From assembly GCA_009995545.1 (NCBI GenBank), contig JAACPI010000007.1, positions 1 through 42,503 on the forward strand: a stretch of 42,503 nt of DNA, in the 5' to 3' direction. Position numbers and translations under genes: made by a program. This DNA is from a bacterium. Its GTDB lineage: Bacteria > Patescibacteriota > WWE3 > 2-01-FULL-39-13 > JAACPI01. This document shows positions 1-42,503 of this stretch, in pieces; position 1 is the first letter of the stretch; every line of letters starts with the position of its first letter. Below the pieces are notes generated by a model. That model was not told the origin of the DNA. It saw nothing but the letters and a program-made list of their open reading frames with translations, and did no database searches.

Positions 1-1
1 T

Positions 2-838
2 TTACACGGGAGTCTCATCAAAAAGATTGTGCATGAAAATACCATTCGGGATATCCGAAAGCATTAATCGTAAGCAAGCTTGAAAAGTTTTATCATCTAC
101 AGGTACCCTATTGACATCCCTTTGACTAAAAACAAGGCCATTCTCTCCGGTTAGACTTATCTTCCTGGAGGATCTGTAATATTCTAAAACTAATTGAAAA
201 AAGGGTAGTCTTTGATATCCATAAACTTCTAACATCTTTTCAAAAAAATCTAGTTCATAAGGTACAAAGCTGGATATAACTCTTCTACCCTTTGTGTACA
301 AGGAGTCATACCAGGATACAGGGTTATCTGGAAAATGGAGGTCTAGCCTTTGTGATTTTGGCAACAAAGCATTATCCTGCATAAAATTTTCTACTGTATT
401 AAAAAAGTGTGTTTTTGATAGTACTCCTTGGTTTACTGCGGTTACCCCACTAAACCTAAGTCCCTGCATTAGATTACGGTTAAACTTGGCGGGTGTTCCA
501 ACATAGTTCGAGACTTCTTCTATAAAGTTAGTTGATTTATATCGACCTCTTAAGTTTCTAGTTCTGAATTCTATTCCTGTGGAGACCAAAAGATCTAGCA
601 TTCTGTTTGTGTTAGGTACCTCTTCCTCTAATAAAGTGTTACAAATAAAGCATAGTGCTAGTGCATCTCCTGGGCGTGTACCTGTCTCCAAATTCCATCT
701 ATAGTGGTATTCGGTTTTTCCCTCAAGAGAAGCCTCTTTGGGTAGTTCTGTAGGGAGGTTTTCGGTACTTACTCCATAATAATCCAGTACTCTGGGGGGT
801 TCTATCCCAATCTGTTCGTAAAGTTTAGGTAAAGACAT
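2..838 (-). CDS. hypothetical protein (278 aa)
   Basis: Long ORF with complete stop at the window edge; TATAAT (849-854 on minus) 10 nt upstream of ATG; no family recognised. Confidence 0.7.
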   Translation of the reverse strand: MSLPKLYEQIGIEPPRVLDYYGVSTENLPTELPKEASLEGKTEYHYRWNLETGTRPGDALALCFICNTLLEEEVPNTNRMLDLLVSTGIEFRTRNLRGRYKSTNFIEEVSNYVGTPAKFNRNLMQGLRFSGVTAVNQGVLSKTHFFNTVENFMQDNALLPKSQRLDLHFPDNPVSWYDSLYTKGRRVISSFVPYELDFFEKMLEVYGYQRLPFFQLVLEYYRSSRKISLTGENGLVFSQRDVNRVPVDDKTFQACLRLMLSDIPNGIFMHNLFDETPV

Positions 839-926
839 ACTATAAGTTATTATACTATACTTACCTTTTAGATAAAGGGTTAATTAAGGATATTAAGGTA
901 TCTAGGATTAAGCTTCCTATACTTTT

Positions 927-1520
927 TTATATAATACTTCGTATTTTTTGAATTAGTGTGTGTTCTGTAATTATTTGGTAAAAGGCAATTCCACTTAAAA
1001 CATAAAACACACCAAATATTGTAAATACAGTTTCTAAGCCTACCCTGTTACCTAAAAACCCACCTACTGCAGCAGTAATAGCCGCTGCAATCGCTGTAAA
1101 AAAGTACTGAAGGCTTAGTTCGTATGTTTCTTTTCCTTTATCTAATATTTTGGAAAATATGTCCCATTTTAATGGGTACAAAAGATCGTCTAAAAACCCC
1201 AACAATGTTAGTATTAAAGCAATATGAATTATAGTTGTAGAAAACCCCATTAGAGCTATTAAAACACCGTATAAAACGTGCGATCCTGTTACTAAGTGTT
1301 TTTGTTTGGTTGTACTTTTAATATCTAATTTTTTAGAAAAATAAATACCAACTGCACCTTTAGTTAACATATAATAGGCAATTAAAAAACCTACTATATC
1401 TATTCTTCCGTGAGTGATTTTATCGGATATTAAAAAAGTTAAAAATACACTTATTAGACTGCTAGCAGAATAACTAAGTGTGTCTGAAACTAAAAAAGAT
1501 TTAACGTTCTTACTTAGCAT
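927..1520 (-). CDS. half-size (about 6 TM) MFS-like membrane protein
   Basis: Hydrophobic segments; start abuts the stop of the upstream GAPDH ORF. Confidence 0.65.
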   Translation of the reverse strand: MLSKNVKSFLVSDTLSYSASSLISVFLTFLISDKITHGRIDIVGFLIAYYMLTKGAVGIYFSKKLDIKSTTKQKHLVTGSHVLYGVLIALMGFSTTIIHIALILTLLGFLDDLLYPLKWDIFSKILDKGKETYELSLQYFFTAIAAAITAAVGGFLGNRVGLETVFTIFGVFYVLSGIAFYQIITEHTLIQKIRSII

Positions 1521-2882
1521 TTACAGCAATTTACCTACAATGAGAACATGCTTTAATAGCATATTTACATATCCCCATTCGTTGTCATACCAAGCACATA
1601 CTTTAACCAAGTTTTTATTTACAACTCGGGTTAAATTTAAATCTATTATAGAGCCATGAGGATTTTGTAAAATGTCACTACTTACCAAGGGTTTTTCAGT
1701 AAAAGTTATAATCCCTCCCCATTCTGGCTTTTCTTCTAGTGATCTAAAAATATTATTTATTTCTTCTACACTTGTAGGAGTTTTGCTAATAAAAGTAAAA
1801 TCTAAAATTGATCCTGCTACTACAGGTACTCTCATAGCTAATGCATCAGATTTGCCTTTTAATGAAGGTACAGCCTTTTCGGTAGCTAAAGATGCCCCAC
1901 TACTTGTAGGTATTATGTTTTGAGCTGCAGATCTCCCCCGTCTAAAATCTTTGTGAGGACCATCTACTAGTGATTGGTCTCCGGTGTAACCATGGATCGT
2001 GTTTAAAATCATTGACTCTATGCCTAGCTCGCTATCTAGTATTGCTGCAATAGGGGTTGCAGCGTTAGTTGTACAGCTGGCATTACTAGTAATTTTAGAT
2101 TTAGCTAGTTCTTCTGTATTATTATTTGGTGTTGCTGTAGGGGTTTCATCGTCTTTTGCCGGGGCGCTAATTACTACCCTTTTTGCACCTGCATCCAAGT
2201 GACCTTTAGCCTTTTCACTACTTGTAAAAAAGCCGGTACTTTCTATTACTATATCAACATTTAAATCTTTCCAAGGTAATTTTGCAGGCTCCTTTTCTTG
2301 GATAAAAGATATAGATTTACCGTCAACCTCCAAAGAATTATCTACTACAGCAATTTTTTTATCGTATCTTTTGTAAACTGTGTCAAACTCCAGTAAGTAA
2401 GCTAAATTTTCTAAATTTCCCAAGTCGTTTATAGCAACAATTTGAATATTTGGGTTGTCGAAGGCAACCTTAAAAAACTGTCTACCTATTCTTCCAAATC
2501 CGTTTATAGCAATTTTAATTTTTTCATCGGTGTTAAGCTCCGTTTGTTCTACAATGGGTTGAGCAATAGGGGCAATTTGTGTGGGTTCTGTTTCTATTGT
2601 TTCTGTCTGCACCGATACACTACTACTACTACTGTTTACACTATTCGTACTAGATTCAGCTTGTAAGGGCTGAGCTTCACTTTTTATTTCCTCAAGTTCT
2701 ATATCGTCGTTTAAAGGCATCCTGTCGCTATTAAAACCTAAGGGGGTGTTCTCTGTTTTTACTTCTTCTGTTGTAACTTGAGTTGGAGCTGTATTTAACG
2801 TTTGCTCAATTTCAGTTGCCAAAACATCTGCTTGTTTAACGCTATCGTCGGTCAGTGAAGTAATCGTGTTAGTAAAATCCAT
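1521..2882 (-). CDS. gap: glyceraldehyde-3-phosphate dehydrogenase with about 120-aa Ser/Thr/Glu-rich N-terminal extension
   Basis: IKIAINGFGRIGRQ, SNASCTTN, NTIHGYTGDQ, WYDNEWGY motifs. Confidence 0.92.
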   Translation of the reverse strand: MDFTNTITSLTDDSVKQADVLATEIEQTLNTAPTQVTTEEVKTENTPLGFNSDRMPLNDDIELEEIKSEAQPLQAESSTNSVNSSSSSVSVQTETIETEPTQIAPIAQPIVEQTELNTDEKIKIAINGFGRIGRQFFKVAFDNPNIQIVAINDLGNLENLAYLLEFDTVYKRYDKKIAVVDNSLEVDGKSISFIQEKEPAKLPWKDLNVDIVIESTGFFTSSEKAKGHLDAGAKRVVISAPAKDDETPTATPNNNTEELAKSKITSNASCTTNAATPIAAILDSELGIESMILNTIHGYTGDQSLVDGPHKDFRRGRSAAQNIIPTSSGASLATEKAVPSLKGKSDALAMRVPVVAGSILDFTFISKTPTSVEEINNIFRSLEEKPEWGGIITFTEKPLVSSDILQNPHGSIIDLNLTRVVNKNLVKVCAWYDNEWGYVNMLLKHVLIVGKLL

Positions 2883-2978
2883 ATGGGCAGTGGTATTTAT
2901 TAAAACTTACATTTAGATTATAGCTAATTATTTTTGGGGAGTATAGGTGTTTATAACTTGCGTCTTAGAAGGAATAAA

Positions 2979-3053
2979 TGGTGGACCCGGTGGGAATCGA
3001 ACCCACAACCTACCGGTTAAGAGCCGGTTGCTCTACCGTTGAGCTACAGATCC
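2979..3053 (-). tRNA. tRNA-Lys(CTT)
   Basis: Cloverleaf on minus strand, anticodon loop CTCTTAA, encoded CCA. Confidence 0.95.
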
Positions 3054-3146
3054 ATTTTGCTTATTAGTATAGCGTATATGAGTTTTTTGGTATAGTCGTA
3101 GCCAAGGATGGGTTTATTAGGCTTGCATCGTAACGAAGGGTGTTTG

Positions 3147-3232
3147 TGGTGCCGGAGGCGGGACTTGAACCCGCACAAGCAAAGCTTACAGCGTTCTGAA
3201 CACTGCGCGTATACCAATTCCGCCACTCCGGC
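3147..3232 (-). tRNA. tRNA-Leu(CAG)
   Basis: Class II cloverleaf with long variable arm, anticodon loop TTCAGAA, encoded CCA. Confidence 0.95.
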
Positions 3233-3256
3233 TCAAATGTAGGCAGTTTTACTCTA

Positions 3257-3475
3257 TTATTCTTTAATTACAGTTGGTTCTAAAATTTTAGCACTGTCTT
3301 TTTTACCCTTTACTTCGGTAACAGTATTTTTAGCAAAGTCTTTGTACCTATTAATTAATCCGTTTAAAAGTATTTTTTTAATCCCATTACCTTCAAACTG
3401 GGTGTATTGCTTTGGAAACTTATTTTGTAAAAAGTTTAAAAACTTTCCTAGGTAGTAAAAAAAACCTTTATTCAT
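3257..3475 (-). CDS. small hypothetical protein (72 aa)
   Basis: ORF 10 nt downstream of dus on the same strand. Confidence 0.5.
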   Translation of the reverse strand: MNKGFFYYLGKFLNFLQNKFPKQYTQFEGNGIKKILLNGLINRYKDFAKNTVTEVKGKKDSAKILEPTVIKE

Positions 3476-3485
3476 TTAGAAGCTA

Positions 3486-4445
3486 TTATACCCTTAAACT
3501 TTTTAAAAAATCCTTTGCTTCTTTTGCATTTTGAGTTTTCATTAACTCCCCTCTTATTGACCCTGCATTTTCAAAACCCTTCAAATAAATCTTAAAGTAT
3601 TTTTTTAAATGGTAAAAATTTTTACCCTCACCCCAGGTTTTTGTAAAAAGATTAATATGTTCTGTTAACATCTCTAGTTTTTTATTTATTTCTAAATCTG
3701 CTATGTTTTGGCCCTCCTTAAAAATTAGTATATTTTCTAAAATACCTCTTGCAACCATTACACCATCTACACCATATGTTTTATGTTTATCCTCAATCTC
3801 ACTGCGCTCTCTTACGTCACCATTTCCAATAATAATAGTATTAGGGCTAATTTTGTTTTTCAGCTTTACAACTTTTGCAACTTCGCTCCAGTCTGCTGGT
3901 TTTTCATCTTGCTTAGAAGTTCTACCGTGGATTGTCAGAGCTTGTAAATTTTGTTGCAGTAAAAAGGTAGCCCACTCTTCAGTTTGTATTGTTCTAAAGC
4001 CAATTCTTGTTTTAACACTAACAGGTAATTTGCCCGCTCCTTCTTTAGTTGCTTGTATAATTTCTTTAGCTAAGCCGGGGTTTTCAATTAAGGCAGAGCA
4101 AGCGCCTTTTTTAACGATTTTTTTAACAGGGCAGCCCATGTTTATATCTACGCCATCAAAACCTAGGTCCTCCGCCATTTTAGCGCTTTTATAGTGCATT
4201 TGGGGGTCTAAACCCCATATTTGTGCAACTAAGGGTCTTTCTTTTTCTGTGTATTTCCATCGGTACATTACTTTACTTTTACCTGCGCTTCCAAGTCCTT
4301 CGGCATTAGTAAATTCAGTAAAATAAACGTCGGCAGGAGCCCATTTGGCTATTAACTGCCTAAACACTGTGTCTGTTACATCTTCCATAGGTGCCAGAAC
4401 TTTAATCGGTTTGTTAAGTTTTTCCCAAAAATTACTCACACACAT
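3486..4445 (-). CDS. dus: tRNA-dihydrouridine synthase
   Basis: LAPMEDVTDTVFR, DGVDINMGCPVKK, SVKTRIG, TIHGR motifs; true start may be GTG at 4439. Confidence 0.92.
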   Translation of the reverse strand: MCVSNFWEKLNKPIKVLAPMEDVTDTVFRQLIAKWAPADVYFTEFTNAEGLGSAGKSKVMYRWKYTEKERPLVAQIWGLDPQMHYKSAKMAEDLGFDGVDINMGCPVKKIVKKGACSALIENPGLAKEIIQATKEGAGKLPVSVKTRIGFRTIQTEEWATFLLQQNLQALTIHGRTSKQDEKPADWSEVAKVVKLKNKISPNTIIIGNGDVRERSEIEDKHKTYGVDGVMVARGILENILIFKEGQNIADLEINKKLEMLTEHINLFTKTWGEGKNFYHLKKYFKIYLKGFENAGSIRGELMKTQNAKEAKDFLKSLRV

Positions 4446-4485
4446 ATTATACAGTAAATGTTTAGTGGGGTTTTATTTTTAACTT

Positions 4486-5901
4486 TTAGTTTAGGTAGTT
4501 TTTGCAGTCTTTTTTTTGTTCTGTAAAATCCTGATTATATTCCTTTTCTAAATCCTCCCAGCTTTTTATACACTGAACATAAACATTCTGCTCCCCATTT
4601 ATATTTAACTGCTTACTTAATAGAACACCCTCGTTATGAAGTTTAATGTATTCATTATTTAATGAGTCCGCGTCTCCATAAGTAACCTTTCCGTTTGTAT
4701 AACCATCCCAGAGTTTTTCCGCTATTTCGATTTTACGCTCTAGTATTTTTAATATTTTTTTAACTCCGTCTTTATCTACAAATTGATTTTCTTTAGCACC
4801 TTTCCAGCTATCTAATACCTTTTTATCTTCACTTCTGCGGTTTTCCCAATATATTACACTGTCGTAATCGTAGGATACTGCCTGGTTATAATTAAAACTT
4901 CCTTGTTCCTCATTAACTACTTCACTTGGAGTTTTTGGTGGGATAATAGGTCCCCCTACCGTACTTTGTACTATCTGTTCTACAACACCTTTAGCGTAAT
5001 TTGCATCTATTGCATAACCGATACCCTCCGATGGGATATCTTTGCCTACCCAGGCATTTTTACTAGTATTTATTCCTACAACCCCGCACTTATTTACTAA
5101 AGGGCCACCCGAATTACCTGGGTTTATAGGGCTGTCTGTTTGAATCATTTTTACACTGCTATCGCTAAATTGAAGCCTACGTGAAAATACTCCTTTAGTA
5201 ATAGTGCTTTCTCCGTATGGATCCTTTGGCCATCCAAGTGCGTACAAGGTTTCTGCCAAGTCTAAACTAGAAGTGCTTGCCCAATCGCAGTAGTTGTAGC
5301 TTTGTTTAGTTTGTAAAACTGCTAAATCGTCTTTTTCGGAATATCCTGCAATAGGAACATCTACATAACCCGAGTCTAACAAAACTTTTACATAACCGTT
5401 ATCGCTGTAACTAACGACGTGTAAGTTGGTTACAATATAATTTGGATTTATAAAAAAACCAGACCCATGTCCGGTTTTTGCATCTCCAATCAAAACTGTA
5501 CAAGCTTTGGCTTTGACTAAAGAAGTTTTTTCGTCACAAATTAAAGAATTTTTACTAGTCGTTTGTGTTTGGGGTTTTTTAAATTCTGTATCCTTTTCAA
5601 CATTTTTTTGTTGATAGCTTAGTAAAATACCTATTAAACCTAAAAAAATCAAAATGCTTATTACTAGCGCTAGGGTTTTATTTACTCTGTTTAAGTAGTA
5701 AAAAGTAAGCAAAATTACTCCAATACTAAGAAAAACAAGGCAAACAAGTAATACCAGCCAAATATAACTGGCTAAAAATAGATTAAAAGGTGAATTGATT
5801 GTTAAAAAATAGTAAGAAGTTCCCCAGCTAGCAACAGCTATTAAAAGTGTACTTGTAGTTAAAATCCACCCTATTGTTCTAATTTTGTTCATTAGAATCA
5901 T
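4486..5901 (-). CDS. membrane-anchored trypsin-like (S1C/HtrA-type) serine protease without evident PDZ domain
   Basis: N-terminal TM helices; GSGFFINPNYIVTNLHVV (His), DDLAVLQ (Asp), NPGNSGGPL (Ser). Confidence 0.85.
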   Translation of the reverse strand: MILMNKIRTIGWILTTSTLLIAVASWGTSYYFLTINSPFNLFLASYIWLVLLVCLVFLSIGVILLTFYYLNRVNKTLALVISILIFLGLIGILLSYQQKNVEKDTEFKKPQTQTTSKNSLICDEKTSLVKAKACTVLIGDAKTGHGSGFFINPNYIVTNLHVVSYSDNGYVKVLLDSGYVDVPIAGYSEKDDLAVLQTKQSYNYCDWASTSSLDLAETLYALGWPKDPYGESTITKGVFSRRLQFSDSSVKMIQTDSPINPGNSGGPLVNKCGVVGINTSKNAWVGKDIPSEGIGYAIDANYAKGVVEQIVQSTVGGPIIPPKTPSEVVNEEQGSFNYNQAVSYDYDSVIYWENRRSEDKKVLDSWKGAKENQFVDKDGVKKILKILERKIEIAEKLWDGYTNGKVTYGDADSLNNEYIKLHNEGVLLSKQLNINGEQNVYVQCIKSWEDLEKEYNQDFTEQKKDCKNYLN

Positions 5902-5928
5902 TTTACTACATATTAAGGTCTCTTATAT

Positions 5929-6591
5929 TTATTTACTAAAGCTTACTATTAGCTGTCCTTGGTCAAACTCGATTTTTTCAAAAGAATCTTTGTATTCTGG
6001 GTAGCTATTAAAAGCCAATTTTCTTGCGTTTGCCGCAAATTGTCTAATTGCCAGCATTTCTATTCCACTAAACTTTCTGTCCCCTGTATTTTCTAACTTT
6101 TTAACAATTAAATTTTTGCCTGCTTCATCCGGTGTTAACTCTATATAAATACCATAATCATTGTTTACAGTAAGATTTAAAATTCCCTTGCCTTTTTGAA
6201 GTGCCGCGGACCCCTTGTTTACTGTATAACCCGCAAAAGTTTGACCTATTAAGTAGCTGTTTATATACCTATTTAACTCTGATTGAGAAATAGCTAAAGA
6301 CCAAGATTTATCTACTGTTTTATCTCCATCCACTGCTGTTAAATCCTCTGTATTAATTTCTTTTAGGGTAGCCTGGTCGGTAGTTTCTGTTTTTTCCGTG
6401 TTAACTTCAGTTTCTTTCGTATCTATTTTAATATTATCCCCTTTATTAGAGTTAGATGGCAAAAATATTTGTTTAACTTCCGTAAAAGAAGTTGGTATAG
6501 ACATGCCCGCAAAATGCCAATAAGCATAGGCTTTAGAAGGAATGGATAGTAAAAATAGAACAGGTATTATACTAAGAATTATTTTTTTCAT
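5929..6591 (-). CDS. secreted hypothetical protein
   Basis: N-terminal signal peptide (MKKIILSIIPVLFLLSIPSKAYAY); TATAAT 6 nt upstream of ATG. Confidence 0.65.
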   Translation of the reverse strand: MKKIILSIIPVLFLLSIPSKAYAYWHFAGMSIPTSFTEVKQIFLPSNSNKGDNIKIDTKETEVNTEKTETTDQATLKEINTEDLTAVDGDKTVDKSWSLAISQSELNRYINSYLIGQTFAGYTVNKGSAALQKGKGILNLTVNNDYGIYIELTPDEAGKNLIVKKLENTGDRKFSGIEMLAIRQFAANARKLAFNSYPEYKDSFEKIEFDQGQLIVSFSK

Positions 6592-6637
6592 GAAGGGATT
6601 ATACCACTGTTAAAGAAGTACCTATACTTAGGAATTT

Positions 6638-6874
6638 ATGGAGCTGGTAACCGTAATTGGCTCGGACCTATTTAGCCAGGACGAGTATACCAAAGAATAT
6701 CTACTCGACCCCGACTTGCCACTTATTTTTAAGATAAAAATCGGCCTTCGCTATTGGGTTACTGCTGATATGATTTTACAACTAAACGTATTCGAAGACT
6801 ATCTTGAGAAAATAAATCCGTTTTTGTTTCTGGAAGTATTTGGTAAACGACGCAAAGATCGAAAAATATGCTAA
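6638..6874 (+). CDS. small hypothetical protein (78 aa), possible remnant
   Basis: Short ORF upstream of a phosphotransferase. Confidence 0.35.
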   Translation: MELVTVIGSDLFSQDEYTKEYLLDPDLPLIFKIKIGLRYWVTADMILQLNVFEDYLEKINPFLFLEVFGKRRKDRKIC

Positions 6875-7000
6875 TATTTGCTTACCTAATGGTTTCTGTA
6901 GTGAAAGTACCTTTTAAGGGAGCGAATGTTGGCAGCTAATTACTGATCCATCTTGGCTACAGGGACCGAAATCTTAAAAATATTAGAAACTGAATAAAGT

Positions 7001-8002
7001 ATGGAATACTCTCAAAGATTAGGTAACATCACCGATGAGCAATTTCAAAAGGCTCTCGATCGATTCGAGCTCGGACAGCTAATTAAAGCTGAGAGTATAC
7101 CCTTTGGAAACTTTGGTCAAAATGTTTTTCTAACTACTACAATTGGAGAATATGTTTTTCGAGGTAAACCACATTATGCCTGGCAGTTTAAGAGCGAGCA
7201 GTTTATGGCTGACCTCCTTCATAAAAAGACAAAGACTCCAGTGCCTTACCCATATTTAGTTGATGAACAAACCGATATTTTTGGTTGGGGTTACGTAATT
7301 ATGCCTAGATTGAATGGAAAACAACTAAAAGATAAAAGTGTTAAAGATCAATTAACAATTGAAGACAAAAAAGATATCGCAAGAGCATTTGGTGAAAATC
7401 TGGCCGAAATGCAAACTTTAACCTGGGATTTTTCAGGACAGTATGATTTACAAACCGGTTCAATTAAAGCATTCGATAAACCTTTCGACCAGTGGATTAT
7501 TGACAGAATAAAGGAATTAGCCAATCTTTGCTCTACATACGGCGATAAAACCCCCAAAACAGATATTGAATGGATAGACAAAATCATAGAGGATGGAGTA
7601 GAAGCTATGAGAGTGGTTTTCACTCCCACTTTTGTCATGCACGATTATCAAGAAAGCAATATGGTCGTTGATAAAATTGACGGCAAGTGGAAAGTAACAG
7701 GCGTTTTTGACTTGATGGAAAACTATTTCGGTGATGGGGAATCTGATTTGCCTCGTATGTTTATTGCATATGCCGAGGAGGATATGAATCTGGCTTATAT
7801 TTTCCTTAATTCCTACTTGTCCAAACACAAAGTTAGACCTGGTTTTGAAAAACGTTTTCCTATTTATGTGCTTATAGACCGACTTATTGTCTGGGAGTGG
7901 GCTCAACGAACCGGAAAATGTTGGTGGAATAGTAAGTTTACCTTTAGAGATTGGTGTGGTGAATTCTCACAGCTAGATGAAAAACTTCTTGTGATCAAAT
8001 AA
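7001..8002 (+). CDS. APH/choline-kinase-like phosphotransferase
   Basis: FVMHDYQESNMVVDK...TGVFDLMENYFGDGESDLPR resembles APH catalytic and metal-binding motifs. Confidence 0.8.
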   Translation: MEYSQRLGNITDEQFQKALDRFELGQLIKAESIPFGNFGQNVFLTTTIGEYVFRGKPHYAWQFKSEQFMADLLHKKTKTPVPYPYLVDEQTDIFGWGYVIMPRLNGKQLKDKSVKDQLTIEDKKDIARAFGENLAEMQTLTWDFSGQYDLQTGSIKAFDKPFDQWIIDRIKELANLCSTYGDKTPKTDIEWIDKIIEDGVEAMRVVFTPTFVMHDYQESNMVVDKIDGKWKVTGVFDLMENYFGDGESDLPRMFIAYAEEDMNLAYIFLNSYLSKHKVRPGFEKRFPIYVLIDRLIVWEWAQRTGKCWWNSKFTFRDWCGEFSQLDEKLLVIK

Positions 8003-8136
8003 AAACTTAGGTCCGACTCCGGTATCCAGTTAAGATTTTTCTAGGCTAAAGACAAAACGTTAAAAATAGGGGCTAGAACTCGGGATAATGTTGGTTTCTT
8101 GAGGAAAATTGATGAAAACACAAAACCATTTCGCTA

Positions 8137-8211
8137 TGGAGCGGGTAAGGGGAATTGAACCCCTATCTTTGCCATGGCAAGGCAATATAATAGCCTTTAT
8201 ACGATACCCGC
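8137..8211 (-). tRNA. tRNA-Gly(GCC)
   Basis: Cloverleaf, anticodon loop TTGCCAT, encoded CCA. Confidence 0.95.
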
Positions 8212-8307
8212 GTTAACAATAAAGATTTTACACTAAAAAAAGTAATAAATGAATAATAGAGGTAAAAATGCTACGCCTGAGCAAGAGTAATTTACCAAAT
8301 ATAATTA

Positions 8308-8383
8308 TGGCGCGCCCGGCAAGATTCGAACTTGCGACCTTCTCCTTAGAAGGGAACTGCTCTAGCCACTGAGCTACGGGCGC
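8308..8383 (-). tRNA. tRNA-Arg(TCT)
   Basis: Cloverleaf, anticodon loop CTTCTAA, encoded CCA. Confidence 0.93.
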
Positions 8384-8468
8384 CTAAATTCAGTACATTG
8401 TGGTCTATCTCTGCTATTTTAGACGTTTTATCCTTAATTTTCTACTAACTTACGTTACTTAGTAGTAC

Positions 8469-9017
8469 TTAGCTTTCTGAGGTATCCGTCAAAAAATAAT
8501 TTTGGTGAGAGTAAAATGCTATGTTTAGGTCATTACCCGATTGTACAAAGGCACCTGTATAACCATATTCCGCTAATAGATTATTAGCCGTTTGAGCTGT
8601 TGTTTGTAAAATATAAGGTTGAGTTGGTTGTAAATAATAAGGGTCCCTGTAAAAAGTTTTATCGGCAAACATTATCTCCACTGCCATTTTTGTAAGTCCA
8701 TCGCGTTCAAGATCTGCTAAATCTAAACCATTAGAGTCGTAATGATCACGAGCTGCTTGCGTTATAAAAGAACCCTCCAATTGTGACTTTTGTGCTTTGT
8801 GTTGCTGTATTTGTACTTCTACCCTTGACCGATCTCCATTTAAATAGGGGCTAGTGCTAACTATGTACAACTTTTCGATTGCTATTTTATGATAAAGTAG
8901 AGTGGTATTAATATCATATAGTAATCTAGTAATACCTATAGGATCTAGAGCAAGTATACTACTTATGATAGCCCTTTCTGCCAGTTCATTTGTTCCTTTA
9001 CTAGGTGTTATATACAT
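8469..9017 (-). CDS. hypothetical protein (182 aa)
   Basis: ORF between two tRNA genes; no family recognised. Confidence 0.55.
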   Translation of the reverse strand: MYITPSKGTNELAERAIISSILALDPIGITRLLYDINTTLLYHKIAIEKLYIVSTSPYLNGDRSRVEVQIQQHKAQKSQLEGSFITQAARDHYDSNGLDLADLERDGLTKMAVEIMFADKTFYRDPYYLQPTQPYILQTTAQTANNLLAEYGYTGAFVQSGNDLNIAFYSHQNYFLTDTSES

Positions 9018-9131
9018 TTATATTTAAAATTAAGCCCCGCTATTCTAAGAAATTAAACTCATTGTGTCAACTATAGGTTATACTTGGATTAGGGGTAGCT
9101 GTTTGGTTAAAGTTTAAAAAATGTTATTTTG

Positions 9132-9207
9132 TGGCGCGCCCGGTAGGATTCGAACCCACAACCCCTTGTTCCGAAGACAAGTGCTCTAGCCGTTAAGCTA
9201 CGGGCGC
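9132..9207 (-). tRNA. tRNA-Arg(TCG)
   Basis: Cloverleaf, anticodon loop CTTCGGA, encoded CCA; similar to tRNA-Arg(TCT) at 8308. Confidence 0.94.
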
Positions 9208-9263
9208 TATATTTTGTTATTATACTACCCTTTATGCCTATATTAGAAAATTATTTACTTTTT

Positions 9264-9290
9264 TTGCCATTTTTTAGATCGTGGTATAAT
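9264..9290 (+). promoter_or_regulatory. promoter TTGCCA-N15-TATAAT for 9299 CDS
   Basis: -10 ends 8 nt before ATG, implying a near-leaderless mRNA. Confidence 0.55.
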
Positions 9291-9298
9291 AATTAGGT

Positions 9299-10045
9299 AT
9301 GAAACAGACTATTACTAGTCTCACTTTAAACGACAAACCTGCACGTACTCAAATAAATTCACTAGCAAAAAAACCTAGTATAATTGAGTCTGCTAGCCTT
9401 TATTTAAAAAGAATAAGGTTAGAGTATTTAAACTTTAATCTGAGTAAAAAACACTTAGTTTATACACCTTTTATACTTGCCCCTGTTTTAGTATTAATGA
9501 TTCTTGGTTATTACACCTTTATATATAGACCCGGAAAGGTTTTAGGAGAATCTACACAAGATAGTTACAGTATTTACGCTAATAATGTTAAAGACACAAA
9601 AACCTACGATATAGACGCTAAAACTAAAGACGCTAGAGCCCAAAAAGTTAAATTATTTTTTGAAAAGTATAACGCCCCCTTGGCAGACCATTCAGATTAT
9701 ATAGTAGAAATGGCCGATAAATACGGGGTAGATTGGAAATTAGTAAGCGCCATTGGCTATTGTGAGGGTAATGGTGGTAAAAAAATCCCCGAAAATTCTT
9801 ACAATACTTGGGGTTGGGCCGCCAGCGAAAAAGATTTAGCAGAAAAAAGCGGAAATTACAGATTAGGATCTTGGGAATCCGCTATTGAAACAGTAACTAG
9901 AGGACTTAAAAAAGGCTATATTGATAAAGGCTTAGTTACCCCAGAAGAAATAATGGCAAAGTATGCACCTCCTAGTGTTGATAAAGGTGGTCCTTGGGCA
10001 AAGTGTGTTAATCAATATTTAACGGAGATCGATAATATAAATTAA
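9299..10045 (+). CDS. membrane-anchored lysozyme/transglycosylase-like protein
   Basis: Single TM then VDWKLVSAIGYCEGNGG...NTWGW..., reminiscent of glucosaminidase/SLT-fold enzymes. Confidence 0.6.
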   Translation: MKQTITSLTLNDKPARTQINSLAKKPSIIESASLYLKRIRLEYLNFNLSKKHLVYTPFILAPVLVLMILGYYTFIYRPGKVLGESTQDSYSIYANNVKDTKTYDIDAKTKDARAQKVKLFFEKYNAPLADHSDYIVEMADKYGVDWKLVSAIGYCEGNGGKKIPENSYNTWGWAASEKDLAEKSGNYRLGSWESAIETVTRGLKKGYIDKGLVTPEEIMAKYAPPSVDKGGPWAKCVNQYLTEIDNIN

Positions 10046-10161
10046 AACGTAGGATTTTGGATTTAGAAAAAATTGGTTATTAACCCCCGACTTCTCTAAC
10101 TACTGCCTGCTAAATTCCTCAGCCATTTGCTCTGTCAACGTCTATCCTATATTATAAAAAA

Positions 10162-10992
10162 GTGAATAAATTTACTTTTATCTCATTATTATTAATTGGT
10201 TTTTTTCTTGTAGCGGTAAGTTATAACGCTAACGAACAAAAAGACCCTACACAGGATTCTACTTCTAATCCTTTTGCACCTGCTACCCAAGACGCGGGCA
10301 ACACCCTAGGTTTACAAACATCTAAGGATACGCAACCAGAATTACAAGTAGGTTCTCCCTCAAATAACATGCAAGTTTCTGACACACCTACAGCTGTAAA
10401 ATTTACTGCAACTCCTCTAAAAGATTATAGTGACGCAGATATAAAGCGTAAGATAAATACGCCCGTACCCGACATTACTTTAAAAAAAGATACAGATTAC
10501 AAAGCTGTTATATCAACCAGTATGGGAGATATAACCATAGATTTATTTGAAGATTTAGTACCCGAAACTGTTAAAAACTTTGTATATTTAGCTAATAGTG
10601 GTTATTACAACGATGTTCCTTTTCACAGAATTAGAAAGGGTTTTATGATCCAGTCTGGTGATCCTACTGGAACCGGAGCTGGTGGGCCCGGCTATAAATT
10701 TGATGATGAAAAATTTGATGGTCAGTACACAAAAGGTACTGTTGCAATGGCAAACGCTGGTCCTAATACCAATGGAAGTCAGTTTTTTATAATGCACGAG
10801 TCTAATCCCCTACCTTTAAACTACGTAATTTTTGGCCAGGTAACTGAGGGTTTAGATATTGTAGATAAAATTGCAACAGTCGAAACAACAGATAGTGGAT
10901 CTGGAGAAAAATCTACCCCAGTAGAGCCTGTATCTATGACTTCAGTTAAAATTATTGAAGTTGCTAAAGCTCCAACGCCTGATTCTCAGTAA
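10162..10992 (+). CDS. secreted cyclophilin-type peptidyl-prolyl isomerase (GTG start)
   Basis: VPETVKNFVYLANSGYYNDVPFHRIRKGFMIQSGDPTGTGAGGPGY and NGSQFFI motifs; signal peptide. Confidence 0.95.
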   Translation: MNKFTFISLLLIGFFLVAVSYNANEQKDPTQDSTSNPFAPATQDAGNTLGLQTSKDTQPELQVGSPSNNMQVSDTPTAVKFTATPLKDYSDADIKRKINTPVPDITLKKDTDYKAVISTSMGDITIDLFEDLVPETVKNFVYLANSGYYNDVPFHRIRKGFMIQSGDPTGTGAGGPGYKFDDEKFDGQYTKGTVAMANAGPNTNGSQFFIMHESNPLPLNYVIFGQVTEGLDIVDKIATVETTDSGSGEKSTPVEPVSMTSVKIIEVAKAPTPDSQ

Positions 10993-11006
10993 GGTTTTTT
11001 ATTGGT

Positions 11007-11133
11007 GTCATTCCGAGTATACGAGGAATCCCTCTTTTAATTAACAAGTAGTACTGGAAAATGTTTTTCTCTTAATAAATAAGGTCGTCGTGGTCGATGA
11101 AATAAGATTGCTTCACTTTGTTCGCAATGACTC
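11007..11133. repeat. two inverted copies of a short TCATT-x-CGA...GAxGxAATC hairpin repeat
   Basis: GTCATTCCGAGTATACGAGGAATC on plus (11007-) and GTCATTGCGAACAAAGTGAAGCAATC on minus (to about 11133). Confidence 0.65.
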
Positions 11134-11159
11134 TAAAGCACACTGACGATTATTTGCAT

Positions 11160-11768
11160 TTAGGCTTGAGTTTCTTTATATAAATCTTCTACTTTTTTCC
11201 AGTTAACAACATTCCACCAGTTTTCTATGTATTCTGGTCTTTTATTTTGGTAGTTTAAGTAATAGGCATGTTCCCAAACGTCTAAACCTAAAATAGGTGT
11301 GTCCCCTACCATTAAGGGGCTGTCTTGATTAGCTGTTGAGTAAACTTTTAGTCCACCGTTACTTACCACAAGCCAAGCCCAGCCACTTCCAAATCTGGTA
11401 GTTGCTGTATTGGTAAATAAGGTTTTAAATTCTTCAAAACTGTTAAATGTTTTATTTAATGCTTCGTCTAATTCTCCCTCTGGAGTTTCGCCAGCATTGT
11501 TGCTCATAATGTTCCAAAATAAATTATGGTTAGCGTGTCCCCCACCATTATTAATAACAGCTGTTTTTATTTCGGCAGGGACATTATTTATATCTTTTAA
11601 AAGCTCGTCAATATTTTTTGATCCTAAATCTGGAAAGCTTTCAATAGCTGTATTTAATTTAGCTACATAACCAGCATGGTGCTTGGTATAGTGTATTTCC
11701 ATTGTTTTAGCATCAATATAAGGTTCTAGTGCAGAAAAATCGTATGGTAGTTGGGCTTGTGTAAACAT
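11160..11768 (-). CDS. sodA/sodB: Fe/Mn superoxide dismutase
   Basis: [57 protein letters not shown]. Confidence 0.97.
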
Positions 11769-11842
11769 ACTTTAATTTTTGCAAACATATCGATATTAGT
11801 CAATGTATCTTAACTAAAAATTTAAAATGCTAAACTATATTT

Positions 11843-12442
11843 ATGCTAAATAATGCTTTTTTACAAAAATCCTACAGCGAAAAAAAGTTTAAAAATATAG
11901 ATACAAAACATTTAAAAATTACTGACAAAGAGTTTTTAACTTGTAAGTTTGTTAACTGCAAAATTACAGAATCTGTTTTAGAAAACTGTGTTTTTAGCGA
12001 CTGTACTTTTAAGGAATGTGACTTTTCGTTAACTAAATTTACCCACTCTAGACTTATAAATTGTGAATTTAATAGTTGCGATTTAGTAGGTATAGAGTGG
12101 TTTTTAATTCAATGGCCCGAGTGGTCAGAGTTAAAATTTAAAAAGTGCACTTTAAACAGAGGAAGTTTTAATGGTTTAGAGCTTAAAAATTTAGTTATTA
12201 CAGAATGCTTTTGTAACGAAGTAGACTTTTCGGAGTGTGACTTAAAAGGTGCCAATTTTAGTAAATCTGAATTACTTAAAAGTATTTTTAGGGGTACAAA
12301 CTTACAAAAGGCAGATTTTAGAGGAAGCAGATATTACGCGATAAACCCTGCTATAAATGATATAAAAGGAGCTAAATTTAACTTACCCGAGGCTTTATCG
12401 TTGTTGGATTATATTGGTGTGGAGATTAATGAGGGTCTTTAA
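11843..12442 (+). CDS. Qnr-like pentapeptide repeat protein
   Basis: Repeated A(D/N)LxX-like five-residue units; C-terminus NPAINDIKGAKFNLPEALSLLDYIGVEI typical of Qnr-like proteins. Confidence 0.85.
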   Translation: MLNNAFLQKSYSEKKFKNIDTKHLKITDKEFLTCKFVNCKITESVLENCVFSDCTFKECDFSLTKFTHSRLINCEFNSCDLVGIEWFLIQWPEWSELKFKKCTLNRGSFNGLELKNLVITECFCNEVDFSECDLKGANFSKSELLKSIFRGTNLQKADFRGSRYYAINPAINDIKGAKFNLPEALSLLDYIGVEINEGL

Positions 12443-12448
12443 CTTGTC

Positions 12449-12814
12449 TTATTTTTTTAAATAGTCTTTATGATCCCAATGCCTGTCTCCATAGTACCCT
12501 TCCCAATTACCCCAACCTCTGTAGTAGCTAGTTAAAGTCTTACTACGTGTATTAACTATGTGTAGGTCGCCTTTGTCTATAGCCCTCCCTGGTTTATTAT
12601 AAGCAGTCTCAATTGCCAATTCCGATCCAGAAGGGTGTGTTATTACACAACCTAAAATATCATATTCTTTGCTCCTTGGTTTGACTCCTAAATTTGAAAG
12701 TTCTTTCAAATAAGTTCCTTGTAGAACAGTCGTAGCACAGGAGCTATATTTAGTTCCATATTTGTCAAAATCTCTAAGCTGGTTGTCAGATAGTCTTCTA
12801 ACTTTAGGTATCAT
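12449..12814 (-). CDS. hypothetical protein (121 aa)
   Basis: ORF filling the gap between pentapeptide gene and tRNA-Gly. Confidence 0.5.
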   Translation of the reverse strand: MIPKVRRLSDNQLRDFDKYGTKYSSCATTVLQGTYLKELSNLGVKPRSKEYDILGCVITHPSGSELAIETAYNKPGRAIDKGDLHIVNTRSKTLTSYYRGWGNWEGYYGDRHWDHKDYLKK

Positions 12815-12832
12815 TTAAGAGGTAGAAATTAT

Positions 12833-12907
12833 TGGAGCGGGTAGGGAGAATCGAACTCCCATATTTGGCTTGGAAAGCCAATATAATAACCATTATACGA
12901 TACCCGC
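12833..12907 (-). tRNA. tRNA-Gly(TCC)
   Basis: Cloverleaf, anticodon loop TTTCCAA, encoded CCA. Confidence 0.95.
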
Positions 12908-13024
12908 GGTTTGTATATACAAAATTTTACACTAAAACAGCTCATAAATGAATACTAAAAAGTCTTTGTACTGCTCTTTTTCCATAAATAATAATTAACA
13001 ACGTGTTAATATATTAGTTATCTT

Positions 13025-14296
13025 ATGAAACTAAATACAGACCATATCGAAATACTAGCACCTGCGGGTTCTTTTGAATCGTTAAGCGCTGCTTTAAACG
13101 CAGGGTGTAACTCGGTGTTTTTAGGTATAGCCGACTTTAATATGCGCGCTAGTGCAGCCAGTAATTTTACTCTGCAAGATTTACCTACAATTGTAAAAAA
13201 GTGCCACAAAAAAGACGTAAAGGTTTATATAACTATAAATACTTTATTGTTTGATAACGAAATTACAAAAATGCAGCAAATTGTTGATGCTGTTAAAAAA
13301 CATAAGGTAGATGCAATTATAGCTAGTGATACAGCTACACTTATGTATGCCAAAAAAGTTGGGGTAGAGGCACACATTTCTACTCAACTTTCTGTTAGTA
13401 ATACCGAAAGTGTTAAATTTTATAGTCAGTTTTCTACCAGAATTGTTTTAGCCAGAGAACTTAATTTAGAACAAGTTGCCAAAATTTGTAGCGATATTAA
13501 AAAACAAAAAATTAAAGGTCCAACAGGTAAATTAGTTGAAATAGAAGTTTTTGCTCATGGAGCTTTATGTGTAGCTGTAAGTGGAAGATGTGCTATGAGT
13601 TTACATTGTTACAACACTTCGGCTAATAAAGGAAAATGCGCTCAAGTTTGTAGACACAGATATAAAGTTACAGATATAGATACCAACCAAGAGTTAGTTG
13701 TGGATAACAATTTTATAATGAGTAGCAGTGATTTATGTACAGTTGGAATGCTTCCACAACTTGTGCAAGCAGGGGTAAAAGTTTTAAAGTTTGAAGGTCG
13801 AGGAAGGCCTGCCGAATACGTAGATACAGTAATTTCTACTTATAAAGAGGCGTTAAAAAGTATTAGCGAGGGTACTTTTAATGGTAAAAAAGTTGATAAA
13901 TGGAACAAGGATTTAGGAACAGTTTTTAACAGGGGTTTTACCCAAAACTTTTATATGGGTAGAAAAATGGACGAGTGGGCAAAGGTTTACGGTAGTAAAG
14001 CTACAAAGCAAAAAGAACTAGCTGGAGATGTTGAAAAGTATTTTTCTAAAATTAAAGTGGTACAAGTTAAAGCCAATATACCTATCAAATCTGGTGCTGA
14101 GTTTTTAATAACAGGGCCAACTACTGGTGCAGTTACAGAAACCCTTAAAGATATTGTGGTAAATGAAAAAGTAGTTAAAACTGTTAAAAAAGGAACTAGT
14201 TTTACTTTTGTATTAGATAAAAAAGTTAGACCAAACGATAAGTTTTACATTGTAACAAAGAGATTAGTTTATCAAGATGGTAAAGATATAAGCTAA
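13025..14296 (+). CDS. peptidase U32 family protein
   Basis: EILAPAGSFESLSAALNAGCNSVFLG, EVFAHGALCVAVSGRCAMS, CAQVCRHRY, LKFEGRGR. Confidence 0.93.
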   Translation: MKLNTDHIEILAPAGSFESLSAALNAGCNSVFLGIADFNMRASAASNFTLQDLPTIVKKCHKKDVKVYITINTLLFDNEITKMQQIVDAVKKHKVDAIIASDTATLMYAKKVGVEAHISTQLSVSNTESVKFYSQFSTRIVLARELNLEQVAKICSDIKKQKIKGPTGKLVEIEVFAHGALCVAVSGRCAMSLHCYNTSANKGKCAQVCRHRYKVTDIDTNQELVVDNNFIMSSSDLCTVGMLPQLVQAGVKVLKFEGRGRPAEYVDTVISTYKEALKSISEGTFNGKKVDKWNKDLGTVFNRGFTQNFYMGRKMDEWAKVYGSKATKQKELAGDVEKYFSKIKVVQVKANIPIKSGAEFLITGPTTGAVTETLKDIVVNEKVVKTVKKGTSFTFVLDKKVRPNDKFYIVTKRLVYQDGKDIS

Positions 14297-14326
14297 GATA
14301 AGGTTTTTTCTACACAATTTATAATA

Positions 14327-14412
14327 TGGTGCCGGGAAGAGGAGTTGAACCTCCACGCCCTTGCGAGCACTACGACCTCAACGTAGCCTGTCTACCATTC
14401 CAGCACCCCGGC
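14327..14412 (-). tRNA. tRNA-Leu(GAG)
   Basis: Class II cloverleaf, anticodon loop TTGAGGT, encoded CCA. Confidence 0.94.
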
Positions 14413-14507
14413 TTACTTTAATAATATAATATCATTATTTGGTCAAATTGCCGCCGTAATAACCTTCGTTTGCAAATCTTTACTTTACTCGAATAATACA
14501 TAAACAT

Positions 14508-16142
14508 CTAAACTGTCAAAGCCTTCTTAAGTGCTAAGCCTATTCCAGCCAAATTACTTGTAGGTTTATAGGCTACAAAACGAGGTTCCATGGTAGGTCT
14601 ATACTTTTTCTTAAAGGAGTTGAGGCCCTGAAAATTATAACTCCTATTCAACTTAATTATAGTAGACCTAAATAATTTTTTCCTAATAGGGTCATTATCT
14701 TTATCTCCCACACCTGACAATGGGCTTAGTCCAAGATTAACCCTTTCTATATTGCAGTCCTTCGCGTATAAGATTACTTGGGTAAACAAGTAGTCCATAA
14801 TTCCATTGGGAACTTCCTTAGTATGTCTCATTAAATCGACTGCTATTTCAATATCTAATAACTCTATTAGGCTAATGAAGGCTATAATCTGATCTAAAGG
14901 GTCTTTCACAACAAGTATTTTCTGATATTGTAATACCTCGCTGTCAAATTTTCCCATAGCAAAGCCCATTTCCGTGGTTCCTTTGCTCTGTAACCATGTG
15001 TCGCTGATTCTTTTTAGACTGGAAATTTGAAATTGAGATAACTGACTAAACATACCCCAACTTTCCATATAAAATCCTATTTTCTCGATTTTATTTAAGT
15101 TATTTCTAAATTCTTTGCCAGCACTTCCCTCTAATTTAAAATCAGAGCTTTTAACAATAGTTTCTTCGCCAATTCCAATTACACTCAGATGTAGATTTTT
15201 ATAGATTTTTGTGTACTCACCCTTTATTTGATAAAAACACATTATCCAGTCATTAGTGTTACAAAAAACAGTGTATTTTGTTACTACCTGTCTCTTTTCG
15301 TTTTTAGGGCCAATAGGGTCCCCTAGAACTATGCAGTACCTACCATAAAGGGCATATATAATTACAGAATTTTTATAAAAAAAATACCTCTTATTTTTAT
15401 CAAAAGCAAAAGAACTTATTGGTGAATCGATGTATTTACCTAAGATACCTTTTACTCTTTCTCTATCGGAGTCACTCTGGTTGTTCTCAATAAAAACCGG
15501 TGATAGTAAAGAAAAAAGGGTGTAGATATAAAATAAAGACCCCATTAAATATAAGGATTCTATAAACCACCTTGTTTGGTGGAGGTACATAACTAAATTA
15601 GGGTTGTAAAACAAAAATGCTGTAAAAAATATATTGGACAGTATCCCTCCTATAGGAATCTGTGTGTGAACAGATTTAGAATATAAAAAGAAACCGGAAA
15701 TCCCATAAGCAAAAATAACTAAAAAAATGGAAAGCATTCTTACAGGAAGTTTTTTAAGGCTAACTTGATTTGATTTACTACTGAAATGATTTTTTGATTT
15801 TAGTAGGGGGATTAATAATAAAAAATTAAATAAGGATTCCTCCCAATCAAAACCTTTAATTAAGTGCACAAGGGCAGAAATTACTAGCGTAAAAACAATT
15901 ACGAAATAAGCAGTCTTTTTTCCTCGGTGTATTGCAGGGGCCAACATAATTAACACCATCCCGAGAAATAAGGCGGTAAGCCTTCCACCGTATTGGGCTT
16001 CTACACTTAAAAATTCAGATAAAAATTGTTTACGTTCCAATACACTTGGATAAAGACTGGAGATTAAATTAACAACACCTGTTGCAAGTACTAAGATGCT
16101 TAAAATTGCCCTGGGAGAGGAAGAAATTTTCTTAATTTTCAC
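14508..16142 (-). CDS. MprF-like phosphatidylglycerol aminoacyltransferase (DUF2156 domain, N-terminal TM helices; GTG start)
   Basis: ALYGRYCIVLGDPIG, CFYQIKGEY, MRHTKEVPNGIMDYLF, LGLSPLSG, KKKYRPTMEPRFVAY. Confidence 0.85.
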   Translation of the reverse strand: MKIKKISSSPRAILSILVLATGVVNLISSLYPSVLERKQFLSEFLSVEAQYGGRLTALFLGMVLIMLAPAIHRGKKTAYFVIVFTLVISALVHLIKGFDWEESLFNFLLLIPLLKSKNHFSSKSNQVSLKKLPVRMLSIFLVIFAYGISGFFLYSKSVHTQIPIGGILSNIFFTAFLFYNPNLVMYLHQTRWFIESLYLMGSLFYIYTLFSLLSPVFIENNQSDSDRERVKGILGKYIDSPISSFAFDKNKRYFFYKNSVIIYALYGRYCIVLGDPIGPKNEKRQVVTKYTVFCNTNDWIMCFYQIKGEYTKIYKNLHLSVIGIGEETIVKSSDFKLEGSAGKEFRNNLNKIEKIGFYMESWGMFSQLSQFQISSLKRISDTWLQSKGTTEMGFAMGKFDSEVLQYQKILVVKDPLDQIIAFISLIELLDIEIAVDLMRHTKEVPNGIMDYLFTQVILYAKDCNIERVNLGLSPLSGVGDKDNDPIRKKLFRSTIIKLNRSYNFQGLNSFKKKYRPTMEPRFVAYKPTSNLAGIGLALKKALTV

Positions 16143-16179
16143 TAAGTTCGTAAATTATTTAATGGTTATACCTTTGATT

Positions 16180-16210
16180 AGGGGGAGAACTTGTAAAAGT
16201 CTCTCCCCTT
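16180..16210 (-). terminator. strong GC hairpin downstream of the SPFH gene
   Basis: GGGGGAGAACTT-GTAA-AAGTCTCTCCCC stem-loop; no clear T-tract on minus. Confidence 0.4.
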
Positions 16211-16219
16211 CTTAAAGTA

Positions 16220-16990
16220 CTAAGTGTGGGATTTAGACTTTGTGTAATCTGCCACTCCTTCTAAAGCTCGTAATGCCTCAATAGGTATTGCAAATACCAC
16301 GGTATTACTCTGATCACTAGATAAGTCATTTAAAGTGTTTAAAGTTCTTAAATGAAGTGCTCCCGGATTTTGAGATAATGTTTTAGCAGCTTCTGCCAAA
16401 TTTTTAGCAGAGATTACTTCCCCTTCACTATTTATAATACTTGCTCTTTTTTCTCTTTCTGCCTCTGCCTGTTTAGCCATGGTTCGTACCATGTTTTCAG
16501 GCAAAATTATGTCTTTTAACTCTACACTTATTACTTCTATTCCCCACTCTTCAGCTTGGGGTTTTATAATACTTTCGATTCTTTCTGCAATTTTATCTCG
16601 AGCACTTAGTAGATAGTCTAAATCTGCCTCGCCCATTACGTTTCGCATTGTAGTTTGAGCTAGGTTACTTATTGCCCAATAAAAGTTCTCAACTTCTAAA
16701 ACTGCTTTTGCTGCATCCGCTATTTTGTAGTAAATAACTGCACTAACCTTAATAGAAATGTTGTCTTTGGTCATTGCCTCTTGATCGGATAAATCTACTG
16801 CTTTTGTTCTAATATCTACTTTTTGAAACGATTGAAATATTGGAACTACAATTTTCCACCCAGGCCCTAAAATACCTGTAAATCGGCCCATGGTAAAAAG
16901 TAATCCTCTTTCGTACTCGTTTATTTGTTTTAAAAACGAGAGTATTAAAATTAGTGGGAATATAAGTAAGAAAAGAAAGAATCCGGCCAT
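16220..16990 (-). CDS. SPFH/stomatin-like (slipin) protein
   Basis: N-terminal TM, INEYERGLLFTMGRFTGILGPGW, VDIRTKAVDLSDQEAMTKDNI. Confidence 0.94.
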   Translation of the reverse strand: MAGFFLFLLIFPLILILSFLKQINEYERGLLFTMGRFTGILGPGWKIVVPIFQSFQKVDIRTKAVDLSDQEAMTKDNISIKVSAVIYYKIADAAKAVLEVENFYWAISNLAQTTMRNVMGEADLDYLLSARDKIAERIESIIKPQAEEWGIEVISVELKDIILPENMVRTMAKQAEAEREKRASIINSEGEVISAKNLAEAAKTLSQNPGALHLRTLNTLNDLSSDQSNTVVFAIPIEALRALEGVADYTKSKSHT

Positions 16991-17063
16991 TTTTATATAA
17001 AAATTACTGTTATGTAAATTCTACATTTAAATATTAGAAAATACCAATCAAAGGGTGTGAATG

Positions 17064-17139
17064 TGGTGGCCACTGTTGGACTTGAACCAACGACTTCCAC
17101 AATGTGAATGTGACACTCTACCAGCTGAGTTAAGTGGCC
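17064..17139 (-). tRNA. tRNA-Val(CAC)
   Basis: Cloverleaf, anticodon loop TTCACAT, encoded CCA. Confidence 0.94.
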
Positions 17140-17203
17140 TTAAACACTTTTATTCTAATCTAGGTAATATTCTAAGTCGAGGCTAATTTGAAGAAGTAAG
17201 AGT

Positions 17204-17953
17204 CTATGAATCTAGTAAATGCGACAGAATTATACCTTGGCTAACTGCAACATTTAATGAGTCTATAGATTTAATGCTGATTTTTACGTTATAGTCCATT
17301 TTAGCTAACGTACTTGTATTTATTCCAGATCCTTCGTTACCAAAAAACACTATTTTAGTTCCGCCTTTTTTAATATCTTTATAAGACTTAGTAGAGTCAA
17401 CCGTGGTGCTTATAAATTCAGTATTTTCGGTTTTAAGTTCTATGATATCCTTAATATCGTTCACCTGCATATAAGGCATATTAAAAACACTTCCGGTACT
17501 GGCATCAATACTTTTTTGGTTTAAAGGGCTAACACAGCTATCTAGTAAAAAAATACCTTTAACACCAAATGCTACACTTGTTCTAAAAATCATTCCCATG
17601 TTTTCCGGGTTTTGGATATTTTCCAAAGCTATATAAACACCTTCTTCTAGTTTAGAAATATCTGTTGTCATTAAATCGCTAGAGTTTATAAGTGCTGCTG
17701 CAGTAAATCCATTACGCCTATTAGAAAGTCTGTGTATTCCGCTTTCTTTGATAAGTAGCGTTTTATTAAACTTAAATTTATTTTGTATTTTTGGGCTTAT
17801 AATTACGTATTCAATTACTTGAGGGGCATTTTTAACTAAGTCTTTTATAACTTTTTCTCCTTCTACTAAAGCTTTTCCCTCTTTTTTTCTAAAATGGGCG
17901 TTTTTAGTTAGCCGTATTAAATAGTTGTACTGGTTTTTAGATAAAAAATTCAT
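17204..17953 (-). CDS. SpoU/TrmH family RNA methyltransferase
   Basis: LENIQNPENMGMIFRTSVAFGV, FFGNEGSGI, SLNVAVSQGIIL motifs. Confidence 0.93.
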   Translation of the reverse strand: MNFLSKNQYNYLIRLTKNAHFRKKEGKALVEGEKVIKDLVKNAPQVIEYVIISPKIQNKFKFNKTLLIKESGIHRLSNRRNGFTAAALINSSDLMTTDISKLEEGVYIALENIQNPENMGMIFRTSVAFGVKGIFLLDSCVSPLNQKSIDASTGSVFNMPYMQVNDIKDIIELKTENTEFISTTVDSTKSYKDIKKGGTKIVFFGNEGSGINTSTLAKMDYNVKISIKSIDSLNVAVSQGIILSHLLDS

Positions 17954-18066
17954 GTAGCAGTATTTTATACTACAAACGCCCTTATTGCGAGCAAAAGCCT
18001 TTATCTGTGGTTATTATTCCTAGTATTTGATGTGCAGTGGTAAAATGGATTTAGTACACAAAGTAT

Positions 18067-18495
18067 ATGTCTAAAATAACTAAAACAGCTGGGGTAGTAA
18101 TATTTAAAGATAATTTGGTTTTGCTTGTTTCGCATACAAAAAAAGCTAAACACAAAACTGGAGTTTACGGTATACCCGCAGGAAGATTAGATCCAGGTGA
18201 AAATGAAATCGAAACAGCAATTAGAGAAACCTACGATGAAACCTGTTTAAAAGTAAAAAAAGAAAACTTATTGCCCTTACCCAATCTTTATAAGGCTGTA
18301 ATAGAAAGAAAAAACGAACCTACTCGCTTATTTTCATTGCAAGCATATTTGTGCTTATCCTATGAAGGTGATCCTAAAAATACCGAAGAAAATATTCCTA
18401 AATGGGTAAAAGTTGACAATTTAGATAAATACAATTTACTACCTAATATTAAACAAGTAATCCTAGACGCCTTGGAGTTGTCCAGCAATTTATAG
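18067..18495 (+). CDS. Nudix hydrolase
   Basis: Nudix box-like GRLDPGENEIETAIRETYDETCLKV. Confidence 0.88.
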   Translation: MSKITKTAGVVIFKDNLVLLVSHTKKAKHKTGVYGIPAGRLDPGENEIETAIRETYDETCLKVKKENLLPLPNLYKAVIERKNEPTRLFSLQAYLCLSYEGDPKNTEENIPKWVKVDNLDKYNLLPNIKQVILDALELSSNL

Positions 18496-18506
18496 GTTTA
18501 TTAATA

Positions 18507-18656
18507 TTATTTATTTGATCCTGAAATATTTATATTTTTAATAAATTGTGGTTTGTTTTGCGAAAGATAATCCTTATTAGCTATAAAAAACCCCATTATC
18601 AACATTGCTCCAATAAATAAAAGAAGAGTTATTGTTAATTTAATTTGATTATTCAT
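18507..18656 (-). CDS. small single-TM protein (49 aa), not in supplied track
   Basis: MNNQIKLTITLLLFIGAMLIMGFFIANKDYLSQNKPQFIKNINISGSNK; fills gap between nudix gene and tRNA-Pro. Confidence 0.45.
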   Translation of the reverse strand: MNNQIKLTITLLLFIGAMLIMGFFIANKDYLSQNKPQFIKNINISGSNK

Positions 18657-18664
18657 ATTTTTAA

Positions 18665-18741
18665 TGGTCGGGGTTACAGGACTTGAACCTGTGACCTCCG
18701 CGTCCCAAACGCGGCGCGCTAGCCAACTGCGCTAAACCCCG
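18665..18741 (-). tRNA. tRNA-Pro(TGG)
   Basis: Cloverleaf, anticodon loop TTTGGGA, encoded CCA. Confidence 0.95.
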
Positions 18742-18805
18742 ATTAAAGATAACTACCCAACTCGGTTTTTGTACTTGGCTTGCCCTCCGTATATTTAGTG
18801 TGGGT

Positions 18806-18892
18806 TGGTGCCGAGGGCGGGAATCGAACCCGCATGGAGTTAAGTCCACTGGATTTTAAGTCCAGCGCGTATACCAGTTCCGCCACCTCGGC
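18806..18892 (-). tRNA. tRNA-Leu(TAA)
   Basis: Class II cloverleaf, anticodon loop CTTAAAA, encoded CCA. Confidence 0.95.
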
Positions 18893-19016
18893 CTAACTTA
18901 CTTAAAAAATATGAAGGAATTATAAACTTGTAAACTCATTATGTCACGTTACTTACAGGCTTCATAACGGTGGAATTTGTAATTTAATAATGATATAGTT
19001 ACTGCATTAATTTGTA

Positions 19017-19092
19017 GGTAAGGTAGCCAAGTTGGTCACGGCACCGGTCTGAAAAACCGGCCATGTGAGTTCGATTCTCACCCTTACCACCA
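19017..19092 (+). tRNA. tRNA-Phe(GAA)
   Basis: Cloverleaf, anticodon loop CTGAAAA, encoded CCA. Confidence 0.93.
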
Positions 19093-19098
19093 CATCTA

Positions 19099-19175
19099 GG
19101 GTGATTAGCTCAGTTGGTTAGAGCGCTTCGCTTACATCGAAGAGGTCGGGGGTTCGAATCCCTCATCACCCACCA
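19099..19175 (+). tRNA. tRNA-Val(TAC)
   Basis: Cloverleaf, anticodon loop CTTACAT, encoded CCA; 6 nt after tRNA-Phe. Confidence 0.95.
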
Positions 19176-19196
19176 TATTTCCGCTATTTAAAAAAG

Positions 19197-19766
19197 ATGA
19201 GTACATATGTATCCCGTGCAGGTGAAAAGTTAGATTTTGCACTTAAACAATTTAAAATTACTCCCCTAAACTTAGTTTGTGCAGATTTCGGAAGCAATAC
19301 AGGGGGTTTTGTAGATTGCTTGCTACAAAACGGTGCTAGTAAAGTTTATACCGTAGAAACAGGATACGGAGTTTTGGATTGGAATTTACGAAATAACCAA
19401 AAAGTTGTTGTAATGGAAAGAACAAATGCTCTACATGTTAAATTACCCGAAAAAATTGACTTAATATCTGTAGACGTATCGTGGACTCCCCTATCTAAAA
19501 TTATTCCAAATATTTTAAACAACTTAAAAAGAAATGGAATTATAATTGTCTTATTAAAACCCCATTATGAGTACACTGCTTTAAACCCCAATGAACATTT
19601 AGGAAAGTTAGGTTTAGATCCAGTAAAAGCGGAGGAAACTAAAGACAGAGTTGTAAGTGATATAGAAAATACTTTTAAAATAAAGGTTAAAGAGGTAACT
19701 AAATCCCCTATTAAAGGTAACAAGTCTGGCAATATAGAATACTTAGTTCTTCTTGCTAATTTTTAA
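19197..19766 (+). CDS. TlyA-like FtsJ-fold rRNA methyltransferase lacking N-terminal S4 domain
   Basis: YVSRAGEKLDFAL, CADFGSNTGGFVDCLLQNGASKVYTVE, ISVDVSW, LLKPHYE. Confidence 0.88.
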   Translation: MSTYVSRAGEKLDFALKQFKITPLNLVCADFGSNTGGFVDCLLQNGASKVYTVETGYGVLDWNLRNNQKVVVMERTNALHVKLPEKIDLISVDVSWTPLSKIIPNILNNLKRNGIIIVLLKPHYEYTALNPNEHLGKLGLDPVKAEETKDRVVSDIENTFKIKVKEVTKSPIKGNKSGNIEYLVLLANF

Positions 19767-20969
19767 AGTAACTAAACCAAAGTACAAGGCAACTCCTGCT
19801 AAAACTGCGTTAAACACAAAAACATTATTGCTAAATAGTGCAAATGCTGCACCAGATATTAAAGGTATATAGCTACTATTAATCGATGAAAAAGATTCGT
19901 CAAACCCCAATACCTCGGCTTGTTCAGATTTTTGTGTACTGTTGACTAAAATAGTTTTGGTGTTTAGTAAATTTAGCGATATCCCAATGTTTATTAAATA
20001 AGAAATAGCTAAAAATGGAACTAATGTATTAACAAAGGGCAGCATTAAAAAGCCAATAATTAAAAGTATTTGACCTAAAATAATTGAACTAACAGATCCG
20101 ATTTTTTGTGAAATTTTAGGTGTTAAAAACCCCTGGTTAATAATTAAAAAAGAACCAATTATAGTGAAAACAATTCCAATTTGTTTAGGATCTAATTGCT
20201 GAAAGTTTTTTAAATATAAACTAATTATCGAAGTATAAGCAGTAAAGGCGGCTGCAAAAAAGAACTTAGAGGACAATAAATTAAATATTAAGGGTTCTTT
20301 TTTATATTTAAAAAAGTTTTTAAATACGTTGAGTCTAGAGTAAATAGTTTTAAATAATGAAAAATTATCCTTTGTTTCCAAAATAGCAGTATCTTTAAGC
20401 TTAAATAAAAGTATTAAGGCTACTGTGGATATTAAAATTGCCAAAATAACTGTTCCCAAATAACCAATATTGCTCGTGCTAGAAAAAGACCCTAAAACAG
20501 GCCCAAACATAAAACCCAGGCCAAAAGTCGCACCTATAAGCCCAAAAGCTTTTGTTTTTTCATGCGGTTCTGTTATATCCGATACATAAGCGTTTGCTAC
20601 TGAAATATTGCCCCCTGTAATTCCATCGGTAACTCTTGATAGTAGAATAATAAAAATACTTAAAGATATTCCAATGACTTTTACATTAGGGTTTATAAAA
20701 TATGCACTAGCAAAAATAAACCAGCTAAGTAATGTTCCTGCTTGGCTAATTATTAACAGTTTTTTTCGTCCATAAATATTAGATAATTTTCCAAGGGCGG
20801 GTGCTGCTAAAAATTGAAATAAAGAATAAGTAGAAATTAGTAGGCCGTAGGTTGTTGCACCTAACCCATATTTTTCTACTACAAAAGGCATAACAGGAAT
20901 AAGTAACGAAAAACCTATTGTGTTAACAAACGAAAGTAACATAATAGGAAAAAGTCTTTTAAAAAGCAT
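19743..20969 (-). CDS. MFS multidrug/TetA-like transporter
   Basis: 12 TM-like hydrophobic pattern; GKLSNIYGRKKLLIISQAG, RVTDGITGGNISVANAYVSDITEPHEKTKAFG. Confidence 0.92.
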   Translation of the reverse strand: MLFKRLFPIMLLSFVNTIGFSLLIPVMPFVVEKYGLGATTYGLLISTYSLFQFLAAPALGKLSNIYGRKKLLIISQAGTLLSWFIFASAYFINPNVKVIGISLSIFIILLSRVTDGITGGNISVANAYVSDITEPHEKTKAFGLIGATFGLGFMFGPVLGSFSSTSNIGYLGTVILAILISTVALILLFKLKDTAILETKDNFSLFKTIYSRLNVFKNFFKYKKEPLIFNLLSSKFFFAAAFTAYTSIISLYLKNFQQLDPKQIGIVFTIIGSFLIINQGFLTPKISQKIGSVSSIILGQILLIIGFLMLPFVNTLVPFLAISYLINIGISLNLLNTKTILVNSTQKSEQAEVLGFDESFSSINSSYIPLISGAAFALFSNNVFVFNAVLAGVALYFGLVTLKISKKN

Positions 20970-21019
20970 TTGTGGATTATACCAGGTTTAAGATTATAAA
21001 TGGATTGTGTTTAAATTAT

Positions 21020-21094
21020 CGGGGTGTAGCGCAGTGGTAGCGTGCGTCGTTCGGGACGACGAGGTCGGCGGTTCAAATCCGCCCACCCCGACCA
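21020..21094 (+). tRNA. tRNA-Pro(CGG)
   Basis: Cloverleaf, anticodon loop TTCGGGA, encoded CCA. Confidence 0.95.
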
Positions 21095-21118
21095 AGGAAT
21101 AAGTTATTGGTGTGACTT

Positions 21119-22189
21119 TTAAAGTAATTTTTGATGTTTCTTCTTTTTCTTTAACTCCTCTAAAAGATCTTTAACTTGGTCTACACCTTCTTTATTAGTT
21201 ATGTAAACTACGTCTTCTGTATTTATTATTATGGTTTCTTTTAAATTTACGCCAATAACCATTTTTTGCTTTTGATCGTTATAAATTAAAGAATCTTTAG
21301 AATTTTGTAACAAACCCTCTCCTTTAATATAGTTTTTACTAGAAGGTTCTAAGAACTTTTTAAGGGCAAATAAAGTACCTGGATCTTCCCACCCCATATT
21401 ACTTGTTATAACCCCTACATCTTTTTTAGGTAAATTATCTAAAACTACCGCATCAAAAGACTTTTTTTCGATATTAGGATAAATTTTATTTATAGTAGAT
21501 TTTTCTTTTTTTGTGCCTAAATCTTTTTCAATTAATAGTAGGTCATTGTAAATGTTGGGGGAGAATTTTTCGTAGATATTTAGTAAATATTTAACTGTGG
21601 AGATTGAGTAACCAGTGTTGATAAACCAATTATTAGAAGAGTAATATTTATCTGCGTCGTTTTGATTAGGTCTATAAACATGACCCTTTAGTTTGTGTAC
21701 ATGTCCTTTACCTTTTTCAAAATTTGTCCAGCCTAAATTACTATTTGCAAAGGTGGGTTTTTCTGCCCACATAATAGCTTTATAATCGCCTTTTATAATG
21801 GATTTTTCTGCTTCTATTAGTAATTTTTGGTATTGGTCTTCTTTTTTTATAATGTGGTCTGCCCAGCCAATATATACGGGGCCAACATAACCCTGTTTTC
21901 TAAGCCTAATTAAAGCCAAACCTACAGCAGGCCCAACGTCTCTTCGAGCTGGTTCTGTAAAAATATTTTCATCTATAAGTTTTGGAAGTTGTTTTTTGAC
22001 CTGCTTAACATACTTTTCATTGGTGCTTATGTAAATATCTTTCCACTTATATATCTTTTTAATCCGGTTAGCCGAAAGTTGTAGCGTTGAAGAATATTTT
22101 TGAATAGGTACAAACTGCTTGGGCAAATTTTCTCTGCTTAAAGGCCAAAATCTTGTTCCACCACCTCCAGCAAAAATAAGTAGTTTCAT
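21119..22189 (-). CDS. manC: mannose-1-phosphate guanylyltransferase-like nucleotidyltransferase
   Basis: LLIFAGGGGTRFWPLSRENLPKQF, EPARRDVGPAVGLA, FINTGYS, SFDAVVLD, MGWEDPGT. Confidence 0.9.
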   Translation of the reverse strand: MKLLIFAGGGGTRFWPLSRENLPKQFVPIQKYSSTLQLSANRIKKIYKWKDIYISTNEKYVKQVKKQLPKLIDENIFTEPARRDVGPAVGLALIRLRKQGYVGPVYIGWADHIIKKEDQYQKLLIEAEKSIIKGDYKAIMWAEKPTFANSNLGWTNFEKGKGHVHKLKGHVYRPNQNDADKYYSSNNWFINTGYSISTVKYLLNIYEKFSPNIYNDLLLIEKDLGTKKEKSTINKIYPNIEKKSFDAVVLDNLPKKDVGVITSNMGWEDPGTLFALKKFLEPSSKNYIKGEGLLQNSKDSLIYNDQKQKMVIGVNLKETIIINTEDVVYITNKEGVDQVKDLLEELKKKKKHQKLL

Positions 22190-22259
22190 ATATTGATTAT
22201 AAACAAATTAAGTAATTTTTCTATTTAATGTATATGCGTCTAAAATGCTATAAAATGTA

Positions 22260-23969
22260 TTGAGTATGATTAATCAAGAAATCGCACAGATATTTAGAAA
22301 CATTGCCAATTATCTTGATATGGAAGAGGGCCAAAATAATTTTTTTAGAATTAGGGCCTTTAATGCTACCGCAGACGCAGTTGAAAACCACCCAGAAGAT
22401 ATTGCTAGTTTAAATATCTACGATTTAAAGAAAATTAAGGGTGTTGGTGATAGTACTGCAAAAGATATTTTAGAGTATGTAAAAAATGGCGTAATCCCCT
22501 ACTACGAAGAACTAAAAGCAAAATCCCCTGTAAAGCTAGAAGAACTTATTAAAATACAAGGTATGGGCCCAAAAAGAATTAAAAAACTATACCAAGAGTT
22601 AGGTGTTACAGATTTAGTATCTTTAAAATTACACGCGGAGGCAGGTAATATAGCCAAATTAGATGGGTTTGGAGAAAAATCTCAAGCAAGTATTATAGAA
22701 AATCTGCAATTTGCAATTGTTAATAAAGAAAGAACAAGAATTGATAATGCGCTCTTAATAGCAGAAAAATATATAGACTATTTAAAAAGTAAGGATACAA
22801 ATATTGTTCAAATCAATTACGGGGGAAGCTTGCGAAGGCGAAACGAAACAGTAGGAGATATAGATTTACTGGTTTCTTCTAAAGATCCTGTTGCTACTTC
22901 TAAAGTGTTTGTAGAATACCCAGAAATAGAAAAAGTTTTAGGAAATGGAGACACAAAAAGTAGTGTGTGGTTAAAGCAAAAAATTCAGGTTGATCTACGA
23001 GTTATAAACGACAGTAACTTTGGTGCCGCCTTACAGTATTTTACTGGCAGTAAAGATCACAATGTAAGACTTAGAAAAATTGCCATTAGTAAGGGTTTAA
23101 AATTAAGTGAGTACGGATTATTTAGAAAAAGTAACGACACCTTGGTAGCGAGTAAAACTGAAAAAGAAATATACGAGGTTTTAGTTAACAATTATGTTGA
23201 ACCGGAGCTTAGAGAAGACGGGAATGAGCTAGATTTAGCCATAGATAGTAGATTACCTAAACTTATTGATCTAGCCGATATAAAAGGTGATTTGCAGATG
23301 CACAGTACCCACAGTGATGGCAAAAACACAATGGAAGAGATGGTTTTAAAGTGTATAGACTTGGGATATGCCAACATGGGGTTTACTGATCACTTCGGTA
23401 ATCTTTACGTTGCAAACGCCGTTAAAGAAGACGGCTTTAATGCATATTTTGATGAAATTTTAGCTTTAAAAGAAAAATACAAAGATAAAATTAAGGTTTT
23501 AGCCGGGGCAGAAGTAAATGTTAAGCCAAATGGAGACTTAGATTTTACCCAAGCTTACTTAGAAAAATTAGACTTTGTCGTAGCCAGTGTTCACTCTAGT
23601 CTTAAAGTTGACTTAAAAGTGGCTACAGATAGATACTTAAACGTTTTAGATAACCCTGTAGTTACTATAATAGGTCACCCTACAGGTCGTATTATTGGCC
23701 AAAGGCCCGGATTTGAATTTAATTATGTGTCTGTTTTTCAAAAATCTGCCGAAAAGGGTATTGTAATGGAGATTAATGCGCACCCTGCTCGACAAGACTT
23801 GCCTTATCACTTAGTTAAATCTGCAGTAAAGCAAGGTTGTAAAATACAAATAAGCACCGATGCACACAGCGTAAATGACCTGGAATTGATGAAATATGGG
23901 GTATTTGTTGGACGAAAGGCCGGATTAGAATCAAAAAACCTATTCAATATTCAAAAACAATTACCCTAA
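22260..23969 (+). CDS. polX: family X DNA polymerase with C-terminal PHP domain
   Basis: HhH motifs, GGSLRRRNETVGDIDLLV, DLRVI, LQMHSTHSDGKNTMEEM, GFTDHFG; TTG or ATG 22266 start. Confidence 0.95.
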   Translation: MSMINQEIAQIFRNIANYLDMEEGQNNFFRIRAFNATADAVENHPEDIASLNIYDLKKIKGVGDSTAKDILEYVKNGVIPYYEELKAKSPVKLEELIKIQGMGPKRIKKLYQELGVTDLVSLKLHAEAGNIAKLDGFGEKSQASIIENLQFAIVNKERTRIDNALLIAEKYIDYLKSKDTNIVQINYGGSLRRRNETVGDIDLLVSSKDPVATSKVFVEYPEIEKVLGNGDTKSSVWLKQKIQVDLRVINDSNFGAALQYFTGSKDHNVRLRKIAISKGLKLSEYGLFRKSNDTLVASKTEKEIYEVLVNNYVEPELREDGNELDLAIDSRLPKLIDLADIKGDLQMHSTHSDGKNTMEEMVLKCIDLGYANMGFTDHFGNLYVANAVKEDGFNAYFDEILALKEKYKDKIKVLAGAEVNVKPNGDLDFTQAYLEKLDFVVASVHSSLKVDLKVATDRYLNVLDNPVVTIIGHPTGRIIGQRPGFEFNYVSVFQKSAEKGIVMEINAHPARQDLPYHLVKSAVKQGCKIQISTDAHSVNDLELMKYGVFVGRKAGLESKNLFNIQKQLP

Positions 23970-24022
23970 GATAGCTTTTTTCTTACTATAACAGCTTTTA
24001 ACCTGTATAATAGACTACCAAT

Positions 24023-25264
24023 ATGAAATTTTTTAGAGCAATTGAAATTATAATTAGTTTGGGTATTGTGGGGTTGGTTGTTGTCTTTTTTTCTTTAAAA
24101 AATAGTCCACCTAAGGTTCTAGGTGAGAATACAACTCTAGACACCCCGACAGACACTACAGTATCAAATGTACTTGGTAAAAGTGATGTTGATTTATGTA
24201 AGTCTTTACAAGCGGAAGATACTAAAGATGTTGATCAAGAATCCTTGAACATTCAGAGTAACATTGGTTATCAAAATAATAAGTTTGGCCTGTACATCTA
24301 CAGAGTGGATGATTTTGCAATAAAAGCCGCGGAAATGGTAAATAGTAATGGAGGAGATTGGGGGTATGTTTTAGTGCCTTATAATGTTACAGAATATGAT
24401 TCCAAAAAGTGGGACAGTTTCTTTGCCATTTTAAAAGAATATCATTTAATTCCAGTCATACAACTCTGGGATATCAGTAAGGATCCCCAAGATATGCTTA
24501 GGGATACTAAAAAATCTGCCCAGTTCTTAAATAGTTTAAATTGGCCAATTAAAAATAGATATATAAGCGTTTACAACGAGGTTAATGACGAAAGATTTTG
24601 GAAATCGGGAATTAACCCCGAAGAATACGCCTGGGTTTTAGATAAAACTATAGATATCTATAAAAATGAGAATAGCGACTTTTTTATTTTAAATGGGGCT
24701 TTTAATGCAAGCGCCTTTACAGGGCCCGGTTATTTAAGTGAAGATACCTTTTTATTAAGAATGGACAATAGTGTTCCAGGAATCTTTAGTAAATTAGACG
24801 GTTGGGCTAGCCACCCTTATCCTCATATAAATGGTTATTTAGGAACCCCAGAGGACACCGGAAGAAACAGTATTCGTGCCTATGAGTGGGAGCTTGAGAT
24901 ACTAGAAAGAAGCTACGGGGTTAAGGATTTGCCAGTATTTATAACAGAAACAGGTTGGCCACACGCAGAAGGTAAAAATATTAATCTAAACTATGAAAAA
25001 GAGTCTACTGTTTCACAGTATATAAAACGTTCATTTGAAAACGTTTGGTTAACTGATAACAGGGTTGTTGCTGTTACACCTTTTACTATTAAATATGACC
25101 CACCTTTTGATCATTTCAGTTGGATTAAAAGTAATGGAGATACTTACCAAATGTTTGATACGATAAAAGGTATGTCTAAAATAGCGGGAAAACCACCAGT
25201 TACAGAGCCTTATAATCCACTAAAAGAAAAATGTTCTAAATTAAAGGAGAATACTAATAATTAG
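24023..25264 (+). CDS. secreted/anchored clan GH-A-like TIM-barrel glycosidase
   Basis: N-terminal TM; ISVYNEVNDERFW (putative acid/base Glu) and LPVFITETGWPHAEG (putative nucleophile Glu). Confidence 0.75.
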   Translation: MKFFRAIEIIISLGIVGLVVVFFSLKNSPPKVLGENTTLDTPTDTTVSNVLGKSDVDLCKSLQAEDTKDVDQESLNIQSNIGYQNNKFGLYIYRVDDFAIKAAEMVNSNGGDWGYVLVPYNVTEYDSKKWDSFFAILKEYHLIPVIQLWDISKDPQDMLRDTKKSAQFLNSLNWPIKNRYISVYNEVNDERFWKSGINPEEYAWVLDKTIDIYKNENSDFFILNGAFNASAFTGPGYLSEDTFLLRMDNSVPGIFSKLDGWASHPYPHINGYLGTPEDTGRNSIRAYEWELEILERSYGVKDLPVFITETGWPHAEGKNINLNYEKESTVSQYIKRSFENVWLTDNRVVAVTPFTIKYDPPFDHFSWIKSNGDTYQMFDTIKGMSKIAGKPPVTEPYNPLKEKCSKLKENTNN

Positions 25265-26328
25265 TTTTTAGAAAAAGAAGCCAAATCATGCGGCCTATTT
25301 TCGGTAATTCCCGCCCCACTTATTTGCACAAATTGGGCATTTTTTACCAATTCTTTTAAGTTTTTAGCACCACAATAAGATAGTCCTGATTTTATCCCTG
25401 CAAGCTGATTATTAAAAATTTCGTCTAATGTCCCTTTATACTTTACTAACCCGGCAACCCCTTCAATATGAATTGTGTATTCTTTAGTTTTTCCTTTTGA
25501 ATCTTTTTTAACTTGTTTTGTTTTTTCTAAAAAACTAGTAGATCCGTTGTAATGCTTATATTGTGCACCCCTAATTGTAACTAAATCTCCAGGAGTTTCT
25601 AGCGCCCCAGCAAACAAGTTACCCCCTCTTACTGCGCAGGCGCCTGTTGCCAAAGATTTTACTGCATCCCCACTGTTTTTAATCCCTGCTAAAGGCATAA
25701 AGGTTTTATTATATTTTTTAGCTGCTTTACTTACTTCTAAAAGTGAGGCAAAAGTAGGGAGCCCGCAGCCCGTCTGGGTTCTAGTTGTACAAATTGACCC
25801 CCCACCAACACCCACAGTCACACAGTCGGCACCCGCCTTATATAAGTCACAGGCTGCTTCATAGGTAGCGGCAATACCAGCTAAAATTGTAACTTTACTA
25901 CCGTATTTTTGCTTTAATATTTTTGTTGTATCTAGTACTTTTTGTAGATGTCCGTGAGCTGCATCTATATCTAAAACTGTTACTCCTGCCTTTACTAAAA
26001 CTTCAGCTCTTTCTAGTTCTATTTCTTTTACACCAACACTTGCTGCTACAACTTTTACCTTCTCGGCTACCGTCTCTACTTTTTTTGCTTGTTCTAGTAC
26101 TGTTTCAAATCTAGGTATTATTGCCATACTACCTAGTTCCGCAGCTCTTATAGCCATTTTTACACCAGTCACTGTGTCCATATTTGTAGGAATAAGGGGG
26201 TTGGTTAGCGTAAGTTTATCGGATATTTTTGTAGTTAAATCTACCTCTGATCTACTACTTAACGGAGAGTACCTTGGTTTTAGTAGTACGTCATCAAACG
26301 ATAGAGCTAATTCAAAAACTGAGTTCAT
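25261..26328 (-). CDS. IMP dehydrogenase/GMP reductase family protein lacking CBS domains
   Basis: LSFDDVLLKPRYS, VGVGGGSICTTRTQTGCG, GIKNSGDAVKSLATGACAVRGG. Confidence 0.92.
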   Translation of the reverse strand: MNSVFELALSFDDVLLKPRYSPLSSRSEVDLTTKISDKLTLTNPLIPTNMDTVTGVKMAIRAAELGSMAIIPRFETVLEQAKKVETVAEKVKVVAASVGVKEIELERAEVLVKAGVTVLDIDAAHGHLQKVLDTTKILKQKYGSKVTILAGIAATYEAACDLYKAGADCVTVGVGGGSICTTRTQTGCGLPTFASLLEVSKAAKKYNKTFMPLAGIKNSGDAVKSLATGACAVRGGNLFAGALETPGDLVTIRGAQYKHYNGSTSFLEKTKQVKKDSKGKTKEYTIHIEGVAGLVKYKGTLDEIFNNQLAGIKSGLSYCGAKNLKELVKNAQFVQISGAGITENRPHDLASFSKN

Positions 26329-26412
26329 AACGGAGTTTGTTTTTTTTAAAACAACGTATCCACTATAACCTACAGATTATGTTTTGCTCAATAGGAAATA
26401 TTTTATTATTGC

Positions 26413-27753
26413 CTATTCTTTGTTACCAAAGGATATTCTATCGGGAGCAGTTTCTTTATACTGCAAAAGGGTGGCCGGCATAAGTGTAAAGTCACCAAAA
26501 GTTTGGTTAATAGTGTCTAAAGCTTTATAAAAATTATTTTTATTATCTACAAAACTAAATAGGTCTTTTTGTTCGTAGTCTTTTTTAGCAAAGTAACTAG
26601 TGCTAATTCCAAGTATTCTTACTTTTTTATTTGGATACTGCCTTTGATTAAAAAGTTTAATTAATTCTTTATAAATTTCGGAAGTGGAATCTAGATAATT
26701 TACAATTCTGTGGCTCTTGTTCCAACTAGTTCCATCACTGTATAGAATAAAAAAACTAAAACATCGTGCTTTTAGTTTATGTTTTCTAAGTCTACTACAT
26801 GCCTTTTCTGTTAATTTAAGCGCTATGGCCTTTATTTCAACGTCGCAATTTGTAAATTTGGGTAAATGGTAAGAGTGTCCAATTGTCTTTCTTTTTGTAA
26901 TGTAATCATCAATTTCATGGCCCCTGAGTCGCAAATACCAATAAGTTCCGAAAGTATCAAATTCAAACTGTAATGTTTGTAAATTAGTCTTATAAAATTC
27001 TAGGGGTGTAAATATACCCCTTTTATTTAAACGAGCTTCATTTTTACTAGCTACTCCATGAAGGTCTTGTAGTTTTAGCATGTCGTAAAATGTTTCTATA
27101 TTTGTATAGTCCACGTAAAAAAATCCGTTAGGTTTATTTACATTACTGGCAACTTTGGCTAAAAAATAATTTGTACCAACACCGATAGAGCATTTTAAGT
27201 AGTCCCCTACCTTATCCCGCAAGGCCTTTCTTATATCTTCTGCTAACTCAGACATTTTATCCTTATGCTTTACCCTAGACTCTTCTAAAGGAGTATCCTT
27301 GGCCAAGTATCCTCCTTGTAAAAAACGGATATCCCTAGAAAAGTTTAAAACGGCTTCATCTATAGATTTTCCTGTCACATTTGGACAAATTTCACTAAAC
27401 ACCTCCATAAATTTTTTGTTTATATATCTGTATTTAGCAGGATCCGCCTCTTTAAAAATAATATTAGGGCACATTTCTAAAGCATCTCTTACTTTAGTAC
27501 CAGTTTTAATGCCAAATTTTTTAGCTTCAACTGACGCAGCAACAATAGTAGAACTTTGATGTATACTTGGAACAACTCCCACCGGTTTTTTTCTTAGTAA
27601 GGGGTTTTCCTGTTGCTCACAACTGGCAAAAAAACTATTCATATCTACATGCATCATTAGAGGAAGACTTTTGTTGACCCCAAGTCCCCCTTTATTAAGA
27701 GTATATTTTGTGTGCACAGTTACGAGAAAAAGTTTATTTCTAACAACTGCCAA
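26413..27753 (-). CDS. dinB: Y-family DNA polymerase (DinB-like)
   Basis: MHVDMNSFFASCEQQENPLLRKKPVGVV, KSIDEAVLNF, SIGVGTNYFLAKVASNVNKPNG; real start probably near 27660. Confidence 0.92.
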   Translation of the reverse strand: MAVVRNKLFLVTVHTKYTLNKGGLGVNKSLPLMMHVDMNSFFASCEQQENPLLRKKPVGVVPSIHQSSTIVAASVEAKKFGIKTGTKVRDALEMCPNIIFKEADPAKYRYINKKFMEVFSEICPNVTGKSIDEAVLNFSRDIRFLQGGYLAKDTPLEESRVKHKDKMSELAEDIRKALRDKVGDYLKCSIGVGTNYFLAKVASNVNKPNGFFYVDYTNIETFYDMLKLQDLHGVASKNEARLNKRGIFTPLEFYKTNLQTLQFEFDTFGTYWYLRLRGHEIDDYITKRKTIGHSYHLPKFTNCDVEIKAIALKLTEKACSRLRKHKLKARCFSFFILYSDGTSWNKSHRIVNYLDSTSEIYKELIKLFNQRQYPNKKVRILGISTSYFAKKDYEQKDLFSFVDNKNNFYKALDTINQTFGDFTLMPATLLQYKETAPDRISFGNKE

Positions 27754-27986
27754 GATAGGGCTTGGGTATTAAAGCTTAGTTTTAAAAAGGTATTACCACT
27801 TTGAACGCCAAAAATATGGTACCGGGTATCACCAATCTTTTTGTCGTAATTAAACCCTAATTTATCTATTAAGTACTCAGTAGTACCGCATTTTACTTTA
27901 TAGATATGGGTCTTAATGGCGCGAGCTTTAAATACCACTATTACATCTATTCCTTTGGTGATAGTATTTTTACTGTAGTAGGGCAT
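27720..27986 (-). CDS. small hypothetical protein (88 aa)
   Basis: ORF only. Confidence 0.4.
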   Translation of the reverse strand: MPYYSKNTITKGIDVIVVFKARAIKTHIYKVKCGTTEYLIDKLGFNYDKKIGDTRYHIFGVQSGNTFLKLSFNTQALSWQLLEINFFS

Positions 27987-28038
27987 TGCTGTTTTTAGAA
28001 ATAGTGATATATTAGGGTGTAGTAATTACATACTTAAT

Positions 28039-28125
28039 ATGGAACAAATAAAATTAAACTTAGCTAGCTTACAAATAGTTCTTAAGGGTTTAGTAGCTAA
28101 AATTAAAAATAAAATCAACAAGTAA
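28039..28125 (+). CDS. possible 28-aa cationic amphipathic peptide
   Basis: MEQIKLNLASLQIVLKGLVAKIKNKINK; not in supplied track. Confidence 0.2.
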   Translation: MEQIKLNLASLQIVLKGLVAKIKNKINK

Positions 28126-28176
28126 ATAGTTATTTTTTATTAAAATAATTTTACCAAATAAAACCCGAAAGTAAAG

Positions 28177-29061
28177 ATGGGTGTTTTAGACCTAAATTTT
28201 AGGGCAAAAAAAAATCTTAGTACACCTTCCATAGATACATCTTTGCCTAATTTTATTCCTTCTAGAAGACTTTTTCTTCAGATGTCCGCTTTGTTTTTAA
28301 CCGGGGGAACAGCCCTGTATCTTCAAGTACTGGAAATTCAAACACGTCTTAATGTAGACTTCGATGAAGCCTCCTGGATATGGTTTCAAGCCTATAAAGA
28401 TCAGCAAACAATCGATCACCCAGTAATAGATAGGGTAGCTTGGAGAGAACTTTCTATAAAGGAGTCCGGACCCCAGAAATACGCTTTAGATTGTGAATTG
28501 GCCGGTTTAAGAATTTTAAGTACTCTAAACAACAAGAATATAGGAACTGAGGATGAGATGATCAATTTTTTAAGAAAGGACATAGATCCTAGTAAAGGTA
28601 TTCACCCAGACATTAATAAAGTTCTAAATGCTCCTGGCAACCCTGCGTGGGGCCAAATTCCACCCTATGCCTACGGGATATATGCCCAACCGATTTGGGA
28701 TCAAATGAGTAGTGACGTTCCTTGGCTAAGCTATGCTGACAGTTTCGGTTTCAACGGCGACAATAATAGAGGATTTGGGGGAAATAAAGATTTATATAAA
28801 AGCACAGTTAAAGGTTTTCTTAGACAAGGCATGCCTCTATTGGCCTGGACTCACTGTGCAAGTAGAGTAGGTGTTTGGGAAAACCAATATGTACCCAAAG
28901 AACACGCTATAGTTTTGTGTGGTGTTGGACATGATGAGGTATCTTTTATAGATCCTCTGAATGCAAGAATGTATAGAACCGGATTAGACAACTTGGCCGA
29001 TAGAGCTAACGATTTAGGCCAAGGTGCGCAGGGCTTAATGTGGGTAGAGAATGACTATTAA
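28177..29061 (+). CDS. C39-like cysteine peptidase with candidate Tat signal
   Basis: SRRLFLQ before hydrophobic helix; YALDCELAGLRIL (Cys), KEHAIVLCGVGHDEVSFIDPLN (His, Asp/Asn). Confidence 0.7.
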   Translation: MGVLDLNFRAKKNLSTPSIDTSLPNFIPSRRLFLQMSALFLTGGTALYLQVLEIQTRLNVDFDEASWIWFQAYKDQQTIDHPVIDRVAWRELSIKESGPQKYALDCELAGLRILSTLNNKNIGTEDEMINFLRKDIDPSKGIHPDINKVLNAPGNPAWGQIPPYAYGIYAQPIWDQMSSDVPWLSYADSFGFNGDNNRGFGGNKDLYKSTVKGFLRQGMPLLAWTHCASRVGVWENQYVPKEHAIVLCGVGHDEVSFIDPLNARMYRTGLDNLADRANDLGQGAQGLMWVENDY

Positions 29062-29067
29062 AATTGA

Positions 29068-30342
29068 CTACTCCACCCTTTTAACTTCTATATAATCTGT
29101 TTTTAGTAATTTACTTAATGTTTCAGCTATTAAATTGCTGTTTTTTACTTTGCTACAAGTAATTAAATCTATATGAATACTGCCAAATTCTGGCCATGTA
29201 TGAGCTATTAAATTGCTGTTTTGTAATACATACGTAAAAGTCTCCCCACCTTTTTCATCGAATTTTGTAAACATAAAGTCCTTTATTTTTAAACTATGTG
29301 ATTTGGCAAACTGTCTAATTAAATGGTCTAGTGCATTTTTATAAAACATTTGCTTTTCAACTTTTAGGATTTTAATTGAATACTGCTCTATATAAGGAAA
29401 GTTTTGGTTTTCGATAATTTCATAAGTATAAATATTTTTTACTTTAAACTCTTTTATTTTTGTCTGTGGCGTAGTTTTTAAAATATACAAGGAACTAACA
29501 CTGCCTATACTTTCGGCCCCAATATAATTATTAAAATTATTTATTTTATCCTCTATTAGCAAAGCGTATTCCCCTATTACCTGTTGAATAGCTAAAGTTT
29601 TTTCGGGAGATTTAAAACTGTTTCCATAATTTAAAAAGATGTATTTTCCACTAAAGTCAGTGTGACCTTTTAATAGCTGCAAAGATCTGTCTATAAAAAG
29701 TTTTATACCAGTGTAAGTATAGGGTGGGTCAATTAAAACAGAGTCGTACTTACCAAAATGCTGTGGGGGTATTTTATCCCTAGCGTCGTACTTAAGTACC
29801 TCTATATTTAGTTTATATTTCTCACTAATTTGTTTTATTTTTAAAACCAAGTTATCGTCTAACTCTAATACCGTAATTTTTAATAATTCGGGATACTTTT
29901 TAGCCAAAACTATAGAAACTAAGTCATCATCACCGATTAGTGCGACGGAATGTTTGTTACTAATTAAACCTTTTTTATCCAAAATTACTGCTTTTTGTAA
30001 ACTAGTTTGAGGCAGTGCAAAAAATTGATCGTATTCTCTTTTGTTAGCTTCAAAGGGCAATTTAAACTCTTTTCTGACACATGTAATGAACTCCTCTAAC
30101 TCAGGGTCAGAAATACTAAATAAACTCCAGTTATAAGCAGTAAAATCTAAATTTTTAAGATCTTTTATTTGAGGAATTGTTTTAACTAAAGCAGAAACAG
30201 TACTAGAGGGTAGTCCTGTCAAATGAACTATTTTAGAAATATCTTTAGTGTTTTCTTTTTTAACTAAGTATAAAACACCTTCAATCTCAGCTACTTTTAA
30301 ATCTTGATTATTTTTTGCAAGTTGCTCTACTAAGGCGTTCAT
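29068..30342 (-). CDS. BpsA-like branched-chain polyamine synthase fused to SpeD-like S-adenosylmethionine decarboxylase domain
   Basis: GDDDLVSIVLA, DPPYTYTG (BpsA/PF01861 motifs) plus C-terminal NSNLIAHTWPEFGSIHIDLITC (SpeD motif); start revised from 30378 to ATG 30342 because TATAAT lies at 30350-30355. Confidence 0.8.
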   Translation of the reverse strand: MNALVEQLAKNNQDLKVAEIEGVLYLVKKENTKDISKIVHLTGLPSSTVSALVKTIPQIKDLKNLDFTAYNWSLFSISDPELEEFITCVRKEFKLPFEANKREYDQFFALPQTSLQKAVILDKKGLISNKHSVALIGDDDLVSIVLAKKYPELLKITVLELDDNLVLKIKQISEKYKLNIEVLKYDARDKIPPQHFGKYDSVLIDPPYTYTGIKLFIDRSLQLLKGHTDFSGKYIFLNYGNSFKSPEKTLAIQQVIGEYALLIEDKINNFNNYIGAESIGSVSSLYILKTTPQTKIKEFKVKNIYTYEIIENQNFPYIEQYSIKILKVEKQMFYKNALDHLIRQFAKSHSLKIKDFMFTKFDEKGGETFTYVLQNSNLIAHTWPEFGSIHIDLITCSKVKNSNLIAETLSKLLKTDYIEVKRVE

Positions 30343-30349
30343 AGGGCTA

Positions 30350-30390
30350 ATTATAACATAATGCCTTAACAAAGGCACTAATGCTATAAT
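30350..30390. promoter_or_regulatory. divergent promoter pair (-10 boxes at 30350-30355 minus and 30385-30390 plus)
   Basis: Both TATAAT boxes lie exactly 7 nt from the ATG they serve (30342 minus, 30398 plus). Confidence 0.6.
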
Positions 30391-30397
30391 TTAATTA

Positions 30398-30943
30398 ATG
30401 GAAACGTTGCTAATACAAAATATTCTCCAAGGGGAGGCTTGCGATTATTTTTTAAAACTTTCTAAGGAAGTAAAAAATAGATTTAATGTCTGCATACCTT
30501 CTTCGGCACCTCACTTTACGATTAAATATAAATTTAATACTACAGAATACAACGAGGTAAATAAGTTAGTGGGTAACTTTGTCAAAAGTAGAAAAAAAGA
30601 AAAGATATTTATAAAAAACATTAAAACATTTAAAGAAGGTAAAGTGATTTATGTTCAAGTGTCTTTGGGTAAATCTGCCAAAAACTTATATAAAGATTTT
30701 TATACAAGTTTAGAAAAATTACCTTATATTACCTGGGGAGATTTTGATAAAGAAAATCTAAATTTTCATATAACCTTGGTAAAAGATAGCGGGGGTAAGT
30801 GTGATGAAATTTTAGAATTTTTAAGGGGAAAAGAGAAAATATTCGATGCTTATTTTGACAATATTAGTATCCTAAGTTTAGTTAGAGACGAAATAGGTAA
30901 TGATGCATGGAAAATTAAAAGCAGAAATTTTTTACAAAATTAA
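30398..30943 (+). CDS. 2H phosphoesterase / 2'-5' RNA ligase-like protein
   Basis: Two H-x-T motifs: PHFTIKY and FHITLVK. Confidence 0.82.
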   Translation: METLLIQNILQGEACDYFLKLSKEVKNRFNVCIPSSAPHFTIKYKFNTTEYNEVNKLVGNFVKSRKKEKIFIKNIKTFKEGKVIYVQVSLGKSAKNLYKDFYTSLEKLPYITWGDFDKENLNFHITLVKDSGGKCDEILEFLRGKEKIFDAYFDNISILSLVRDEIGNDAWKIKSRNFLQN

Positions 30944-32760
30944 ATATCCTCATACCCCTTTTTCTGAAGATCGTAGGCCTCTTTATACATACCACCTTTG
31001 GCAATTAATTGAGCATGGCTACCCTCTTCTACAATTTTTCCGTTATCTAAAACTATAATTCTATCTGCATTTCTTACCGTACTAAATCTGTGACTAATTA
31101 TTATAACCGTTTTGTTTTTAGCAAAATCAAATAATTTTTGAAATATTTCATACTCTGCTTTAGGGTCAATAGCACTCGTTGGTTCATCTAGTATAAGTAT
31201 CGGACTATCTTTATAGAATGACCTAGCCAGAGCTATTTTTTGCCACTGACCCCAGCTTGGATCAATTCCATTTGGAAAAGATTTTCTAAGTAGCTGTTTG
31301 TATTTTTTAGGATACTTATCTACAAATTCGTGTGCACCAGACATTTTAGTACTCTTAACAACTTTTTCAAAGTTTACTTTTTTGTTTAAATCGCTTAATG
31401 CAACGTTTGTTTTTACATCATAGTGAAAAGTAGCAAAATTTTGCATTAAGGGAGATAAGTATTTAAACCAGTCTTTTCTGTTTAAAGTTTTAATACTTTT
31501 ATTGTTTATTAAAATTTCACCCTTATCTATATCGTAAGACCTTAAAAGTAGTTTTATTAAGGTTGTTTTTCCAGCCCCATTTTCTCCGACTATCGCAATA
31601 TGCTCACCAACGCCCATGGTGAAATTAAAATTCCTAAGAACCCAAGTTTTTGTACCGGGGTACTTAAACCAAACATTTTTAAATTCTATTAGGGGCGAAT
31701 TTGGAAATGTCCCTACTAATCTTGTGCCGTTTTTAAGGTTAGATTTTAAATTAAGAAACTGTCTGTATTCAGAGATAAACAAGCTATCCTCATACATATT
31801 TCCCACAAATCTAAAAATACTCTTTAAAGATCTGGAAACGGTCTCTATCCTACTTGAGTAGAATGTAAATAAACCTATTGTTATTATTCCCCCAACTACC
31901 TTGTAAATTAAAAAGGCGTAACTAAATATGTAGAAAACAGAACTTAAAAAACCAAGTAAAACCTCAGAGAATAACCTTCTTTTTTCCAGCTTTAATTGTT
32001 TGTTTAAAAACTTATCGTTTAAATATGTAAACTTGTTTAATAAGAAATTTGTAAGATTGTGAACCCTTACCTCCTGAAAATAACTTAATTCCTTTAGATA
32101 CGCCCTCGTAGACCAAAATTCTCTTCTAGTAGTAGACTCAGCATCCCAGATACCCCATGCTTTATCGCCCAAAGCTATTTGATTTACCAGAGTGGGGATA
32201 TTACCTAAGAGTAAAAGAATAAGAATTATAGGTGATAGAGAAAATAAAATCACTGTAGAAATTATCAGAGATGTGAAATCGTATATACTCCAAAATAGCT
32301 TATCTATGATGCTATTTGCCCTAAAATAATTTTCATCCACTTTTTGAATTAATTTATTTACTTCTGGGTCTTCATAGGCCTGCAGCTCTAATTGCGAAAA
32401 CTTTTTGGCAAGAATAATTGAATTATTTCTGCTTATTCTTAAATGACTTATTATTTCAAAATAATTCGTAAAAGAATTTATAATTTTGTCCAATACAACT
32501 ATCATAAAAAAAGCACCAACGTAGAAGTATAAGGAATTAGTGTCTAAAGGATTACTAGCGGCATTGGTTAGTGCGTCAATAATTTTTGCCCAAAAGTAAG
32601 AGTAAGTTAACGGTACTAGGGCAGTAAGACTAATAAATAGCAAAAAACCAACATTAAAGTAGGTGTTCTGAAAAAAACCAAGTTTAAATATCCAGACTAA
32701 AGAGCTTATCAGTTTTTTCGATTCAGATAACTTTAATAGAATTTTCCTTTTTGTAATCAA
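30940..32760 (-). CDS. ABC exporter (fused permease-ATPase)
   Basis: Walker A GENGAGKTT, signature-region SWGQWQKIALARSF, Walker B ILILDEPTSAID, H-loop. Confidence 0.96.
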   Translation of the reverse strand: MITKRKILLKLSESKKLISSLVWIFKLGFFQNTYFNVGFLLFISLTALVPLTYSYFWAKIIDALTNAASNPLDTNSLYFYVGAFFMIVVLDKIINSFTNYFEIISHLRISRNNSIILAKKFSQLELQAYEDPEVNKLIQKVDENYFRANSIIDKLFWSIYDFTSLIISTVILFSLSPIILILLLLGNIPTLVNQIALGDKAWGIWDAESTTRREFWSTRAYLKELSYFQEVRVHNLTNFLLNKFTYLNDKFLNKQLKLEKRRLFSEVLLGFLSSVFYIFSYAFLIYKVVGGIITIGLFTFYSSRIETVSRSLKSIFRFVGNMYEDSLFISEYRQFLNLKSNLKNGTRLVGTFPNSPLIEFKNVWFKYPGTKTWVLRNFNFTMGVGEHIAIVGENGAGKTTLIKLLLRSYDIDKGEILINNKSIKTLNRKDWFKYLSPLMQNFATFHYDVKTNVALSDLNKKVNFEKVVKSTKMSGAHEFVDKYPKKYKQLLRKSFPNGIDPSWGQWQKIALARSFYKDSPILILDEPTSAIDPKAEYEIFQKLFDFAKNKTVIIISHRFSTVRNADRIIVLDNGKIVEEGSHAQLIAKGGMYKEAYDLQKKGYEDI

Positions 32761-32777
32761 AATGTTAAGGAAAGTAG

Positions 32778-33245
32778 TTATTTTTTAATACTTATCTTCT
32801 TGTTAATAAAAAAGGCAACAAGCAGGGCAGTTAAAAATAAAAAACTTCCATAAAAGCAGGGAGTGACAAAGGGATTTAAAACTTTAGCTCCTGAACAGCC
32901 TACATATTCTTGACCAGAAGCTTGGTAAAACTTATATAACTCTTTGCCAAAATTACTCCAAGCAAAAATAACACCCCCAATTAAAAACCAAAATAAATAT
33001 TTAAATTGATAGCCTAACTTTTTAGTACTAATTATTAAAGCCCAAATTAAAGACCCCAAAAATGCAAAAGCACCATAAAAACAGGGGGTTAAAAAAGGAT
33101 GAACGGCTGTACAATCTTTAAATTTAAACCAAACTCCTTCAAAATCATGAAATCTTAAAAAGTCTTGATAGACTGCAAAAAAAGCAACAAAAGTACCCAC
33201 TGTTAGCACAATTATTAAAATATTCTCAAGTTTTTTTAATTTCAC
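32778..33245 (-). CDS. four-TM protein with internal duplication of a Cys/PFxTPCFYG motif (GTG start)
   Basis: DCTAVHPFLTPCFYGAFAFLGSLIWALII and GCSGAKVLNPFVTPCFYGSFLFLTALLVAFFI. Confidence 0.75.
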   Translation of the reverse strand: MKLKKLENILIIVLTVGTFVAFFAVYQDFLRFHDFEGVWFKFKDCTAVHPFLTPCFYGAFAFLGSLIWALIISTKKLGYQFKYLFWFLIGGVIFAWSNFGKELYKFYQASGQEYVGCSGAKVLNPFVTPCFYGSFLFLTALLVAFFINKKISIKK

Positions 33246-33348
33246 TAAACTTATTTTATACCTTAGGTATATGCCGGTGCAACTACACCGATTCGTTAAA
33301 TTTTACCTTAAACTAATTCTTGCGATAGTATGTCTCTGGTATATATTT

Positions 33349-33358
33349 AGTATATACT
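33349..33358. promoter_or_regulatory. AGTATATACT palindrome upstream of AbrB-like sORF
   Basis: Perfect 10-bp palindrome 20 nt upstream of ATG. Confidence 0.3.
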
Positions 33359-33378
33359 ACTAAATTTCAAGTATATCT

Positions 33379-33543
33379 ATGGCTCAAAAAGCAAAAAGAA
33401 AAATACTACAACTAGGTAAGTACAGCAAAGTAATCGTTATCCCTAGAGATTTTTTAAGGGATCTCAAGTGGAAAGAAAACCAAATGCTGGAGCTTGCCTT
33501 AGATAAAAAAAATAAAAGAATAATAGTAAAAGATGCTAAGTAA
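33379..33543 (+). CDS. AbrB/MazE-like swapped-hairpin DNA-binding protein (54 aa), not in supplied track
   Basis: MAQKAKRKILQLGKYSKVIVIPRDFLRDLKWKENQMLELALDKKNKRIIVKDAK. Confidence 0.7.
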   Translation: MAQKAKRKILQLGKYSKVIVIPRDFLRDLKWKENQMLELALDKKNKRIIVKDAK

Positions 33544-33565
33544 TTATAGATAGTTAAGTAACCTT

Positions 33566-33700
33566 TTATTTCTTATCTTTAAATAGCTCTTTAATGAAAT
33601 AGGCTATACCTAAAATTAAAAAAGTAACTACTAGTAAGTAAGCTAAAAACCCTCCAAAAAACCAGTTTTGCATCATACCCTCTCCGTATTCATACATCAT
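33566..33700 (-). CDS. single-TM small protein (44 aa) at end of copper cluster, not in supplied track
   Basis: MMYEYGEGMMQNWFFGGFLAYLLVVTFLILGIAYFIKELFKDKK, co-directional, 15 nt downstream of HMA-TauE-like CDS. Confidence 0.55.
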   Translation of the reverse strand: MMYEYGEGMMQNWFFGGFLAYLLVVTFLILGIAYFIKELFKDKK

Positions 33701-33715
33701 TTGTAAACACCCCCT

Positions 33716-34732
33716 TTAAAACCCTAATATAGGATCAATTATGCCCGCCAAGGTTAAGGCAGATATTAAATTTATTAATGCAAAAAATATAACTAAAAAC
33801 CCCATTGTTTTAAAGAAAGTTGCTTTATGCTTACCCTCTGAAAATTTTACGGAGGCAAAACTTACACCTGCTAATACGGGCAAGGTACCTAAAGAAAACA
33901 CAAGCATAGTAGTTGCACCAGTTATAAAGCTTCCAGATGATAAAGCATAAAATTGCATACTTTGAGTAAAACCGCAGGGCAATATAAAGGTTAAAGCACC
34001 TAGTATTATGGGAGTTAAAATGTGATCTTCTCTAAGCCTACCTTTTAATCCCTTACTGTGAGGTAATGCTAGTTGTAGTTTTTTAACAAAGGGAAAGGTG
34101 TCTAACATATTTAATCCTAAAACTAACATTACAAAAAACAGTACAAATGTTAAAAGCATGTTTCCTGTTTGAGAAACCTTTAAAACCGACCCTAAAAGAC
34201 CAATTAAACCACCTAATAAAAAAAATGATATTACCCTAGATGCATGAAAAGCTGTAATAGGAATAAAGGGTTTTTTAGTATCATTTTTAGCAAATGTTGC
34301 CGACATGGATAAAACTAACCCTCCAACAACGGCCATACAGGAGGATAAACTTGCTATAACACCAATTACAAATACAGCTACAACCGAAATATTGTTAGGG
34401 CTGTATAGGGTAAGAATCCCAGATTTTTGAAGTAAAATAAATAATGCAAAAAAAGCTAATGCGGCAGAAAAAGGTATTAGTAAAGATTTGTAGTTAACGT
34501 CTTCTGAGAACTTAGTTAACGAAGCGGTATAACCCAAACTTTCTATTTTTTTATTTAGTTGATTTAAAGTTAAGTCTAAATTTGCCCCATTTTTTGTTGT
34601 TACATGTAATTCCCCCTTAGCGTTACTGGCCTTTGCACTATTAATAGCTTCTATTTCTTCAGCACTCTCTTTAATAACTATTTCACAAGCCTTACAATGC
34701 ATTCCTTTTATGTACAGTATTGAGTCCTTCAT
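33716..34732 (-). CDS. HMA domain fused to SafE/DsbD-like membrane domain
   Basis: N-terminal GMHCKACEIVIKE; multi-TM C-terminus; 4-nt overlap with copA. Confidence 0.8.
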   Translation of the reverse strand: MKDSILYIKGMHCKACEIVIKESAEEIEAINSAKASNAKGELHVTTKNGANLDLTLNQLNKKIESLGYTASLTKFSEDVNYKSLLIPFSAALAFFALFILLQKSGILTLYSPNNISVVAVFVIGVIASLSSCMAVVGGLVLSMSATFAKNDTKKPFIPITAFHASRVISFFLLGGLIGLLGSVLKVSQTGNMLLTFVLFFVMLVLGLNMLDTFPFVKKLQLALPHSKGLKGRLREDHILTPIILGALTFILPCGFTQSMQFYALSSGSFITGATTMLVFSLGTLPVLAGVSFASVKFSEGKHKATFFKTMGFLVIFFALINLISALTLAGIIDPILGF

Positions 34733-36972
34733 ATGGATTTGATTTTTAACCTTAAGGAATTTGAAACAACGCTAACACTACTTAAGGCCATGGCCATTCC
34801 TGCAAAAACCGGATTTAGCGAAATTCCAAAAAATGGATAAAATGCCCCGGCTGCCAAAGGAATTCCAACAGCGTTATAAATGAATGCCCAAAATAGATTT
34901 TGCTTAATTGTAGTTATAGTATTTTTAGATAGATTTATAGCCTTTAAAACCTTAGATAGGTCGCCTTTTAGCAGGGTAATTCCAGCAGATTCAATTGCGA
35001 CATCAGTTCCCGTACTCATAGCTATTCCAACATCAGCCTGGGCCAGGGCGGGAGCATCGTTTACACCATCCCCTACCATGGCAACAATGTGGCCGTCTTT
35101 TTGAAGTTGCTTAATAACGTCAGCTTTGTCTTTTGGCAAAACCTGAGCGTATACTTGGTCAATATTTACTTTTTTAGCTATAAAGTTTGCAGTTTCTAAC
35201 TGATCTCCTGTTAATAAAATTACCTTTATACCCAACTTATGTAAGCTTTTAATAGTTTTTGCGGAGTTTTCTTTTAAGGTATCACTTATCGAAAAGTATG
35301 AAATTAAACTTTTACCATCGGATACAAAGACTGGTGTACCTCCCTGATTAGTAATAGTGGTCATAACTGCTTTTTCAATATCTATTTTAAGATCTTTCAT
35401 TAGGGCAAGGTTTCCTATGTAGTAACTTTTGCCCTCTATAAATCCTTTTAGGCCTTTCCCTTCTATTGTGGTAAACCCAATTACCTTTAATTCTTTAGCT
35501 TTTTTGCCTTTTGTAAACTGTACTAATGCCTCGGCTAAAGGATGCTCTGATAGATTTTCTAAAGAATATATTATATTAGTTAGTTCAGAATCTTTTAATT
35601 TAGAAACGTTATTAAATGAAACAACTTCTGGTTTACCCTTTGTTATAGTGCCGGTTTTATCAAAAGCAATAGCAGTTACCTTGTTTAGATGCTCTAAGTT
35701 TTCAGCATTTTTAATTAGTATTCCGTTTTGAGCTCCCTTTCCTGTTCCTACAATTATTGCTGTAGGTGTGGCAAGGCCTAGTGCACAGGGGCAAGCTATA
35801 ACTAAAGTTCCAATCAACGATGACAGGGCAAAACCTAATGTCTGATTAAAGGGCATAAAATAAGGGCCAACTATAATCCATAGTAAAAAAGAGACTACTG
35901 CTATAACTAAAACTACGGGCACAAAAATGGATGATATTTTATCCACCAAGGCTTGTACAGGTGCTTTACTTTCTTGTGCCTCCTCAACAAGTTTAATTAT
36001 TTGAGCTAGCATTGTTTGAGCACCTACTTTTGTAGCTTTGTACTTAAAGTGTCCGTTTTTATTTAAAGTTCCACCAATAACCGTATCGTTAATACCTTTT
36101 TTTACGGGCATAAACTCGCCTGTAAGCATACTTTCGTTTACAGTAGAAGAACCGCTAATAATTTTTCCATCTAGGGGGATTTTAGACCCAGGTTTTACTA
36201 TTAGAATATCTCCTATTTTTATATTACTAATACTAAGCTCCACTACCTTTCCATCTTTTTCTACCAAAGCAGTTTTGGCCTGAAGCCCCATTAACTTCTT
36301 AATAGCGTCACCTGTTTTAAGTTTTGATTTAATCTCTAAATACTTTCCTAAGGTGATAAAGCCAATAACAACTATGGCGACATCAAAATAAAGAGCGTGA
36401 GAAAGATTTAATTTTGTTACCAAGTTTGGAAAAAAGAAAACTACCAGGCTATAGAAGTAGGCTACAGAGGTACCAATACCAACTAAAGTATCCATATTAG
36501 CAGCACCATATTTAATAAATCTGTACACACCCTTCAAATAATCTTTTCCTACCCAAAATAAACTAATTGTTGATACAACAATCATTAAAGGATTTAAAAA
36601 CATCATAGGGATATTTATGAATAAGGGAGTTCCAAATAACTTATGAAAAATTTCAATTAGCATTAAAGCAAAAATACCTATTGTAAAAGGTAAGGTAACT
36701 TGCAGTTTGAGCTTTAAGTTAGCTAAATCTAATAAAGCAGAGTCTTTAGATTGGCTAGATTGGCCGAATTTTTCTAAAGTATATCCTATTTTAGAAACTT
36801 GTTTATTAAGTTCTTCTATAGATTTCTCAGAGTTTTTAAACGTAATAGATGCTTTGTTTGTAGCGTAACTTACTTCACATTTTTCAACATTTTCATCTTT
36901 TTCTAATCTACTTTTAATTAAAAGAGCACAACTAGCACAGTGCATTCCATTTACTTTATAAGAGGTTTTCAT
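34729..36972 (-). CDS. copA: copper-translocating P1B-type ATPase
   Basis: GMHCASC, ACPCALGLATPTA, DKTGT, GDGVNDAPAL motifs. Confidence 0.97.
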   Translation of the reverse strand: MKTSYKVNGMHCASCALLIKSRLEKDENVEKCEVSYATNKASITFKNSEKSIEELNKQVSKIGYTLEKFGQSSQSKDSALLDLANLKLKLQVTLPFTIGIFALMLIEIFHKLFGTPLFINIPMMFLNPLMIVVSTISLFWVGKDYLKGVYRFIKYGAANMDTLVGIGTSVAYFYSLVVFFFPNLVTKLNLSHALYFDVAIVVIGFITLGKYLEIKSKLKTGDAIKKLMGLQAKTALVEKDGKVVELSISNIKIGDILIVKPGSKIPLDGKIISGSSTVNESMLTGEFMPVKKGINDTVIGGTLNKNGHFKYKATKVGAQTMLAQIIKLVEEAQESKAPVQALVDKISSIFVPVVLVIAVVSFLLWIIVGPYFMPFNQTLGFALSSLIGTLVIACPCALGLATPTAIIVGTGKGAQNGILIKNAENLEHLNKVTAIAFDKTGTITKGKPEVVSFNNVSKLKDSELTNIIYSLENLSEHPLAEALVQFTKGKKAKELKVIGFTTIEGKGLKGFIEGKSYYIGNLALMKDLKIDIEKAVMTTITNQGGTPVFVSDGKSLISYFSISDTLKENSAKTIKSLHKLGIKVILLTGDQLETANFIAKKVNIDQVYAQVLPKDKADVIKQLQKDGHIVAMVGDGVNDAPALAQADVGIAMSTGTDVAIESAGITLLKGDLSKVLKAINLSKNTITTIKQNLFWAFIYNAVGIPLAAGAFYPFFGISLNPVFAGMAMALSSVSVVSNSLRLKIKSI

Positions 36973-37247
36973 TTTGTCCTTTCTCTAATATTTATAACAG
37001 TAATTAACTCACTAATTAATTTTTCTTCTAACTCTTTATCTTTTGTTCTAAAACCCTGTGAAAAACAGTGTTTTAAATGATTGTCTAAAATTTTACTTGC
37101 TGAACTGTTTAACAACCCTTTTACTGCAAGTATTTGTTGTAGTATGTCTATGCAGTAAACATCGTCATCAATCATTTTTATAATTTTTTCTAAACTTGTT
37201 TTGGCCTTTTTTAAGGCGATTCTAGCCTTTTTATTAGTACTATCCAT
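36969..37247 (-). CDS. csoR: CsoR/DUF156-family metal-sensing repressor
   Basis: Conserved Cys (VYCIDILQQI) and His/Cys (NHLKHC) ligand motifs; 4-nt overlap with copA. Confidence 0.88.
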   Translation of the reverse strand: MDSTNKKARIALKKAKTSLEKIIKMIDDDVYCIDILQQILAVKGLLNSSASKILDNHLKHCFSQGFRTKDKELEEKLISELITVINIRERTK

Positions 37248-37259
37248 ATTGCTTATTGC

Positions 37260-37655
37260 TTAATTAAATTTAATTTTAAAACCGTACATTCCCATAGAAC
37301 AATTTCCAGATATTACAGTCCCGGATTTTTGGGGAGGTATTGTATAGCTTTTAATACCATTTTGCGAAAGTGAGTCATTTACGCCTAAATCTTTAATAAT
37401 AAGTGCTGAGCTGCAGTCATAGGTATTTATAGTTTTCATATTTAAAGTTGTTTTTGTATTAGCTTTCGCATTAACAACACGGGGTGAATAGCCACCTTTT
37501 GCGACTATTTCAATAATTTGTGTATCCCCTTGCATTGTGGCACCTTTAACATTTCCAGAATTATTAGAAGTATTATTTTGAGAACTTCCAGACATTAGAA
37601 AGAAAATAAAACCAATAAAGGCAATAGGAATTATAAATAATAAAATCTTGGACAT
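37260..37655 (-). CDS. membrane-anchored cupredoxin-like protein
   Basis: N-terminal TM; C-terminal VISGNCSMGMYGFKIKF; first gene of copper cluster. Confidence 0.7.
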   Translation of the reverse strand: MSKILLFIIPIAFIGFIFFLMSGSSQNNTSNNSGNVKGATMQGDTQIIEIVAKGGYSPRVVNAKANTKTTLNMKTINTYDCSSALIIKDLGVNDSLSQNGIKSYTIPPQKSGTVISGNCSMGMYGFKIKFN

Positions 37656-37659
37656 ATGA

Positions 37660-37690
37660 ATTATATTAGACTTATTTTTGTGTGTGTCAA
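37660..37690 (-). promoter_or_regulatory. promoter TTGACA-N19-TATAAT of copper operon
   Basis: -35 at 37685-37690, -10 at 37660-37665, ATG at 37655. Confidence 0.65.
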
Positions 37691-37709
37691 TACCTACCCC
37701 CCAGGTATT
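37689..37709. promoter_or_regulatory. candidate CsoR operator
   Basis: AATACCT-ACCCCCC-AGGTATT pseudo-palindrome with C-tract centre, touching the -35. Confidence 0.6.
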
Positions 37710-37945
37710 TTAAGTTGGGATTTTTTTAAAGGTGGGAGTTTCTTTATATCTAATTCTCTACGTAGTGCCTCTTGTTTAGTGTCAAATTCCTCAAAGTAAT
37801 AAAGCTCTACAGGACGTCTACCTTTTGTATACTTAGCACCTAATTTAGATTCGTTATGTTCTAAAACTCTACGCTTTAAATCAATTGTATAACCACAGTA
37901 AAAGGTACCGTCCGAGCATTTTAAAAGGTAGGTGTAGTGTTTCAT
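37694..37945 (-). CDS. GIY-YIG nuclease domain protein (UPF0213-like)
   Basis: HYTYLLKCSDGTFYCGYTIDLKRRVLEHN. Confidence 0.93.
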   Translation of the reverse strand: MKHYTYLLKCSDGTFYCGYTIDLKRRVLEHNESKLGAKYTKGRRPVELYYFEEFDTKQEALRRELDIKKLPPLKKSQLKIPGG

Positions 37946-37993
37946 TTTACATACAAAGAATAGACGAGTTCTAGGCTAGATTCAATAACTGTC

Positions 37994-39046
37994 CTAAATA
38001 GCAGGGAGTATTTTTTCTAAAGTAGGGGTTTCTAAGGGTAGTTTTTCTAAACCCGCGATTGTCATTTCGGGGGTGGGTCTATTTAAAATGTAATTTATAA
38101 TATCTAAAGCCACATTTTGTGCTCTGCCAATTACGGGAAAATGGTGGATATCTATTCCGGGCTGGTCATTAAGCTCTAAAACATAGGCTTTATTTGTTTT
38201 TTTATTATAGATAATATCAACTCCAGTAACGCCCATTCCTAAGGCTTTTGTTGCTGCTAAAGCTGTTGCTCTTACTATTTCTGGGGCCTCAATAGTAGCA
38301 TCCTTGCCTATCCCCCCAGTACTTATATTAGAATTTTGTCTTAAAAAGAATATTTCGTTTATTTTAGGTATATATTTATAATTAACCCCTTTCTTTTTTA
38401 GATTTCTTTTAACCTCACCATTTAGCCTTATTTTACACATTGGTTTTTCGTACTTAACACCTACTAGGGGGTTATTATTAAAAATAGTGATCAAACGACG
38501 TAGGGTATTTACCCCGTCTCCGATTACATGAGCAGGTATTCGCTCCATAATTGCAGATATTTTATCTCCTACTACAAAAACTCTATAATCCTTTCCTTGT
38601 ATAAATTCTTCTATTAGTACGTTTTTAGTTCCAGTTGCAGGGAATATGTGTGGCATTATTTCATCTAGTTCTGCTTCGGTTTCTATATTTGCGTAAACCT
38701 TATTACCATGAGCCCCAACTGTTGGTTTTAAAACACAGGGGTAAAGATTTTTAGTATTAATTAATTTTTTAGCCTGAAGAGCAGTTTTAACTAAATATGT
38801 TTTTGGAATTCTAACTTTAGCAAGTTTTAGCACTTTTTTAGTTAAGTACTTATTATTAGCTATCATACAGGTTGGCTGTGAGTTAACTGGAAAAGAAGTT
38901 CCCCTTATGAAAAAAGTACTGCCCTCGTGAATAATTTTTAAAAGTTTATACTTTGCAGAAACAACAGTAACATTTATGCCTTCTTTAACTAAAGTGTCTA
39001 ATATTATCTGAGCACTGTGACTGGAAAGTTTAGCAATTTTGTTCAT
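37994..39046 (-). CDS. stand-alone ATP-grasp ligase resembling cyanophycin synthetase/GshF ATP-grasp domain
   Basis: PCVLKPTVGAHGNKVY, ERIPAHVIGDGVNTLRRLI, LRQNSNISTGGIGKDAT, GVTGVDII, VLELNDQPGID. Confidence 0.85.
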   Translation of the reverse strand: MNKIAKLSSHSAQIILDTLVKEGINVTVVSAKYKLLKIIHEGSTFFIRGTSFPVNSQPTCMIANNKYLTKKVLKLAKVRIPKTYLVKTALQAKKLINTKNLYPCVLKPTVGAHGNKVYANIETEAELDEIMPHIFPATGTKNVLIEEFIQGKDYRVFVVGDKISAIMERIPAHVIGDGVNTLRRLITIFNNNPLVGVKYEKPMCKIRLNGEVKRNLKKKGVNYKYIPKINEIFFLRQNSNISTGGIGKDATIEAPEIVRATALAATKALGMGVTGVDIIYNKKTNKAYVLELNDQPGIDIHHFPVIGRAQNVALDIINYILNRPTPEMTIAGLEKLPLETPTLEKILPAI

Positions 39047-39269
39047 AATTTTTGGTATGACAACATATCAATAAATAAAAAAATTATAGATATCTGTAAA
39101 TAGATAAATATAGGTACGTAGTTTGTTGTAGAGTAAGCGGGTGTGTAAAAAACGGATTATCGTTTAAAAAACATCTAAGTAATCTTTTTAACTACTGGGT
39201 ATTTGTCTTAACACAGAGTATTATAGCACAAAGTTTGGTACATATCTAATACTACAGGATAGTCAAGTT

Positions 39270-39791
39270 CTACGATATTTTAATAAAATTTATTTTTCTT
39301 AACATATTTTCAGATTCTAAAGTGACTATAAGTGAAAAACCTTGATCTATAGAGTTAGCGATATCTTCAAAAACTGTTTTGTCTACAAAATAAACCTGTA
39401 CCCCTAGACTTAACATAGACTTTAAACCGGATTCATATATTTTTTTAGAAAGAGGTTTGACCGGTTCTTTACTAACCCACCCATCTTTAGTGCCACCGTA
39501 TTTTGTTTCGTGATAAAAAGTTGTTGAGGGTAAAGTGTAGATAGCCCCGCCCTTGTCCTCCTTTAAAAATCTTTCTTTATCACTGTAAAGAGCATAACTA
39601 ACTCCGTTAAATCTTCCCAAATTTGACCAGGAGTCGTTACATGGAACAATAAATTTGGATGCATATTGTTCGCCCGTAGTCGCAAAAACAACTGGACCCT
39701 CTTCTTTATTCCGAACTGAATTCGCTCTTGGTTCAAATATTTCAATATTTTTATTTTGCGAAGCGTGGTAAAGATATTTTGGCTTTTTCAT
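39270..39791 (-). CDS. hypothetical protein, possibly ADP-ribosyltransferase/RNA 2'-phosphotransferase-like fold
   Basis: YLYHASQNKNIEIFEPRANSV...VVFATTGEQYASKF pattern only. Confidence 0.5.
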   Translation of the reverse strand: MKKPKYLYHASQNKNIEIFEPRANSVRNKEEGPVVFATTGEQYASKFIVPCNDSWSNLGRFNGVSYALYSDKERFLKEDKGGAIYTLPSTTFYHETKYGGTKDGWVSKEPVKPLSKKIYESGLKSMLSLGVQVYFVDKTVFEDIANSIDQGFSLIVTLESENMLRKINFIKIS

Positions 39792-39917
39792 TTTTAAATG
39801 GTGGCAAAGCTTTTAGTACTTATTTACGTATATCTAACATTAGTATAGCTTATACAGATAATCACTAAAAATATAACAAAAAGAAACATAGTTTTAGACA
39901 TACTACGAGGGCATTTT

Positions 39918-40925
39918 TTGTTAGCGATACTTGTTGACCACCTTAATTACTACACAGGCAACTCCATTTTTACTTTTTACAACGGTAACGGCCGTTTATG
40001 GGTTTCGGCGGCAGAAGGGTTTGTGTTTTTATCTGGTTTTTTTGTCAGCTACGTTTATTACCCAAAACTTGCAGGCGGAGCTGTAAAAAATACTTTTAAA
40101 ATTCTTTTTAAAAAATCACGCAATCTCTACCTATGGAGTATTTTTTTAACACTAGGTTACACAGCGCTTGCATTAAATACAAATAGGTACCCAATGACTT
40201 TAAATGTGGACAGTGTATCCATTTTAAAGGACTTAGTACTTAATACTTTAATACTAAGACACGTTTATGGTTGGGCAGATATCTTAGTACTTTATATTCC
40301 CCTACTATTATTAGCACCCATAATTTTACTGTTATTTAAAAAAAGATTATCTTGGTTGGTTTTAGCTTTATCTGTACTTATTTGGTCGTTAAATTTTAAA
40401 AATACAAACTGTACCCTAGCTTGTGTAAGTTTTTTTGAGCTTACCTCTTGGCAACTAATATTTGTACTAGGAATGTTAGCAGGCTTTTATAAAGATAATC
40501 TAGCTAAGTTATACAGATATATTAAAGAATTTAGACTAATCAAATACTCAATTGTTCTGTTATTTATTATTACCGTTTTATTAAGTGTTTTAAATAATAT
40601 TTCTGATAACTACAAATACCCTTCAGACTTGTTGTTTAATACCGAAACACTAGGAATAGGAAGAATTATTATTTTTGCACTATGGTTTACAGTTTTTTAT
40701 ATGTTTATCGAAAAGTATAAAACTTTTATTACTAAATACTTAGGTTGGTTGTATTTAACCTTGGGACAAAACTCATTACGCACCTATATTGTTCAATCTA
40801 CAGTTTTATTTGGCTTTTTTTACCTACCACTCCCCTATTCGTTTTGGTTAAATAGTATTTACTACCTTTTTGCTATCTTGGTTACATGGCTAACAGTAAC
40901 AATATATAATAAGTCTCTAAGTTAG
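39918..40925 (+). CDS. OpgC-like membrane protein; coding likely extends 5' of TTG
   Basis: SAAEGFVFLSGFFVSYVY, about 9-10 TM; upstream in-frame NIVLDILRGHF resembles OpgC N-terminus. Confidence 0.8.
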   Translation: MLAILVDHLNYYTGNSIFTFYNGNGRLWVSAAEGFVFLSGFFVSYVYYPKLAGGAVKNTFKILFKKSRNLYLWSIFLTLGYTALALNTNRYPMTLNVDSVSILKDLVLNTLILRHVYGWADILVLYIPLLLLAPIILLLFKKRLSWLVLALSVLIWSLNFKNTNCTLACVSFFELTSWQLIFVLGMLAGFYKDNLAKLYRYIKEFRLIKYSIVLLFIITVLLSVLNNISDNYKYPSDLLFNTETLGIGRIIIFALWFTVFYMFIEKYKTFITKYLGWLYLTLGQNSLRTYIVQSTVLFGFFYLPLPYSFWLNSIYYLFAILVTWLTVTIYNKSLS

Positions 40926-41455
40926 TTGGCTGCAATAAATTTTTCTACTGCGATCTTTCGCATACTGATCAAGTTCTTTTCATCCTGAGACATTTCGCCT
41001 AGCGTTTTATTATGGCCGTTAGGTTTAAAAATAGGATCCCACCCGAATCCTGCGCTTACCTGACCTTTGTCCTCTACTATTTCTCCTTTTAATACGCCTT
41101 CATAAAAAGAAATATTCTTATTTTCGTCTGAAAATCCAATGATTGACTTTGCCACAGCCTCGGCTCCAAAAGTTTTTGAAAGTTTTACTATTCCAGCATT
41201 TCCAATACTTTTAAGAAACCACTTACTTAAGGGTCCTGGAAGGCCACCCATCCCCGTGAGAGTAAAGGAGGTATCTTCAACTATAAAAGGATCGCTTGTG
41301 TGATTTTGCGCCTCAAGAAGCTTAGCTTTTAGAACCGTCTGGGAATCTAGATGTTGTATCTCTGAAAGATCTATATCTAGTTGCTCGACACTAGGCAAAA
41401 GTTTTTTAATTTCTTGAAACTTTCCAGAGTTTCCGGTTATAAATAGTAGTCCCAT
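40922..41455 (-). CDS. rdgB: RdgB/HAM1-like non-canonical purine NTP pyrophosphatase
   Basis: LLFITGNSGKFQEIKKLL, FIVEDTSFTL, GFGWDPIFKPNG. Confidence 0.93.
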   Translation of the reverse strand: MGLLFITGNSGKFQEIKKLLPSVEQLDIDLSEIQHLDSQTVLKAKLLEAQNHTSDPFIVEDTSFTLTGMGGLPGPLSKWFLKSIGNAGIVKLSKTFGAEAVAKSIIGFSDENKNISFYEGVLKGEIVEDKGQVSAGFGWDPIFKPNGHNKTLGEMSQDEKNLISMRKIAVEKFIAAN

Positions 41456-41524
41456 AAAAATATACTAACAAAACTATGTTTGAATAGTAAGTAGGTGTTG
41501 TATAGGCAGGAAAAATACAATTCT

Positions 41525-42025
41525 CTAACTACATAGTTCACAAGTTTTTCTAAACTCGTGTAAAAATTTCTCATCTAGCCAAGAAACATATTGGGACAAA
41601 TTGCCGAAGTCTAGATACGTCGTATGTTTTACATTACCCCCAGGATCCTTTACAAACTCACATACACTTAAGACCTTGCCTGTGTATATTAGTTGGTTCG
41701 CGTAAAATACCCACTTACCTTCTTCTTTTTTGTAAGAACTAAAATACCCTAAAAGTTTTATAGTGGCAGGATCAATCTTTATCGATGTCTCTTCATAAAC
41801 TTCCCTGATAAGTGCTTCTTTCGGGGTTTCACCAGGTTCTATACCCCCTCCGGGTAGTGTCCATGTTTTATTATTATTTGATACTAGAACAAGTTTTTTG
41901 CGTTGGTTATATACAAGCCCCTAGGCAGAAACAACTTTTTCTAAAGACTCCGCAGCGTTATCTAAATGGAAATCGAATCTGTAATTGTTCTTATTTAGCA
42001 GGGGCTTTTTGTATTTTATAGTAAT
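41525..42025 (-). pseudogene. Nudix hydrolase interrupted by in-frame TAG (41921-41923) and lacking a canonical start
   Basis: WTLPGGGIEPGETPKEALIREVYEETSIKI Nudix box; frame continuous across TAG: ...ESLEKVVSA*GLVYNQRKKLVLVSNNNKTW. Confidence 0.75.
41911..42014. repeat. inverted repeat ATACAAGCCCCT / AGGGGCTT(TTT)GTAT flanking the N-terminal part of the interrupted Nudix gene
   Basis: Arms 41911-41922 and 42000-42014, identical apart from a 3-nt insertion. Confidence 0.55.
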
Positions 42026-42056
42026 GCGTAAATTTTAACCTGAGTACTCGGCTTAC

Positions 42057-42432
42057 CTACTTTTCACCTATAAACTGAATTATATTTCCGTCTAGATCAG
42101 TAAATGTTGCAAAATACGAATCAAATGTGGGCGCTTTAAAAGGTTTAGCAATAAACTTTACACCTTTTTCTTTTAGCTCCTTATAAGAGTCAGTTACGGA
42201 ATCTACAGATATATTAAACATTATTCTGTATGGATCTTTATTTTTTCCTTTTACTTTTGGATGTTTACCAACCCAAAGGTATGACTCACCAATAGATAAA
42301 CCAACTCCCGTGTCATCTGGGTGATTAATTTCTTCAATTACTCCTGCTCCGAGCATATTTTTATACCACTTAGCCAGTTCTATAAAATTTTCTGACCAAA
42401 TTAGAATTGCACCTATTTTTTTTAATTTTCAT
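42057..42432 (-). CDS. glyoxalase/VOC-fold protein with apparent A8 frameshift after the upstream ATG (track ORF starts at 42356)
   Basis: SYFATFTDLDGNIIQFIGEK; upstream in-frame IGAILIWSENFIELAKWYKNMLGA completes the VOC module. Confidence 0.7.
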
Positions 42433-42503
42433 ACCTCCCAACTTGAAACCACCTGCGTAAGCTGGTGGAGGAAGTAGACCCTAAAATCCTCTGTAATATA
42501 ATA

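Follow-up and report, generated by a model that had tools for sequence, protein, structure and literature searches.

A BpsA-type and a SpeD-type domain joined in a single open reading frame of WWE3 bacteria

Branched polyamines have been described as products of thermophiles (PMC12979288). In the BpsA of Thermococcus kodakarensis (Tk-BpsA), the GDDD motif positions the aminopropyl group of decarboxylated S-adenosylmethionine (dcSAM), and a flexible acidic C-terminal tail has been reported as the aminopropyl carrier (PMC12979288). Fusions of AdoMet decarboxylase (AdoMetDC) to aminopropyltransferases have been published from Ca. Pelagibacter, a delta-proteobacterium and Ca. Krumholzibacteria as well as for the ancestor of animal spermine synthase, and were shown in E. 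coli to be active on both counts (PMC11107197, PMC12803844). On the substrates of SpeD-type enzymes, Li et al. (PMC10407285) give four diagnostic residues (Gln, Thr, Phe, Tyr) for the pyruvoyl ornithine decarboxylase SpeDC and name loss of one conserved proline as a mark that separates arginine decarboxylases from AdoMetDC. A fusion of BpsA to SpeD did not turn up in a full-text literature search, with most subscription papers outside it; automatic domain databases may list this architecture.

The window analyzed here is the whole stretch of 42,503 nucleotides of contig JAACPI010000007.1 from a WWE3 bacterium. The initial annotation had proposed a gene at 29068-30378 that encodes a branched polyamine synthase and an AdoMet decarboxylase in one polypeptide. 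A single ORF was indeed present at 29068-30378 on the minus strand, while translation probably does not begin at its GTG (30378): alignments to homologues begin at about residue 13 of the listed ORF, which makes the ATG at 30342 the likelier one. Residue numbers below refer to the 424-residue protein unless the listed ORF is named, and positions in the reference enzymes carry the prefix Tk (T. kodakarensis) or Tm (Thermotoga maritima). The features are as follows.

29068-30342, minus strand: fused bpsA-speD gene, 424 aa from ATG 30342, the Met from which homologues align; the listed ORF reaches GTG 30378
30052-30342, minus strand: N-terminal helical (winged-helix-like) domain, residues 1-97, matching the N-domains of Tk-BpsA and Pyrococcus furiosus 2qm3
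29416-30042, minus strand: BpsA_C domain (PF01861), residues 101-309 of the 424-aa protein, from Pfam
29923-29934, minus strand: GDDD motif, residues 137-140, equivalent to Tk Gly157-Asp160 by alignment; function from PMC12979288
29716-29730, minus strand: DPPYT motif, residues 205-209, with Asp205 aligned to Tk Asp225
29395-29454, minus strand: joint or linker IYTYE..FPY, with residues 308-314 below pLDDT 50 in the model
29074-29343, minus strand: AdoMet_dc/SpeD domain (PF02675), from profile searches
29215-29217, minus strand: Ser376, predicted pyruvoyl-forming serine (Tm Ser63 by alignment), within N-S-N
29200-29202, minus strand: His381 (Tm His68 by alignment)
29155-29157, minus strand: Cys396 (Tm Cys83 by alignment)

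A TATAAT box ends a few bases upstream of ATG 30342, a spacing that would fit an mRNA with no leader or almost none. The gene is monocistronic, divergent from a short plus-strand gene and convergent with another gene, and its neighbors in the window are unrelated; a polyamine gene was not found among the clustered flanking ORFs of the WWE3 fusion loci. Operon context was for these reasons dropped as a guide to function. An imperfect inverted repeat (TAGTGCCTT-TGTT-AAGGCATTA, 30359-30380) lies in the 55-bp divergent intergenic region directly upstream of the TATAAT box and the fusion ATG and may be either operator-like or a product of chance.

That BpsA-type and SpeD-type domains are fused in this ORF was confirmed at the level of profiles, PDB sequence matches and fold. 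Pfam assigned BpsA_C to residues 113-321 of the listed ORF (E 3.8e-32, 111.9 bits; gathering cut-off 27 bits) and AdoMet_dc to residues 346-435 (E 1e-12, 48.8 bits; cut-off 25 bits), and sequence searches of the PDB gave a match for each half, namely Tk-BpsA 5xnc (2.3e-20) and T. maritima SpeD 1tlu (1.5e-4). NCBIfam TIGR03330 also matched (E 9.5e-12), but with 45.3 bits below the equivalog cut-off of 75.65. An AlphaFold2 model computed from 30 homologues (mean pLDDT 88, pTM 0.69) consists of two confident domains with a flexible join at 308-314, and its Foldseek matches include BpsA 5xnc_A (E 7.7e-19) and, with a TM score of 0.75 normalised to the target length and an rmsd of 2.3, T. maritima SpeD 1vr7. 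Profile, PDB match and fold together rule out a spurious short SpeD match. The N-domain profile aligns from its position 1 to chain positions 21-25 of the Tk-BpsA and 2qm3 entries.

The search for other fused homologues that had been suggested returned about 30 relatives with the same single ORF, almost all from candidate division WWE3 and including the complete chromosome CP006914, along with Erysipelothrix inopinata and a human-gut contig. Recurrence in some 30 independent assemblies, one of them a complete chromosome, rules out an assembly or frameshift artefact. Matches were obtained in 39 of 145 related genomes, mostly as one full-length ORF; a GTDB genome scan placed the fusion in 27 WWE3 or Patescibacteria records (CP006914 among them), and within 384 sampled Patescibacteria genomes it was confined to the class of the window. 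The nearest unfused relatives belong to Shapirobacteria, in which bpsA-like and speD genes are adjacent. In the two Shapirobacteria sequences that were read closely (L076, L077) the genes overlap by 8 nt, ATGACTAA, with BpsA ending in ...YTND and SpeD beginning with MTNFPFFQH. The two ends merge in the WWE3 fusion as IYTYE..FPF, and the linker resembles both the C-terminus of the separate BpsA (VYTND) and the N-terminus of the separate SpeD (MTNFPF). Given this match between the fusion and the overlapping ends, a small indel within the 8-nt overlap would be enough to fuse the genes.

The WWE3 fusions form one starred clade in both the BpsA-domain and the SpeD-domain tree. In the latter they group with the Shapirobacteria genes (100/99), and on this tree the fused state must have changed at least twice. 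Separate fusions were found in Erysipelothrix inopinata (L091, a single ORF) and in the human-gut contig (L131, 1606-3270), which is filed as a phage clone, unannotated and likely bacterial, and in which BpsA, a Cys-rich ribbon and SpeD follow one another; both carry SpeD with the canonical ESH...C. In Bipolaricaulota and Omnitrophota the two genes are successive in the same frame, and over many lineages bpsA-like and speD genes are adjacent or fused. Two arrangements were recorded alongside these. In Omnitrophota (L119 701-2389, L124 3629-5353) the BpsA-like protein has a zinc-ribbon-like extension with four Cys at its C-terminus, and the next gene, in the same frame, is SpeD-like and carries QSH...HSWVDE. 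Streptomyces loci (L089, L092, L099, L102, L104, L106, L108-L110, L112, L114, L127) hold a divergent pair of a DPPY-type BpsA-like and a SpeD-like gene, the latter having lost the Cys83 position (LLAYG).

Our preferred reading, to which we give a probability of roughly 60%, is a bifunctional enzyme, AdoMet decarboxylase and BpsA-like aminopropyltransferase in one, which would use imported SAM to modify imported amines. The C-terminal SpeD domain would cleave itself at Asn375-Ser376 to form a pyruvoyl group and would then decarboxylate S-adenosylmethionine to dcSAM, from which the BpsA-like Rossmann domain would move the aminopropyl group to an amine. The acceptor would most simply be a polyamine imported from the environment, and the reaction would yield MTA and a polyamine that is longer or branched. 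Fusion would set donor supply and transfer at 1:1 and close together, and would keep dcSAM, for which such a cell would have no other use, beside its only user. Every step of this scheme is inferred here, from self-cleavage and the making of dcSAM to the transfer itself, as are channelling and import. Of what was put forward at the outset, the family assignments, the catalytic residues and the logic of donor production plus transfer stand.

For the SpeD half, residues were counted over 30 WWE3-type fusions. The equivalents of the pyruvoyl-forming Ser63, of His68 and of Cys83, noted before in the single sequence, are present in 30/30, 29/30 and 29/30, respectively. Phe49 (30/30) and Glu72 (29/30) are likewise kept and the Ser55 position is Thr or Ser; we take these three to be substrate or processing positions of the T. 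maritima and human enzymes, with Glu72 binding ribose and Phe49 and Glu72 contacting AdoMet. The change from E-S-H to N-S-N, also seen initially, is a trait of the lineage, as Asn follows the catalytic Ser in 28 of the 30 fusions; Glu precedes it in none (0/30), the residue there being Asn in 22/30 and Gln in 2/30. Proline at Tm position 51 is lost, and P71 (of HTWPE) is kept in 28/30. Phage SpeDA and SpeDC were set aside as references for substrate type, since most of what the phage searches yielded was cyanophage AdoMetDC, along with a Pelagibacter record.

These residues bear on two other readings of the SpeD half. It could be a neofunctionalised pyruvoyl decarboxylase acting on arginine, ornithine or another amino acid, as SpeDA and SpeDC do, and so supply the acceptor rather than the donor. 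Substrate shifts of this kind are widespread, including in members of the candidate phyla radiation (PMC10407285), and the loss of Tm P51, which accompanies the E62/H64 changes, may correspond to the proline mark of arginine decarboxylases; the genome is also without another arginine or ornithine decarboxylase. We nevertheless consider this unlikely, as the AdoMet-contacting Phe49 and Glu72 are kept, as is the other candidate proline (P71), and as the BpsA half would be left without dcSAM in a genome with no second SpeD. The altered ESH motif, from which a changed substrate had been suggested, is real but cannot by itself establish one: P51 is lost, whereas F49, E72 and the processing residues stay in place. 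Alternatively, the SpeD half might have given up decarboxylation and serve as a dimerisation or structural module, like the degenerate AdoMetDC domain that human spermine synthase retains and needs for dimer formation (PMC12803844). A few fusions do lack one catalytic residue (Cys to Phe in L031/L074, His to Arg in L019/L061), but a structural module would not need Ser, His and Cys, which divergent members keep in 29-30 of 30 cases, and we find this reading very improbable.

A separate observation concerns the DNA of the active site. The 30-nt stretch that codes for the pyruvoyl site (QNSNLIAHT; 29196-29225, minus strand) recurs in frame 78 nt downstream at 29118-29147 with 90% identity, the second copy reading KNSNLIAET. 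Since relatives carry NKExLADT there, a patch of active-site codons seems to have been copied locally within the SpeD half.

On the BpsA half, with the register taken from the PDB alignments and the Tk numbering in PMC12979288, the equivalents of Asp159 and Asp160 of GDDD, of Asp225 and of Tyr290 were each found in 30/30 WWE3-type fusions. Conservation of GDDD, together with its role in Tk-BpsA, indicates dcSAM as the donor. A Glu259 equivalent is absent, the position being aligned to Phe in NSFKSPEK in a register made less certain by nearby gaps. The acidic carrier tail is missing as well: unfused Patescibacteria relatives stop at VYTND, before the tail, and the fused linker holds 0-5 acidic residues that are not conserved and were for this reason rejected as a substitute aminopropyl carrier. 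Without the tail, transfer would be direct or proceed via other residues, and the Tk-BpsA ping-pong scheme should not be carried over to the fusion. In the BpsA-domain tree the DPPYT proteins form a clade apart from the characterised thermophilic BpsA. With a separate DPPYT clade, no Glu259 equivalent and no acidic tail, the branched product first proposed is not supported as such, and the name 'branched polyamine synthase' is unproven for this half; what it makes could be a polyamine, either branched or linear and longer, or an aminopropylated non-polyamine.

DPPY is the usual motif of exocyclic-amine methyltransferases. The N-terminal half might accordingly be an N-methyltransferase that uses SAM, or it might transfer aminopropyl groups to a nucleobase, a peptide or another non-polyamine amine. 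The next-best matches of this half are the METTL5 and N6-adenine methylase families, the DPPYT clade stands apart from characterised BpsA, and the genome shows no polyamine synthesis; we still doubt this reading, because the GDDD motif, whose role in BpsA is to hold the aminopropyl amine of dcSAM, does not vary and because the fusion partner is SpeD. A broader and rather speculative proposal, which we hold to be improbable, is that DPPYT-clade BpsA-like proteins paired with or fused to SpeD use dcSAM on a non-spermidine target, for example an amine of a nucleobase, a peptide or a lipid, and do so in cells with no SAM or polyamine synthesis of their own. If true, aminopropylation of something besides free spermidine would be a new use of dcSAM.

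The bifunctional reading requires substrates from outside, and the supply was addressed by family searches that each also matched in named control genomes, indicating that the models work. In the 872-kb genome the fusion gene accounts for the only SpeD and the only BpsA. PF02784, PF01862, PF01276 and PF01916 gave no match in it, i.e. a PLP-dependent ornithine or arginine decarboxylase of either fold, PvlArgDC and a member of the deoxyhypusine/homospermidine synthase family were not found. Its sole PF01564 (SpeE-like) protein, encoded on another contig (C4) behind serS, is without the GGGDG and DSSDP residues of the PDB spermidine synthases to which it aligns and was for this reason not counted as a canonical spermidine synthase. 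A motif-less protein of this kind is encoded behind serS in several other genomes of the class too (L034 at 1297-1983, L035, L036, L043), with uppP and sometimes a PAP2-like gene adjoining. SAM synthetase (PF02773, PF01941) was absent from the genome itself and from 28 of the 30 fusion-bearing genomes (among G000-G057), including a single-contig, 99% complete one (G021), and the MTA/SAH nucleosidase-phosphorylase family PF01048 was present in only 5/30.

Judged by these gene inventories, the cell appears unable to make SAM, putrescine or spermidine; if so, it must obtain both SAM and the acceptor amine externally, and MTA would be left unrecycled. Several of the results count against the preferred reading, namely the changed E62 and H64 beside the pyruvoyl Ser, the lost Tm P51, an AdoMet_dc score (48.8 bits) lower than the 142 and 112 bits of the canonical fusions in Erysipelothrix inopinata and the human-gut contig, the missing carrier tail and Glu259 equivalent, and the genomes without SAM synthetase (28/30) or PF01048 (25/30).

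A large clade of reduced bacteria, most of them from aquifers and sediments, retains a BpsA-like transferase joined to its feeder enzyme. As SAM synthetase and every putrescine route searched for are missing, the fusion appears to be a lone polyamine step retained for imported substrates. If the bifunctional reading is true, polyamine tailoring would be tied to the dependent life of WWE3-type bacteria, a compact enzyme would be able to make unusual polyamines from SAM and spermidine, and the locus would clearly illustrate how two genes overlapping by 8 nt can become fused.

Compared with N4-bis(aminopropyl)spermidine synthase (BpsA, EC 2.5.1.128) of T. kodakarensis and T. thermophilus, the fusion shares the PF01861 fold, the N-domain, GDDD, Asp225 and Tyr290; the characterised enzymes form a separate clade and have DPPE or DPVE, Glu259 and the acidic C-terminal carrier tail, whereas the fusion has DPPYT, carries SpeD in place of the tail and occurs in hosts known mostly as aquifer and sediment MAGs. 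With the class 1b SpeD of T. maritima (TM0655) it has in common the fold, Ser63, His68, Cys83, Phe49 and Glu72, and Ser55 as Thr or Ser, and it differs in having x-S-N instead of E-S-H, no P51 and a C-terminal position in a fusion. The published SpeD-SpeDC fusions (PMC10407285) likewise place SpeD in a polyamine polypeptide of several activities, but consist of two SpeD-type domains and have no aminopropyltransferase. The published AdoMetDC-aminopropyltransferase fusions also hold a donor-making and a donor-using domain in one chain; there, SpeD is N-terminal and the transferase of SpeE type (PF01564), whereas here SpeD is C-terminal and the transferase of BpsA type (PF01861).
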